DNA of 64,000 nucleotides from Variovorax sp. OV700 (GTDB taxonomy: Bacteria; Pseudomonadota; Gammaproteobacteria; Burkholderiales; Burkholderiaceae_C). Below, one piece after another: positions 1 to 64,000 of the stretch; positions within the stretch are counted from its first letter, which is position 1, and every line of letters starts with the position of its first letter. The DNA is taken from assembly GCF_900099805.1 (NCBI RefSeq), contig NZ_FNDR01000004.1:372001-436000 (forward strand), written 5' to 3'. Below the pieces are notes generated by a model. The model was not told the origin of the DNA, did not search any database, and worked only from the letters and a program-made list of their open reading frames with translations. The translations under genes were made by a program, and so were the position numbers.

Positions 1-82
1 CTAGCGGATGTAACAGATTCGGCGTTCATAGGCTTTTTGGCTGATTTTCAGGTTGCCGAAGTTATACTCAGCCCGACCTTTC

Positions 83-111
83 AAGCGCCGGATTCTAAGC
101 GGCGCTTTTTT
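83..111 (+). terminator. Hairpin with T-run left of the M23 peptidase gene
   Basis: A 7-bp stem (AAGCGCC / GGCGCTT) with an 11-nt loop is followed by a run of six T on the plus strand. It could end a plus-strand transcript entering from the left. Alternatively it lies in the leader of the peptidase gene, because a TATACT hexamer sits just upstream at 63-68; no good -35 partner is visible (TTGGCT at 37-42 would need a 20-nt spacer). The rest of 1-186 holds no convincing gene. Confidence 0.45.
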
Positions 112-186
112 CCGCACCGTCCTGCCGCCCCGTCCGCCCCGGGCTTTGCAGCGCGGATTTGCAGAACCTGAGCTGGAATTCAAAGT

Positions 187-1530
187 TTGATCAACGGCAT
201 TCTTGCCGCCGAGGAGCTACTGGCTTCTCGCGTGGCCTATACATTCCGAACCTATCCCAAGCAGATCACCGCTGTCATCGCGGCGGCGCTGCTCAGCGCT
301 GGCACTCTGGCGGTGGCCTCACTCGGCCCCGACGCATCCGACCTCCCGGTCCAGCAGGTGTTGGAAGCGACCGCTCCGCTGTCTTTCGCAGAACAGAGCC
401 AATCGCTCGAGAACTTCAGCTTCACGCTGTTTCGCACCGACATCACGCGCTCCAGCGACACGGCCGAGGCCCTGCTGAAGCGCCTGGGCATTTCCGACCC
501 TGGCGCCACGGCGTTCGTGCGCGGAAGCAGCGAAGCCCGCAATGCGCTGTTTGCGCGCGCCGGGCGCACCATCACAGCCGAAGCCACGCAGGAAAACCAG
601 CTCAAGAAGCTGAGCGCCCGCTGGATTCCCGACGGTGACGGCGGCTTCAAGCGCTTTGTCGTCGAGCGCACGCCGAGCGGCTTTGCCGCCATTACCGAGC
701 GCGACACCCTGACGCCCGGCTCGCGCCTGGCCAGCGGCACCATCCGTACCTCGCTGTTCGCGGCCACCGACGACGCACGCATTCCCGACGCCGTCGCCAG
801 CCAGCTGGCCGACATCTTCGCCGGCGACGTCGACGTGCGCTCGCTGCGCAAGGGCGACCGCTTCGCTGTGGTTTACGAAACCTTCGAAGCCGACGGCCAG
901 GCGCTGCGCAGCGGCCGCGTGCTCTCCGCCGAGTTCGAGAGCGGTGGCAAGGTGCACCAGGCCGTGTGGTTTCAGCCCGCAGCCAGCCAGAAGGGCAGCT
1001 ACTACCGCCCGAACGGCGACAGCCTGCGCAAGGCCTACCTGAGCTCGCCGGTCGAGTTCTCGCGCGTATCGAGCGGCTTCGCGATGCGCATGCACCCGAT
1101 TCTCAACAGCTGGCGCCAGCACAACGGCATCGACTTTGCGGCGCCCACGGGCACGGCGGTGCGCAGCGTCGGCGACGGCACGGTCGATTTCGCCGGCACG
1201 CAGAACGGCTACGGCAACATCGTCGTCGTCAAGCACCGCAACAATCAGCAGACGGCCTACGCCCACCTGAGCCGGGTCGACGTCAAGGCTGGCGAAAGCA
1301 TCAGCCAAGGCCAGACGATCGGCGCGGTGGGTTCCACCGGCTGGGCCACGGGGCCCCACCTGCATTTCGAGTTCCGCGTGAACGGCGAATACCAGGATCC
1401 GGCCTCGATCGCCCAGGAGGGCGGCGCTCCGATCACCGCGGCCATGCGCCCGGCCTTCGAACGCATCGCCGTGGGTGCCCGCACCGAACTGGCTGCGGCG
1501 TTCTCGGTCATCCAGGCCAGCGCGGACTGA
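187..1530 (+). CDS. M23 family metallopeptidase (murein DD-endopeptidase type)
   Basis: Predicted 447-residue cell-wall hydrolase that cuts peptide cross-bridges of murein in the periplasm. A hydrophobic N-terminal segment (about residues 24-44) looks like a membrane anchor or uncleaved signal. The middle resembles the OapA/LysM-like region of MepM-type proteins. The C-terminal LytM/M23 domain has the zinc-ligand motif HNGIDFAAPTGT (about residue 311) and HLHFEF (about residue 391), both intact. The start used is TTG at 187, with no strong Shine-Dalgarno site; an in-frame GTG at 232 behind GAGGAG is an alternative. Its neighbour anmK recycles peptidoglycan sugars, so the pair makes functional sense. 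Confidence 0.85.
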   Translation: MINGILAAEELLASRVAYTFRTYPKQITAVIAAALLSAGTLAVASLGPDASDLPVQQVLEATAPLSFAEQSQSLENFSFTLFRTDITRSSDTAEALLKRLGISDPGATAFVRGSSEARNALFARAGRTITAEATQENQLKKLSARWIPDGDGGFKRFVVERTPSGFAAITERDTLTPGSRLASGTIRTSLFAATDDARIPDAVASQLADIFAGDVDVRSLRKGDRFAVVYETFEADGQALRSGRVLSAEFESGGKVHQAVWFQPAASQKGSYYRPNGDSLRKAYLSSPVEFSRVSSGFAMRMHPILNSWRQHNGIDFAAPTGTAVRSVGDGTVDFAGTQNGYGNIVVVKHRNNQQTAYAHLSRVDVKAGESISQGQTIGAVGSTGWATGPHLHFEFRVNGEYQDPASIAQEGGAPITAAMRPAFERIAVGARTELAAAFSVIQASAD

Positions 1531-1597
1531 GTCCCGGGCGGCGCAGCGGCAGCCAGCACGGCGCAGCCCACTCGCCCTCCCACCCTCCCATTCAGCG

Positions 1598-2728
1598 ATG
1601 GCCACCGCCGAACTCTTCATCGGCCTGATGTCCGGCACGTCGCTCGACGGGGTCGACGGCGTCCTGGCCGACTTTTCGGACGGCCGCATCGCCGTGCGTG
1701 CCTATGCCACGGCCCCGTTCCCCGATGCGCTGCGCGCCGAACTGCTGGCGCTGAACACACCCGGCGACAACGAGCTGCATCGTGCCGCCCTGGCTGGCAA
1801 CGGCCTGGCCCGGGTCTATGCCGGCGTAGTCGGCCAGCTCCTGGCGGACAGCAACACCCCCGCCGGCGAGGTAACAGCTCTCGGCGCCCACGGCCAGACG
1901 GTGCGGCACCGGCCCATCGAGTTCGACGGGGTCGGCTATACGCTCCAGATCAACAATCCCTCGCTGCTGGCTGAGCTGACCGGCATCGACGTGGTCGCGG
2001 ACTTCCGCAGCCGCGACCTGGCGGCTGGCGGCCAGGGCGCCCCGCTGGTGCCGGCTTTTCACCGCGCACTCTTCGCGCGGGCCAGCGAATCCGTTGCGGT
2101 GCTGAACATCGGCGGCATTTCCAACCTGAGTCTGCTTCCCGCAGCAGATGCAGCGGGAGATCCGGGGGTACTTGGCTTCGATTGCGGGCCCGGCAATGCC
2201 CTGATGGATCACTGGTGCCAGCTTCATACCGGCCAGCCCTTCGACCGTGCCGGCCAATGGGCGGCCAGCGGACAGATACTACCCGAGCTACTGGCGCGCC
2301 TGCGGGCCGAAGCCTATTTTGCGAAGCTGCCGCCCAAGAGTACGGGGCGCGACCTGTTCAACCCCACCTGGCTTTCCGCAAGCCTTGGCACGGCCACGGC
2401 CGCGGCGCCCGCCGACGTGCAGGCCACCCTGGCCGAATTCACTGCCAGTGTCTGCGCGGACGATGCCCTGCGCTACGGAGACGATAGCAAGCTGCTGATT
2501 GTTTGCGGCGGCGGCGCCTTGAACGACCACCTGCTCGCCCGCTTGCGCGCGCTGCTGCCGGGCGTCGAAGTAGGCGCCTCCACCAAGCACGGCCTGCCGC
2601 CACAGCAGGTCGAGGCGGCGGCCTTTGCCTGGCTGGCGCGCAGCACGGTACGGCGCGAGGCTGGCAACCTTGCCAGCGTCACGGGAGCGCGCGGCGCTCG
2701 CGTGCTCGGTGCGGTCTATCCAGCCTGA
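1598..2728 (+). CDS. anmK: Anhydro-N-acetylmuramic acid kinase
   Basis: Converts 1,6-anhydro-MurNAc, imported during cell-wall turnover, to MurNAc-6-phosphate using ATP, in the cytoplasm. The 376-residue length matches the family (about 370). The N-terminal phosphate-binding loop GLMSGTSLDGVDGV (residues 9-22) is diagnostic. A DCGPGNALMDHW segment and a glycine-rich CGGGALN segment mark the rest of the sugar-kinase/HSP70-like fold. The reading frame is open further upstream, but ATG 1598 directly precedes the conserved loop. It lies 67 bp downstream of the M23 peptidase on the same strand, so the two may be cotranscribed. A strong hairpin terminator follows. Confidence 0.95.
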   Translation: MATAELFIGLMSGTSLDGVDGVLADFSDGRIAVRAYATAPFPDALRAELLALNTPGDNELHRAALAGNGLARVYAGVVGQLLADSNTPAGEVTALGAHGQTVRHRPIEFDGVGYTLQINNPSLLAELTGIDVVADFRSRDLAAGGQGAPLVPAFHRALFARASESVAVLNIGGISNLSLLPAADAAGDPGVLGFDCGPGNALMDHWCQLHTGQPFDRAGQWAASGQILPELLARLRAEAYFAKLPPKSTGRDLFNPTWLSASLGTATAAAPADVQATLAEFTASVCADDALRYGDDSKLLIVCGGGALNDHLLARLRALLPGVEVGASTKHGLPPQQVEAAAFAWLARSTVRREAGNLASVTGARGARVLGAVYPA

Positions 2729-2755
2729 GCTGAGCGGAGGGCCCTGCGTCCCAAC

Positions 2756-2781
2756 AAAAAGCCGCCCGAAGGCGGCTTTTT
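2756..2781. terminator. Bidirectional terminator between anmK and erpA
   Basis: A run of A, then GCCGCC-CGAA-GGCGGC, then a run of T. The stem with flanking A/T tracts works on both strands and lies between the convergent stops of anmK and erpA. It is almost identical to the hairpin at 3315-3339 on the other side of erpA. Confidence 0.85.
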
Positions 2782-2812
2782 CAAAGATCGCGACGAAGCG
2801 AAAGAGGGAGAC

Positions 2813-3178
2813 TCAAGCCGAGAAGCTGGATCCGCAGCCGCAGGTGCTGGTGGCGTTCGGGTTCTTGATCACGAACTGGGCGCCCTGCAGGTCTTCCTTG
2901 TAGTCGATCTCGGCGCCGACCAGGTACTGGTAGCTCATGGCGTCGATCAGCAGCGAGACACCGTTCTTGGTCATGGTGGTGTCGTCTTCGTTCGTGATTT
3001 CGTCGAAGGTGAATCCGTACTGGAAGCCCGAGCACCCGCCGCCCTGCACGAACACGCGCAGCTTGAGATCGGGGTTGCCTTCTTCCGCGATCAGGTCGGC
3101 CACCTTGGCGGCCGCGCTGTCGGTGAAGACAATCGGTTCGGGCATCTGGGTCTGGATGTTTTCGGCAACAGCGCTCAT
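2813..3178 (-). CDS. erpA: Iron-sulfur cluster insertion protein ErpA
   Basis: A-type carrier that delivers [4Fe-4S] clusters to apo-enzymes such as those of isoprenoid synthesis. The 121-residue product has the HesB/IscA fold signature: [11 protein letters not shown] (first cysteine) and the C-terminal CGCGSSF pair of cysteines, all three ligands present. The frame continues upstream, but ATG 3178 is preceded by AAGGAG at good spacing, so it is taken as the start. It is monocistronic: hairpin terminators lie on both sides (2756-2781 and 3315-3339). Confidence 0.95.
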
Positions 3179-3314
3179 GTGGGGTAACTCCTTGAGGGCC
3201 GGACATGCGGCCAATGAACCAATGCTACTGCAATGCCGCATTCTCGGCTGGCTGGCGTAGCGAGCACCCAATGGAAGTGGGGTCGAACATACGCCTCCGC
3301 GAGGTGCGGCAATG

Positions 3315-3339
3315 AAAAAGCCGCCCGAAGGCGGCTTTT
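3315..3339. terminator. Terminator of the rplM-rpsI operon
   Basis: GCCGCC-CGAA-GGCGGC stem-loop preceded by AAAAA and followed by TTTT. On the minus strand it directly follows the rpsI stop codon and ends in a U-run. It repeats the hairpin at 2756-2781 almost exactly. Confidence 0.85.
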
Positions 3340-3356
3340 GTCCGTAGCGACCAGTA

Positions 3357-3749
3357 TCAGCGCTTGCTGAACTGCTTGCGGCGGCGTGCAGAGTGCAGAC
3401 CGACCTTCTTACGTTCGACTTCACGTGCGTCGCGCGTGACGTAGCCGGCCTGGCTCAGCACCGGCTTGAGGCTCGCGTCGTAGTCGATCAGCGCACGGGT
3501 GATGCCGTGGCGCGTTGCGCCGGCCTGGCCCGATTCACCGCCACCAGCCACGTTGACCATGACGTCGAACGTTTCGGTGTTGTTGGTCAGCACCAGGGGT
3601 TGCTTCGCGATCATGATCGAGGTTTCGCGGCCGAAGAACTCTTGAATGTCCTTGCCGTTGACCGTGATCTTGCCCGAGCCCTTTTTCAGAAACACACGGG
3701 CGACGCTCGATTTGCGACGGCCGGTGCCATTGTTCCATTCACCAATCAT
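3357..3749 (-). CDS. rpsI: 30S ribosomal protein S9
   Basis: Small-subunit ribosomal protein whose C-terminal tail reaches the P-site tRNA. It is 130 residues, as in E. coli. The start motif [20 protein letters not shown] and the basic tail ending in QFSKR are characteristic. ATG 3749 is chosen over an in-frame ATG two codons upstream because GGAG lies at proper distance and the protein then begins [10 protein letters not shown] as in relatives. It is the second gene of the rplM-rpsI operon (12 bp after rplM), closed by the hairpin at 3315-3339. Confidence 0.97.
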
Positions 3750-3761
3750 TCTCAAGGCTCC

Positions 3762-4193
3762 TTACAGTTCCAGCACTTTGGGCTGTTGGGCGGTATGCGG
3801 GTGCTCAGCGCCACCGTACACCTTGAGTTTCTTGATCATCGCGTAGCCGAGCGGGCCCTTGGGCAGCATGCCCTTGACAGCCTTTTCCAGGGCGCGGCCC
3901 GGGTGCTTGGATTGCATGTCGCGGAAGTTGGTCGCCGTGATACCGCCGGGATAGCCCGAGTGACGGTAGTACACCTTGTCGATCGACTTGGCGCCGGTGA
4001 CGCGCAGTTGCGCGGCGTTGATGATGACGATGAAGTCACCGGTATCGACGTGAGGCGTATAAATGGCCTTGTGTTTGCCGCGCAAACGGAGAGCAACTTC
4101 GCTGGCTACTCGTCCGAGGACCTTGTCGGTCGCGTCAATCACAAACCACTCGTGCGTCACGTCAGCGGGCTTGGCGCTGAACGTTTTGGTCAT
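3762..4193 (-). CDS. rplM: 50S ribosomal protein L13
   Basis: Large-subunit assembly protein of 143 residues (E. coli 142). Family-typical segments are [14 protein letters not shown] near the N-terminus, GDFIVIINA, and the C-terminal [17 protein letters not shown] and [10 protein letters not shown]. The start is ATG 4193 (MTKTFSAK), the usual L13 start in this group; an in-frame ATG 14 codons upstream is unlikely. It is the first gene of the operon with rpsI and is expressed from the promoter at 4318-4347, with a leader of about 115 nt. Confidence 0.97.
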
Positions 4194-4317
4194 GAGTTTT
4201 CTCTTGAAAAGAGGGTTTGGCGAGCCCTTTTCCACGGTCGGCGTTCCTCTGACGGGAATCTCTTAGGTGGGAAGATAATCTTCGCCGCGGGGCTACAAAA
4301 ACGCTGCGAAGCCCGCG

Positions 4318-4347
4318 ATTATACGAAGAATCGGCCAATCCGGGCAA
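4318..4347 (-). promoter_or_regulatory. Sigma70-type promoter of rplM-rpsI
   Basis: On the minus strand: TTGCCC (4347-4342), an 18-nt spacer, then a perfect TATAAT (4323-4318). Transcription should start near 4311, giving a leader of about 115 nt before rplM. Its upstream edge lies 41 bp before the divergent rlmJ start. Confidence 0.85.
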
Positions 4348-4388
4348 ATTGGAGCCTACCGCCCGCCCAAGCCGTTACCATCGACCCC

Positions 4389-5342
4389 ATGTTCAGTTAC
4401 CGCCACGCGTTCCATGCCGGCAACCACGCCGACGTGCTCAAGCACACGGTGCTGATTGCCACACTCGACCACCTGCTCGAAAAAGAAGCGGCGCTGACCG
4501 TGGTCGACACCCATGCCGGCGCCGGCCTGTACCGGCTCGACGGCGATTACGCCGGCACGAGCGGCGAAGCGGCCGAAGGCGTGCTGCGCCTGCTGTCCGA
4601 CGAGAAAAAGGCGCCTGCTGCGCCTGTCCCAGCTGCAAAGTCGGCTGCAAAAAAAGTAGCACCTGAAGCCGAAGCCCCCTTGGCCGACGCCATTGCGCGT
4701 TACCTGAGCGTGATCCACGACTTCAACCCCAAGGGTGGCGCCCGCATCTATCCCGGCTCGCCTTTCATCGTGCAGCACCTGCTGCGCGACCACGACAAGC
4801 TCAAGCTGTTCGAGCTGCACCCGACCGATGCCCGCACGCTGGACGCCAACATCGCCCAGCTCGAGGCGGGCCGTCAGATCGCCGTGCTGCGCGAAGACGG
4901 TTTCGGCAGCGCCACCAAGTTCCTGCCGCCGCCCTCGCGCCGTGCGCTGGTGCTGATGGACCCGAGCTACGAGATCAAGAGCGACTACGGCCGGGTGCTC
5001 GACTTCGCGGCCGAGGCGCTCAAGCGCTTTGCAACCGGCACCTACGCCATCTGGTATCCGATCATTCCGCGGCCCGAGGCGCACGACCTGCCGCGGCGGC
5101 TCAAGACCCTGGCCACCAAGGCCGGCAAGCCCTGGCTGCACGCCACGCTCACGGTCAAGTCGAGCAAGCTGACCACCACGCCCACAGGCGAAACGCAGCG
5201 CCCAGGCCTTCCGGCCAGCGGCATGTTCCTGATCAATCCGCCCTATACGCTGAAGCCGCTGCTGGCCGCCGCCCTGCCCCAGCTGGTGGAGCGGCTGGCG
5301 CAAGACCGGCACGCCGCCTTCTCGCTCGATTCAGGCGGCTAG
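4389..5342 (+). CDS. rlmJ: 23S rRNA (adenine-2030-N6)-methyltransferase RlmJ
   Basis: SAM-dependent methyltransferase that modifies A2030 of 23S rRNA. The start MFSYRHAFHAGNHADVLKHT is the family hallmark, and the DPSYEIK segment supplies the catalytic DPPY-like motif (here DPSY). The product has 317 residues against about 280 in E. coli. The excess is largely an Ala/Pro/Lys-rich, low-complexity insertion at about residues 70-98. The frame is open far upstream because of the antisense ribosomal genes; ATG 4389 is where homology begins. It is divergent from rplM. Confidence 0.93.
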   Translation: MFSYRHAFHAGNHADVLKHTVLIATLDHLLEKEAALTVVDTHAGAGLYRLDGDYAGTSGEAAEGVLRLLSDEKKAPAAPVPAAKSAAKKVAPEAEAPLADAIARYLSVIHDFNPKGGARIYPGSPFIVQHLLRDHDKLKLFELHPTDARTLDANIAQLEAGRQIAVLREDGFGSATKFLPPPSRRALVLMDPSYEIKSDYGRVLDFAAEALKRFATGTYAIWYPIIPRPEAHDLPRRLKTLATKAGKPWLHATLTVKSSKLTTTPTGETQRPGLPASGMFLINPPYTLKPLLAAALPQLVERLAQDRHAAFSLDSGG

Positions 5343-5369
5343 GCTTTTTCGCTTTCTTCCCTGCGCGGC

Positions 5370-6062
5370 TTATAGGCCGCGGCGCCGCGGCACATTGACC
5401 TTGCGCGGTCCGGGTGCCGATGCGGGGGCCGACGCCGGCGCCTGGGCGTCAGCCGCCTCGACCCCGGAGCCGCCGCAACGCATGCCTTCGCGGTCGATGA
5501 TCGTCAACGCGACCTGCTTGATTCCGAGCCCGATCAGCCCGATGCGCTCGGCGGCGCCCCGGCTCAGGTCGATGATGCGGCCCTGCGCATACGGCCCACG
5601 GTCCGTGATGCGCACCAGCACCTCGCTGCCGTTGACCAGACTGCGCACGCAGACACGGGTATTGAACGGCAAGGTCTTGTGGGCCGCTGTCATGGCCATC
5701 ATGTCGAAGCGCTCGCCGCTCGCGGTCTTGCGCTGGTGGAATTGAATGCCATACCAGGACGCCCCGCCGCGCTCGAAAATCTCGCGAGGCCCGTCGCCCG
5801 GCACGCCGTCGTCGGGGCCCAGCTCGCCGGTGCCCGACACGGCCAGGTCGTAGCGCACCGAAGGTACGGTCGATCGGGCTGGCGCACCCGGGGGAACAGC
5901 CAACTGGCGCGGCAGGGGCAGGAGCTTGGCGTCCTTGTCTGCCTGTCCGCCCTCGGTGGCGGGAGGCATGGCACAGCCGGCCAGCGCGCAAGTTGCCGCC
6001 ACGAGCGCGACGCGAAACGCCGCGCGCAGCGAACACCCTGCCCCTGCACGCCACCCCTTCAA
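5370..6062 (-). CDS. rlpA: Septal-ring lytic transglycosylase RlpA family lipoprotein
   Basis: Predicted outer-membrane lipoprotein with the double-psi beta-barrel (RlpA/DPBB) domain, acting on denuded peptidoglycan. The core ASWYGIQFHQRKTASGE...AHKTLPFNTRV...NGSEVLVRITDRGPY...IIDLSRGAAERIG is clear. The lipobox LAGC puts the lipidated cysteine near residue 31 if translation starts at TTG 6062. That TTG overlaps the metF stop (TTGA), a coupled start, and gives a normal lipoprotein signal peptide; an ATG at 6155 would place 31 odd residues first. No SPOR domain is seen; the Ala/Pro-rich tail is short. It is the last gene of the ahcY-tlyA-metF operon. Confidence 0.85.
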   Translation of the reverse strand: MKGWRAGAGCSLRAAFRVALVAATCALAGCAMPPATEGGQADKDAKLLPLPRQLAVPPGAPARSTVPSVRYDLAVSGTGELGPDDGVPGDGPREIFERGGASWYGIQFHQRKTASGERFDMMAMTAAHKTLPFNTRVCVRSLVNGSEVLVRITDRGPYAQGRIIDLSRGAAERIGLIGLGIKQVALTIIDREGMRCGGSGVEAADAQAPASAPASAPGPRKVNVPRRRGL

Positions 6063-6883
6063 CCGAGGCGCTCCAATACAGCCAGCGTCGCCGTCGACTG
6101 GTTCATCGTGTAGAAGTGCAGCGCCGGTGCGCCGCCGTCTCGCAGACGCGCGCAAAGCTCGGTCACCACGTCGAGGCCAAAGGCCTTGATGGATGCCGTG
6201 TCGTCGCCAAAGCCTTGCAGCCGCAGCCGGATCCAGCGTGGGATCTCGGCGCCGCAGGCATCCGAGAAACGCATGAGCTGCGTCGAGCTGGTGATCGGCA
6301 TGATGCCTGGCACGATGGGCGTGTCGAGACCGAGCTTGCGGGCCTCGTCGACAAAGCGAAAGTAGGCCTCGGGGCTGAAGAAATACTGTGTGATCGCCGA
6401 ATCGGCCCCGGCCTTCACCTTGGCGGCAAAGGCCTGCAGGTCGGCTTCAGGCGAGCGGGCCTGCGGATGCACCTCGGGATAGCACGCCACCTCGATGTGG
6501 AAATCGCGGCCGGTCTCTTCGCGGATGAACGCGACGAGGTCGCTCGCATACAGGAACTCGCCGCCGATGCCGTAGCCGCTCGGAAGGTCGCCGCGCAGCG
6601 CCACGAGGCGCTTCACGCCCATGGCCTTGAGTTCGGCCAGCTGCTCGCGCACCGTGGCCCGCGTGGCGCCGATGCACGAGAAATGGCTCGCGGCATCCAC
6701 GCCTTCGGACAGGATCTCGCGCACCGCACCGAAAGTGCCCTGGTGCGTGGAGCCGCCCGCGCCGTAGGTGACCGAGCAGAACTCGGGCTTGCGCGCATAC
6801 AGCTGCTGGCGCACCGCGCGCAGCTTGACCGCGCCTTCAGGCGTCTTGGTCGGAAAGAATTCGAAACTGAGTGGAAGGCGCAC
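6059..6883 (-). CDS. metF: 5,10-methylenetetrahydrofolate reductase
   Basis: FAD enzyme reducing methylene-THF to 5-methyl-THF, the methyl donor for methionine synthase. The 274-residue TIM-barrel protein starts VRLPLSFEFFPTKTPEG, with the family SFEFFPPKT-like motif and SVTYGAGGST. GTG 6883 is chosen because GAGGAG sits six bases upstream; the longer open frame lacks support. It lies 10 bp after tlyA and overlaps the rlpA start, all downstream of the SAH riboswitch. This links it to SAM recycling with ahcY. Confidence 0.95.
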   Translation of the reverse strand: MRLPLSFEFFPTKTPEGAVKLRAVRQQLYARKPEFCSVTYGAGGSTHQGTFGAVREILSEGVDAASHFSCIGATRATVREQLAELKAMGVKRLVALRGDLPSGYGIGGEFLYASDLVAFIREETGRDFHIEVACYPEVHPQARSPEADLQAFAAKVKAGADSAITQYFFSPEAYFRFVDEARKLGLDTPIVPGIMPITSSTQLMRFSDACGAEIPRWIRLRLQGFGDDTASIKAFGLDVVTELCARLRDGGAPALHFYTMNQSTATLAVLERLG

Positions 6884-6893
6884 GTGCGTCTCC

Positions 6894-7681
6894 TCAAGAG
6901 CCGTCCGCGTCAACTGCGCGCACGGCGTGAATGAAAAACTCGCGGTTGCCGTCGCCGCCGGCAATGGGGCTGTCGAACCACTGCAGCACCCGCAGGCCGA
7001 GCGCCTCGCAGGCATCGCGCAAGCGCTTTTCGACCACCGCATACATCGACTCGTCGCGAACGATGCCGCCCTTGCCGACCTGCCCCGGCTGCAGTTCGAA
7101 CTGCGGCTTGACCAGCATCAGCAGGTGACCGTCGCCGGCCAGGAATGGCACCACGGCCGGCAGCACCAACGTCTGCGAGATGAACGACAGATCGCCGACG
7201 ATGAGGTCGAAGCGCAGCTCGGCAGGCTCTTCGCCTTCTTCCTGAAGGTCGTCCGGCGACAGCGCACGCGCATTGACGCCTTCGATGGCAACCACGCGCT
7301 CGTCCTCTCGCAGCCGCGCATGCAATTGCCCATGGCCCACGTCCACGCCCACCACCTTCGCCGCGCCGCTTTGCAGCAGGCAGTCGGTGAAACCGCCGGT
7401 CGACTGGCCGACGTCCAGGCACAGCTTGCCCGTTGCATCCACGCCGCTGGCCGCCAGCGCGCCTTCAAGCTTGAGCCCGCCACGCGAAACGTAGCGGGCC
7501 TCGGCCGCGTCGTCGAGCTCGAGCTCGGCGGACTCGGGCACCTCGTCGCGATTCTTCACGACCGAGCGCCACACGTCTGCGGTGCCCGCATCGCGCCAGC
7601 GCATGCCGCCGGCAATCAGCCGCACCGCCTGCGAGCGCGACGCGGCGAGGCCGCGTTCGACCAGCAATTGATCGGCGCGCA

Positions 7682-7682
<1 letters not shown>
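6894..7682 (-). CDS. tlyA: TlyA family rRNA (cytidine-2'-O)-methyltransferase
   Basis: 262-residue protein with an N-terminal S4 RNA-binding domain (MRADQLLVERGLAASRSQA...) and an FtsJ-like SAM methyltransferase domain (LDVGQSTGGFTDCL near residue 90, GDLSFIS later). TlyA enzymes 2'-O-methylate cytidines of 16S and/or 23S rRNA; older annotation calls them hemolysin A. Its ATG overlaps the ahcY stop by one base (TGATG), so translation is coupled. The enzyme makes SAH, which AhcY removes, so sharing an SAH-controlled operon is sensible. Confidence 0.9.
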
Positions 7683-9121
<1,439 letters not shown>

Positions 9122-9193
9122 GAGAACTCCAACAAAGCTAGTTTGAAAGGTGCCACTGCGTTCGGGGAAAAGACTCACCGCGAGAACAGCGGG

Positions 9194-9254
9194 TGAGCGT
9201 GGTTGCGATGTGGTCCGAGCCTCACGCCTGATGGCGCTGCAACGCTCCTCGGAA
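9194..9254 (-). promoter_or_regulatory. SAH riboswitch upstream of ahcY
   Basis: The minus-strand leader carries the core TCCGAGGAGCG...GGCGTGAGGCTCGGA, in which TCCGAG pairs with CTCGGA. A second helix/pseudoknot comes from GAGCGTTGC against GCAACCACGCTC at the 3' end. This matches the SAH-sensing riboswitch class known upstream of ahcY in beta- and gammaproteobacteria. That class turns expression on when SAH accumulates, so the whole ahcY-tlyA-metF-rlpA operon should be induced by SAH. It ends about 72 nt before the ahcY ATG. Confidence 0.9.
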
Positions 9255-9260
9255 CCGCGA

Positions 9261-9289
9261 ATTGTAGACGGGCAGGCAAAACGAGCCAA
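9261..9289 (-). promoter_or_regulatory. Sigma70-type promoter of the ahcY operon
   Basis: Minus strand: TTGGCT (9289-9284), 17-nt spacer, TACAAT (9266-9261). The predicted start of transcription falls just before the riboswitch fold, as expected. Confidence 0.8.
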
Positions 9290-9374
9290 TCGCTCGGATA
9301 TCCCGCATCCCGGAAAGCGCCTTTCGGCACTGGGGCGTACATTGATTTGCCCTCAAACCACGGAAGTTACATTC

Positions 9375-10010
9375 ATGCGCTTCAGAAGAATCTCCCCCGC
9401 CCTGCTGGCCTCGGCGGCCCTTCTGGCCGCCGGCGCGCCGGTCCTCGCCTCCGCACAGGCGGCGTCCGACCCGGTGCGCATTCGCGGCACCATCGTTCGC
9501 GTCGATGCAAAGACCCTCGTCGTGCAAGACCGCGGCGGCGAGGTCATCAGCCTTGCGCGACCGGCCGACATGACGGTGTCGGAGGTCTATGCCATCAAGC
9601 TGAGCGACATCAAGCAGGGCAGCTTCATCGGCACCGCCGCCATGCCGCAGGCCGATGGCACGCAAAAGGCGCTCGAGGTGGTGGTGTTCCCCGAGGCTGC
9701 GCGCGGTACCGGCGAAGGCCATCGCCCTTGGGACCTGCTGCCGCAAAGCACCATGACCAACGCCACGGTGGCCGACCTGGCCGCGGCGCCGAAATCGGTG
9801 CGCGGCGGGCAGCAGCTGCGGCTGACCTACAAGGGCGGCGAGAAGACCGTCGTCGTGCCGCCCGACGTGCCTGTCGTGACCTTCCGCCCCGGCACCGAGT
9901 CCCTGCTGGTACCCGGCGCCAAGGTGCTGGTCAATGCACAGGAAAAGAACGGCACGCCCACGGCCCTGCGCGTCACCGCCGGACGCAATGGCTTCGCGCC
10001 GCCGATGTAA
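9375..10010 (+). CDS. Secreted/periplasmic protein of unknown function
   Basis: A 211-residue protein with a good Sec signal peptide (MRFRRISPALLASAALLAAG..., likely cleaved after ASAQA near residue 29). The mature part looks like repeated small beta-barrel (OB/DUF5666-like) modules: VRIRGTIVRVDAKTLVVQDRGG and LRLTYKGGEKTVVVPPDVPV, with VLVNAQEKNGTPTALRVTAG at the end. No catalytic motif is visible and I cannot assign a function. ATG 9375 gives the signal peptide directly. It is divergent from the ahcY promoter and followed 140 bp later by a phasin gene. Confidence 0.75.
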   Translation: MRFRRISPALLASAALLAAGAPVLASAQAASDPVRIRGTIVRVDAKTLVVQDRGGEVISLARPADMTVSEVYAIKLSDIKQGSFIGTAAMPQADGTQKALEVVVFPEAARGTGEGHRPWDLLPQSTMTNATVADLAAAPKSVRGGQQLRLTYKGGEKTVVVPPDVPVVTFRPGTESLLVPGAKVLVNAQEKNGTPTALRVTAGRNGFAPPM

Positions 10011-10150
10011 CCCAAGGGAAATCCCGCAGGCGAATTTGTCGCCGCGGGCACCGCGGCCGCACCGGTGCGGCGTATCGTGGCGAGGGACTTTTGCCATCCG
10101 GCCGGTCCTCATCATCCCCCCGTTTCACTCGACACAGGAGATCCCGCACC

Positions 10151-10651
10151 ATGGCCACTGCCAAGAAAGCCGCCGCGAAGAAAACCACTGACAGCAGCAA
10201 CAGCAGCACCAAGGCGGAGGCCCCTGGTGCCGCCGACATGCTCAATCCGATGAAGAATCTCAAGGCCATGACCGATCGCCTGCAGGAACTCAACCTGACC
10301 GGCGGCGCAAGCAAGCTGCTCGAGAGCGGCCAGAAGGACCTCCAGGCGCTGATGCAGGCCAATGAAAAGTCCTACCAGGGCCTGCAGACCGTGGTGCAGC
10401 GGCAGACCGAGATGATCAAGAGCGCCATCACCGAGTGGCAAACGGCCGCCAAGGAAATGCCTGGCAAGGACCCCAAAGCCAACCTCGCCAAGCTCGACGA
10501 GCTCGGCCGCCAGTCGTTCCAGCGCGCCATCGACGACATCAAGGAACTGGCCAACCTTGCAGCCAAGTCGCAGGCCGATGCCTTTGAGCTGGTGCGTCAG
10601 CGAATTCAGGCGAATGTGGACGAAGTGACCAAGATGCTCAAGCCCAAGTAA
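10151..10651 (+). CDS. Phasin family protein
   Basis: A 166-residue, mostly helical protein with a Lys/Ala/Ser-rich N-terminal tail (residues 1-30) and a body of heptad-like helices (LNPMKNLKAMTDRLQELNL... to VDEVTKMLKPK). This fits phasins that coat polyhydroxyalkanoate granules and control their number and size. ATG 10151 is preceded by AGGAG. No PHA synthase gene lies in this window, so the granule role rests on family resemblance. Confidence 0.8.
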   Translation: MATAKKAAAKKTTDSSNSSTKAEAPGAADMLNPMKNLKAMTDRLQELNLTGGASKLLESGQKDLQALMQANEKSYQGLQTVVQRQTEMIKSAITEWQTAAKEMPGKDPKANLAKLDELGRQSFQRAIDDIKELANLAAKSQADAFELVRQRIQANVDEVTKMLKPK

Positions 10652-10694
10652 GGCGTTTTCGGCGGCTCGGGCGGGCGGCCCGGGACCGCCCTTC

Positions 10695-10721
10695 TAAAAT
10701 CGGGCATTCCCCCGCAGATTG
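10695..10721 (+). promoter_or_regulatory. Possible -10 element and near-leaderless prfC start
   Basis: TAAAAT at 10695-10700 lies 18 nt before the TTG at 10719, with no recognisable -35 and no Shine-Dalgarno sequence. If used, the mRNA leader would be only about 12-20 nt. Confidence 0.35.
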
Positions 10722-12356
10722 CCCACCTTGTCTTTTCTTGCCGAAACCCGCCGCCGCCGCACCTTCGCGATCATTTCCCACCCTGACGCCGGCAAGACCA
10801 CGCTGACCGAGAAGCTGCTGCTTTTCTCGGGCGCGATCCAGATCGCCGGATCGGTGAAGGCGCGCAAGGCCTCGCGCCATGCAACCTCCGACTGGATGGA
10901 AATCGAGAAGCAGCGCGGCATCTCGGTGGCCTCGTCGGTCATGCAGATGCTGTACCGCGACCACGTGATCAACTTGCTCGACACGCCGGGCCACAAGGAC
11001 TTCTCGGAAGACACCTACCGCGTGCTCACGGCCGTGGACTCGGCCCTGATGGTGATCGACGCGGCCAACGGCGTGGAAGCGCAGACGCGCCGGCTGATCG
11101 AGGTCTGCCGCCAGCGCGACACGCCCATCATCACCTTCGTCAACAAGATGGACCGCGAAGTGCGCGAGCCGCTGGACATCCTCGACGAGGTGGAACGCGA
11201 GCTCGGCATGCCCTGCGTGCCGATGACCTGGCCCGTGGGCCAGGGCAAGAGCTTCCGCGGGATCATGAACCTGCGCACGCAGACGATGACGGTGTTCGAA
11301 TCGGGCAGCGAGCGGCTGCCGCACGACTTCGAGACCATCGCGCTGACCGAGCGAGAAACGCTCACCAAGCGCTTCGGCGCCGATTTCGAATCCGCCATGG
11401 ACAGCATGGAGCTGGCCACCGGCGCCTCGCCCACCTGGGACCGCGAGGCTTTCCTGGCCGGCAAGCAGACGCCGGTGTTCTTCGGCTCCGGCGTGAACAA
11501 CTTCGGCGTGATGGAAGTGCTCGATGCGCTGGTCGACCTCGCGCCCTCGCCGCAGTCGCGCACCAGCACCACGATGGTCAACCGCCAGCCCGTGGTGAAA
11601 GAAATCCAGCCCGAGGACAGGGACTTTGCGGGCGTGGTGTTCAAAGTGCAGGCCAACATGGACGCCAACCACCGCGACCGCATCGCCTTCGTGCGCATGG
11701 CCTCGGGCAAGTACACGCCGGGCATGAAGCTCAAGGTGCAGCGCACCTCGAAGGAGCTGCGGCCCACCAGTGTCGTCACATTCATGAGCCAGCGCCGCGA
11801 GGCCGTCGAAGAGGCTTACGCAGGCGACATCGTGGGCTTCACCACACACGGCGGAGTGCAGCTGGGCGACACCATCACCGATGGCGCGAGCCTGCAGTTC
11901 ACCGGCCTGCCCTTCTTCGCGCCAGAGCTTTTCATGACGGTGATCCTGAGGAACCCGCTGCGCACCAAGCAGCTGCAGCAGGGCCTGGCCCAGCTCGGCG
12001 AAGAAGGCGCCATCCAGGTGTTCCGCCCCGAAATCGGCGGGCCGATGCTGCTGGGCGCCGTCGGGCAACTGCAGTTCGAAGTGGTGCAGCACCGCCTGAA
12101 GGCCGAATACGACGCCGACGTGCGGCTGGAAGGCTGCCAGTACACCGGCGCGCGCTGGATCACGGCCGACTCGCCGGCCGAGCTGCGTGAGTTTGTCAAC
12201 GCCTATCCGCAGCGCATGGCAAAGGATGCGGCCGACACGCTGGCTTTCCTGTGCACTTCGCCTTACGACGTTCGGCTGGCGCAGGAACGCTTTCCCAAAA
12301 TCCATTTCCATCCGCTGCGGGAGCATGCGGGGTTGGCGCTGCAGAGTGCGGGATAA
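10719..12356 (+). CDS. prfC: Peptide chain release factor 3
   Basis: GTPase that recycles RF1/RF2 from the ribosome after termination. It is 545 residues. The GTPase motifs are G1 SHPDAGKTTLTE (about residues 20-31), G3 DTPGHKDFSEDTYR and G4 NKMDR; the RF3-specific C-terminal domain follows. Translation could begin at TTG 10719 or TTG 10728 (MSFLAETRRRRTF); both use TTG and neither has a Shine-Dalgarno site. Its stop is 10 bp from the convergent ABC permease gene. Confidence 0.93.
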   Translation: MPTLSFLAETRRRRTFAIISHPDAGKTTLTEKLLLFSGAIQIAGSVKARKASRHATSDWMEIEKQRGISVASSVMQMLYRDHVINLLDTPGHKDFSEDTYRVLTAVDSALMVIDAANGVEAQTRRLIEVCRQRDTPIITFVNKMDREVREPLDILDEVERELGMPCVPMTWPVGQGKSFRGIMNLRTQTMTVFESGSERLPHDFETIALTERETLTKRFGADFESAMDSMELATGASPTWDREAFLAGKQTPVFFGSGVNNFGVMEVLDALVDLAPSPQSRTSTTMVNRQPVVKEIQPEDRDFAGVVFKVQANMDANHRDRIAFVRMASGKYTPGMKLKVQRTSKELRPTSVVTFMSQRREAVEEAYAGDIVGFTTHGGVQLGDTITDGASLQFTGLPFFAPELFMTVILRNPLRTKQLQQGLAQLGEEGAIQVFRPEIGGPMLLGAVGQLQFEVVQHRLKAEYDADVRLEGCQYTGARWITADSPAELREFVNAYPQRMAKDAADTLAFLCTSPYDVRLAQERFPKIHFHPLREHAGLALQSAG

Positions 12357-12365
12357 GCGCGGCGG

Positions 12366-13169
12366 TCAGCTGCCTGTCGACGCGTAGCGGCGTAGGCCCA
12401 GCCGCCACAGGGCGAAGGCAGCGGCCAGGAAGACAAAGCCGGCGATCGGCGACACGATGCCCACCCACCCCGGCGCGCCGAGCGGATCGGCCTTGCCCAG
12501 AATCACCAACGCCGGGTAATACGCCACGCAGGCCAACGGCACCGCAAAGGTCAGCACGCGGCGAAACCACCGCGCGTACAAGGCCAGCGGATACTGCGCC
12601 GCCTGCACACCACCGTAGGTGAGCACGTTGGCGATCTCCAGGCTCTCCACGGTCCAGAACGACAGCGTGCCCTGCAGCACCAGGATGCCGAGGAACAGCG
12701 CGACGCCGCCGGCCAGCGCGAACAGCGCGATCGCCACCGTGGCGGGCGTCCACACGATGCCCGCCTGCTGCGTGGCGAAGGCCACCACGGCCAGGCCTTG
12801 CAGCAGGCGGCCCATGCGGCTGATGCGGAAGTCGTTGCCCATCAGTTGCAAGGCCAACGGACGCGGGCGCAGCAGCAGGCGGTCGAAGGCGCCGGTGCGC
12901 AGGAACTCCGTGCCGAGCACATCGAAGCCGCGACCCAGCGCATCGGCCAGCGCGAACATGCAGTTCACCAGCCCATAGAAAAGCGCCACCTCGCCGATGC
13001 GCCAGCCCTGCACGTCGCCGAAACGGTGGAACAGCGCCCAGACGGCGATCACCTCGATGCCGGAACCCAGGAACTGGCCGAGCGTCAGCATCAACGCCGA
13101 CGCCGGGTAGCGCGCCTGGCCGCCGATGGACGCACCGACCAGCCGGAAGAAGAGCGCGAGCGATCCCAT
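12366..13169 (-). CDS. ABC-2 type transporter permease (second subunit)
   Basis: 267-residue integral membrane protein of the ABC-2/DUF990 permease type, with about six hydrophobic segments. The start is ATG 13169 (MGSLALFFRLVG), 2 bp after the stop of the first permease gene, so translation is probably coupled. With the two upstream genes it forms a complete exporter: one ATPase and a heterodimeric membrane domain. The substrate cannot be told from sequence. The longer open frame upstream is a shadow of the first permease. Confidence 0.85.
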   Translation of the reverse strand: MGSLALFFRLVGASIGGQARYPASALMLTLGQFLGSGIEVIAVWALFHRFGDVQGWRIGEVALFYGLVNCMFALADALGRGFDVLGTEFLRTGAFDRLLLRPRPLALQLMGNDFRISRMGRLLQGLAVVAFATQQAGIVWTPATVAIALFALAGGVALFLGILVLQGTLSFWTVESLEIANVLTYGGVQAAQYPLALYARWFRRVLTFAVPLACVAYYPALVILGKADPLGAPGWVGIVSPIAGFVFLAAAFALWRLGLRRYASTGS

Positions 13170-13171
13170 CC

Positions 13172-14014
13172 TCAGCCGCCCTGGATCTGAAGGCTGCGCA
13201 TCGTGCGCCCCATGGCGAAACGGCCCAGCCCCACGAGCGCGACAGTCCAGAAGACCTGCAGCCCCAGCCCGCCGACGGCCTGCCAACCGCTCAACTGCCC
13301 GAAGTACAGCCGCGCCGGAATGTCCATCAACCCTGCCAGCGGTTGCAGCAGCAGCGAGGTCTGCCACGCGTCCGGCAGCAGCGCGAGCGGCATCAGGTTG
13401 CCCGAGAGCACGATGACCACCGGTGTCGCCATCGCGCTGATGCCGCGCTCGTTGAGCGCCGCAGTGATCGCCACGTTGAGCAGCATCACCATCGCTGTCG
13501 ACAGCAGCAGCGCGAGCACGGCCGACAGCAGGAAGGCGAACCCCGCTGCCGCACCCGCGGGCGGCTGCCAGGCCCATTCGTTCAAGCCCACCAGCGGCAG
13601 CGCGACCGCGGCGAAAGCAGCCATCAGCGCCACGCGCGGCAGCACGCGCGCGGCGATCCAGCCGGCGCTGCGCGCGAACCACAGGCCGTAGGCATCCACC
13701 GGCCGCAGGCGGTCGTAGGCGACCGCGCCGGTGCGCACGGCCTGCGCCACTTCCGGATCGCCCAGCCACGGCAACAGCACGAGCAGCCCCTGCGCGAGCC
13801 AGGTGTAGGTCACGGCCTCTGCGAGCGACATCGACGCGCTCGCACCCGCGACGGCCGTGGCGCCATAGAAGGCCGCAAACACCATCACCTTGATGCCGCC
13901 CCACCAGCACTGCGTTGCGAAGCCCGCGAGCGCGGCCGAGCGGTACTGCAGCATCTGCAGGAAGCGCGAGGCGAAGGCCGCGACGTAGGGGCGCGCAACG
14001 GCGTGCAGCTTCAC
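13172..14014 (-). CDS. ABC-2 type transporter permease (first subunit)
   Basis: 280-residue membrane protein with the same fold as its downstream partner. Hydrophobic helices include ALAGFATQCWWGGIKVMVFAAF, LLSAVLALLLSTAMVMLLNVAI and VGGLGLQVFWTVALVGLG. GTG 14014 overlaps the ATPase stop codon (GTGA), a typical coupled start; the open frame continues upstream through the ATPase gene but is out of its frame. The two permeases differ in sequence, so they are likely two halves of a heterodimer. Confidence 0.85.
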   Translation of the reverse strand: MKLHAVARPYVAAFASRFLQMLQYRSAALAGFATQCWWGGIKVMVFAAFYGATAVAGASASMSLAEAVTYTWLAQGLLVLLPWLGDPEVAQAVRTGAVAYDRLRPVDAYGLWFARSAGWIAARVLPRVALMAAFAAVALPLVGLNEWAWQPPAGAAAGFAFLLSAVLALLLSTAMVMLLNVAITAALNERGISAMATPVVIVLSGNLMPLALLPDAWQTSLLLQPLAGLMDIPARLYFGQLSGWQAVGGLGLQVFWTVALVGLGRFAMGRTMRSLQIQGG

Positions 14015-15006
14015 GCTTCGGCCGCTCCGTGCATGGCATAGAAGCGCGCAATGACGGCTTCGATCGCGAGGCCTTCGAGGCGGATGTCTTCCACCGCGTG
14101 GTCCGCTGCGATGCGCGCGATCAGCGCGGGGGCGGAGGTCACCGCGGGGTCGAAATCGAGCGACAGCGTCTGCCCGTCGCGCGCATGCACCGTGGCGCCG
14201 GGCACTTCGGACGGCAGCGCCGCGCCCTGCGCAAAGTCGACCACCAGCCGGCGTTCGGCCATCACCTGCGCGCGCAGCGCCTCGACCGGGCTGTCGGCCA
14301 GCACGCGGCCGTGGCCGATGACGATCACGCGCTCGGCCAGCGCCTCGATGTCGTGCATGTCGTGCGTGGTCAGCAGCACGGTGGTGCCGCGCTCGCGGTT
14401 GGCGCGGCGCACGAAGTCGCGCACTGCGAGCTTGGACGGCGCATCGAGGCCGATGGTCGGTTCGTCGAGGAACAGGATGTCGGGCTCGTGCAACAGCGCC
14501 GCCGCGATCTCGGCGCGCATGCGCTGGCCCAGCGAGAGCTGCCGCACCGGCTGGTCGAGCACGCGCTCCAGGTGCAGTAGCGCGACCAGCTCGTCGCGCG
14601 TTCTGCGATAGCGCACCGGATCGACGCGGTAGATGTCGCGCAGCAGGTCGAAGCCATCGCCCACGGGCAGGTCCCACCACAGCTGCGTGCGCTGGCCGAA
14701 GACCACGCCGATGCGTGCCACGTGCCGCTCGCGGTCCATGAAGGGGTCGCGCCCGTCGATTTCCACCCGCCCGCCGTCGGGCCGCAGGATGCCCGCGAGG
14801 ATCTTGATGGTGGTGGACTTGCCCGCGCCGTTCGGCCCGATGAAGCCGAGCAACTCGCCGCGCTGCAGTTCGAAGGACACGCCGGACAGCGCCTCCACCG
14901 TGCGGTGGCGGCGATGCAGCAGGCCGCGCAGCGCACCCATCACGCCAGGGTCGCGCTCGGAAATCCGGTAGGTCTTGAGGAGGTGGTCGACGAGGATGTG
15001 GGGCAT
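14011..15006 (-). CDS. ABC transporter ATP-binding protein
   Basis: 331-residue ATPase of the ABC-2 exporter class (COG4586-like). Walker A is GPNGAGKST, the signature LSLGQ and Walker B ILFLDEPTIGLD; the switch histidine lies in LLTTHDMHD. An approximately 85-residue C-terminal extension after the ATPase core is usual in this family. It is the first gene of a three-gene operon with two permeases. No substrate-specific neighbour is present. Confidence 0.92.
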   Translation of the reverse strand: MPHILVDHLLKTYRISERDPGVMGALRGLLHRRHRTVEALSGVSFELQRGELLGFIGPNGAGKSTTIKILAGILRPDGGRVEIDGRDPFMDRERHVARIGVVFGQRTQLWWDLPVGDGFDLLRDIYRVDPVRYRRTRDELVALLHLERVLDQPVRQLSLGQRMRAEIAAALLHEPDILFLDEPTIGLDAPSKLAVRDFVRRANRERGTTVLLTTHDMHDIEALAERVIVIGHGRVLADSPVEALRAQVMAERRLVVDFAQGAALPSEVPGATVHARDGQTLSLDFDPAVTSAPALIARIAADHAVEDIRLEGLAIEAVIARFYAMHGAAEA

Positions 15007-15099
15007 GGAAAGCGCCGCGCCGGCCTGGAAGGCGCGGCGGGGGCGGGATGCTACACGAAACGGCCGGTACGATCACGAACCCTTCAGAGATTCCTCGCC

Positions 15100-15936
15100 A
15101 TGCCTTCGTCGCCTTCGCTGCCCTCCTCGCCCACCCACCTGCTGCCCTTGACCCGCTGGGCAGCGCCGGCGCGCAGCGCACTGGTCGGCGTGTTCACGGA
15201 CATCGACGACACGCTCACCACCGAAGGTGCGATCACGGCCGATGCGCTGCAGGCGCTCGGCGAACTCAAGGCCGCGGGCCTTGCCATCGTGGCGATCACG
15301 GGCCGGCCGGTGGGCTGGAGCCTGCCCTTCGTCAACACCTGGCCGGTCGATGCCATCGTGGCGGAGAACGGTGCGGTGGCGCTGCTGCCCTTGGCCAACG
15401 GACAGGTCGAGAAGCGCTACCAGCAGGACGCCCCCACACGCGCTGCCAACTTCGACCGCATGCAGGCCGTGCTGGCGCGCATCGAGCGCGAGATTCCGGG
15501 TGCGCAGCGCGCCACCGATTCACCGGGCCGCGAAACCGACATCGCCATCGACCACAGCGAGTTCGTGCAGTTGAGCGAAGAGACCATCGCGCACGTCGTC
15601 GCGCTGATGCGCAGCGAAGGCATGCACGCCACCGTGAGCAGCATCCACATCAACGGCTGGTATGGCGACAACGACAAGCTCCAAGGCGCGCGCTGGATCG
15701 TGCGCGAACTCTGGGGCCGCACGCTCGACGACGAACTCGACCGCTGGGCCTACGTGGGCGACTCCACCAACGACCAGCTGATGTTCCGCACCTTCGCGAG
15801 CAGCATCGGCGTGGCGAACGTGGCGCGCTTCGTGCCGCAGCTCGAACATCTGCCGCGCTACGTGACAGAGGGCGAGCGCGGCGTGGGTTTTGCCGAGGCG
15901 GCGCGCGCGATGCTTTCGGTGCGCGCTACTCGCTGA
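15100..15936 (+). CDS. HAD superfamily hydrolase, Cof/MPGP-like phosphatase
   Basis: 278-residue phosphatase of HAD subfamily IIB. Motif I is FTDIDDTLT (DxDxT type), motif II ITGRP, and motif IV YVGDSTNDQLMF with the DSxND acid pair. The middle holds the expected small cap domain. The family includes mannosyl-3-phosphoglycerate and sugar phosphatases; the substrate is unknown here. ATG 15100 begins a Ser/Pro-rich leader of about 30 residues before the core. Its last 11 bases overlap the end of the convergent MFS gene. Confidence 0.85.
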   Translation: MPSSPSLPSSPTHLLPLTRWAAPARSALVGVFTDIDDTLTTEGAITADALQALGELKAAGLAIVAITGRPVGWSLPFVNTWPVDAIVAENGAVALLPLANGQVEKRYQQDAPTRAANFDRMQAVLARIEREIPGAQRATDSPGRETDIAIDHSEFVQLSEETIAHVVALMRSEGMHATVSSIHINGWYGDNDKLQGARWIVRELWGRTLDDELDRWAYVGDSTNDQLMFRTFASSIGVANVARFVPQLEHLPRYVTEGERGVGFAEAARAMLSVRATR

Positions 15937-17191
15937 CCGGCAGGCTGCGCGCGTTGCTGCGCAGCACCGCCCATTGGCGCCAGATGCCGAAGGCCGCGAT
16001 CAGCAGCAGCACCGCCGCATAACCTTCCACCGTGTTCAGCAGGCCGAGCGGCTTCACCAGGAAGCCCGCCAGCATCGCGGGCAGGCTGAACGCGAGGTAG
16101 CAGACCACGAAGATGGCGGCGAAGAGCTCGCCGCGCTCATGCGAATCGGCGAGCGGCGCCAGCGTCTGCACCAGCGCCGAGAACGCGCCGCCGAAGCCCA
16201 GGCCCGCGATCGCGGTGCCAACGAAGAACAGCGCGAGCGACTTCGTCGCGAGCGACGCCAGCAGCAAGACCAGACCGACCGCGATGCTGGCCGCGCCGAA
16301 AACCACGGTCCGCGGCGCGGGGAAACGGCCGAGCAACGTGGGCGCGAGCGCACCGAAGCCCGAGAGCACCGCGACCGTGAGGCCGTTGACCACGCCGTTG
16401 TCGATGTGGAACACGTGCAGCATCAGCGATGGCGCCAGCGAAAGGTACAGGCCGCCCAGCGCCCACACCGCGATGAACACCGGCAGGCCGCGCACGAAGT
16501 CGGCCCGGGCCCGCACGGGAATCGACACGCGCGGCACCAGCGAGGCCAGCGCGCCGGCGCGCGGCGTGACGGTCTCGGGCATCCACAGCATCACGGCCGC
16601 GCCGACCGCGAACACCAGGGCCAGCACGCCGAACACCAGCATCACGGGCTGGACGGTGAACCTGACCGCCATGCCGGTCAGCAGCGCCCCCACCGCAAGC
16701 CCCGCGAGCGGCGACACGCTGGTGATCATCGCGCCCAGGCGCTTGCGCGATGCCGGCGCCGCCTCGACCACCGCCGCGCTCAGCGCGCCGCTCGCGACGC
16801 CCGTTGCCACGCCCTGCACGACGCGCGCGACGATCAGGCCGGCGATGTCGTGCGCCACCACGAAGAGCACCATTGCCACCGTCTGCAGCACCAGCGCCGC
16901 TAGCACCACCGGCCGCCGGCCGATGTGGTCCGACAGCGAGCCGGCCACGAGCAGCGAGATCAGCAGCGCGATCGCGTAGATCGCAAACGCCACCGTGAGC
17001 ATCGACGCCGAGAAGCCCCAGGCGTGCTGGAACACGACGAACAGCGGCGTGGGCGCGGCGGCCGCGAAGAAGAAGGCGAAGAGCACCGCGGCCAGCAGCG
17101 GGAAACCGACCGCTGCTGGCAGGCGCCAGGGCTTGGAATGGGCAGCGGCGTCAGCGGTGGCGGCGGCGAGTTCAGGGCAGGAGGATGGCAT
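15926..17191 (-). CDS. Major facilitator superfamily transporter
   Basis: 421-residue, 12-helix MFS permease. The loop 2-3 motif GSLSDHIGRRPVVLAALV is present, and helix 4-5 carries RVVQGVATGVASGALSAAVVE, typical of drug/proton antiporter-like MFS. It is divergent from a TetR-type regulator across an 89-bp gap that contains a long palindrome, so TetR repression of this putative efflux pump is likely. ATG 17191 is the start. Substrate unknown. Confidence 0.88.
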   Translation of the reverse strand: MPSSCPELAAATADAAAHSKPWRLPAAVGFPLLAAVLFAFFFAAAAPTPLFVVFQHAWGFSASMLTVAFAIYAIALLISLLVAGSLSDHIGRRPVVLAALVLQTVAMVLFVVAHDIAGLIVARVVQGVATGVASGALSAAVVEAAPASRKRLGAMITSVSPLAGLAVGALLTGMAVRFTVQPVMLVFGVLALVFAVGAAVMLWMPETVTPRAGALASLVPRVSIPVRARADFVRGLPVFIAVWALGGLYLSLAPSLMLHVFHIDNGVVNGLTVAVLSGFGALAPTLLGRFPAPRTVVFGAASIAVGLVLLLASLATKSLALFFVGTAIAGLGFGGAFSALVQTLAPLADSHERGELFAAIFVVCYLAFSLPAMLAGFLVKPLGLLNTVEGYAAVLLLIAAFGIWRQWAVLRSNARSLPVSE

Positions 17192-17215
17192 GGCAGATCA
17201 TTAACGCAACTTTTT

Positions 17216-17244
17216 TAGCTTTTGTGATTCTAGACCTGTAGATT
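17216..17244 (+). promoter_or_regulatory. Putative promoter of the tetR gene
   Basis: TAGCTT (17216-17221), 17-nt spacer, TAGATT (17239-17244). It is the mirror image of the MFS promoter inside the palindrome. The -35 is weak, so this is suggestive only. Confidence 0.45.
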
Positions 17245-17255
17245 CACTAAAGCAA
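17227..17255 (-). promoter_or_regulatory. Putative promoter of the MFS gene
   Basis: Minus strand: TTGCTT (17255-17250), 17-nt spacer, TAGAAT (17232-17227). It lies within the palindrome, overlapping the mirror-image tetR promoter. Confidence 0.6.
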
Positions 17256-17280
17256 ACATTTTTGCGTTAAAGTCCCTCAC

Positions 17281-17856
17281 ATGAACGATGCTGTCCTTCC
17301 CAACAAGCGTCCCGGTGGCCGCAGCGCCCAGGTGCAGGCGCTGGTGCGCACCGCCCTCGAACAACTGGTGGCCGAGGAGGGGCGCGAGCGCGTAACGGTG
17401 CCGGCCGTGGCCGAACGCGCGGGTGTCAGCGCCTCCAGCATCTACCGCCGATGGGGCGATCTGTCGGGTCTTCTGGCTGAAACGGCCACGCGCCGGCTCG
17501 ACCCGAACCGGCCGCTGCCGAACACCGGCGCGCTGCGCGCAGACCTGACCGCGTGGGCGCAGGAACTCATCACGCACTTGGCGCAGCCCTGCAGCAAGTC
17601 CTTTTTGAAAGCCGCGGCCGCGCTGGCCACCGGCGATGCGGACACGGATTGCCTGCGCAACCGCCGCAAGGAAGCGCTGACGCTGGTCGAGCAGGCGCAC
17701 GCCCGCGGCGAGCCTGCGCCCGAGGCGCAGCAGGTGATCGATCACCTGATTGCGCCGATCGTGTTTCGGCTGGTGTTCGGCGCCGATCCCGTGAAGCCGG
17801 AATTGGCGGAGCGGCTGGTGGGGGAGTTGTTTGCGATTGCGGCGGCTGGCCGCTAA
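17281..17856 (+). CDS. TetR family transcriptional regulator
   Basis: 191-residue repressor. The N-terminal helix-turn-helix is recognisable (EEGRERVTVPAVAERAGVSASSIYRRWGD, about residues 35-65), with a helical ligand-binding C-terminal domain of the TetR_C_16-like type. It is divergent from the MFS transporter and separated by the palindromic operator region, which indicates local autoregulation and control of the pump. The inducing ligand cannot be guessed. Confidence 0.88.
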   Translation: MNDAVLPNKRPGGRSAQVQALVRTALEQLVAEEGRERVTVPAVAERAGVSASSIYRRWGDLSGLLAETATRRLDPNRPLPNTGALRADLTAWAQELITHLAQPCSKSFLKAAAALATGDADTDCLRNRRKEALTLVEQAHARGEPAPEAQQVIDHLIAPIVFRLVFGADPVKPELAERLVGELFAIAAAGR

Positions 17857-17872
17857 GGGCGCGTCACACGGC

Positions 17873-18841
17873 TTACTGCCCCTTCCCCAACCCCAGCTTC
17901 TCGATCACCACCTTCTCCTTCACCACCGTGTCCTGCGCAAACTTGGTGTACGTCGCCGAACTCATGTAGTTCGGCAGCATGTCGTAGCGCCCGAGCGAAG
18001 CCACATAGCTCGGCTCTTCCATCGCCTGCTTGAATGCGTCGTGCAACTTCTTCACCACCTCGGGTGGCGTGCCCTTGGGCGCCCCGATGCCGAAGGGCGA
18101 GTTCTGCACGATGTCGTAGCCCAGCTCTTTCAGTGTCGGTGCGTCGGGGAATTTGGCCAGGCGCTTCTCGCCCCAGGTGTTGAGCACGCGCAGCTTGCCT
18201 GCCTCGACCTGCGGCGCGAAGCCGGTGCTGTCGGCCGCGGCCATCAGTTGGCCGCTGACCACCGCGAGCATCAGGTCGGCGCTGCCCTTGTAGGGCACGT
18301 GCTGCAGCTCGATGCCGGCCTTCTGCGCAATGATTTCCGTCGTGAGGTGCGGGCTGGTCAGGTTGCCGGTCGAGCCGTAGGTGAGCTTGCCGGGGTTGGC
18401 CTTGGCGTAGGCGACGAAGTCGGCCCAGGTCTTGAACGGGCTGTTGGCCGGCACCACGATGCCGAAGGCATAGCCCGTGACGTTGAGGACGTAGCTGATG
18501 TCCTTGAGCGGATCCCAGTTGATCTTGGTGGTGTAGCCGAGGCGGAACACGCCGAGCGGGATCTGCGCGACGGTGTAGCCGTCGGGCTGCGCGGTCTGCA
18601 GCGCCTGCGCGGGGAGCGTGCCGCCGGCGCCGGGCTTGTTGTCGATGATCACGGGCTGGCCGATGATCTTGCTCGCGTTGTCGGCGAGCTGGCGCATCGT
18701 GATGTCGGTCGGGCCGCCTGCGGGAAAAGCGATGACGAGCTTGATCGGCTTGCTGGGAAAGGTCTGCGCCAACGCCGTCAGCGGAGAAGCAAGGCCGCAC
18801 GCGGCGAGCGTGGCGGCACAGAGAAGGGAACGGCGGGACAT
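17873..18841 (-). CDS. Tripartite tricarboxylate transporter substrate-binding protein (Bug/TctC)
   Basis: 322-residue periplasmic receptor of the Bug family, very numerous in Burkholderiales. A signal peptide (MSRRSLLCAATLAACGLASPLTALA, cut near residue 25) precedes the typical FPSKPIKLVIAFPAGGPTDI motif and VIIDNKPGAGGTLPAQ. ATG 18841 has an AGGAG site. It is third in a minus-strand run behind the ornithine cyclodeaminase and deacetylase genes. No TctA/TctB membrane genes lie nearby, which is normal for orphan Bug receptors. Confidence 0.9.
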   Translation of the reverse strand: MSRRSLLCAATLAACGLASPLTALAQTFPSKPIKLVIAFPAGGPTDITMRQLADNASKIIGQPVIIDNKPGAGGTLPAQALQTAQPDGYTVAQIPLGVFRLGYTTKINWDPLKDISYVLNVTGYAFGIVVPANSPFKTWADFVAYAKANPGKLTYGSTGNLTSPHLTTEIIAQKAGIELQHVPYKGSADLMLAVVSGQLMAAADSTGFAPQVEAGKLRVLNTWGEKRLAKFPDAPTLKELGYDIVQNSPFGIGAPKGTPPEVVKKLHDAFKQAMEEPSYVASLGRYDMLPNYMSSATYTKFAQDTVVKEKVVIEKLGLGKGQ

Positions 18842-18935
18842 GACTGGCTCCTGAAACGTGGACAAGGCGCGCATTGGGCCCTGCCCCGCCAGTTGCGGCA
18901 ATCGGTGCTCACCCGACTGCTGTCGCCGAGGCGGC

Positions 18936-19982
18936 TCAGCCGACGGTCTGGTCGAAACCTTCGAGCACGTTGACGGCGTTGACGCCCACTTCGGCCACCG
19001 CATAGCCGCCTTCGAACACGAACACCGTCGGCAATCCGGCGCGTGCCAGGTCTTCGCCCATGCGCAGGTAGTCGTCGCTCTTGAGCTTGAAGCCCGAGAT
19101 CGGATCGCCCTCGAAGGTGTCGACGCCGAGCGAGACCACCAGCGCCCCGGCCTTCACCGCCGCGATGCGGTCGAGCGCCGTCTTCAGCGCCGCGCGCCAG
19201 GTCGCGAAGTCGGTGCCGCGCGCCAGCGGCAGGTTGTGGTTGAAGCCTTCCCCGGCACCCGCGCCGCGCTCGTCGGCATGGCCGAGGTAGTAGGGATAGT
19301 CGGTCAGCGGATCGCCATGCAGGCTCGCGAAATGCACGTCGCTGCGCTCGTAGAAGATGGCCTGCGTGCCGTTGCCGTGGTGGTAGTCCACGTCGAGCAC
19401 GGCAACGCGCGCCACGCCCGCATCGCGCAGCGCCTGCGCGGCCACCGCGGCGTTGTTGAGAAAGCAGTAGCCGCCGAAGAAATCGGCGCCCGCATGATGG
19501 CCGGGCGGCCGCGTGAGCGCAAAAGCCGAGCGCTGGCCGGCGATGACGCGCTGCGTTGCCGTCCATGCGCAAGCCGCACCGTGGCGCGCGGCGGTCCAGC
19601 TGCCGACGGTCAACGGCGTGCCCGCATCGAACCCAAACAGGCCCATGCGCGCCGGAAAGCTCTTGGGCAGCACATCGGTGCGCATGCCGCGCGTGGGCCA
19701 GTACGAAGGCAGGGCATCGCGCGACACATTGCCCGGATCGAGCGCCACCCATTCGTCCCAGGCATGCGCGATGAAGTCCAGGTAGCGCGGCGCATGCACC
19801 TTGGCCAGCAGCGCTTCATCGAAGGCGTCGGGCATCTGCAGCGGGCCGAGGCCGCGGCGCTCCAGTTCATGCTTCACATGGTCGACGCGGGCGGGCACCT
19901 CAAAGCACGGCACCAGCTCGCCACGGAACATTTCGACTTTGCCTTGATGCAGTGCGTGCTGGTCGTTGTAAATGGTGAGCAT
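18936..19982 (-). CDS. Histone deacetylase family / acetylpolyamine amidohydrolase-like protein
   Basis: 348-residue zinc amidohydrolase of the arginase/deacetylase fold. The active-site motifs are RPPGHHAG (tandem histidines), DVDYHHGNGTQAIF (Asp and His zinc ligands) and FEGGYA near the end. Bacterial relatives deacetylate acetylated polyamines or similar small amides. It lies 7 bp after the ornithine cyclodeaminase gene, which suggests a shared pathway of diamine or basic amino acid use. ATG 19982 is taken; an ATG six codons upstream would overlap the previous gene. Confidence 0.88.
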   Translation of the reverse strand: MLTIYNDQHALHQGKVEMFRGELVPCFEVPARVDHVKHELERRGLGPLQMPDAFDEALLAKVHAPRYLDFIAHAWDEWVALDPGNVSRDALPSYWPTRGMRTDVLPKSFPARMGLFGFDAGTPLTVGSWTAARHGAACAWTATQRVIAGQRSAFALTRPPGHHAGADFFGGYCFLNNAAVAAQALRDAGVARVAVLDVDYHHGNGTQAIFYERSDVHFASLHGDPLTDYPYYLGHADERGAGAGEGFNHNLPLARGTDFATWRAALKTALDRIAAVKAGALVVSLGVDTFEGDPISGFKLKSDDYLRMGEDLARAGLPTVFVFEGGYAVAEVGVNAVNVLEGFDQTVG

Positions 19983-19989
19983 GCCGTCA

Positions 19990-21039
19990 TCATGCCGCAC
20001 GCCGCAGCACCGCGCGGCGCCGGCCGGAGGCGGTCAGCCCGAACAGATCCTTCGGGTCATCGAGCTCGGGCACCAGCGCAATCTGCTGGCCGATGCCGCG
20101 CTCGATAGCCAGCTGATGGATGTAGCGCAGCGCGGTGTAGTCCTCCAGCGCGAAGCCGACCGAGTCGAACACCGTGACCTGGTCCGCGCTCTCGCGTCCG
20201 GGCACCTTGCCGAGCAGCACCTCCCAGAGTTCGTGCACCGGAAAGTCCGCCGGCAGCTGCTGGATCTCGCCCTCGACGCGGGTCTGCGGTTCGTACTCGA
20301 CGAACACGCGCGCCAGCCGCAGCACGTCGGGGTGCAGCTCGGTCTTGCCGGGCGAATCGCCGCCGACCGCGTTGATGTGCATGCCCGGCTCGATCATCTC
20401 GGGCGCGAGCACGATCTCGTGGCCCTGGTGTGCCGTGACCGTGGTGACGATGTCCGCGCCGCGCACGGCCTCGGCAACCGAATGGGCGCGCACCACCTCG
20501 AGCGGCGTGCAGGCGGAAAGATGGCGCACCAGTTTTTCGGTGGCGTGCGGATCGATGTCGAAAACGCGCACCTCCTCGATGCCCAGCAGCGCATGGAAAG
20601 CCAGGGCCTGGAACTCGCTTTGCGAACCATTGCCGATCAACGCCAGGCTGCGCGAGCCGGGCCGCGCCAGCGCCTGCGCCGCCATGGCCGAGGTGGCCGC
20701 GGTGCGCAGCGCAGTGGTGAGCGTGAGCTCCGACAGCAGCACGGGGTATCCCGTGTCAACCTCCGCGAGAACGCCAAAAGCCATGACTGTGGGCAGCCCG
20801 ACTGCCGTGTTGTGCGGGTGCCCGTTCACGTATTTGAAGGCGTAGGCGCCATCGTCGGCCACCGGCATCAGCTCGATCACGCCGAGGTGCGAGTGGCTGG
20901 CCACGCGCGCCTTCTTGTCGAACTCTCTCCAGCGCATGAAGTCGTCGCGCAGCGCATCGGCCAGGGCCTTGAGAAATTCTGGAACGCCGGTTTCGTCCAC
21001 CAGGCGAACCAGGCTGTGAACATCGATGAAGCGGGTCAT
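19990..21039 (-). CDS. ocd: Ornithine cyclodeaminase
   Basis: 349-residue NAD-dependent enzyme of the ornithine cyclodeaminase/mu-crystallin family, converting ornithine to proline plus ammonia. Characteristic segments are the substrate-binding KYVNGHPHNT near residue 69, LTLTTALRTAATSAMAA, and the Rossmann loop ALIGNGSQSEFQALAF. It is the first gene of the run with the deacetylase-like protein and Bug receptor. Some family members act on other amino acids, so the substrate is probable rather than certain. Confidence 0.9.
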   Translation of the reverse strand: MTRFIDVHSLVRLVDETGVPEFLKALADALRDDFMRWREFDKKARVASHSHLGVIELMPVADDGAYAFKYVNGHPHNTAVGLPTVMAFGVLAEVDTGYPVLLSELTLTTALRTAATSAMAAQALARPGSRSLALIGNGSQSEFQALAFHALLGIEEVRVFDIDPHATEKLVRHLSACTPLEVVRAHSVAEAVRGADIVTTVTAHQGHEIVLAPEMIEPGMHINAVGGDSPGKTELHPDVLRLARVFVEYEPQTRVEGEIQQLPADFPVHELWEVLLGKVPGRESADQVTVFDSVGFALEDYTALRYIHQLAIERGIGQQIALVPELDDPKDLFGLTASGRRRAVLRRAA

Positions 21040-21157
21040 GGCATGGCTCCTTGCGTAGCCCGGGCACGGCGCTTCATCCCCTCACATGTTTACTCCACCA
21101 TGGCTGATTCAGGATGCGCCTGCGCCAAGGGTTCAAGCCATTCTGCGCCTGCCTGCA

Positions 21158-26911
<5,754 letters not shown>

Positions 26912-27081
26912 GAGTGCCTTGGGGGGTGGGGCAAACATTCTAGGGAGTGGCAAGTGTCGGATTCGTGCACTCCGTCACATGATCCACGCCCGCGCAGGGG
27001 TTTGTACCAATTCAGTTTTAGACACTTTAAGTAACAAATAGTACCTTTGCTTGCGTTTCCAACTGCATTGGGAAGTTATCC

Positions 27082-28188
27082 ATGAAGAAGCTGCATGTGC
27101 TTTGTGCCGCCGTGTTGGCACTGGCCGCGACGGCCGCGCCCGCCCAGATCCTGATCGGCCAGACGGCGGGCCTGACCGGTTCGGTGGCCGCCGGCGTGAA
27201 TGAAACCATCACCGGCTCCCAGCTGGTGATCGATGCCGTGAACGCGCAAGGCGGCCTCCACGGCGAAAAGATCGAGGTCCTGCGCATGGACGACGGCTTC
27301 GACGTCAAGCGCGCGAGCGAGAACGCCCGCGTGCTGATCGAAGAGAAGAAGGTGGTAGCGCTCTTCATGAGCCGCGGCACCCCGCATTCGCAAGCCATCA
27401 TCCCCTGGCTCGACAAGTACGACGTGGCGCTGGTCGGCCCTTCCACCGGGGCCATGGCGCTGCACAAGCCGGTTCAAAAGCACGTGTTCAACGTGCGCGC
27501 CACCTACCAGCGCGAAGCCGAGAAGGCGATCCAGCACCTGCTCACCACCGGCATCGCGCGCATCGCGGTGGTGCACGTGACCGACTCTTTCGGGCAGGAC
27601 GCGCTCGAAGGCGCCATGACGGGCTTTGCCAAGGCACAGGCCAAACCCGTGGTCACCGTGCCGGCTGACCGCGAAAAGCCCGACTACAAGACCATCGTGC
27701 CCGCCATCAAGGAGGCCAATGCGCAGGCCGTGCTGTGGATCGGCTCGGGCGCTGCCGTGGTCGACGGCATCAAGGCGCTGCGCGCCTCGGGGTCGGCGGC
27801 GCAGGTGGTTACCTTGTCGAACAACGCCGCGTCGGGGTTCATCAAGCAACTGGGCGAAGCGAGCAAAGGGGTGATCGTGACCCAGGTGTTCCCGAACGAG
27901 CGCTCCATCAGCTACCCCATGGTCAAGGAAGCGCTCGCGCTGGCGCAGGCCAAGGGCCAGACCGAACTCTCCCCGGCCGCCCTCGAGGGCTTTGCCGCGG
28001 CCAAGGTGCTGGTCGAAGCGCTGCGCCGCGCCGGCCCCAAGCCGACGCGCGCCAAGGTGCTTACGGCGCTCGAAAGCCTTCGCGCTTACGACCTCGGCGG
28101 CCTGGAAGTGAGCTATTCGCCGCAGGACCATTCAGGCATCGATTTCGCCGACCTGGCGATCATCAGCGACGGCCGGTTCAAGCGCTAG
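27082..28188 (+). CDS. ABC transporter substrate-binding protein, branched-chain amino acid (LivK) type
   Basis: 368-residue periplasmic receptor. A signal peptide (MKKLHVLCAAVLALAATAAPA, about 21 residues) is followed by ILIGQTAGLTGSVAAGVNETITG, the start of the peripla_BP_6/LivK fold. The rest (VVALFMSRGTPHSQAI, VALVGPSTGAMALHKP) is typical of Burkholderiales orphan receptors for amino acids or aromatic acids. No permease or ATPase genes adjoin. The 170-bp gap to the divergent uvrA is AT-rich near 27005-27040 and probably holds promoters; I could not place hexamers confidently. Confidence 0.88.
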   Translation: MKKLHVLCAAVLALAATAAPAQILIGQTAGLTGSVAAGVNETITGSQLVIDAVNAQGGLHGEKIEVLRMDDGFDVKRASENARVLIEEKKVVALFMSRGTPHSQAIIPWLDKYDVALVGPSTGAMALHKPVQKHVFNVRATYQREAEKAIQHLLTTGIARIAVVHVTDSFGQDALEGAMTGFAKAQAKPVVTVPADREKPDYKTIVPAIKEANAQAVLWIGSGAAVVDGIKALRASGSAAQVVTLSNNAASGFIKQLGEASKGVIVTQVFPNERSISYPMVKEALALAQAKGQTELSPAALEGFAAAKVLVEALRRAGPKPTRAKVLTALESLRAYDLGGLEVSYSPQDHSGIDFADLAIISDGRFKR

Positions 28189-28254
28189 ACCTGCAGCGCT
28201 GGCGCCCCGCCGCAGCGGGGTGGCGCGGCCCTGGAAACGACTTTCTCTTTCCCT

Positions 28255-28401
28255 TTACTTGGGAGCTGCAGCAGGCGCAGGTTCATGCGTTGCGTCGCCA
28301 CCGTGCTTCTCGCCCGACATGTCGATCTTGTCGCCGCCTTTCGAGATGACATACAGCGCAATGGCGGCAAAGATGATGAAGCCGACAACGAGTTTCCACA
28401 T
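28255..28401 (-). CDS. Small membrane protein, 48 residues, unknown function
   Basis: Short gene: ATG 28401 is preceded by AGGAG at a normal distance and ends with TAA. Residues 3-20 (KLVVGFIIFAAIALYVIS) form one transmembrane helix; a charged linker (KGGDKIDMSGEKHGGD) and a Pro/Ala-rich tail follow. The shape (single N-terminal helix, small soluble tail) recalls accessory peptides of transporters or respiratory complexes. I do not recognise the family. It follows the MHS transporter gene on the same strand, but a hairpin terminator lies between them. Confidence 0.65.
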   Translation of the reverse strand: MWKLVVGFIIFAAIALYVISKGGDKIDMSGEKHGGDATHEPAPAAAPK

Positions 28402-28437
28402 GGGTCTGTCTCCTGATGATGATGTGAGGGGCTCAAG

Positions 28438-28470
28438 AAAAAGGCCTCATGCCGACGGCATGAAGCCCCT
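28438..28470. terminator. Terminator after the MHS transporter gene
   Basis: The inverted repeat GGCCTCATGCC-GAC-GGCATGAAGCC has one mismatch. It is preceded by a run of A and followed by CCTTT; on the minus strand it ends in a U-run, just after the transporter stop codon. Confidence 0.7.
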
Positions 28471-28518
28471 TTGTTGAACGGAGGGCCGGCTTGCGCCACC
28501 CTCCTTCTGAACCTGCGT

Positions 28519-30213
28519 TCAATCGTTCGCGTAGATGTCGACGTCCTTGGTTTCCCGGATGAACAGCGTGCCGATGACCAGCGTCATCGCCGCGATGATG
28601 ATCGGATACCAGAGGCCGTTGTACATGTTGCCGGTGGTCGCCACGATGGCGAAGGCGGTGGTCGGCAGCAGGCCGCCGAACCAGCCGTTGCCGATGTGGT
28701 ACGGCAGGCTCATCGAGGTATAGCGAATGCGCGTCGGGAACAGTTCGACCAGCATCGCGGCGATGGGGCCGTACACCATCGTGACCAGCAGCACCAGCCA
28801 GAACAGCAGCGCGACGACCATCACCTTGTTCATCTTCGCGGGGTCGGCCTTGGCCGGATAGCCCGCCACCTTCAGGTCCTCGGCCACGCCCTTCTTGAAG
28901 GCGGCGATCTCCTTGGCGGAGGCTTCGTCGAACTTCAGGTTCACCACGTTGCCGATCGGCGCCTCGATGGTCTTGTCGCCGATCTTGACGATGGCCTTGG
29001 AACCGGGCGCGCCTTCGACGTTGTCGTAGCTCACCGAGTTCTGCACCAGGTAGCGCTTGGCAATGTCGCACGAGCTGCGGAAGTCGATTTCACGCGCCAC
29101 AGGGTTGCCCTGGAACGAGCACGACTTGGGATCGGCCGTCACCGTAACGCCGGCCGTGGCTTGCGCCTTGGCGAGGTCGGGGTTGGCGTAGGCCGTGATC
29201 ATCTTGAAGACCGGGAAGTAGGTCACCACGGCCAGCAGGCAGCCGGCCATGATGATCGGCTTGCGGCCGATCTTGTCCGACAGCGTGCCGAACACCACGA
29301 AGAACGGCGTACCGATCAACAGCGAGGCGGCGATCATCAGGTTGGCGGTCGTGGGATCGACCTTGAGCTGCTGCGTCAGGAAGAAGAGCGCGTAGAACTG
29401 GCCCGTGTACCAGACCACGGCCTGGCCGGCGGTCAGGCCGACCAGCGCCAGGATCACGATCTTGAGGTTCTTCCACTGGCCGAAGGATTCGGACAGCGGC
29501 GCCTTCGAGGTCTTGCCCTCGGCCTTCATCTTCTGGAAGGCGGGCGATTCGCTCAGCGAAAGGCGAATCCACACCGAGATGCCCAGCAGCGCGATCGACA
29601 CCAGGAACGGAACGCGCCAGCCCCACTCGCCGAACGCCTGTTCGCCGAGCCAGGTGCGCACGCCCAGGATGACCAGCAGGCTCAGGAACAGGCCGAGCGT
29701 GGCAGTGGTCTGGATCCACGAGGTGTAGGCGCCGCGCTTGCCGTGCGGCGAATGCTCGGCCACGTAGGTGGCTGCACCGCCGTACTCGCCGCCGAGCGCA
29801 AGGCCCTGCAGCATGCGCAGCGCGATCAGGATCACCGGCGCCGCAACGCCGATGGTCGCGTAGCTGGGCAACAGGCCGACGATGAATGTCGACAAGCCCA
29901 TGATCAGGATCGTGACCAGGAAGGTGTACTTGCGCCCGATCATGTCGCCGAGCCGGCCGAACACGATGGCGCCGAACGGCCGCACCAGGAAGCCTGCGGC
30001 AAACGCCAGCAGTGCAAAGATGAAGGCCGCGCCCGCATCCAGACCGCTGAAGAATTGCTTCGCGATGATCGCGGCCAGCGAGCCGTAAAGGTAGAAGTCG
30101 TACCACTCGAACACCGTGCCAAGGGAGGAAGCGAAGATGACCTTCTTTTCCTCCGCGGACATGGGCCGGGGGGCCGGGTGCGGCATCCCCCTCGAATCCA
30201 GTGTTGCTGCCAT
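28519..30213 (-). CDS. MFS metabolite:H+ symporter (MHS family) with large periplasmic insertion
   Basis: 564-residue transporter of the ShiA/ProP/KgtP type, importing an organic acid or related solute with protons. Family marks are SLGTVFEWYDFYLYGSLAA at the first helix, GRLGDMIGRKYTFLVTI in loop 2-3 and the matching SDKIGRKPIIM in loop 8-9. An insertion of about 120 residues (about 335-455) splits the C-terminal half. It is hydrophilic and contains two cysteines (KSCSFQG and RSSCDIA) that might form a disulfide outside the membrane. Usual members are about 430-450 residues. ATG 30213 has an AGGAG site. Confidence 0.88.
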   Translation of the reverse strand: MAATLDSRGMPHPAPRPMSAEEKKVIFASSLGTVFEWYDFYLYGSLAAIIAKQFFSGLDAGAAFIFALLAFAAGFLVRPFGAIVFGRLGDMIGRKYTFLVTILIMGLSTFIVGLLPSYATIGVAAPVILIALRMLQGLALGGEYGGAATYVAEHSPHGKRGAYTSWIQTTATLGLFLSLLVILGVRTWLGEQAFGEWGWRVPFLVSIALLGISVWIRLSLSESPAFQKMKAEGKTSKAPLSESFGQWKNLKIVILALVGLTAGQAVVWYTGQFYALFFLTQQLKVDPTTANLMIAASLLIGTPFFVVFGTLSDKIGRKPIIMAGCLLAVVTYFPVFKMITAYANPDLAKAQATAGVTVTADPKSCSFQGNPVAREIDFRSSCDIAKRYLVQNSVSYDNVEGAPGSKAIVKIGDKTIEAPIGNVVNLKFDEASAKEIAAFKKGVAEDLKVAGYPAKADPAKMNKVMVVALLFWLVLLVTMVYGPIAAMLVELFPTRIRYTSMSLPYHIGNGWFGGLLPTTAFAIVATTGNMYNGLWYPIIIAAMTLVIGTLFIRETKDVDIYAND

Positions 30214-30243
30214 ATGCGTCGTCTCCTGTGTATGCGTTCGTGT

Positions 30244-30264
30244 CGGTCCCGGCATTCGGGACCG
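30244..30264. promoter_or_regulatory. Perfect 8-bp-arm palindrome in the MHS transporter leader
   Basis: CGGTCCCG-GCATT-CGGGACCG, located 31-51 bp upstream of the transporter ATG. It may be an operator or an mRNA hairpin; no U-run follows, so it is not a terminator. The rest of 30265-30380 shows no gene. Confidence 0.4.
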
Positions 30265-30380
30265 TGAAGCATTCTTGGAGGCGCGACTGACCCGAGCCTT
30301 TCGCGAAACTGAACCGACGCTTACGAATTAAGGTGAAACCCGCGGGGCTCGTTTCAGCTTGTAAGAAATCGGCCGGTTAC

Positions 30381-31025
30381 TCAGCTTTTGCTGCCGCGCA
30401 GCAAGGATGGCCGCTGGTCGGCGCCAGCCCATTCGGGGCCGTCGAACCACGCATCGCCAGCCAAGTAGGCGCTCAGCATCGCAAGGCCATCGAAACCCCA
30501 GAACAGGCGGCCGTCGACCACATAGGCCGGCGTACCGAACACGCCGAGCTGCAGCGCCTCATCGGTGTTCTGCTTGAGCAGTGCCTTGTTCTCGTCGCTG
30601 TTCATGTCGCGCTGCGGCTTCAGCTGCGCCGCCAGCGCGGCCAGGCGCGTGGCATCGCCCGCCTCTTCGCCGCCGTGCCACACGCTGCGGAAGATGGTTT
30701 CGGCCGCCAGGCGGCTGATGCTGCCGTCGCCGGAGGTCGAGAGCGCAAGCCGAAGGTGCGGAAGCGGGTTGTAGGGGTGCGAGGCCGGCATCTCGATCCG
30801 GACACCGTTCGCATGGCCGAGCCAGAGCACGTGGCGGTAGGTCCAGCTGCGCTTGGCCGGAATCTCGGCCGGGCCGAGCTGCCCGTGGTGCTTGAGGATT
30901 GCGCCGAGCAGCACCGGCTTGTAGGCCACGCTGTAGCTCAGGCCTTCGAGCGCCTCCGGCAGATGCTCGAACGCAAGGTGCGCGTAGGGCGAGATGAAGT
31001 CCAGGTAGAAGTCGATGTGCTTCAT
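30381..31025 (-). CDS. 2-hydroxychromene-2-carboxylate isomerase family protein (DsbA-like fold)
   Basis: 214-residue kappa-class GST/DsbA-like protein. It begins KHIDFYLDFISPYAHLAFEHL with the FYxDxxSPYA signature and carries VFGTPAYVVDGRLFWGFDGLAML (cis-Pro TP loop) near the C-terminus. Members isomerise hydroxychromene carboxylates in naphthalene catabolism or act as glutathione-dependent isomerases; no naphthalene genes are nearby, so the substrate is open. ATG 31025 overlaps the stop of the DUF1289 gene (ATGA). Confidence 0.85.
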   Translation of the reverse strand: MKHIDFYLDFISPYAHLAFEHLPEALEGLSYSVAYKPVLLGAILKHHGQLGPAEIPAKRSWTYRHVLWLGHANGVRIEMPASHPYNPLPHLRLALSTSGDGSISRLAAETIFRSVWHGGEEAGDATRLAALAAQLKPQRDMNSDENKALLKQNTDEALQLGVFGTPAYVVDGRLFWGFDGLAMLSAYLAGDAWFDGPEWAGADQRPSLLRGSKS

Positions 31026-31288
31026 GCGTGCGTGTCTCCTGATTCCTCGGTGACGCGCCAGATGCCGGCGCGTGCCCGCAACTCTATCGCGTGCCACACG
31101 CCGCGCCGCGCTTCGTCTTCCATCTTGCTCCAGCCCGCGATCTCGGGGATGGTGCGCAGACACCCTTCGCAGAAGCCGCTCAGGCGGTCCATGCGGCAGA
31201 CCGAGGTGCAGGGCGATGGCACCTCGCCAGCCGCGCGCTGCACGACGACGGCGCGCTCGGCCAGCGTTTGTGCGTCATCGAAATTCAC
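31022..31288 (-). CDS. DUF1289 domain protein
   Basis: 88-residue small protein with the DUF1289 pattern: PCTSVCRMD and FCEGCLRTIPEIAGW, four conserved cysteines that may bind a metal or Fe-S cluster. The conserved WSKM segment follows. Function is not established. It is translationally coupled on both sides: its ATG overlaps the YbaK-family stop (ATGA) and its stop overlaps the isomerase start. Confidence 0.82.
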   Translation of the reverse strand: MNFDDAQTLAERAVVVQRAAGEVPSPCTSVCRMDRLSGFCEGCLRTIPEIAGWSKMEDEARRGVWHAIELRARAGIWRVTEESGDTHA

Positions 31289-31776
31289 ACCACGTCCGCC
31301 ACGGGTGCGCCGGTGAGTTTCTCGAGGTCTTGCGGGCGCAGCTGGAACACCGCGTGCGGATGGCCCGCGGCCGCCCAGATCTCTTCGAAGCGGAACAGCT
31401 CACGGTCGATCAGCACCACGGGCTTCGTCACATGTCCGACCGGCGACACGCCGCCGATGGTGAAGCCGGTGCGCGCCTTCACGAATTCGGCATCGGCACG
31501 GCCGGTCTTGCCGACCAGCGCATCGACTTTCTTTTCGTCGACCCGCTTGTCGCCCGAGGTGATGACCAGCACCGCCACCTCGTCGCTCTTGCGCCTGAAA
31601 ATGATGCTCTTGGCGATCTGCCCGACCAGGATGCCGAGCGCGTCGGCCGCCTGCTGCGCGGTGCGGCAGGCGTCGTCGAGCATGCGCGGCAAGTGTGGAT
31701 GGCCCGCGTCCTGCAGCACGCGAGAAACACGTTGCACGCCTTCCGGCAGCGAATGAAGTTCGGCGCCGCACATCAC
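31285..31776 (-). CDS. YbaK/EbsC family aminoacyl-tRNA deacylase
   Basis: 163-residue editing-domain protein that hydrolyses mischarged tRNAs (relatives include YbaK acting on Cys-tRNA-Pro and ProX acting on Ala-tRNA-Pro). Visible marks are AKSIIFRRKSDEVAVLVITSGDKRVD, with the catalytic-site lysine in IAKSI, and GFTIGGVSPVGH, the GGxSPxG loop. ATG 31776 or the next codon (31773) may be the start. It is upstream member of the coupled triplet with DUF1289 and the isomerase. Confidence 0.87.
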   Translation of the reverse strand: MMCGAELHSLPEGVQRVSRVLQDAGHPHLPRMLDDACRTAQQAADALGILVGQIAKSIIFRRKSDEVAVLVITSGDKRVDEKKVDALVGKTGRADAEFVKARTGFTIGGVSPVGHVTKPVVLIDRELFRFEEIWAAAGHPHAVFQLRPQDLEKLTGAPVADVV

Positions 31777-31804
31777 ATGGCTCCCAAGGTTACTGGGGCG
31801 CTCA

Positions 31805-32725
31805 TCAGCCGGCCCTCTTTGTGCGGATCGCCTTCGACGCCCGCGAATTCGGCTCGCGCCCCAGCGCCTCGCTGATGTACACGCCCGCGTCGATCAGCTT
31901 GTCGAGATCGATGCCGGTCTCGATGCCCATGCCGTGCAGCATGTAGACCACGTCCTCGGTCGCCACGTTGCCCGTCGCACCCTTGGCGTAGGGGCAGCCG
32001 CCAAGGCCGGCGGAGGACGACTGGAAGTTCCAGACCCCCAGCTCCAGCGAGGCCAGCGTGTTGACCAGTGCCTGGCCGTAGGTATCGTGGAAGTGGCCCG
32101 AGATGTGGTCCACGCCGAAATGCGCCAGCGTGGCCTCGATGGCGGCCTGAACCTTGCGCGGCGAGCCCACGCCGATGGTGTCGGCCACGTCAACGCGCTG
32201 CACGCCGATATCCTTCATCAGCTTCGCCAGCATGCCCACACGTTCGGGTGCGATCTCGCCTTCGTACGGGCAGCCGACGGTGCACGACATGGCGCCGCGC
32301 ACGTCGATGCCTTTTTCGCGCGCCGCGGCCACCACGGGCGCGAAGCGCTCGATGCTCTCGGCAATCGAGCAGTTGATGTTCTTCTGGCTGAAAGCCTCGC
32401 TCGCAGCGCCGAACACCACGATCTCGTCGGGCCACTCTTCGCGCGGCGCGGCAATCGCGGCCTCGAAGCCCTTCATGTTGGGCGTGAGCACCGAGTAGCG
32501 CACGCCGGGCTTGCGTTGGATGCCATGCATCACCTCGGCGTTGTCGGCCATTTGCGGCACCCACTTGGGCGATACGAAGCTGGTGACCTCGATCTCCTTC
32601 AGGCCGGCGTCCTGCAGGCGGTGCACGAGGCCGATCTTCACTTCAGCCGAGACCGGCTGCTTTTCGTTCTGCAGCCCGTCGCGCGGGCCGACGTCGACGA
32701 TCTTGACTTTGGAGGGTAGCTTCAT
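31805..32725 (-). CDS. liuE: Hydroxymethylglutaryl-CoA lyase
   Basis: Splits HMG-CoA into acetoacetate and acetyl-CoA, the last step of leucine degradation. The 306-residue TIM-barrel protein shows VDVGPRDGLQNEK at the N-terminus (metal/substrate site), SCTVGCPYEG, SGHFHDTYGQAL (metal-binding histidines) and SSAGLGGCPYAKGATGN with the catalytic cysteine loop. ATG 32725 (MKLPSKVKIVDV) is the start. It lies downstream of liuD on the same strand, with an acylphosphatase and a reductase between, and completes the liu pathway. Confidence 0.95.
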   Translation of the reverse strand: MKLPSKVKIVDVGPRDGLQNEKQPVSAEVKIGLVHRLQDAGLKEIEVTSFVSPKWVPQMADNAEVMHGIQRKPGVRYSVLTPNMKGFEAAIAAPREEWPDEIVVFGAASEAFSQKNINCSIAESIERFAPVVAAAREKGIDVRGAMSCTVGCPYEGEIAPERVGMLAKLMKDIGVQRVDVADTIGVGSPRKVQAAIEATLAHFGVDHISGHFHDTYGQALVNTLASLELGVWNFQSSSAGLGGCPYAKGATGNVATEDVVYMLHGMGIETGIDLDKLIDAGVYISEALGREPNSRASKAIRTKRAG

Positions 32726-32810
32726 GGCATGTCTCTGGGTTTGCACTGAAAAGAAAAAAGCCGTCTTTCAATTGTCGGCCGTCTGCGCGCGGCGTGCTCG
32801 GCAGCGCGGT

Positions 32811-33104
32811 CTACGCCGTTCCGCGCTGCACGAAATCCGATGGCGGCTCGGCGGGCGCGGGGACCTCCGCCACATCCAGTGCACTCACCTGCGCGCCGTC
32901 CGGACCGTTGCGGGCCCACGCCGTCAACGCGTCGACCGCCACGGCCGGACCGAAGGCCAGCGCCTCCACGCTGCCGTCGCGCCGGTTGCGCACCCAGCCG
33001 CGCACGCCCAGGCGCTGTGCGGCCTGCACCATCGACCAGCGATAGCCCACACCCTGCACGAGGCCGCGGACGACGAGATGGCGGGTGACGGCGGGTGGAT
33101 TCAT
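32811..33104 (-). CDS. acyP: Acylphosphatase
   Basis: 97-residue enzyme hydrolysing carboxyl-phosphate bonds. The signature VRGLVQGVGYRWSMVQAAQRLGVRGWVRNRRDGSVEALAFG carries the catalytic arginine (GVGYR) and asparagine (WVRNRRDG). ATG 33104 starts the protein; a long frame upstream is a shadow of the reductase gene. It is 44 bp after the reductase gene on the same strand. Confidence 0.93.
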   Translation of the reverse strand: MNPPAVTRHLVVRGLVQGVGYRWSMVQAAQRLGVRGWVRNRRDGSVEALAFGPAVAVDALTAWARNGPDGAQVSALDVAEVPAPAEPPSDFVQRGTA

Positions 33105-33148
33105 GGCGTTGGCAACATCGGTACGAGGTGGGCGTTTCCAGCGCGCCT

Positions 33149-34069
33149 TCAGTAGCCCCGGATCGGATCGACCACGCCGCTGACCGGAAGGCCCTGCTCC
33201 ATCGCGCGGATCTTTCCGGCGATCTGGCTGATGGATTCTTCCCGCAGCGTGCGCGCCGAGGCGTGCGGCGTGACGACAATTTTTGGATGGCGCCAGAACG
33301 GATGTTCGGCCGGCAGCGGCTCGACCTGGAACACGTCGAGGGTGGCGCCAGCGAGCTGACCTGCGTCGAGCATCGGAATCAGGTCGTCTTCGACCATGTG
33401 CGCGCCACGCGCGATGCTGATGAGGTAACCGCCCGGCTTGAGCTTGCCGAGCGTATGGCGGTTGAGGATGCCGCGCGTGGCTTCGGTCAGCGGCAGCAGG
33501 TTGACCAGCACGCGCGTGGACGACAGGAACTCGTCGAACTGCGCCTCGCCGCTGAACACCTTCACGCCATCGATCGCCTTGGGCGAGCGGCTCCAGCCCA
33601 GCACCGGAAACCCGAACTGCGCAACGGCTTTTGCGACCCGTTCGCCGAGCACGCCCAGCCCCATGATGCCGACCGGAAAGTCGCGCCGGAGCTTCGGCTT
33701 GCGATAGCTCCATCGGCCTTCGCGCGCATCGGCCTCGTAGACGTCGAATTCGCGAAAGTGGCGGATCAGCGTGTGGCAGACGTACTCCGCCATCTGCACC
33801 GACATGCCCGCATCGTCCAGCCGCACGATCCGCGTGTGCGCTGGCACCTTGAGCTTGAGTAGCGCGTCGACGCCGGCACCGATATTGAACAGGCCGCGCA
33901 GGCCCGGCTGTTCGTCGAGCAGTTGCTGCGGCGGCACCCACACGACCGCATGGTCGGCCTGTGCCGCTCCCGGCTGCCAGGGCTCGATCTGCGCGTCGGG
34001 CAGCTCGGCCTTGAGGCCTTCGATCCACGGTTCGGGGCGGTTGTCGGTGAGAGAGACGATGATTTTCAT
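33149..34069 (-). CDS. ghrA: Glyoxylate/hydroxypyruvate reductase (GhrA-like D-2-hydroxyacid dehydrogenase)
   Basis: 306-residue NAD(P)-dependent reductase of 2-oxoacids. The Rossmann loop is VGIMGLGVLGERVAKAVAQFG; LPLTEATRGILN and ISIARGAHMVEDDL are typical of the GhrA branch, and the catalytic His is in VTPHASART. ATG 34069 is used, since the frame upstream is non-coding. It faces an EthD-family gene on the other strand. Confidence 0.9.
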   Translation of the reverse strand: MKIIVSLTDNRPEPWIEGLKAELPDAQIEPWQPGAAQADHAVVWVPPQQLLDEQPGLRGLFNIGAGVDALLKLKVPAHTRIVRLDDAGMSVQMAEYVCHTLIRHFREFDVYEADAREGRWSYRKPKLRRDFPVGIMGLGVLGERVAKAVAQFGFPVLGWSRSPKAIDGVKVFSGEAQFDEFLSSTRVLVNLLPLTEATRGILNRHTLGKLKPGGYLISIARGAHMVEDDLIPMLDAGQLAGATLDVFQVEPLPAEHPFWRHPKIVVTPHASARTLREESISQIAGKIRAMEQGLPVSGVVDPIRGY

Positions 34070-34178
34070 GAATCGAATCTTATTAGGGCCTCGGCCTGTC
34101 CGCAGCTTGTCGCCCTTTGTTCCTTCTTCTATGCTCGTGCGCCAGCATCCAAGACCAGACACACCAGGAGACCGAAGC

Positions 34179-34493
34179 ATGATCAAAGTCAGCGTGATGT
34201 ACCCCTACACAGACGGCGCAAGGTTCGACCACGCCTACTACCGTGACAAGCACATGCCGCTGTTGAAGGCGCGCATGGGCGATGCTTGCAAGTCGTACAC
34301 CATCGACAAGGGGCTTGCCGGCGGCGCACCCGGAACCCCACCGACCTACGTCGGCATGTGCCACGTGTTCTGCGACTCGGCCGAGGCGTTTCAATCCGCG
34401 TTCGGCCCGCATGCCAAAGAGATCCTGGGCGACATCAAGAACTACACCGACATCGCACCCGTGTTGCAGATCAGCGAAGTGGTGGTGGGCTGA
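34179..34493 (+). CDS. EthD family protein
   Basis: 104-residue dimeric ferredoxin-like alpha/beta-barrel protein. The motif FDHAYYRDKHMPLLKARMG is the EthD hallmark, and FGPHAKEILGDIKNYTDIAPVLQISEV ends the fold. EthD is required for ethyl tert-butyl ether degradation in some actinobacteria, but most homologues have no proven role. ATG 34179 has AGGAG upstream. It is a lone plus-strand gene among minus-strand genes. Confidence 0.88.
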   Translation: MIKVSVMYPYTDGARFDHAYYRDKHMPLLKARMGDACKSYTIDKGLAGGAPGTPPTYVGMCHVFCDSAEAFQSAFGPHAKEILGDIKNYTDIAPVLQISEVVVG

Positions 34494-34504
34494 CCGCAAT
34501 AGGG

Positions 34505-36505
34505 TCAAGCCGCCGCGGCCATCCGCAACAGCTCGTCACCTTCGGTCACCTGCTCGCCGGGCGAGAACATCAGTTCTTCCACCGTTCCGTCGGCCGGCGC
34601 GGCAATGGTGTGCTCCATTTTCATGGCCTCCATCACCGCCAGCGGCTGGCCGCGGCTGACCTTGTCGCCGGCCTTGACCGCAAAAGACACCACCTTGCCC
34701 GGCATCGGTGCCGTGAGGCGGCCGCCTTCGGCATGGGTGTCGCCCGCGTGGGCCAGGCGATCGACGGCCGTGATCTTCGTGGCGCCCTTCGACGCGAACA
34801 CATGGGCCGTGGCGCCATCGAGGTGCACGTCCAGCGTCTGCCGCATGCCGGCAAATTCGACCTCGAACTCGCCCGACGGAAATTGGCCAACCACCAGCAG
34901 GCCTTGGACGCCGCCGGCCTCGAGCCACAGGCTGCCGTCGCGCTTGTAGGTCAGCAAAGCGGTCTGCTCGGCACCGCGAAACTCGAAGTCGAAGTGCCGC
35001 CGGTATTCGCCATGGGAGCGCCAGCCGTCGCGCCGCTCGAACGGATCGGGCGCGCCGGTCGGCCGTTCGGTGATCAGCGTGCGCGTGATGGCGGCGGCGG
35101 CGGCCAGCGGCAGGCCCAGCGCCTCGCGGTCGAACAGCACGGCGCGCTCGCGCTCGATCAGCGCCGTATCGAGATTGGCCTTCGAGAACGACTCGGTCGC
35201 GAGAATGCCGCGCAGGAACTGCACGTTGGTCGACACGCCCACGATCTGCACCTGCGCCAGCGCCGCATCGAGCCGCGCCAGCGCCTCGGCGCGCGTGCTG
35301 CCGTGCACGATCAGCTTGGCGATCATCGAGTCGTAGAAGGGCGAGATCTCGCCGCCCTCGCGCACGCCATCGTCGATGCGCACGCGGCTGCGCTGGAACG
35401 CCGTGGCTTGCGGCTTGCGGTACACGCGCAGCGTGCCGGTGGCGGGCAAAAAGTTGTTGTCGGGGTTCTCGGCGCAGATTCGCGCTTCGATCGCGTGGCC
35501 GTGGATCTGCAGCTCTTGCTGCTTCGCCGGAAGCGTCTCGCCCGATGCGACGCGCAATTGCCATTCGACGAGATCGAGGCCGGTGATGGCCTCGGTCACG
35601 GGATGCTCCACCTGCAGACGGGTGTTCATCTCCATGAAGAAGAAGTTCATCTCGCCGCCTTCCCGCTGCTCGACGATGAACTCGACAGTGCCCGCACCCA
35701 CGTAGTTAACGGCGCGCGCTGCAGCCACGGCGGCTTCGCCCATCTGCTTGCGCATTGCCTCGGTCATGCCAGGCGCGGGCGCTTCTTCCAGCACCTTCTG
35801 GTGGCGCCGCTGCACCGAGCAGTCACGCTCGAACAGGTAGACGTAGTTGCCGCGCGTATCGCCGAACACCTGGATCTCGATGTGGCGCGGGCGCTGCACG
35901 TACTTCTCGATCAGCACCGCGTCGTCGCCGAAGCTGTTGATCGCTTCGCGCTGGCATGAAGCCAGTGCGGCCGCGAAGTCTTCCGCCCGGTCGACCGCGC
36001 GCATGCCCTTGCCGCCGCCGCCCGCGCTGGCCTTGATGAGCACGGGGTAGCCGATGCGATCGGCCTCGCGCTGCAGCAGCGCGGAGTTCTGGTCGTGGCC
36101 GTGGTAGCCGGGCACCAGTGGCACGCCGGCTTTTTCCATCAGCTGCTTCGACTCGGCCTTGAGGCCCATGGCCTTGATGGCCGAAGGCGGCGGGCCGATG
36201 AAAACCAGCCCCGCGTCCGCGCAGGCCTGCGCGAACTCTTCGTTCTCGCTCAGGAAGCCGTAGCCCGGATGCACGGCCTCGGCGCCCGTGGCCTTGGCTG
36301 CTTCGAGGATCTTCTCCCAGCGCAGGTAGCTGTCCTTCGGCGCGCTGCCGCCCAAGTGCACCGACTCGTCGCAGGCGCGCACATGGTTGGCATGCGCGTC
36401 GGCATCGGAGTACACGGCCACGGTGCGGATCGCCATGCGTCTCGCGGTTGCGGCAACACGGCAAGCGATTTCACCGCGATTCGCAATCAGTATCTTCTTA
36501 AACAT
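34505..36505 (-). CDS. liuD: 3-methylcrotonyl-CoA carboxylase, biotin-carboxylase/biotin-carrier subunit
   Basis: 666-residue alpha subunit that carboxylates its biotin and passes CO2 to 3-methylcrotonyl-CoA in leucine degradation. The N-terminal biotin carboxylase domain starts MFKKILIANRGEIACRV, with the ATP-grasp glycine loop KASAGGGGKGMR and FMEMNTRLQVEHPVTE. The C-terminal carrier domain has the biotinyl-lysine motif VMEAMKMEHT. ATG 36505 has only a weak ribosome site. Its start overlaps the stop of a 41-codon upstream ORF that repeats its own first 11 codons, so initiation is probably coupled. Confidence 0.94.
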   Translation of the reverse strand: MFKKILIANRGEIACRVAATARRMAIRTVAVYSDADAHANHVRACDESVHLGGSAPKDSYLRWEKILEAAKATGAEAVHPGYGFLSENEEFAQACADAGLVFIGPPPSAIKAMGLKAESKQLMEKAGVPLVPGYHGHDQNSALLQREADRIGYPVLIKASAGGGGKGMRAVDRAEDFAAALASCQREAINSFGDDAVLIEKYVQRPRHIEIQVFGDTRGNYVYLFERDCSVQRRHQKVLEEAPAPGMTEAMRKQMGEAAVAAARAVNYVGAGTVEFIVEQREGGEMNFFFMEMNTRLQVEHPVTEAITGLDLVEWQLRVASGETLPAKQQELQIHGHAIEARICAENPDNNFLPATGTLRVYRKPQATAFQRSRVRIDDGVREGGEISPFYDSMIAKLIVHGSTRAEALARLDAALAQVQIVGVSTNVQFLRGILATESFSKANLDTALIERERAVLFDREALGLPLAAAAAITRTLITERPTGAPDPFERRDGWRSHGEYRRHFDFEFRGAEQTALLTYKRDGSLWLEAGGVQGLLVVGQFPSGEFEVEFAGMRQTLDVHLDGATAHVFASKGATKITAVDRLAHAGDTHAEGGRLTAPMPGKVVSFAVKAGDKVSRGQPLAVMEAMKMEHTIAAPADGTVEELMFSPGEQVTEGDELLRMAAAA

Positions 36506-36529
36506 GGTGGACTTTCGCGGTGAAATTGC
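36465..36529. repeat. Inverted repeat flanking the liuD start codon
   Basis: GCGATTTCACCGCGA at 36465-36479 and TCGCGGTGAAATTGC at 36515-36529 are inverted copies with one mismatch in 15. On the liuD mRNA they could pair around a 35-nt loop that holds the start codon. The inner copy is part of the coding sequence (RGEIA). Confidence 0.7.
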
Positions 36530-36623
36530 CAGAGCACGCTGCGCGTGCCATGCGATTTGGCTTCGCCGCTGCGCCGCTTTGCGGCTGGTCACCGCGATTC
36601 GCAATCAGGATCTTCTTAAACAT
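36471..36623 (-). repeat. Duplicated start region of liuD (35-bp direct repeats, period 118)
   Basis: 36471-36505 and 36589-36623 are 35-bp direct repeats with one mismatch (36491 against 36609). Each begins on the minus strand with ATGTTTAAGAAGAT and continues through the codons for ILIANRG. The 83 bp between them are unrelated except for an inverted fragment of the same region (36515-36529). Confidence 0.9.
36498..36623 (-). CDS. 41-residue leader ORF created by duplication of the liuD start
   Basis: It starts at ATG 36623 with MFKKILIANRG, identical to the start of liuD, then diverges into DQPQSGAAAKPNRMARAAC and a basic tail. Its ATG overlaps the DUF4126 stop codon, and its TAA (36500-36498) lies inside the first codons of liuD, so ribosomes finishing it are positioned at the true start. 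GGGAG lies upstream of this copy. It is either a translated coupling leader or a decayed fragment; the sequence alone cannot decide. Confidence 0.5.
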   Translation of the reverse strand: MFKKILIANRGDQPQSGAAAKPNRMARAACSGNFTAKVHHV

Positions 36624-37287
36624 TCGGAGTGTCTCCCGGAGGATTCTTTTTCAGTTGAAACGCAGGCGTGACGCCCGGATCGGGTCGGCCGCTGAAGATG
36701 CGTGCCACGCGGGTGAACAGCGCCTTGAGAAAGCGCCAGCTCTTGCGGATGAGCCACACGCTGAGCACCAGCACGAGGATGAACAGCGCGAGAAAGACCA
36801 GCGGATGCGCCACCGCGAGCCACAGCCCGGCGGGCACCATGCTGTCTTCGACCAGCGATGCGCCCACGTTGGAAAACGGCTCGGGCGAGGTGTTGATGGC
36901 TGCACGCGTCGTGGCCTTGGCCGCATGCGCGGTGGCCGCGAAGCCGCCGCCCAGCAGCGCCGCCACGATGGCCATCACGCCATGGTCGGCGCCGAACACA
37001 CTGGCCGCGAGCGCCGCACCGGCGGGAATGCGGATGGCGGTGTGCACCACATCCCACAGGGAATCGAGGCCGGGAATCTTGTCGGCGAAAAACTCGATGA
37101 ACACCATGAACCCGCTCGCCGCGATGACCACCGGATGCGCGAGCAGCTGCAAGCCGCTCGGCAACGGCACCCATCCGAAGTAACCGGCGAGCCCCGTCAG
37201 GAGCACGACGAGGTACAGCCGCACGCCGCTGGCCCAGCCGATGGCCGCAGCCAGGGCGAGCAGTTGGGGCATGTCGAGCGCGTTCAT
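36616..37287 (-). CDS. DUF4126 family membrane protein
   Basis: 223-residue integral membrane protein with several hydrophobic segments (LLALAAAIGWASGVRLYLVVLLTGLAG, VVIAASGFMVFIEFFADK, FLALFILVLVLSVWLI). The FFADKIPGLDSLWDVVHTAIRIPAGA segment is the DUF4126 core. Function is unknown. It sits between liuC and liuD in the leucine degradation cluster. Its TAA overlaps the ATG of the duplicated liuD start (ATGTTTAA). A membrane protein in this position might serve uptake or export, but nothing shows that. Confidence 0.8.
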   Translation of the reverse strand: MNALDMPQLLALAAAIGWASGVRLYLVVLLTGLAGYFGWVPLPSGLQLLAHPVVIAASGFMVFIEFFADKIPGLDSLWDVVHTAIRIPAGAALAASVFGADHGVMAIVAALLGGGFAATAHAAKATTRAAINTSPEPFSNVGASLVEDSMVPAGLWLAVAHPLVFLALFILVLVLSVWLIRKSWRFLKALFTRVARIFSGRPDPGVTPAFQLKKNPPGDTPNV

Positions 37288-37296
37288 GGCATGCGC

Positions 37297-38088
37297 TCAG
37301 TGGCCCAGCCAGGACGGCTTGCGCTTCTGCAGGAAAGCCTGCACGCCTTCGCGGCCTTCATCGCTGGCACGTATGTCCGCGATGCCTTCCACGGTCTTCG
37401 CGATCAGCGCGTCGTCGATCTCGCGGCCATTCACGTCGGCAATCAGCTGCTTGCACGCGCGCACCGCGGCCGGGCTGGCACCGGTGAGTGCTTTCAGCAG
37501 CTCGTCGACCTTGGCGTCGAGCACGTCGGCAGCGACGACTTCATGCACGAATCCGATGCGGTGCGCCTCGGCGGCGGTGAAGCGCTCGGCCGTGAGAAAG
37601 TAGCGCTGCGAAGCGCGGGTGCCCATGGCGCGCAGTACATACGGGCTGATGGTCGCGGGCACGAGGCCGATCTTGACTTCGCTCAGGCAGTACCAAGCCG
37701 TGTCGACGCTCACCGCCATGTCGCAGGCCGCGACCAGCCCCATGCCGCCGGCATACACATCGCCCTGCACGCGCGCGATGGTGGGCTTGGGGCATTCGGC
37801 GATGGTGCGCAGCATCTCGGCCAGCTTGCCCGCGTCGGCGATGTTCTCGTCGCGCGTGTAGTCGGCCATGCGGCGCATCCAGTTGAGGTTCGCGCCCGCG
37901 CAGAAGGCCGGGCCGTTGGCGCCGAGCACGATGGCTTTCACCTGCGGCGCGGCGCCGGCTTCGGTGAAGGCCTGCGTCAGCTCGGCGATCACGACATCGT
38001 CGAAAGCATTGCGCGCATCGGGCTGGTCGAGCCAGATGCGTGCGATGGCGCCTTCGATCGTGAGGTTCAGCTTGGTGAAAGTGCTCAT
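37297..38088 (-). CDS. liuC: Methylglutaconyl-CoA hydratase (enoyl-CoA hydratase family)
   Basis: 263-residue crotonase-fold enzyme. Position in the cluster points to hydration of 3-methylglutaconyl-CoA to HMG-CoA. The oxyanion-hole loops are AFCAGANLNWM and VYAGGMGLVAACDMAV; the C-terminus ends QKRKPSWLGH, as in other LiuC proteins. It is 13 bp after liuB and 9 bp before the DUF4126 gene on the same strand. A general enoyl-CoA hydratase role is the alternative, but context is strong. Confidence 0.92.
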   Translation of the reverse strand: MSTFTKLNLTIEGAIARIWLDQPDARNAFDDVVIAELTQAFTEAGAAPQVKAIVLGANGPAFCAGANLNWMRRMADYTRDENIADAGKLAEMLRTIAECPKPTIARVQGDVYAGGMGLVAACDMAVSVDTAWYCLSEVKIGLVPATISPYVLRAMGTRASQRYFLTAERFTAAEAHRIGFVHEVVAADVLDAKVDELLKALTGASPAAVRACKQLIADVNGREIDDALIAKTVEGIADIRASDEGREGVQAFLQKRKPSWLGH

Positions 38089-38101
38089 GCCGCGCCCCTC
38101 G

Positions 38102-39724
38102 TCACATGCGGAAGATGCCGAACTTCGGCTCTGGAACGGGTGCGTTGCGCGCGGCCGCCAGGCCCAGCGCCAGAACGCGCCGCGTATCCGCCGGATCGAT
38201 GATGCCGTCGTCCCACAGCCGCGCCGTCGCGTAGTAGGGATGGCCTTGGTCTTCGTACTGCTGGCGGATCGGCGCCTTGAAGGCTTCTTCCTCTTCCTTG
38301 CTCCAGCTGCCGCCCTTGAGCTCGATGCCGTCGCGCTTCACCGTGGCCAGCACGCTCGCGGCCTGCTCGCCGCCCATCACGCTGATGCGCGCGTTGGGCC
38401 ACATCCAGAGAAAGCGCGGGCTGTACGCGCGGCCGCACATGCCGTAGTTGCCGGCGCCGAAGCTGCCGCCGATGATGATGGTGAACTTCGGCACGTTGGC
38501 CGTGGCCACGGCCGTCACCATCTTGGCGCCGTGGCGCGCAATGCCTTCGTTCTCGTACTTGCGACCCACCATGAAGCCCGTGATGTTCTGCAGGAACACC
38601 AGCGGGATCTTGCGGTGGCAGCACAGCTCGATGAAGTGCGCGCCCTTCTGGGCCGATTCGCTGAACAGGATGCCGTTGTTCGCGATGATGCCAACGGGCA
38701 TGCCCTCGATCTCGGCAAAGCCGCAGACAAGCGTGGCGCCGAAGCGGGCCTTGAACTCGTGGAACTCGCTGCCATCGACGATGCGCGCGATGATCTCGCG
38801 CACGTCGAAGGGCTTGCGGGTGTCGGTCGGGATCACGCCGTAGAGTTCTTCGCGGGGGAATGCGGGCGGGTGCACCTCGGCCTTCGCCGGAGCTTCGACT
38901 GCGTTGGCATTGAGATTGGCCACCGCCGAACGTGCCAGCGCCAGCGCATGCAGGTCGTTCTGCGCCAAGTGATCCACCACGCCCGAGAGCCGCGTGTGCA
39001 CGTCGCCGCCGCCCAGGTCTTCGGCCGTGACGACCTCGCCGGTGGCCGCCTTCACGAGCGGCGGGCCGCCCAGGAAGATGGTGCCCTGGTTCTTCACGAT
39101 GATCGACTCGTCGCTCATCGCCGGCACATACGCGCCGCCCGCCGTGCACGAGCCCATGACCACCGCGATCTGCGGGATGCCCTGGGCGCTCATGTTGGCC
39201 TGGTTGTAGAAGATGCGGCCGAAGTGGTCGCGGTCGGGAAACACCTCGTCCTGGTTCGGCAGGTTGGCGCCGCCCGAATCGACCAGGTAGATGCAGGGCA
39301 GGCGGTTCTGCTCGGCGATCTCCTGCGCGCGCAGGTGCTTCTTGACGGTCATCGGGTAGTAGGTGCCGCCCTTCACCGTCGCGTCGTTGCAGACGATCAT
39401 GCAGTCGACGCCGTTCACGCGGCCGATGCCGGCGATGAGGCCTGCGCCCGGTGCCGATTCAGCCCCCTTCGCGTCGAGGTACATCGCATGCGCGGCCAGC
39501 GGCGCGATCTCCAGGAATGGCGTGCCGGGGTCGAGCAGCTCGGCCACGCGGTCGCGCGGCAGCAGCTTGCCGCGTGCCGTGTGTTTGGCGCGCGCGGCCT
39601 CGCCGCCGCCCTGCTCCACTTTCGCGAACTGCTTGTACAGGTCGTCGACCAGCGCGCGCATGGCCGCGACGTTGGCCTGGAAGTCGGCCGACCGCGCGTT
39701 GAGTTTGGTTTCGAGTTTGCTCAT
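38102..39724 (-). CDS. liuB: 3-methylcrotonyl-CoA carboxylase, carboxyltransferase subunit
   Basis: 540-residue beta subunit transferring CO2 from biotin to 3-methylcrotonyl-CoA. It begins [22 protein letters not shown] and shows the CoA-carboxyltransferase segments [52 protein letters not shown] and [34 protein letters not shown], as in MccB/LiuB. ATG 39724 overlaps the stop of the acyl-CoA ligase gene (ATGA). The upstream open frame is a shadow of that ligase. Confidence 0.95.
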
Positions 39725-41397
39725 GCTGTCTTTTCTTGTTCGAGGCCGAGTTGTTCCGCCATCGCTTCGCGGATCTTGAATTTCTGGATCTTGCCGGTCA
39801 CCGTCATCGGGAACGCGCTGACGAACTGGATGTACCTCGGCACCTTGTAGTGCGCGATCTGGCCCTTGCAGAAGTCGCGGATCTCGGTGTCGGTCGCGGT
39901 CTGGCCGGGTTTGACGATGATCCAGGCGCAAAGCTCCTCGCCGTACTTCTTGTCCGGAAGGCCCACCACCTGCACGTCCTGCACCTTCGGATGACGGTAG
40001 AGGAACTCTTCGATCTCGCGCGGGTAGATGTTCTCGCCGCCGCGGATCACCAGGTCCTTGATGCGGCCGACGATGTTGACGTAGCCCTCGGCGTCCATGG
40101 TGGCAAGGTCGCCGGTGTGCATCCAGTGCTCGGCGTCGATGGCTTCGCGGGTCTTTTCTTCGTCTTCCCAGTAGCCGTGCATCACCGAGTAGCCGCGCGT
40201 GCAGAACTCGCCGGAGGTGCCGCGCGGCACGATGGCGCCGGTCTCGGGATCGATGATCTTGATCTCCAGATGCGGCTGCACGGTGCCCACCGTCGACACG
40301 CGCTTGTCCAGCGGCGTGTTTGTGCTGCTCTGGCAGCTCACCGGGCTGGTCTCGGTCATGCCATAGGCAATGGTGATTTCGCTTAGGTGCATCTCGTTCA
40401 CCACGCGCTTCATCACCTCGATGGGGCATGGCGACCCGGCCATGATGCCGGTGCGAAGCGTGGAGAGGTCGAACTCCTTGAAGCGCGGATGGTCGAGCTC
40501 GGCGATGAACATCGTGGGCACACCATGCAGGCCCGTGCACTTCTCGGCCTGCACGGTCTCCAGCACGGTGAGCGGGTCGAACCCATCGTTCGGGTACACG
40601 ATGGCCGAGCCGTGCGTGAGGCAGGCCAGGTTACCGAGCACCATGCCGAAGCAGTGGTACAGCGGCACCGGAATGCACAGCCGGTCGGACGGCGTGAGCT
40701 TCATGCATTCGCCGATGAAGAAGCCGTTGTTCAGGATGTTGCGATGCGTGAGCGTCGCGCCCTTGGGAAAGCCCGTGGTGCCGCTGGTGAACTGGATGTT
40801 GATCGGATCGATGGCCTTGAGCGTCTTCTGCACCTGCGCCACGCGCGGGTCGGCCGCATCGCCGCTCGCGAGCAATTGGCTGAAGCGCTGCATGCCGGGT
40901 TCTTCGACATCTGCCGCGGCCTTGCCGTCGATCCAGAAAGTGTGCTGCAACTGCGGCAAGCGCTTCGGTCCGAGTTCGCGCAGCATGCCGAGGTAGTCGC
41001 TGGTCTTGAACTGCGCCATCGTCACCAGCACCTTGCAGCCGACCTTGTTGAGCGCGTATTCGAGCTCTGACGTGCGGTAGGCCGGGTTGATGTTGACGAG
41101 GACGAGGCCGGCCTTGGCGGTCGCGATCTGCATCAGCACCCAGGGTGCGTTGTTGTGCGACCAGATGCCCACGCGGTCGCCGGGTTCGAGGCCCAGGTTC
41201 AGCAATGCGCTGGCGAGTTTGCTGGACTCGGCCTGCAGTTCGCGGTAGGTGAAGCGCTTGCCTTCATGGCGGCTGACGAGCGCCTCGCGGTCGGGGTGCT
41301 TCGAGACCATGTCGTCGAAGAAGTCGCCGATGGTTTGCTCGATGAGGGGGACGTCGGTGGCGCCCTGGCCGTAGCTTTGATTCAGCGCAACAGTCAT
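39721..41397 (-). CDS. AMP-dependent acyl-CoA synthetase
   Basis: 558-residue adenylate-forming ligase activating a short- or medium-chain acid to its CoA ester. The AMP-binding P-loop is [34 protein letters not shown] (A5), [42 protein letters not shown] and the catalytic lysine region [14 protein letters not shown] are intact. Location between liuA and liuB suggests activation of isovalerate or a related branched acid. ATG 41397 starts [11 protein letters not shown]; upstream lies a repeat. It is coupled to liuB by a 4-bp overlap. Confidence 0.9.
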
Positions 41398-41417
41398 ATC
41401 TATGTCCTTGTCTGGCT

Positions 41418-41530
41418 CCTTCCCCTTTCGGGGGAAGGCTGGGATGGGGGCAAGCGGCGCCTGTTCGGCGCAGTGCTTCATCGACAGCCCCTGCCCCCAC
41501 CCCCGCCCTCCCCCAGAGGGGGAGGGAGAA
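41418..41530. repeat. Pair of GC-rich inverted repeats between liuA and the acyl-CoA ligase gene
   Basis: Two hairpins, CCTTCCCC-TTTC-GGGGGAAGG (about 41418-41438) and CCCTCCCCC-AG-AGGGGGAGGG (about 41506-41526), stand in opposite orientation. The adjoining stretches (GGGATGGGGGCAAG and CTGCCCCCACCCCC) are also roughly inverted copies. The layout resembles paired REP/BIME-type intergenic repeats. It lies in the polycistronic liu mRNA. Confidence 0.6.
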
Positions 41531-41537
41531 AAACATC

Positions 41538-42710
41538 CTACGCAGTTTCCGCGAACAACTCGCGCCCGATCAGCATCCGCCGGATCTCGCTCGTCCCCGC
41601 GCCAATCTCATACAGCTTGGCATCACGCCACAGCCGCTCCACCGGAAAGTCCTTGGTGTAGCCCACGCCGCCTAGCGCCTGGATCGCCTCGCCGGCCATC
41701 CACGTCGCCTTCTCGGCCGAATAGAGAATCGCGCCCGCCGCGTCCTTGCGGAAGGTGCGCGCATGGTCGTTGCGGTCGCAGGCCTTGCCCACGGCGTACA
41801 CATAGGCGCGCGTAGCCTGCCACGTCGAATACATGTCCGCCAGCTTGCCCTGCATCAGCTGGAATTCGCCGATGCTCTGGCCGAACTGCTTGCGCTCGTG
41901 GACAAAGGGCAGCACCGCGTCCATGCAGGCGGCCATGATGCCTAGCGGGCCGCCCGAGAGCACCGCGCGCTCGTAGTCGAGCCCGCTCATCAGCACCTTG
42001 GCGCCCATGCCCTCGCCGCCGAGCACGTTTTCTTCCGGCACTTCGCAGTTGTCGAAGAACAGCGGGTAGGTGTTGGAGCCGCGCATGCCCAGCTTGTCGA
42101 GCTTGGTGCCGGCCGAAAAGCCCTTGAAGCCCTTTTCGACAATGAAGGCCGTCATGCCGCGTGCGCCCATTTCAGGTTCGGTCTTGGCATAGATCACCAG
42201 CGTGTCGGCGTCGCCGCCGTTGGTGATCCACATCTTGCCGCCGTTGAGCACGTAGTAGCCGTTCTTCTTTTCGGCCTTGAGCTTCATGCTCACCACGTCG
42301 GAGCCGGCGTTGGGCTCGCTCATGGCCAGCGCGCCGACGTGCTCGCCGCTCACCAGCTTGGGCAGGTATTTCTTCTTCTGCGTGTCGCTGCCGTTGCGGT
42401 GGATCTGGTTCACGCACAGGTTGGAGTGCGCGCCGTATGAGAGGCCCACCGACGCCGAGGCGCGCGAGACTTCTTCCATGGCCACGATGTGCGCCAGGTA
42501 GCCGAGCTCGGTACCGCCGAACTCTTCCTTCACCGTCATGCCGTGCAGGCCGAGCTCGCCGAGCTTCTGCCACAGGTCGTGCGGAAACAGGTTGTCGCGG
42601 TCGATGTCCGCGGCGCGCGGCGCGATTTCGTTCGCGGCAAAGTCCTGGATGGCGCTGCGCAGCGAATCGATGGTCTCGCCCAGGTCGAAGTTCAGGCCGG
42701 GATCGTGCAT
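41538..42710 (-). CDS. liuA: Isovaleryl-CoA dehydrogenase
   Basis: 390-residue FAD acyl-CoA dehydrogenase oxidising isovaleryl-CoA to 3-methylcrotonyl-CoA. Flavin/substrate motifs are [20 protein letters not shown] and [18 protein letters not shown]; the C-terminal [19 protein letters not shown] is typical, and the [19 protein letters not shown] stretch is characteristic of the isovaleryl branch. It is the first gene of the liu cluster. The 141-bp gap to the divergent AraC-type gene holds the direct repeats at 42800-42834. Confidence 0.94.
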
Positions 42711-42799
42711 GTGTCTTGTCTCCTCTGAGGGGGTCGGCGCGCAGGCTGTCCCACGCGGATTGGCGCTTGGTAGAAACGCAGCTTACGCTTCGCGGCGCC

Positions 42800-42834
42800 G
42801 CAATTGGCGCCACAATGGTTGCAAATTGCGCCAC
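42800..42834. promoter_or_regulatory. Direct repeats spaced 21 bp: probable AraC-type operator
   Basis: GCAATTGGCGCCAC (42800-42813) and GCAAATTGCGCCAC (42821-42834) agree at 12 of 14 positions and are exactly two helix turns apart. This is the usual layout of AraC-family binding half-sites. It ends 18 bp before the araC-type gene and about 90 bp upstream of liuA, suited to autoregulation and liu activation. Confidence 0.65.
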
Positions 42835-42851
42835 GTCTTGTCCGTCCATCC

Positions 42852-43880
42852 ATGACTTCGCCCGCCCTCCTTCGACCTGCCCGCGCTGCCACGCCGATGG
42901 CCTTCGTGAGAGCCATCGTGCGGGGCTACGAGCGCTACGGCGCCGATCCGGCGGCGGCCCTGCAGGCGGCACAGATCACGCCGCCTGAACTGACCCGGCC
43001 GGACGCGCGCGTGACGGCCGGGCAGTTCGAGGCGCTGTCGGGCCACGCGATGCAGGAACTCGACGACGAGGCCCTTGGCTGGTTCTCCCGGCGGCTGCCA
43101 TGGGGCAGCTACGGCATGCTGTGCCGCGCCTCGCTGACCTCGCCCGACCTGGGCGTGGCCATCAAGCGCTGGTGCCGCCACCACCACCTGCTGACTGACG
43201 ACATCACGCTGGCGCTGGAAGTGTCCGGCGGCGTTGCCACGCTGCGCATTACCGAGAACCGCCCGCTGGACGAGGCGTTTCGCGAGGTCTGCCTGGTGAC
43301 CACCCTGCGCTTCCTGCACGGGTACGTCTGCTGGGCCATCGACTCGCGCATTCCGCTGCGCGACGCCGCGTTTCCGTTCGCGGCGCCGCAGCACCGCGAC
43401 GCCTACCCGCTGATGTTCACGGCCGACGTGCGCTTCGATGCGCCCGAGGCCAGCTTCACCTTCGACGAGCGGTACCTCGCCCTGCCGCTGCAGCGCGACG
43501 AACGCGCGCTGCGCACCATGCTCAAGCGGGCGCTGCCGCTCACGGTGCTCCAGTACCGGCGCGACCGGCTGCTGGGGCAGCGCGTGCGCGAACTGCTGCG
43601 CTCACGCGCCAGCGAGGCCACCACCGCGGAGGCCTTGGCCACGCTACTCAACGTGTCAAGCCGCACGCTCCACCGTCAGCTGCATGAGGAGGGCACGTCG
43701 ATGCAGACGCTGAAGAACGAGGTGCGCCACGAGATGGCAGTGGACCTGTTGCGCCGGACCACACGCCCCATCAAGCAGGTGGCGCTGTCGGTCGGCTTCA
43801 GGAACGAGAAGAGTTTTTCGCGCGCCTTCCTGCAATGGACCGGGCACGCACCGCGCGATTTCCGGCAGCAGGGAAAGTAG
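42852..43880 (+). CDS. AraC family transcriptional regulator
   Basis: 342-residue regulator with an N-terminal ligand-sensing domain of the arabinose-binding/OruR-ArgR type (AFVRAIVRGYERYGADPAAALQ...) and a C-terminal double helix-turn-helix (about residues 245-340: EALATLLNVSSRTLHRQLHEEGTSMQTLKNEVRHEMAVDLLRRT, then IKQVALSVGFRNEKSFSRAFLQWTGHAP). It is divergent from liuA and is the nearest candidate regulator of the liu cluster. This is unusual because liu operons are generally run by a MerR protein (LiuR). ATG 42852 is the start. Confidence 0.9.
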   Translation: MTSPALLRPARAATPMAFVRAIVRGYERYGADPAAALQAAQITPPELTRPDARVTAGQFEALSGHAMQELDDEALGWFSRRLPWGSYGMLCRASLTSPDLGVAIKRWCRHHHLLTDDITLALEVSGGVATLRITENRPLDEAFREVCLVTTLRFLHGYVCWAIDSRIPLRDAAFPFAAPQHRDAYPLMFTADVRFDAPEASFTFDERYLALPLQRDERALRTMLKRALPLTVLQYRRDRLLGQRVRELLRSRASEATTAEALATLLNVSSRTLHRQLHEEGTSMQTLKNEVRHEMAVDLLRRTTRPIKQVALSVGFRNEKSFSRAFLQWTGHAPRDFRQQGK

Positions 43881-43883
43881 CGC

Positions 43884-44213
43884 TCAGGCAGCCGGTGTGT
43901 CGATGAGTGCGAGCGCGTCGACGATGGATCGGCTGTCTTCCGGCCGCACCAGCTTGGCGACCTGCTGTCCGTCGCGCATGAACACCAGCGTAGGCCACAG
44001 CCGCACGTTGAACGAGCGGCCCAGCGGGCGTCCGCTGCCGTCCTCGACCTTGATGCGCTTGATGTGGGGGTACTTGGCGAAGGCCTCGGCGATGTTCGGC
44101 TGCGCAGCCTTGCAGATGCCGCACCAATTGGTGCCGAACTCGACCACGGCGGGGCCCGCAAGCGCATCGATCTCGGCGCGGTCGGGCTGCTCGGTCTTGT
44201 ACTCGGAAGTCAT
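43884..44213 (-). CDS. Thioredoxin family protein
   Basis: 109-residue thioredoxin-fold protein with WCGICK in place of the usual WCGPC; both cysteines are present. VRLWPTLVFMRDGQQV supplies the cis-proline loop (WPT). It is cytoplasmic, with no signal peptide. ATG 44213 follows GGAGCC spacing. Its stop lies 3 bp from the stop of the convergent AraC-type gene. The unusual Pro-to-Ile change in the active site should shift redox potential. Confidence 0.87.
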   Translation of the reverse strand: MTSEYKTEQPDRAEIDALAGPAVVEFGTNWCGICKAAQPNIAEAFAKYPHIKRIKVEDGSGRPLGRSFNVRLWPTLVFMRDGQQVAKLVRPEDSRSIVDALALIDTPAA

Positions 44214-44310
44214 GCGATCTGGCTCCTTGTGGACTTGCTTTGCCGCCATTGCAGCAGAAACCCGGCGGGCTTGCCCGCGGCAGGGGCTTGGTTTTTCTTC
44301 GGCTTTTTTT

Positions 44311-45003
44311 TCAGGCCGGCTGCAAGCCGTGCGCGGCCAACAGCGCGGGCAGTTCCTTCATGTCGCCGAACACCTGCAGTGCGCCGACGCTGCGCAGCGC
44401 CTCGGGGCCGCTGTGGCCCGATTCGCCGGTGCTGTAGCCGAACACCGTGGCACCCGCGGCCACGCCGGCCATCGCACCGGTGACCGTGTCCTCGACCACC
44501 GCGCAGCGCTTCGGGTCGACGCCGAGTGCTGCTGCGGCTGCAAGGTACACGTCGGGATGCGGTTTGGAGCGCGGCATCTCGTGCCCGCTGAAGATGCGTC
44601 CCTCGAAGCAGTCGAGCAGGCCCACCTTCGCCAGTTGCAGCTCGACCTTGTGGCGATCGGCACCCGAGGCGCAGGCAATGCGGCCCTCGAGCGCCGCGTG
44701 TATTTCGCGGATGGCCGCGGGAGCATGGGGAATCGCCATCAGGTCGCGTTCGAGTGCGTCGTTGCGGCGGGCCCTGAATGCTTTGAGCCACTCTTCGGTA
44801 ATCCGGACGCCGGTTTTGGATTCGATGAGCGCGGTTTCGTCCTTCACGGCCTTGCCGGTGAAGGTGTTCATCGACTCTTCAGTGGTGAGGTGCCAGCCGA
44901 GTTCGCCGAGCATTTCGGCGAGGACGCGATTGGTGATGGGTTCGGAATCTACTAGGACGCCGTCGCAGTCGAAGAGGATGGCGTCGAAGGGGTATGAGGG
45001 CAT
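44311..45003 (-). CDS. HAD superfamily phosphatase (beta-phosphoglucomutase/YieH-like)
   Basis: 230-residue HAD subfamily IA enzyme. Motif I is LFDCDGVLVDSEPI (nucleophile Asp in DCDG), motif II CASGADR, motif III K in RSKPHPDVY and motif IV VVEDTVTGAMAG. Relatives dephosphorylate 6-phosphogluconate or sugar phosphates. ATG 45003 is the start; only about 52 bp separate it from the large palindromic element at 45056-45653, so its promoter space is tight. Confidence 0.88.
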   Translation of the reverse strand: MPSYPFDAILFDCDGVLVDSEPITNRVLAEMLGELGWHLTTEESMNTFTGKAVKDETALIESKTGVRITEEWLKAFRARRNDALERDLMAIPHAPAAIREIHAALEGRIACASGADRHKVELQLAKVGLLDCFEGRIFSGHEMPRSKPHPDVYLAAAAALGVDPKRCAVVEDTVTGAMAGVAAGATVFGYSTGESGHSGPEALRSVGALQVFGDMKELPALLAAHGLQPA

Positions 45004-45055
45004 TTGGTTTGTTCGGCTTTGCTTGGTTTTGGGGACGATGGTAGCAATTGGAGGT

Positions 45056-45653
45056 TTTTGAGTTCCGAGGCCGGGTGTCGCCCCGGCGGGCGACCTACTT
45101 TTCTTTGCTTCGCCAAAGAAACGTAGGCAAAAGAAAGGCGACCCCACTGTCTGCGACCCTCCGCTGCGCTGCGGGCAACCTGCGGTGCTCGGGTTTCGCG
45201 GGGTCTCGCAGAACTCGCTTCGCTCAAACAGCTGCGAGCCCTGATCCGCGAAACCCTGCGCTCCTCGGCGCATACAGAGGGGCTTGGAGACCGAACGGGC
45301 CTTTGCTTCGCTCGGCCACCGGGCCACCACAGGCGCGCAGCGCCTGGGTGGTTGGTATTGGGCTTCGGTATCGAGTTTGGCTGTTGGCCTTGGGGCCGAG
45401 CGAAGCGATGGCCTGTCGGCTCCCACCCCTTCTGTATGCGCCGAGGATCGCAGATGGAGGTGGGATCAGGGCCGCAGCTGTTTGAGCGAAGCGAGTTCTG
45501 CGGACCCCCGCCGGAATCGAGCACCGCAGGTTGCCCGCAGCGCAGCGAAGGGACGCAGACAGTAGGGTCGCCTTTTCTTTGCTTACTTTCTTTTGGCGAA
45601 GCAAAAGAAAGTGAGTCGCCCGCCGGGGCGAGTCCCGGCCTCGGAACTCAAAA
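45056..45653. repeat. 598-bp long-armed palindromic element
   Basis: The outer ~135 bp of each side are inverted copies with few differences. Ends read TTTTGAGTTCCGAGGCCGGG and its complement; shared blocks include CTGTCTGCG and GCTGCGCTGCGGGCAACCTG. Weaker similarity continues inward (GAACTCGCTTCGCTCAAACA, CTCGGCGCATACAGA) almost to the centre near 45355. Each arm carries a smaller hairpin, CTTTTG-CTTCGC-CAAAAG-like, with T/A flanks that could stop transcription in both directions. The several open frames inside are mirror-image artefacts of the repeat; I see no transposase, no RNA gene and no target-site duplication I can be sure of. It fills the whole gap between the HAD and SDR genes. Confidence 0.85.
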
Positions 45654-45664
45654 GAAGACAGCGA

Positions 45665-46435
45665 TCAACGCGCGTGCGTAACCCCCCCATCCACCACCAA
45701 CGTAGACCCCATCACATAGTCCCCCGCCCGCGAAGCCAAATAAATAGCCGCCCCCGCCATATCCTCAGGCGTCCCGATGCGCCCCGCAGGAATCCGCTCC
45801 TTCACCTCATCGCCATGATCGCGCGCCAGCTTGTTCATGTCCGAAGCAAACGCCCCCGGCGCAATCGCGCTCACGACGATGCGGTCTTGCGCCAGCCGAA
45901 GCGCCATGCGCCGTGTGAGCTGGATCAACCCAGCCTTGCTCGCGGCGTAGGAATACGTCTCCTGCGGATTCACCGAAATGCCATCGATAGAGGCAATGTT
46001 GATCACCTTCGACAGATGATCGGTCGCGGCCTTCTTGAGCATCGGCGTCAGCGCCTTGGTCAAGAAGAACGGCGTCTTGAGGTTCAGGTCCACCACCTTG
46101 TCCCAACCGCTCTCGGGAAACTCGTCATACGGCGCGCCCCAGGCCGCCCCGGCGTTGTTGACCAGGATGTCGAGCGAGCCTTCGTGCTTCGCATAGGCAT
46201 CGACCAACGCTTGCGCCCCCTCCAGCGTGGACACGTCGGCCGGCAGCGACACGCAATGGCCGAAGGCCGAAAGTTCCTTGGCGGTCTGGTCGCAGGCCTC
46301 GGCTTTGCGGGCCGAGATGTACACGCGCGCGCCCTGCGCCAGGAAGCCCTCAGCGATCATGCGGCCGATACCGCGCGAGCCGCCGGTGATCAGGGCGCTG
46401 CGGCCCTTCAGCGAGAAAAGTTGGGTGGTGTCCAT
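45665..46435 (-). CDS. SDR family NAD(P)-dependent oxidoreductase
   Basis: 256-residue classical short-chain dehydrogenase. The cofactor loop is ITGGSRGIGRMIAEG, NNAGAAWGAP follows, the catalytic residues are Ser in IASIDG and YxxxK in YSYAASKAGL, and DGGVTHAR closes the protein. FabG-like reductases and many alcohol dehydrogenases share this layout, so the substrate is unknown. ATG 46435 follows GGAGACACC. It lies downstream of the pseudouridine synthase gene on the same strand. Confidence 0.9.
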   Translation of the reverse strand: MDTTQLFSLKGRSALITGGSRGIGRMIAEGFLAQGARVYISARKAEACDQTAKELSAFGHCVSLPADVSTLEGAQALVDAYAKHEGSLDILVNNAGAAWGAPYDEFPESGWDKVVDLNLKTPFFLTKALTPMLKKAATDHLSKVINIASIDGISVNPQETYSYAASKAGLIQLTRRMALRLAQDRIVVSAIAPGAFASDMNKLARDHGDEVKERIPAGRIGTPEDMAGAAIYLASRAGDYVMGSTLVVDGGVTHAR

Positions 46436-46450
46436 GGCGAAGGTGTCTCC

Positions 46451-46474
46451 TGAATGAATGACTGACTGACTGAC
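46451..46474. repeat. Tetranucleotide microsatellite upstream of the SDR gene
   Basis: TGAATGAATGACTGACTGACTGAC: two TGAA units then four TGAC units, 16-39 bp upstream of the SDR start codon. Slippage here would change the distance between promoter and ribosome site, not the protein. Confidence 0.6.
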
Positions 46475-46520
46475 GAAAGATCCAGGAAACGAGCTTAGTG
46501 CGCCGCACGCCGGCGGCGCG

Positions 46521-47432
46521 TCACCTTGGCGGCAGCGACAGACTCCGCGGGCTCGTGAAGCTGCGCAGCTCGCCGCTCACCGGGTCCTGGAACGCCACCG
46601 ACTTGGCCAGCAGCTGCAGCGGCTTGTCGAAGTCGTCGCTGCCCTGCGGCAGCAGCGTCGGGTAGATCGGGTCGTTCACGATCGGCATGCCCAGCGCCAT
46701 GCAGTGCACCCGCAGCTGGTGCTTGCGGCCGGTGACAGGCGAGAGATCGAGCAAGGCATGACCGCCCGCCGCCTGTTGCACCACGATTCGCGTCTCGGAG
46801 TTGGGCTCGCCTGCCTCTTCCTTCACCCGCATGAAATGTTCGTCGTCCGCCAGCCGGCTGCGGTAGGTGCCGGGCACCGACGACACGCCCGGCTGCCACG
46901 GCACCACGGCCTCGTAGTGCTTGGCGATTCGGCGCTCCGGGAACATGGCCTGGTAGGCGCCGCGCGTTTCGGGCCGCACCGAGAACAGCACCAGCCCCGC
47001 CGTGCTGCGGTCGATGCGGTGCAGCGGCACCAGGTCGTCGAGCTTCAGCTTGCGCTTGAGCCGCACCAGCAGGCTTTCCTGCAAGTACTTGCCGGTCGGC
47101 GTCACGGGCAGGAACGGCGGCTTGTCGACCACAACCAACTGGTCGTCCTGGAACAGCACCTGCTCGTCGAATGGAATGCGCACCTCGGCATCGAGCGTGC
47201 GGTAGTAGTACACACGCAGCGGCGCCTGGTAGCGGCGCTGCGCGGTCACGGGCACGCCGTGTTCGTCGACCACGTCGTTGGCCTCGATGCGCGCCATCCA
47301 CGCTTCGCGCGTGATCGCCGGAAAGCGCGCCATCAGGAACTCGGCGATGGTGGGCCACGGGCCTTGCGGCAGGCCGACGCAGCTCGGACCGACGCCGTCG
47401 CGCGTGGGCAGCGGCAAGCGCGGGCTCGTCAT
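46521..47432 (-). CDS. RluA family pseudouridine synthase
   Basis: 303-residue RNA pseudouridine synthase. The catalytic motif HRIDRSTAGLVLFS (HRLDxxTSGL type, Asp nucleophile) lies in the first half; LVVVDKPPFLPVTPTG and GRKHQLRVHCMALGMPIVNDPIYP are further family marks. No S4 domain is evident. Relatives modify 23S rRNA or tRNA positions. Its ATG overlaps the LRR-kinase stop (ATGA), so the two are translated together. ATG 47432 is the start; the longer frame upstream is a shadow. Confidence 0.9.
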   Translation of the reverse strand: MTSPRLPLPTRDGVGPSCVGLPQGPWPTIAEFLMARFPAITREAWMARIEANDVVDEHGVPVTAQRRYQAPLRVYYYRTLDAEVRIPFDEQVLFQDDQLVVVDKPPFLPVTPTGKYLQESLLVRLKRKLKLDDLVPLHRIDRSTAGLVLFSVRPETRGAYQAMFPERRIAKHYEAVVPWQPGVSSVPGTYRSRLADDEHFMRVKEEAGEPNSETRIVVQQAAGGHALLDLSPVTGRKHQLRVHCMALGMPIVNDPIYPTLLPQGSDDFDKPLQLLAKSVAFQDPVSGELRSFTSPRSLSLPPR

Positions 47433-48739
47433 TGCGAGAGCGCGTTCTGCAGCAGCGACAGCGCCTCGGTGAACAAGGGCCGCGCCGCCACGTCGGCTTG
47501 CATGCAGCGGACTTTGAGGGCAGCCATGGCTTCTGGCGGTGCATCGCTGCAATGCGCGAGCAGTTCTTCGAGCAGGCAGCCGAAGGCGCGCATCTCCAAG
47601 CGCTGCAGAGCCTCGGCTTGCACCGGATCGAGCGCGCCGGTCATCCAGGCCGCGCCGAAGTCGCCGAGCAACCCGCCGCCCTGCACGCTCCAGAGGATGT
47701 TGTGCGCGTAAAGGTCGCCGTGCAGGATGCCGCTCGCATGCAGGTGCCGCATGGCCGAAGCGATGTCGCGGGCGATGCGCAGTGCCACGACGGAGGTCCA
47801 TTGCGCGTCGGCCGGATAGACGTCGCGCGTGCAGGAGGCAAGGCTGGGCGGCCCCGCGAGCGTGCGGAACGATGGGTCCACCAGCGCCATGACCAGGCCT
47901 TCGGCGCCGCCCGGATGCCCGTCGATTCTGCTTTGAGCGGCAATGAGAGTCGGGTGCGCGCCGGCCGCGATGCTGGCGGCCATTTCACTGTGCGGCCAGC
48001 CATCGCTCGTCACCGCGCCCTTGAAGAGCTTGACGGCCACCGGCCGCATCGCCGAGCCCAGAGTTGCCTGGTGGATTACCCCCGACGCCCCTTCGCCGAG
48101 TTTCGGGCCGAGCGCCAATTCGCACCAATCGACATGCGGCACCGACTGCGCAGCAATGGCTGCATCCTCGGCCTGCGCATCGAAAGGATTGCCCGCACCC
48201 GCGAGCCACGAGAGGCGCGGCAGCGAGAGCAGCCGCGGAGGCAGCACCTCGAAGCGGTTGGCGGAAATGCGCAGCAGTTCGAGCTGGCCGCAGGCCGCCA
48301 GCGATTCCGGCAGCGTACGCAGCTGGTTGCCGGCGAGCATGAGTTTCTGCATCGCGGTGCACTGACCCAGCGCCTCGGGCAAGGTCTCGATGCTGTTGTC
48401 CGTCAATATCAGCCAGCGCAGCAACGGCAGCCGTAGCGCGGCGGCGGGCACGGAGCAGATGCGATTGGCCTTGAACCCGACCATTTCCAAGGCTTGGCAC
48501 TGACCGATCGATTCGGGCAGGTGCGTGAAACGGTTGTCAGAGCAGAACAGCACGCGCAGGCGATGCAGCCGGCCCAGGTCATCGGGCAGCGAATCGAGCG
48601 CATTGCCTGAGAGATTCAGGATTTCGAGCGAATCGGCCAGGTCGAAGATCTCGCGCGGAAACTCGGTGAGTCCGTACGAGAGATCGATTCGTTTTGCGCC
48701 TGCCAGCCGGCCCGCGCGCAGCTCAGCAAGCGTGTCCAT
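47429..48739 (-). CDS. Leucine-rich repeat / protein kinase-like fusion
   Basis: 436-residue fusion. Residues about 15-190 are about seven leucine-rich repeats of the 23-residue type (LEILNLSGNALDSLPDDLGRL, LRVLFCSDNRFTHLPESIGQC, LRWLILTDNSIETLPEALGQC, ...). Residues about 208-436 look like a Ser/Thr kinase domain: glycine loop LGEGASGVIHQA, VAVK lysine (about 233), catalytic loop HGDLYAHNI (about 341) and metal-binding DFG (about 360). HGD replaces HRD, a non-RD variant, but Lys, Asp, Asn and DFG remain, so activity is possible. No signal or membrane helix. It is coupled downstream to a pseudouridine synthase and lies 9 bp after an MBL hydrolase gene. The target is unknown. Confidence 0.88.
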   Translation of the reverse strand: MDTLAELRAGRLAGAKRIDLSYGLTEFPREIFDLADSLEILNLSGNALDSLPDDLGRLHRLRVLFCSDNRFTHLPESIGQCQALEMVGFKANRICSVPAAALRLPLLRWLILTDNSIETLPEALGQCTAMQKLMLAGNQLRTLPESLAACGQLELLRISANRFEVLPPRLLSLPRLSWLAGAGNPFDAQAEDAAIAAQSVPHVDWCELALGPKLGEGASGVIHQATLGSAMRPVAVKLFKGAVTSDGWPHSEMAASIAAGAHPTLIAAQSRIDGHPGGAEGLVMALVDPSFRTLAGPPSLASCTRDVYPADAQWTSVVALRIARDIASAMRHLHASGILHGDLYAHNILWSVQGGGLLGDFGAAWMTGALDPVQAEALQRLEMRAFGCLLEELLAHCSDAPPEAMAALKVRCMQADVAARPLFTEALSLLQNALSQ

Positions 48740-48748
48740 CCACCGAGT

Positions 48749-49828
48749 CTAAAGTGCCTGGGTCGCGGCGGCTCCGGCGCCAAAACGGTAGATGCCGTCC
48801 GCGCCCAGCTCGCGCCTGACCTGGCCCGCAAACCACAGCAGGTGCAGGTGCGCCACCGTCTCGCCCATCGCGAAGGTCATCTGGTGCAGGTCGAGTTCGC
48901 GCTTGAAGAGGATGGGCAGGCCTTCGGCTGCAGTCAGCGGACGTGCGGTGCACGCCTCGAGCAGTTCGGCCAGGCGGTCGCGGTGGTGCTCCTGCAGCTG
49001 GTCGACGCGACGGTGAATGCCGGTGAACGGCTTGCCGTGCGATGGCAGGCCCAGCGTATCGGCCGGCAGCGCCTTGAACTTGTCGATGCTGTCCAGGAAG
49101 AGCCGCAGCGAATTGGCTTCGGGCTCGCCGGCGTGCACGCTCACGTTGGTCGAGATGCGCGGCAGCATCATGTCGCCGCCCAGCAGCAGCTTCAGCTCGT
49201 CGCAGTACAACGCGATGTGCTCGGGCGCGTGGCCGTAGCCACTGATGCAGCGCCAGGCGTGGCCATTAATGTCCACGGTGTCGCCGTCCAGCATACGTGT
49301 GAAACGGTCGGGCACCGAGGGCACCATGTTGGCGTAGTAGTTGGTGCGCGCGCGAATCTTGGCTACGGCCGCGGGATCCGTCAGGCCGTGCGAGGCAAAG
49401 AAGCTCGCCGCGGCATCGCCGCCCGCCAGCGTGTCGCCGTTGGTGCTCAGCACGCGCGCCACGTGGTAGTCGGTCGAGCTGATCCACAGCGGCGCATTCC
49501 AGCGCGTGCACAACCACTCGGCCAGGCCGATATGGTCGGGATGCATGTGGGTGACGATCACGCGCAAGATCGGCAGGCCCTGCAACTGGGTCTCGAAGAT
49601 CTGCTCCCACTGCGCGCGGGCTTCGTCATGCGCGATGCAGCAGTCGACCACCGTCCAGCCTTCGACGCCGTCGATGCTGTCGCGCAGCAGCCAGAGGTTG
49701 ATATGGTCGAGCGCAAACGGCAGCCGCATGCGGATCCATCGCACGCCCGGCGCGACTTCCAGTGCTTCGCCGGGGGCGGGCAGGGTGTCGCCCAGGGGGT
49801 AGTGAAGTTCGCGTTCGAGGAGGTTCAT
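48749..49828 (-). CDS. Metallo-beta-lactamase fold hydrolase
   Basis: 359-residue MBL hydrolase. The dinuclear zinc motif is VTHMHPDHIGLAEW (HxHxDH); GYGHAPEHIALY and LPSHGKPFTG provide the further histidine ligands. A C-terminal part of about 100 residues looks like the winged-helix module found in LACTB2-type MBL proteins. The immediate neighbour is a LiuR-like MerR gene read divergently, with a perfect palindrome starting 8 bp upstream of this ATG, so this gene is probably a direct target of that regulator. A thioesterase-like or acyl-CoA related role would fit but is unproven. Confidence 0.88.
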   Translation of the reverse strand: MNLLERELHYPLGDTLPAPGEALEVAPGVRWIRMRLPFALDHINLWLLRDSIDGVEGWTVVDCCIAHDEARAQWEQIFETQLQGLPILRVIVTHMHPDHIGLAEWLCTRWNAPLWISSTDYHVARVLSTNGDTLAGGDAAASFFASHGLTDPAAVAKIRARTNYYANMVPSVPDRFTRMLDGDTVDINGHAWRCISGYGHAPEHIALYCDELKLLLGGDMMLPRISTNVSVHAGEPEANSLRLFLDSIDKFKALPADTLGLPSHGKPFTGIHRRVDQLQEHHRDRLAELLEACTARPLTAAEGLPILFKRELDLHQMTFAMGETVAHLHLLWFAGQVRRELGADGIYRFGAGAAATQAL

Positions 49829-49835
49829 GTAAGAT

Positions 49836-49855
49836 TGACGTTTACGTAAACGTCA
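49836..49855. promoter_or_regulatory. Perfect 20-bp palindrome, probable LiuR/MerR operator
   Basis: TGACGTTTACGTAAACGTCA is fully symmetric and lies between the divergent MBL hydrolase (8 bp away) and merR-type (92 bp away) genes. It resembles the TTTACGTnAACGTAAA-like sites described for LiuR in proteobacterial branched-chain amino acid regulons. Confidence 0.8.
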
Positions 49856-49947
49856 TGGGTTGATGGCACCATTGTAGGGAGCGCGGGGCAAACCTGCTGT
49901 CGCGCCCGCAACGCCCCCACAGCCGGCTTCCAGACAAACCGCAGCAT

Positions 49948-50346
49948 ATGTCCGCGCAGACCTTCACCATCAGCCAGCTCGCGAAGGAGTTCGACCTCAC
50001 GACGCGCGCCATCCGCTTCTATGAAGACATGGGGCTGCTGACGCCGGAGCGCTCCGGCATGCAGCGCATCTACAGCGCGCGCGACCGGGCGCGGCTCACG
50101 CTCACGCTGCGTGCCAAGCGCCTGGGCCTGAGCCTGACCGAGGCCAGGGAAATCCTGGACATGTACGACAGCCCGCGCGACACCGTGCCGCAGCTCGAGA
50201 AGTTTCTCGGCGTGCTCGGCGCGCACCGCGCTCAGCTCGAAGCCCAGCTGACCGAGCTGCAGGCCAACCTGGCGGAAGTGCGCGAACACGAGAAGAAAGG
50301 CCGCGCGACGCTGGCCAAGGCGCAGAAGGCGGCCAGAACGGCCTGA
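49948..50346 (+). CDS. liuR: MerR family regulator, LiuR/GnyR-like
   Basis: 132-residue MerR protein. The winged helix is FTISQLAKEFDLTTRAIRFYEDMGLLTPERSGMQRIYSARDRARL, followed by LILRAKRLGLSL-like and EILDMYD segments and a coiled-coil tail (residues about 75-125). No metal-binding cysteines are present. The sequence pattern is that of LiuR/GnyR, repressors of leucine/isovalerate genes. The adjacent palindrome supports this. It is not next to the liu genes, which lie about 7 kb away with an AraC regulator. ATG 49948 is the start. Confidence 0.8.
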   Translation: MSAQTFTISQLAKEFDLTTRAIRFYEDMGLLTPERSGMQRIYSARDRARLTLTLRAKRLGLSLTEAREILDMYDSPRDTVPQLEKFLGVLGAHRAQLEAQLTELQANLAEVREHEKKGRATLAKAQKAARTA

Positions 50347-50385
50347 TATACCGCACCCAATCACGACTCATCGACAATCACGCCC

Positions 50386-51162
50386 ATGTCCGACACTCTT
50401 GATGACCTGTTTGCCCACAACCGTGCCTGGTCCGCACAGATGGAACGCGACCGGCCTGGCTTCTTCACCAGCCTGGTGAAGCAACAGACGCCGCGCTACA
50501 TGTGGATCGGCTGCTCCGACAGCCGCGTGCCCGCCAACCAGATCACGGGCCTGGAACCTGGCGAGGTCTTCGTGCACCGCAACGTCGCCAACATCGTGGT
50601 GCACTCCGACCTCAACGCGCTTTCAGCGATTCAGTTCGCGGTCGAGCACCTGAAGGTCGAGCACATCATGGTGGTCGGCCACTATGGCTGCGCCGGGGTC
50701 AAGGCGGCGCTCAGCGGCAAGCGCATCGGCCTGGCCGACAACTGGATCCGCCACATCCAGGACGTGCGCGACCGCCACTCCGTGATGCTCGAAACCCTGC
50801 CCGAAGACGTGCGCGTCGATGCGCTGTGCGAACTCAACGTGGCCGAGCAGGTGGTCAACGTGGCCGTCAGCACCGTCATGGTAGATGCCTGGGGCCGCGG
50901 CCAGAAGGTCAAGATCCACGGCTGGACCTTTGGCGTGCACGATGGCCTGCTGCAAGACCTGGGGCTGAATGTCGACGGCGCGAAGCCGCTCGACGCGGTG
51001 TACAAGGCCGCGGTGCAGCGCATCCGCTACAAGTGGAGCAAGCCCCTGGGTATCTCGCCCTCTGCGCAGGCCGGGTCCGATGGCACCGAGGTCATCGAAG
51101 TCATTCCGGCTGCCGAGGCCAACACCCCCGTTGGCGAAGGCACCGAAGCGAAATCTGGCTGA
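50386..51162 (+). CDS. can: Beta-class carbonic anhydrase
   Basis: 258-residue zinc enzyme interconverting CO2 and bicarbonate, supplying bicarbonate for carboxylases such as methylcrotonyl-CoA carboxylase. The zinc ligands sit in CSDSRVP (C43, D45) and GHYGCAGV (His and Cys near 99-102). A C-terminal extension of about 35 residues rich in Ala/Glu goes beyond the usual 220-residue core. It lies 40 bp after the merR-type gene and 4 bp before aceK, same strand. Confidence 0.94.
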
Positions 51163-51166
51163 AGCC

Positions 51167-52987
51167 ATGTTCCCGCAGCGTCTCGATTCACCGCTGGCCT
51201 ACGACATTGCCAAGGCGATGATCGATGGATTCAATCGCCATTACAGCCTGTTCCGCGCTGAATCGGCACGCGCCAAGCACCGCTTCGAAACGGCCGACTG
51301 GCATGGCCAGCAGCGCGCGCAACGCGAACGCATCGAGTTCTATGACCTGCGCGTGAACGAGGCCGTGGCCCGCCTCGAGAAAGAGTTCAAGGCCGGCGAC
51401 CAGCCGATGGAGGTGTGGCACCAGGTCAAGCTGCACTTCATCGGCTTGCTGGTGGACCACCACCAGCCCGAACTGGCCGAGAGCTTCTTCAACTCAGTGA
51501 CCACGAAGATCCTGCACCGGGCCTACTTCCAGAACGACTTCATCTTCGTTCGCCCGGCCATCAGCACCGAATACATCGAGCCGCGAGGCGCGCCCACCTA
51601 CCGGCCCTACTACCCTTCGCACGAGACGCTGGCCGACACCATCGAGCAGATGCTCGACGACTACGCCCTGCAGGGCGGCTTTGCCAACAAGCGGCGCGAT
51701 GCCGAGCGCGTGGCGCACGCCATCATGGGGCGCTTTCACCAGGTGAAGCTGCGCGCCAATTTCCAGCTGCAGGTGCTCTCGGGGCTGTTCTATCGCAACA
51801 AGGGCGCCTACGTGGTCGGAAAGATCATGAACGGCTTTGTCGAACTTCCGTTCTCGCTGCCCATCCTGCATGACAGCCATGGCAAGTTCTATGTGGATGC
51901 GGCGCTCTTCGGCGAAGACGACCTGCAGATGCTCTTCAGTTTTGCACGCGCCTATTTCATGGTCGACATGGAAGTGCCGTCGGCCTGCGTGCAGTTCCTG
52001 CGCTCGCTCATGCCACGCAAGCCGCGTGCGGAAATCTACAACGCGCTGGGCCTGGCCAAGCAGGGCAAGACGCTGTTCTACCGCGACTTTCTTTCGCACC
52101 TGAACTACTCGAGCGACCGCTTCCGCATCGCCCCCGGCATCAAGGGCATGGTCATGCTGGTGTTCGACCTGCCGTCGTTCCCGTTCGTGTTCAAGGTCAT
52201 CAAGGATTTCTATCCGCCACAGAAGGACACCACGCGCGAGCAGATCAAGGGCAAGTACATGCTCGTGAAGCAGCACGACCGCGTGGGCCGCATGGCCGAC
52301 ACGCTGGAGTACAGCGACGTGGGTTTTCCGCTCGACCGCTTCGAGCCCGAGCTGATCGAGGAGATCCGCAAGTTCGCGCCCAGCCAGCTCGAGATCGGCG
52401 ACCGCGACGGCAACGGGGAGATGGAGCTGGTGCTCAAGCACGTCTACATCGAGCGCCGCATGATCCCGCTCAACATCTTCCTGCAGGAAGCCTTCGACAC
52501 GCTGGCCCACCCCGAAAGCCCGGCCCATGCCAAGCGAGCGAAGGAGCAGCTGGAGCATGCGGTGATTGAATACGGCAACGCGATCAAGGACATGGTCGCC
52601 GCCAACATCTTCCCGGGCGACATGCTGTGGAAGAACTTCGGCGTCACGCGCGGCGGCAAGGTCGTGTTCTACGACTACGACGAGATCGAATACATCACCG
52701 ACTGCCGGTTTCGCAAGGTCCCTGCAGCACGCAACGAGGAAGACGAAATGAGCGGCGAGGTCTGGTATTCGGTCGGCCCGAAGGATGTGTTTCCCGAAAC
52801 CTTCGAACCCTTCCTGCTCGGCAACAGCGACGTGCGCGCGGCCTTCATGGCGCACCATGCCGACCTGCTCGATGCTGCCTTCTGGCAGCACCACAAGGAA
52901 CGCATCGAGGCGGGCCAGATGCTCGACGTGTTCCCGTATGAAGAATCGCAGCGCTTCCAGCACGAAGGCCATGCGACCCATTTCTGA
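51167..52987 (+). CDS. aceK: Isocitrate dehydrogenase kinase/phosphatase
   Basis: 606-residue bifunctional enzyme (E. coli 578) that phosphorylates isocitrate dehydrogenase to divert isocitrate to the glyoxylate shunt and reverses this when needed. [22 protein letters not shown] supplies the conserved ATP-lysine region and [28 protein letters not shown] the catalytic asp/asn region. ATG 51167 follows the carbonic anhydrase stop by 4 bp; an earlier open frame overlaps that gene and is a shadow. Its presence implies growth on acetate or fatty acids, consistent with the thiolase and dehydrogenase genes downstream. Confidence 0.95.
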
Positions 52988-53038
52988 TTGAGTCCCCGGT
53001 CCACGACGACCACTTTCAACTTTCCGAAGGAGACCTCC

Positions 53039-54223
53039 ATGCCTGAATCCATCGTCATCGTCGGCGCCGCCCGCACCCCCATGGGGAGCTTCCAGGGCGA
53101 CTTTTTTTCCCTCTCGGCGCACGACCTCGGCGGCGCCGCCATCAAGGCCGCCGTCGAGCGCGCGGGCATCGCCCCTGACAGCGTGGGCGAAGTGTTGTTC
53201 GGCAACTGCCTGATGGCCGGCCAGGGCCAGGCCCCGGCCCGCCAGGCGGCCTACAAGGGCGGCCTGCCCGACAGCGCGGGCGCGGTCACGCTCAGCAAGA
53301 TGTGCGGCTCGGCCATGAAGGCCGCGATGCTCGCGCACGACCTGCTCTTGGCCGGCACGCACGAGGTGATGGTGGCGGGCGGCATGGAAAGCATGACCAA
53401 CGCGCCCTACCTCATGCTCAAGGGCCGTGGCGGCTACCGCATGGGCCATGACCGCATCTTCGACCACATGATGCTCGACGGCCTGGAAGACGCCTACCAG
53501 CCGGGCCGCTCGATGGGCACCTTCGGCGAGGACTGCGCCGCCAAGTACAAGTTCACGCGCGAGCAGCAGGACGCCTTCGCCATTGCCAGCGTGCAGCGCG
53601 CCAAGGCGGCCACCGAGTCTGGCGCGTTCAAGGAAGAGATCACGCCCGTCACCGTGAAGGGCCGTGGCGGCGACACGGTCATTTCCATCGACGAAGGTCC
53701 GGGCAAGGTCAAGCTCGACAAGATCGCCACGCTCAAGCCCGCGTTCAAGAAAGAGAACGGCACCATCACCGCCGCATCGAGCTCGTCGATCAACGACGGC
53801 GCCGCCGCGCTGGTGATGATGACCGAGTCGCACGCGAAGAAGATCGGAGCCAAGCCCATCGCCCGCCTCGTCGGCCATGCCACACATGCGCAGCAGCCCG
53901 AGTGGTTCTCCACCGCCCCGGTCGGCGCCGTGGCCAAGCTGTTCAAGAAGACCGGCTGGACGGTCAAAGACGTCGACCTGTGGGAAGTGAACGAGGCTTT
54001 CGCGGTGGTGCCGATGGCGCTGATGCACGAGCTCGACGTGTCGCACGACATCGTCAATGTGAACGGCGGCGCCTGTGCGCTGGGGCACCCGATCGGCGCC
54101 AGCGGCGCGCGCATCATGGTCACTCTGATTCATGCGCTGAAGGCACGCGGCAAGAAGCGCGGCGTGGCCACGCTGTGCATCGGCGGCGGCGAAGGCACGG
54201 CCGTGGCGCTCGAATTGCTCTGA
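53039..54223 (+). CDS. Acetyl-CoA C-acetyltransferase (thiolase)
   Basis: 394-residue thiolase II type enzyme condensing or cleaving acetoacetyl-CoA. The nucleophilic cysteine is in SKMCGSAMKA (about residue 89), NVNGGACALGHPIGASGARI holds the active-site histidine, and CIGGGEGTAVALE holds the second cysteine. ATG 53039 has AAGGAGACCTCC upstream. It can convert the acetoacetate-derived CoA ester from leucine breakdown to acetyl-CoA, or feed polyhydroxybutyrate synthesis together with the phasin seen in this window. A strong terminator follows. Confidence 0.95.
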   Translation: MPESIVIVGAARTPMGSFQGDFFSLSAHDLGGAAIKAAVERAGIAPDSVGEVLFGNCLMAGQGQAPARQAAYKGGLPDSAGAVTLSKMCGSAMKAAMLAHDLLLAGTHEVMVAGGMESMTNAPYLMLKGRGGYRMGHDRIFDHMMLDGLEDAYQPGRSMGTFGEDCAAKYKFTREQQDAFAIASVQRAKAATESGAFKEEITPVTVKGRGGDTVISIDEGPGKVKLDKIATLKPAFKKENGTITAASSSSINDGAAALVMMTESHAKKIGAKPIARLVGHATHAQQPEWFSTAPVGAVAKLFKKTGWTVKDVDLWEVNEAFAVVPMALMHELDVSHDIVNVNGGACALGHPIGASGARIMVTLIHALKARGKKRGVATLCIGGGEGTAVALELL

Positions 54224-54234
54224 TAAAAACAACC

Positions 54235-54271
54235 GCCACGAGCGCCCCCGACCGGGGCGCTTCGTGGTTTT
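54235..54271 (+). terminator. Rho-independent terminator after the thiolase gene
   Basis: Long stem CCACGAGCGCCCC / GGGGCGCTTCGTGG with a short CGACC-type loop followed by TTTT, starting 12 bp after the thiolase stop. Confidence 0.88.
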
Positions 54272-54306
54272 ACTTTACGACCATTGCACCCGGCAGGAGA
54301 TTCTTC

Positions 54307-55557
54307 ATGCGCCCATTCAACCAACGTACCGTCATGGCGGCCTTGCTGGCCGGCGCTTTCCTGGCGCCCGCCGCCAGCTGGGCACAAAAGCGCGACAACG
54401 TGCTGTTCCAGGCGGCCACCGATGCGCAGCCCGCGGTGCTCAAGACGTTGGAGCAGCTGGTCAACATCGAAACCGGCACGGAAGACGCCGAAGGCATTGC
54501 GGCCGCCGGCAACTACCTGGAAGGCGAGCTCAAGAACCTGGGCTTCACCGTCACGCGCAGCAAGTCCACCGGACTCGTGGTGGGCGACAACATCGTCGGC
54601 AAGCTCAAGGGCCGCGGCGGGAAGAACCTGCTGCTGATGTCGCACATGGACACCGTGTACCTCAAGGGCACGCTCGCGAAGGCGCCGTTCCGCATCGAGG
54701 GCACCAAGGCCTACGGCCCGGGCATTGCCGATGACAAGGGCGGCAACGCCGTCATCCTGCACACGCTGAAGCTGCTCAAGGACTACGGGGTGCGCGACTA
54801 CGGCACCATCACCGTGCTCTTCAACACCGACGAGGAAAAAGGCTCCTTCGGCTCGCGCGACCTGATCCAGGAAGAAGCCAAACAGGCCGACTACGTGCTG
54901 TCGTTCGAACCCACGAGCGCGGGCGACGAGAAGCTTTCGCTCGGCACTTCCGGCATTGCCTATGTACAGGTCAACATCACCGGCAAGGCCTCCCATGCGG
55001 GCGCGGCGCCCGAGCTGGGCGTGAACGCCCTGGTGGAGGCTTCCGACCTGGTGCTGCGCACCATGAGCATCGACGACAAGGCGAAGCACCTGCGCTTCAA
55101 CTGGACCATCGCCAAGGCCGGCAACGTGTCGAACATCATTCCCGCCAGCGCCACGCTGAACGCCGACGTGCGCTATGCGCGCAACGAAGACTTCGACGCC
55201 GCCGTGAAGACGCTCGAGGAAAAGGCGCAGCAGAAGAAGCTGCCCGAGGCCGACGTCAAGGTGATCATCACGCGCGGCCGTCCGGCGTTCAACGCCGGCG
55301 AAGGCGGCAAGAAGCTGGTCGACAAGGCCGTGGCCTTCTACAAGGAAGCCGGCGGCACGCTCGGCGTGGAAGAGCGCACGGGTGGCGGCACCGATGCGGC
55401 CTACGCGGCGCTCTCGGGCAAGCCGGTGATCGAAAGCCTGGGCCTGCCGGGCTTCGGCTATCACAGCGACAAGGCCGAGTATGTCGACATCAGCGCCATT
55501 CCCAGGCGCCTATACATGGCCGCACGCTTGATCATGGATCTGGGCTCGGGCAAGTAA
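54307..55557 (+). CDS. Secreted M20 family peptidase (glutamate carboxypeptidase type)
   Basis: 416-residue zinc exopeptidase with a cleavable signal peptide (MRPFNQRTVMAALLAGAFLAPAASWA, about 26 residues). Metal-site motifs are MSHMDTVY, GIADDKGGNAVIL, NTDEEKGSFGSRD and the C-terminal GFGYHSDKAEYV. This resembles carboxypeptidase G2, which removes C-terminal glutamate from folates and peptides. The typical lid domain with GKASHAGAAPELGVNALVEA is present. ATG 54307 has CAGGAGATTCTT. It should act in the periplasm to scavenge amino acids. Confidence 0.9.
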   Translation: MRPFNQRTVMAALLAGAFLAPAASWAQKRDNVLFQAATDAQPAVLKTLEQLVNIETGTEDAEGIAAAGNYLEGELKNLGFTVTRSKSTGLVVGDNIVGKLKGRGGKNLLLMSHMDTVYLKGTLAKAPFRIEGTKAYGPGIADDKGGNAVILHTLKLLKDYGVRDYGTITVLFNTDEEKGSFGSRDLIQEEAKQADYVLSFEPTSAGDEKLSLGTSGIAYVQVNITGKASHAGAAPELGVNALVEASDLVLRTMSIDDKAKHLRFNWTIAKAGNVSNIIPASATLNADVRYARNEDFDAAVKTLEEKAQQKKLPEADVKVIITRGRPAFNAGEGGKKLVDKAVAFYKEAGGTLGVEERTGGGTDAAYAALSGKPVIESLGLPGFGYHSDKAEYVDISAIPRRLYMAARLIMDLGSGK

Positions 55558-55591
55558 GACGCAAGAAAAAGAGAAAGACAGGAGACACGCC

Positions 55592-56722
55592 ATGCTGCTC
55601 AGTGCCGACCAGGAAGCCATCCGCGACGCGGTACGCGATTTTTCTCAAGCTGAACTTTGGCCCAACGCCCCGAAGTGGGATCGCGAGCACAGTTTCCCGA
55701 AGGAAGCGCATCAGGGCCTTGCGGCGCTGGGCGCCTATGGCATCTGCGTGCCCGAGGAACACGGCGGTGCGGGCCTGGACTACCTCACGCTCGCGCTGGT
55801 GCTGGAAGAAATCGCGGCCGGCGACGGCGGCACCAGCACCGCCATCAGCGTGACCAACTGTCCGGTCAACGCGATCCTCATGCGCTACGGCAACGCGCAG
55901 CAGAAGAAGAAATGGCTCGAGCCGCTCGCGCAAGGCCAGATGCTCGGCGCCTTCTGCCTCACCGAGCCGCAGGCCGGCAGCGATGCGTCGAGCCTGCGCA
56001 CCACGGCGCGCAAGGAAGGCGATGCCTACGTGATCGACGGCGTGAAGCAGTTCATCACCAGCGGCAAGAACGGCCAGGTCGCCATCGTCATCGCGGTGAC
56101 CGACAAGGGCGCGGGCAAGCGCGGCATGAGTGCGTTCATCGTGCCCACCAACGCGCCCGGCTACAGCGTGGCGCGGCTCGAGGACAAGCTGGGCCAGCAC
56201 AGCAGCGACACCGCGCAGATCAATTTCGACGGCTGCCGCATCCCGGCGGAAAACCTCATCGGCGCCGAGGGCGAGGGCTACAAGATCGCGCTCGGCGCGC
56301 TCGAGGGCGGGCGCATCGGCATCGCGGCGCAGAGCGTGGGCATGGCGCGCAGCGCCTTCGACGTGGCGCTGGCCTATGCCAAGGAGCGCCAGGCCTTCGG
56401 CGGTTCGATCTTCGAGCAGCAGGCAGTCGGTTTCAGGCTGGCCGAATGCGCCACGCAGCTTGAGGCCGCGCGCCAGCTGATCTGGCATGCCGCCAGCCTG
56501 CGCGACGCGGGCCGGCCCTGCCTCAAGGAGGCCGCCATGGCCAAGCTGTTCGCGAGCGAAATGGCCGAGCGCGTGTGCAGCGCGGCCATCCAGACCCTGG
56601 GCGGCTACGGCTACGTGAACGATTTTCCGCTGGAGCGCATCTACCGCGACGTGCGCGTGTGCCAGATCTACGAAGGCACCTCGGACATCCAGAAACTGCT
56701 GATCCAGCGCGCGCTGGCGTGA
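55592..56722 (+). CDS. Acyl-CoA dehydrogenase
   Basis: 376-residue FAD enzyme introducing a double bond into an acyl-CoA. Motifs are FCLTEPQAGSDASSLRTTA, FITSGKNGQVAIVIAVTD and the C-terminal catalytic-base region CQIYEGTSDIQKLLIQRAL, with QTLGGYGYVNDFPLERIYRD. It is shorter and clearly different from the liuA product; butyryl or short branched-chain substrates are possible. ATG 55592 has CAGGAGACACGCC. It is 34 bp downstream of the M20 peptidase gene, perhaps cotranscribed. Confidence 0.92.
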   Translation: MLLSADQEAIRDAVRDFSQAELWPNAPKWDREHSFPKEAHQGLAALGAYGICVPEEHGGAGLDYLTLALVLEEIAAGDGGTSTAISVTNCPVNAILMRYGNAQQKKKWLEPLAQGQMLGAFCLTEPQAGSDASSLRTTARKEGDAYVIDGVKQFITSGKNGQVAIVIAVTDKGAGKRGMSAFIVPTNAPGYSVARLEDKLGQHSSDTAQINFDGCRIPAENLIGAEGEGYKIALGALEGGRIGIAAQSVGMARSAFDVALAYAKERQAFGGSIFEQQAVGFRLAECATQLEAARQLIWHAASLRDAGRPCLKEAAMAKLFASEMAERVCSAAIQTLGGYGYVNDFPLERIYRDVRVCQIYEGTSDIQKLLIQRALA

Positions 56723-56819
56723 GCATGCGCCGCGGGCGCTTCGTTGTCATCGGTTTGGATGACAGACAGCAACGCGCTGGCGGCGCAGCATGGCGGTCTC
56801 TTCGTCGGAGGTCTTTGCC

Positions 56820-58337
56820 ATGTCCAATTTCAAACCTGTTCCCCTCGCCCTCGCTCTGCTGTGCCTCGGTGCCATGGGCTCGTCCGCGCAAGCTCAACCT
56901 GCCGTCCCGGACCTCGCCACGCTGACCGCGAGCGACGCGGTGCGTCAGCTCTGCGAGGGCACGGTGAGCAGCGAGCAACTGGTGGCGGCCTACATCGCCC
57001 AAGCCAATGCAAGAACGAACCTCAATGCCTTCGTCACGCTCGATGAAGCCGGAGCGCTGAAAGCCGCGCGCGCCGCCGATGCACAGCGCAAGCGCGGCGG
57101 CGCCTGCAAGCCGCTGGCCGGCCTGCCGGTGGTCATCAAAGACAACATCCAGGTGCGAGGCCTGCCCGCCACGGCCGGTTCACCTGCACTCAAGGGCTTC
57201 GTGCCAATGACAGACGCCCCCGTAGTCGCCAAGCTTCGGGCTGCGGGCGCGGTCATCCTCGGAAAGACGAACATGCACGAGCTGGCCTTTGGCGTCACCG
57301 GCTACAACCCCGCGTTCCAGAGCGGCCCCGAGGTCGGTGTGCGCAACGCCTACGACCCGAGCCGCATTGCGGGCGGGTCGTCATCGGGCAATGGCGCGGC
57401 GCTCGGCGCGCGCATGGCGCCGGCCGCGCTGGGCACCGACACGGGCGGTTCGGTGCGCATTCCGTGCGCGTTCAATGGCTGCGCATCGCTGCGCCCGACG
57501 ATGGGGCGCTATTCGCAGCAGGGCATCGCGCCAATCTCGCACACGCGCGACACGGCCGGACCGATGGCGCAGTCGATGGCTGACGTCGCGCTGCTCGATC
57601 GCGTTATCGCAAGCGGCCCGCCGCTCAGGCCGATCGACCTGAAGCGGGTGCGGCTTGGCGTGGTGCCGGCGTTCTACTCGAACCTCGACGCGGATACGCG
57701 CGCCGCCACCGATGCAGCACTTGCCAAGCTGCGTGCGGCCGGCGTCACGCTGGTGGACGTCGAGATGCCGAAGCTCATGGAACTCAACGGCGATATCGGG
57801 TTTCCGCTTGCACTCTACGAGGCGCACGACGACATGGTGGCCTACCTTGCGAAGTACCGCACCGGGATCGACATCGCGCAGCTGACAGCCGGCATCGCAA
57901 GCCCCGACGTCAAGGGCACCTTCGAAGCCTTCGTGATCCCGCGCAAGCTGCCCGCGCCCAATGGTGTAGTCGACGCCAAGCCGGCTTACGACAACGCGAT
58001 GCGAGTCGCGCGGCCCGCATTGCAGAAGCTCTACCGCGACACCTTCGCGAAGAACAGGCTCGATGCGCTCGTGTTCCCGACGGTGCCGCGTGTGGCATTG
58101 CCGGCCGGGCCGGAGGCCAGCAGTCCCGAGAACTTCGGCGCGCTGATCCAGAACACCGACCCCGGCAGCAACGCCGGAATTCCTGGCGTGCAGTTGCCCT
58201 CGGGCCTGGGTGCGCAAAGCGGGCTGCCAGTGGGGCTGGAGCTCGACGGACCGGCCGGCAGCGACCGCAAGCTGCTCGCCGTCGGGATCGCGGTGGAAGG
58301 CGTTCTGGGCCGCCTGGCTGCGCCCAAGGCGAAATAG
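56820..58337 (+). CDS. Secreted amidase (amidase signature family)
   Basis: 505-residue amide hydrolase. A signal peptide (MSNFKPVPLALALLCLGAMGSSAQA, about 25 residues) suggests periplasmic action, which is uncommon but known for this family. The Ser-cisSer-Lys triad is visible: LPVVIKDNIQVRG (Lys), RIAGGSSSGNGAALGAR and GTDTGGSVRIPCAFNGCASLRPT. GatA-type tRNA amidotransferase is unlikely because of the export signal and the absence of gatBC. ATG 56820 follows CGGAGGTC; an in-frame ATG ten codons upstream is a poor choice. Confidence 0.9.
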   Translation: MSNFKPVPLALALLCLGAMGSSAQAQPAVPDLATLTASDAVRQLCEGTVSSEQLVAAYIAQANARTNLNAFVTLDEAGALKAARAADAQRKRGGACKPLAGLPVVIKDNIQVRGLPATAGSPALKGFVPMTDAPVVAKLRAAGAVILGKTNMHELAFGVTGYNPAFQSGPEVGVRNAYDPSRIAGGSSSGNGAALGARMAPAALGTDTGGSVRIPCAFNGCASLRPTMGRYSQQGIAPISHTRDTAGPMAQSMADVALLDRVIASGPPLRPIDLKRVRLGVVPAFYSNLDADTRAATDAALAKLRAAGVTLVDVEMPKLMELNGDIGFPLALYEAHDDMVAYLAKYRTGIDIAQLTAGIASPDVKGTFEAFVIPRKLPAPNGVVDAKPAYDNAMRVARPALQKLYRDTFAKNRLDALVFPTVPRVALPAGPEASSPENFGALIQNTDPGSNAGIPGVQLPSGLGAQSGLPVGLELDGPAGSDRKLLAVGIAVEGVLGRLAAPKAK

Positions 58338-58352
58338 CGCCTTCTCGACCGA

Positions 58353-59114
58353 TCAGCGCTTCGACAGGCCGGCAAGCGCCGACCGTCGCTCGATGCCGAG
58401 CTTGTCGAAGGTGCGACGCAGATAGGTGCGCACCGTCGGCACGCTCACGGCCATGCGGCGCGCGATCTCCTTGTCGGTGAGGCCTTCGCACACGGCCCGC
58501 GCGACCTCCCGTTCGCGCGTGCTCAGTTCGCGCCAGGCGGTTTCGGCAGGCAGCGGCATTGCAGCAGCCGTGCGCTGCGCACGCTGCAGCGCACCGACGA
58601 ACGCCGGCTCGATCAGGTCGAGCAGCGCCTTCTCGTGGTCGCCAAAATCCCCGCGCCCCTTGCGCCGCCAGATGCGCAGATCGCCCAGCGCACGGCTGCC
58701 CTCGAAGGCATGCAGGTTCATCCCCCAGTGCAGTCCATCGCGCGAGAGAAAGTCGGTGAAAAACTCCGTCTTCATCAGTTCGCGCTGAGGCATTACGTCG
58801 GTCACCCGCGTGGCGCGGCGGTGCGACTGCAACACAAAGGTGATTGGGTCGTGGTGCTGGTGCCATTCGCCGTAGCGGTCGAGGTTGGCGGGGTCCATGT
58901 TCAGCGCCACGCGGCCCTCGAAGCGGCCGGTTTCGGCATGCCACACGAAGGAGGCGAACTGGTCTGCATGCAGCAGGTCGAGCAGCGCCCAGCCCAGCTG
59001 TTCGCGGATGTCGCTTTCGCCGCGGTCTTGAGCGAGCAGCGTGAAAACGCCGCGCAGCGCCTGCTGTTCGGAGCCTGTCAGGTACATCGCCGCCTTGCTC
59101 TGTGGGTATGCCAA
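58353..59114 (-). CDS. LuxR-type helix-turn-helix regulator
   Basis: 253-residue protein with a C-terminal LuxR/NarL DNA-binding domain (ELSTREREVARAVCEGLTDKEIARRMAVSVPTVRTYLRRTFDKLGI, about residues 190-240). The N-terminal 180 residues have no clear autoinducer-binding or receiver motif, so the signal is unknown. It is convergent with the amidase gene, 15 bp apart. ATG 59114 or the ATG nine codons inside (MYLTGSEQQ) may be the start. No LuxI-type synthase is present nearby. Confidence 0.82.
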   Translation of the reverse strand: MAYPQSKAAMYLTGSEQQALRGVFTLLAQDRGESDIREQLGWALLDLLHADQFASFVWHAETGRFEGRVALNMDPANLDRYGEWHQHHDPITFVLQSHRRATRVTDVMPQRELMKTEFFTDFLSRDGLHWGMNLHAFEGSRALGDLRIWRRKGRGDFGDHEKALLDLIEPAFVGALQRAQRTAAAMPLPAETAWRELSTREREVARAVCEGLTDKEIARRMAVSVPTVRTYLRRTFDKLGIERRSALAGLSKR

Positions 59115-59220
59115 AGAAGGCTAGCGTCTAGCAAGCGCTGCGCCAAGGGAGTATCTCCGGAGCCGCCGCAGGGCTTGCCCCATCGGAGGGAAGGCCTCGA
59201 GGTGTTCCAATAGGGGCTTC

Positions 59221-61753
<2,533 letters not shown>

Positions 61754-61756
61754 GGT

Positions 61757-61801
61757 TTGATTCCGGGGCCGGGCCTCGCTCGCCCCGGCCTCGGACCTCA
61801 A
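61757..61801. terminator. Hairpin between convergent thiC and ygjP
   Basis: TTGATTCCGGGGCCGGG pairs imperfectly with CCCCGGCCTCGGACCTCAA around a 9-nt loop. The sequence looks like the two ends of the 598-bp element at 45056-45653 brought together. It overlaps the ygjP stop codon, so it probably terminates both transcripts. Confidence 0.6.
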
Positions 61802-62754
61802 GACCACCGAGGCACAGCCTCATCCTTGAGCTGCTGCCGGAGCAGGTCGTAGTCCGGCACCACGCTCTCCACCGTCTCCCAGAACCGGTGCGAGTGATCC
61901 ATCACCCGCAAATGCGCGAGCTCGTGCGCGACCACATAGTCGATCACCGGCAGGCGAAAGTGGATCAGGCGCCAGTTCAGCCGAATCGACCCATCGACGC
62001 TCGCACTGCCCCACCGCGTGGCGGCATTCGACAGCGACAACTTCTGCCAGCGCACGCCGAGCCGCGGCGCGAAGTGGTCGAGCCGTTCGATGAAAAGACG
62101 CCGCGCCTGGCGCATGAGCCAGGCCTGGGCCGCATCGCGAATCTGCGAAGCTTCAGCGTTCTGCGCCACGGCCAGCCGCAGGATGCGCGGACCGCGGCCG
62201 TCGTCATCGCCCGAGTCGAGCGTGCCGCCGACGCTTGCGAAGCCGTGCTTCGGATCGAGGCGGATCACGACCGTTTCGCCCATGAACGGAAATTGCGCGC
62301 CATCTTTCCAATCGATGCGCGTGGCCTCGACGCGCGCGTGGCGCTGCCGCGTTTCGAGCAGCTTGCGCAGGATCCAGTCGGACTTTTCCTTGATGGCGGC
62401 ATCGACGTCGCGCAGCGTGACCCAGCGCGGCGCACGCACCGACAGTCCTTCGGCGCCGACCACGAATCCGATGGTCTTGCGCTTGCCGCGCTTGAACTCG
62501 TAGGCCACGCGCGCCGAACCCAGCACCGCTTCGCGCGTGGCCTGCGGGTGCACGAAGCTCGCAAGCGTCAGCGTGTCGCGCAGCGGAATGGCGGGCAGTG
62601 CGGGGCCGGTGTCATCGGACGAAGGCGGCGCCGCGACGGGCGGCGCGGCCTTCTTCTTGACCTTTCGGGTCCGCGGCAGAGGCGGCTTGGCCGGCGCAAT
62701 CTCGTTGCCCAGCCCTTCGAACAGGTCCATCGTGAACTGAAGCAGTCCCCGCAT
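61798..62754 (-). CDS. YgjP-like M48 family metallopeptidase
   Basis: 318-residue protein of the YgjP/DUF45 family. The zinc-peptidase motif YVVAHELAHLRVMDHSHRFW (HExxH with a downstream His) is intact near residue 270. The N-terminal 50 residues include a Lys/Pro/Ala-rich low-complexity stretch (RKVKKKAAPPVAAPPS). The family is predicted to be metal-dependent hydrolases without a firm substrate. ATG 62754 is taken, although MDLFEG eight codons later is possible. It follows plsC by 22 bp. Confidence 0.88.
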   Translation of the reverse strand: MRGLLQFTMDLFEGLGNEIAPAKPPLPRTRKVKKKAAPPVAAPPSSDDTGPALPAIPLRDTLTLASFVHPQATREAVLGSARVAYEFKRGKRKTIGFVVGAEGLSVRAPRWVTLRDVDAAIKEKSDWILRKLLETRQRHARVEATRIDWKDGAQFPFMGETVVIRLDPKHGFASVGGTLDSGDDDGRGPRILRLAVAQNAEASQIRDAAQAWLMRQARRLFIERLDHFAPRLGVRWQKLSLSNAATRWGSASVDGSIRLNWRLIHFRLPVIDYVVAHELAHLRVMDHSHRFWETVESVVPDYDLLRQQLKDEAVPRWS

Positions 62755-62776
62755 GTCGGGCTCTTTTCTTTCTTCT

Positions 62777-63547
62777 TCAGCCCGCTTCTTGCGGCACCTG
62801 CAGCGGCGGGCTGTCGCGGTAGGCCTCGGGGTCGAGCCGGCGCATCTCGGATTCAATCCAGGCCTCGACTTCGCGCATCAGCTCGTCGGGCTTGCGGCCG
62901 ATGCTGGGAATGGCTGGGCCGATCGACACGTCGACCACGCCGGGGCGCTTGATGAAGGCCTTGCGCGGCCAGACCTTGGCCGAGGTGACAGCAACGGGAA
63001 TCACCGGCACGCCGGTTTCGCACGCGAGCCGCGTGCCTCCGCTCTTGTAAGTGCCCTTCTGGCCGCGCGGAATGCGGGTGCCTTCGGGAAACATGATGAT
63101 CCAGATGCCTTGCGCCAGCAGCTTGCGGCCCTGGTTCACGACCTTGTTGAAGGCCTGCGCGCGCTGGCTGCGGTCGATGTGGATCATGTCGAGCCGGGCC
63201 ATCGCCCAGCCGAAGAAAGGCACGTAGATCAGTTCCTTCTTGAACACGAAGGCCAGCGGATGCGGCATCAGCGTGGGCATCAGAAAAGTCTCGAAGGTCG
63301 ACTGGTGCTTGACCAGCAGGACCGCGCCTGCGAGCTTGTCGGAGGGCAGGTTTTCCATGCCCGTCACGCGGGTGCGGATGCCCAGCAGCACGCGCGCGCC
63401 GCCGATGGCCCAGCTGAGCCATTGCACCGCCATCCAGTAGAGCGGAATGCCGCGCTTCCAGAGCGAGCTGACGCACATGATGATGCCCCAGGGCACGACG
63501 GTGACGAGCATCCAAAGGGCATGGAGCACGGAACGGATAAACGCCAT
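62777..63547 (-). CDS. plsC: 1-acyl-sn-glycerol-3-phosphate acyltransferase (PlsC)
   Basis: 256-residue membrane-associated enzyme acylating lysophosphatidic acid to phosphatidic acid. An N-terminal hydrophobic segment (VLHALWMLVTVVPWGIIMCVSSLW) anchors it. The catalytic box reads KHQSTFET, an HxxxxE variant of HxxxxD, and FPEGTRIPRGQKGTYKSGG is the glycerol-phosphate site. ATG 63547 overlaps the gmhB stop by one base (TGATG). The frame is open upstream through gmhB, but that is a shadow. Confidence 0.92.
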   Translation of the reverse strand: MAFIRSVLHALWMLVTVVPWGIIMCVSSLWKRGIPLYWMAVQWLSWAIGGARVLLGIRTRVTGMENLPSDKLAGAVLLVKHQSTFETFLMPTLMPHPLAFVFKKELIYVPFFGWAMARLDMIHIDRSQRAQAFNKVVNQGRKLLAQGIWIIMFPEGTRIPRGQKGTYKSGGTRLACETGVPVIPVAVTSAKVWPRKAFIKRPGVVDVSIGPAIPSIGRKPDELMREVEAWIESEMRRLDPEAYRDSPPLQVPQEAG

Positions 63548-64000
63548 CAGACAGCCACCTGCAGTGCGGCCTGCGCTTCGCGCGCAAGCAAGAAATCGAC
63601 AAAGGCGGCCAGGTTCTCGTGAACCATGGTGTTCGCCGGGTATTCGGGGGGCAGCGGATCGACGCCGCGACAGGCCGCGCCCATGCCGGTGAGCAGCAGG
63701 TGCGGCTCGCAGCCGGCCGCCGCGCCGGCCTGCAGGTCGCGCAGGCTGTCGCCCGCGGTGGGCACGTCTTTCAGGTCGATGCCGTAGCGGTCGCCGATCT
63801 GGCGAAACAGGCCCGGCGCGGGCTTGCGGCAATCGCAGCCTTCGTCGGGGCTGTGCGGGCAATAGAAGACCGCATCGACCCGCCCGCCCACGGCCGCGAG
63901 CATCTTGTGCATCTTGGCGTGCATGGCGTTGAGCGACGCCATGTCGAACAGGCCGCGCCCGAGGCCCGACTGGTTGGACGCGACCACCACGTGCCAGCCG
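63547..64000 (-). CDS. gmhB: D-glycero-beta-D-manno-heptose-1,7-bisphosphate 7-phosphatase (5' end cut by window)
   Basis: HAD phosphatase of the lipopolysaccharide heptose pathway, missing its N-terminus because the gene runs past the right edge of the window. The visible 151 residues include VVVASNQSGLGRG (motif II region), the zinc-binding CPHSPDEGCDCRKPAPGL and the motif IV GDSLRDLQAGAAAGC. The first DxD motif would lie just outside. It is first of three coupled genes here with plsC and ygjP. Confidence 0.9.
   Translation of the reverse strand, partial: GWHVVVASNQSGLGRGLFDMASLNAMHAKMHKMLAAVGGRVDAVFYCPHSPDEGCDCRKPAPGLFRQIGDRYGIDLKDVPTAGDSLRDLQAGAAAGCEPHLLLTGMGAACRGVDPLPPEYPANTMVHENLAAFVDFLLAREAQAALQVAV

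Follow-up and report, generated by a model that had tools for sequence, protein, structure and literature searches.

A recurrent leader of biotin-carboxylase genes

In Variovorax sp. OV700, liuD is preceded by a short open reading frame whose beginning duplicates that of liuD itself. The arrangement is a real, recurrent leader of biotin-carboxylase genes, and sequence comparison and RNA models suggest that it most likely works by translational coupling. A preliminary description of this DNA had seen a relay ORF that preserves the stop/start coupling of a DUF4126 gene to liuD, and an inverted repeat enclosing the working ATG. Both points are supported, for they are seen again in other genera and in front of three kinds of gene. 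The biotin-carboxylase subunits in question have roles in making fatty acids (accC), in using propionyl-CoA (pccA) and in degrading leucine (liuD). No description of this leader was found in the open-licence literature.

Anatomy of the liuD junction

The window is the whole stretch of 64,000 nucleotides that was analysed. Its liuD product carries the Pfam domains Biotin_carb_N, Biotin_carb_C, BT_MCC_alpha and Biotin_lipoyl. Neighbouring genes carry enoyl-CoA hydratase, carboxyltransferase, acyl-CoA dehydrogenase and HMGL-like domains (Pfam), which we take to be those expected of a leucine-breakdown cluster. The first 35 nt of the gene occur twice, 118 nt from start to start, with 34 of 35 positions identical. 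The DUF4126 gene stops inside the upstream copy, where its stop overlaps the leader start codon (ATGTTTAA, 36616-36623). The leader in turn stops inside the downstream copy. An inverted repeat (36465-36479 / 36515-36529) is complementary at 14 of 15 positions. The preliminary description had this repeat anatomy right letter for letter, and the inverted gene fragment that it placed inside the insert is real.

Table 1. Features of the liuD junction, in window coordinates.
Feature	Position	Strand	Basis
DUF4126 gene	36616..37287	(-)	ORF list; Pfam PF13548, E 5e-57
Leader Shine-Dalgarno-like GGGAG	36633..36637	(-)	sequence; anti-SD pairing -7.4 kcal/mol
41-codon leader (relay) ORF	36498..36623	(-)	ORF list
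Copy 1 of the gene start, first 35 nt	36589..36623	(-)	direct repeat
83-bp insert between both gene starts	36506..36588	(-)	118-35 = 83
Hairpin P2, GCCGC-AAA-GCGGC	36573..36585	(-)	two-sided changes in comparison
Hairpin P2b, GGC-GAA-GCC	36559..36567	(-)	two-sided changes in comparison
Hairpin P4, GCACGC-GCA-GCGTGC	36534..36548	(-)	96.1% of cells paired; two-sided changes at 6/6 pairs
Anti arm, 3' part of the leader, complementary to the gene	36515..36530	(-)	repeat and comparison
Gene arm, liuD codons ~9-14, pairs with the anti arm	36465..36479	(-)	repeat and comparison
ATGTTTAA, liuD start overlapping the leader stop, -8 spacing	36498..36505	(-)	sequence and comparison
Copy 2, working liuD start	36471..36505	(-)	direct repeat; ATG at 36505
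liuD, methylcrotonyl-CoA carboxylase alpha subunit, 666 aa	34505..36505	(-)	Pfam

The leader ORF matched no protein family in NCBIfam or Pfam. Rfam covariance models gave no match at E<=1 in positions 36300-36800 of the window and none at gathering score in 11 unit loci, and a known RNA family is rejected on this result. A terminator search returned two matches, both on the plus strand; with no terminator-like site on the coding strand, a transcription terminator is rejected. Folding of this mRNA stretch had also been proposed. The arms are indeed complementary, but folded alone the 170 nt of the window do no better than shuffles (z -0.22; 82 of 200 shuffles fold as well). The structural evidence comes from comparison.

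Distribution within the genus

With a 601-nt stretch across the junction as query, related DNA turned up in all but one of the 101 genus genomes. The liuD sample held 82 loci; leaving out two repeats of the same genome and one unreadable locus (L316 in G066), 79 of the 101 genomes could be read. The 118-bp unit, consisting of the gene start and the 83-bp insert, stands before liuD in 20 of these. Two of the 20 carriers hold it twice; two-unit arrays were read in G030 (second unit L215) and G052 (second unit L214). The other 59 have an exact empty site, in which the upstream sequence runs straight into one start. The comparison across Variovorax suggested in the preliminary description thus found the unit present in some relatives and absent from others. 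A private, recent event, such as a recent template switch, is not supported, with the unit in 20 of 79 genus genomes and in other genera; a recent private duplication is likewise rejected because relatives carry the unit. An assembly artefact, which it had also considered, is opposed by the same recurrence, and since other genomes show the same anatomy, chance or artefact is an unlikely source of the repeat. On the tree of the liuD body, carrier state needs at least 18 changes, and shuffled labels need 18 on average. A unit as scattered as shuffled labels is dispensable.

The accC and pccA genes of the genus were sampled as well. For accC, a match was present in 98 genomes, of which 90 were read, and the 82 sites scored as empty include one diverged carrier (L408). 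The pccA sample comprised 70 places in 69 of 95 genomes, namely the 30 best matches and 40 chosen to include known carriers.

Distribution beyond the genus

A pattern scan over the genome collection sought two gene starts 104-134 nt apart, with ATGTTYAARAARAT required in both copies. It returned at least 118 loci, at least 109 of them with a real unit: 41 before accC, 40 before liuD/pccA-like genes, 26 before pccA-like genes, and two followed only by a further unit. These gene kinds were assigned from N-terminal letters, and family models were used to check four genes only. Among the matches listed were Acidovorax, Polaromonas, Comamonas, Curvibacter, Hylemonella, Roseateles, Ideonella, Ramlibacter, Thauera and Aquitalea, all of which we take to be Burkholderiales in the wide GTDB sense. 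Units stand head to tail in 11 of the at least 109 loci, with up to three units. Three near-identical 121-bp units precede a carboxylase gene in Caldimonas mangrovi (L083), and two-unit arrays were also read at L076, L092, L097, L104, L152, L158, L160 and L177. Tandem arrays in a Cyclobacteriaceae MAG (L069), in Evansella (L091) and in an archaeal MAG (L099) match the pattern and are apparently unrelated to biotin-carboxylase genes.

A covariance model of the alpha-type unit (R1) has one strong copy in the genome of strain OV700, and a genome-wide repeat is rejected for this reason. In the genus, R1 matches 28 of 101 genomes at E<=0.01, 26 of them at E<=1e-8. In the order, 28 of 399 genomes match at E<=0.01 and 25 at E<=1e-8, that of OV700 included. 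In a class sample of 274 genomes, again with OV700 included, nothing else scored better than E 0.001. All 54 loci read with E<=1e-8, which leave out one order match (the second unit of G383), precede a biotin-carboxylase gene, as judged from N-terminal letters, or a further unit before one. Seven strong genus matches without an assigned locus were read too. Matches taken as chance are those of up to 26.5 bits in the genome of OV700, three class matches (E 0.001-0.006) and L212, L213 and L240-L242. A model of the accC units (R2) was too weak for such a survey (11 of 399 order genomes, best E 6e-6).

Reading frame and stop/start overlap

The spacing of the two starts is linked to the second codon of the gene. 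Across 114 distinct units from the junction search and the pattern scan, TTT stands at codon 2 in 88 of the 89 with a spacing of 1 mod 3 and in 6 of the 25 with another spacing (Fisher p 1.6e-15; Fisher tests and shuffles ignore the relatedness of units). With TTT at this codon and a spacing of 1 mod 3, the leader stops in ATGTTTAA, 8 nt inside the gene. Of the 74 alpha-type units, 67 have this overlap and 7 lack it; of the 40 accC units, 21 have it and 19 lack it. In 13 of the 19, the leader stop lies 11-12 nt upstream of the gene. The units thus show the stop/start overlap or closeness of translationally coupled pairs. According to a review, -8 nt is one of three enriched spacings of overlapping stops and starts (PMC12548453).

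The empty sites of the genus lack this mark. In the 21 accC and pccA carriers, codon 2 of the gene is always TTT, and that of copy 1 is TTC in 19. Sites scored as empty have TTC in 133 of 139 cases and TTT in 6 (p 3e-21 against carriers), and one of the six exceptions is the diverged carrier L408. In liuD, TTT is mostly kept at both starts because the stop of the upstream DUF4126 gene needs it too.

The N-terminus of the leader matches the start of its own gene, and the rest varies with the type of unit. L408, before accC of G012, is without this match; its peptide is unrelated to the gene. It keeps the spacing of 1 mod 3, the -8 stop and a long hairpin, for which reason the unit seems to work through its frame and hairpin and not through the peptide. 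The two copies differ mainly at third codon positions (18:5:153 by position in 74 alpha-type units and 10:6:82 in 40 accC units). This bias is not counted as selection on the peptide because copy 1 can be a former native start. A conserved small protein is disfavoured: the leader matches no family, and the codon-position bias may predate insertion.

Pairing of the leader with gene codons

The end of the leader pairs with gene codons ~9-15, with compensatory wobble changes. In 74 alpha-type units, the two helices between the anti arm and the gene are paired in 94.0% and 96.6% of cells. At the wobble position of Gly-11 the pairs are AU (44), GC (16), CG (5) and UA (3), that is, both sides change. 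The whole structure reaches a covariation score of 0.303, compared with 0.133 +/- 0.006 for shuffles; none of 500 shuffles reaches it. Slid versions collapse to at most 0.055. These controls, shuffling and sliding, ignore the relatedness of units. The 40 accC units follow the same plan with an additional internal loop, and their helices are paired in 97.1% and 85.2% of cells. Two pairs of the accC helix fail in 17-18 of 40 units, and pairing of the first hairpin reaches only 58% of cells.

The fit of each leader end to its own gene was compared with its fit to non-carrier genes. The own gene gives the better pairing than the median non-carrier gene for 19 of 20 liuD, 8 of 8 accC and 11 of 13 pccA carriers. 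Non-carrier genes that pair at least as well with the anti arm of a carrier amount to 7% for liuD, 29% for accC and 19% for pccA. Gene codons also differ between carriers and non-carriers. Codons 10-12 of liuD (R-G-E) read CGC GGT GAA in 19 of 20 carriers and in 7 of 59 non-carriers (p 1.3e-11). In accC they read CGC GGC GAA in 8 of 8 carriers and in 7 of 82 sites scored as empty. In pccA, Gly-11 is GGC in none of 13 carriers and in at least 40 of 57 non-carriers. Compared with the nearest non-carrier, liuD carriers show excess divergence only in gene nt 0-51, none beyond or upstream. In accC, copy 1 resembles the native start of relatives and the gene start differs.

The same anti arm could also serve a regulated attenuator. 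Leader-peptide attenuators such as erm and trp combine a short ORF with competing RNA pairings before a gene. The leader would then act as a sensor, through stalled ribosomes, a metabolite or a trans factor, and make the anti arm change partners between copy 1 and the gene. We consider this unlikely, although two observations fit. The pairings of the anti arm with copy 1 (87.8% of cells paired in the structure) and with the gene (92.1%) are mutually exclusive, and the strong loci read stand before carboxylase genes only. However, the wobble of Gly-11 is unpaired in 30 of 74 units in the pairing with copy 1 and in 5 of 74 in that with the gene, so the first is not kept at this position and is the weaker of the two. 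Leader peptides differ between unit types and in L408, and no run of a single amino acid was seen. The coding strand is without a terminator-like site. The unit differs from erm and trp leaders in three respects: no conserved stalling peptide was seen, no terminator was found, and its sequence is partly derived from the gene.

Translational bypassing, known from T4 gene 60 and byps, involves a structured insert flanked by repeated codons. The unit is likewise a structured insert between repeated codons, but the stop of the leader is kept. In the 8 accC carriers, the Gly-11 codon is GGG or GGA in copy 1 and GGC in the gene, which should not be read by one tRNA under the codon rules. At Gly-11 of these accC carriers, the mismatch of take-off and landing codons speaks against bypassing.

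A probable translational relay

Comparison and RNA models favour the reading of the unit as a cis-acting translational relay, a natural counterpart of two-cistron constructs, and we consider this probable. The old ribosome-binding site and the first 11 codons would now begin the short leader ORF. In an unread leader, the 3' part would pair with gene codons ~9-15 and place the new start inside a long hairpin. A ribosome reading the leader would unfold the hairpin and stop at the UAA that overlaps the AUG of the gene by 8 nt. The frame and the constraint on the stop suggest that the same or the next ribosome would then start on the carboxylase gene. Upstream coupling would be passed on in this way, from DUF4126 to liuD here and from accB to accC elsewhere, accB being assigned from its position and a biotinyl motif upstream of accC. 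The preliminary description went further and inferred a translational switch that could act on the LiuD:LiuB ratio.

A gene start that would be hidden until the leader is read is supported by the comparison above and by computed energies. Opening of positions -18 to +12 with the leader free is predicted to cost 16.6 (liuD), 15.7 (accC) and 18.7 kcal/mol (pccA). With the nucleotides upstream of -12 removed, a crude stand-in for a ribosome at that place, the cost is 2.5, 7.9 and 3.9 kcal/mol. Non-carriers need 7.7, 12.2 and 8.2 kcal/mol; the cost in accC carriers is thus modestly above that in non-carriers.

The Shine-Dalgarno (SD) strength in the window is -0.4 kcal/mol for liuD and -7.4 kcal/mol for the leader. 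In the liuD carriers (36506-36520 of the window and the same site in relatives), 11 of 20 genes have nearly no SD (-0.4 or -0.1 kcal/mol), two are intermediate and 7 are strong. Leaders of the carriers with a weak gene SD keep theirs on average. Opening energies together with weak gene and strong leader SDs suggest that a translated leader would give the gene both an open start and a supply of ribosomes. Not all carriers would depend fully on coupling, because accC carriers (-8.6) and 7 of 20 liuD carriers have a strong gene SD; pccA carriers also keep one.

A neutral by-product is very improbable. Strand-switch duplications and palindromes matched by mutation (template-directed correction) would then have produced the unit with no function. 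The insert does hold an inverted copy of the gene start and hairpins, and direct repeats allow slippage. Yet such an origin predicts neither the link between reading frame and codon 2 nor the weak gene SD in 11 of 20 liuD carriers whose leaders keep an SD on average.

In a review, translational coupling is described for overlapping stops and starts where upstream translation opens an inhibitory structure around the downstream start (PMC12548453). The unit shares with these systems the -8 spacing and, by prediction, the structure around the downstream start. It differs from them in that a short leader, opening with duplicated gene-start sequence, serves as upstream frame, and in that the lock is formed with codons of the gene itself.

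Engineers have built bicistronic designs in which a short first cistron clears structure from the start of the real gene. The unit likewise has a short first cistron, predicted to clear the start of the gene, but it occurs in nature, recurs, is specific to its gene, has a patchy distribution and forms tandem copies. With a duplicated gene start and a lock made with codons of that same gene, such a leader before related genes of a single bacterial order would represent an evolvable version of this two-cistron device that arose in nature. Related genomes with and without the unit are ready-made natural pairs for testing its effect and its easy loss.

Age, loss and gain

The insert is old in liuD because it diverges with the gene tree. 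In 19 carriers with a 118-bp last unit, insert divergence correlates with the gene tree (Mantel r 0.60, p 0.0005, from alignments and tree distances), which speaks against a private, recent event. The corresponding r is 0.69 for gene nt 51-200 and 0.08 for copy 1.

Losses of the unit are likely. The start of the empty site in G041 equals copy 2 of its sister G027. The pccA gene of OV700 itself (L444, G000:C30) has no unit, yet TTT at codon 2 and CGC GGT GAA at codons 10-12. The pccA gene of G034 (L432) is in the same state, and both starts look like scars of a lost unit. Among the 59 empty liuD sites, 7 have scar-like starts. Exchange may also have brought gains. In G002 compared with its nearest non-carrier G020, copy 1 equals the native start and copy 2 does not (0 vs 8 differences), and the same holds for G100 compared with G047 (0 vs 6). 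The unit is probably lost often and perhaps regained often.

Exchange could mean that the unit is a small mobile element. It would enter biotin-carboxylase genes after codon 11-12, bring a new start region and survive because coupling keeps the gene alive. Such a minimal start-displacing element of ~110-120 bp, without an enzyme and spreading among biotin-carboxylase genes by exchange, is improbable. Three observations fit an element of this kind: the scatter of carriers over the liuD tree, the head-to-tail arrays at 11 of at least 109 loci, and a copy 1 that equals a relative's native start when copy 2 differs (the two pairs above) or, in accC, resembles it. Copies at unrelated places were not found: R1 has one strong copy in the genome of OV700, and 54 of 54 strong loci read lie at biotin-carboxylase genes. 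No enzyme was seen and the units are gene-specific. Insert divergence tracks the liuD tree, and exact empty sites would also arise in an immobile unit through its loss when the 35-bp repeats recombine. If the idea were true, the resident start would be moved upstream as a relay leader and a new start supplied, nearly harmlessly, as a translation-level counterpart of an intron.

Two genomes stand out. In G100 (L038/L203), the unit is 117 bp long and the leader shares the frame of liuD, which counts against the relay; both could be read as one protein, but this is a draft genome and the length may be a sequence error. G010 has units before four carboxylase genes (L326, L330, L486 and L488): liuD, accC and two pccA.
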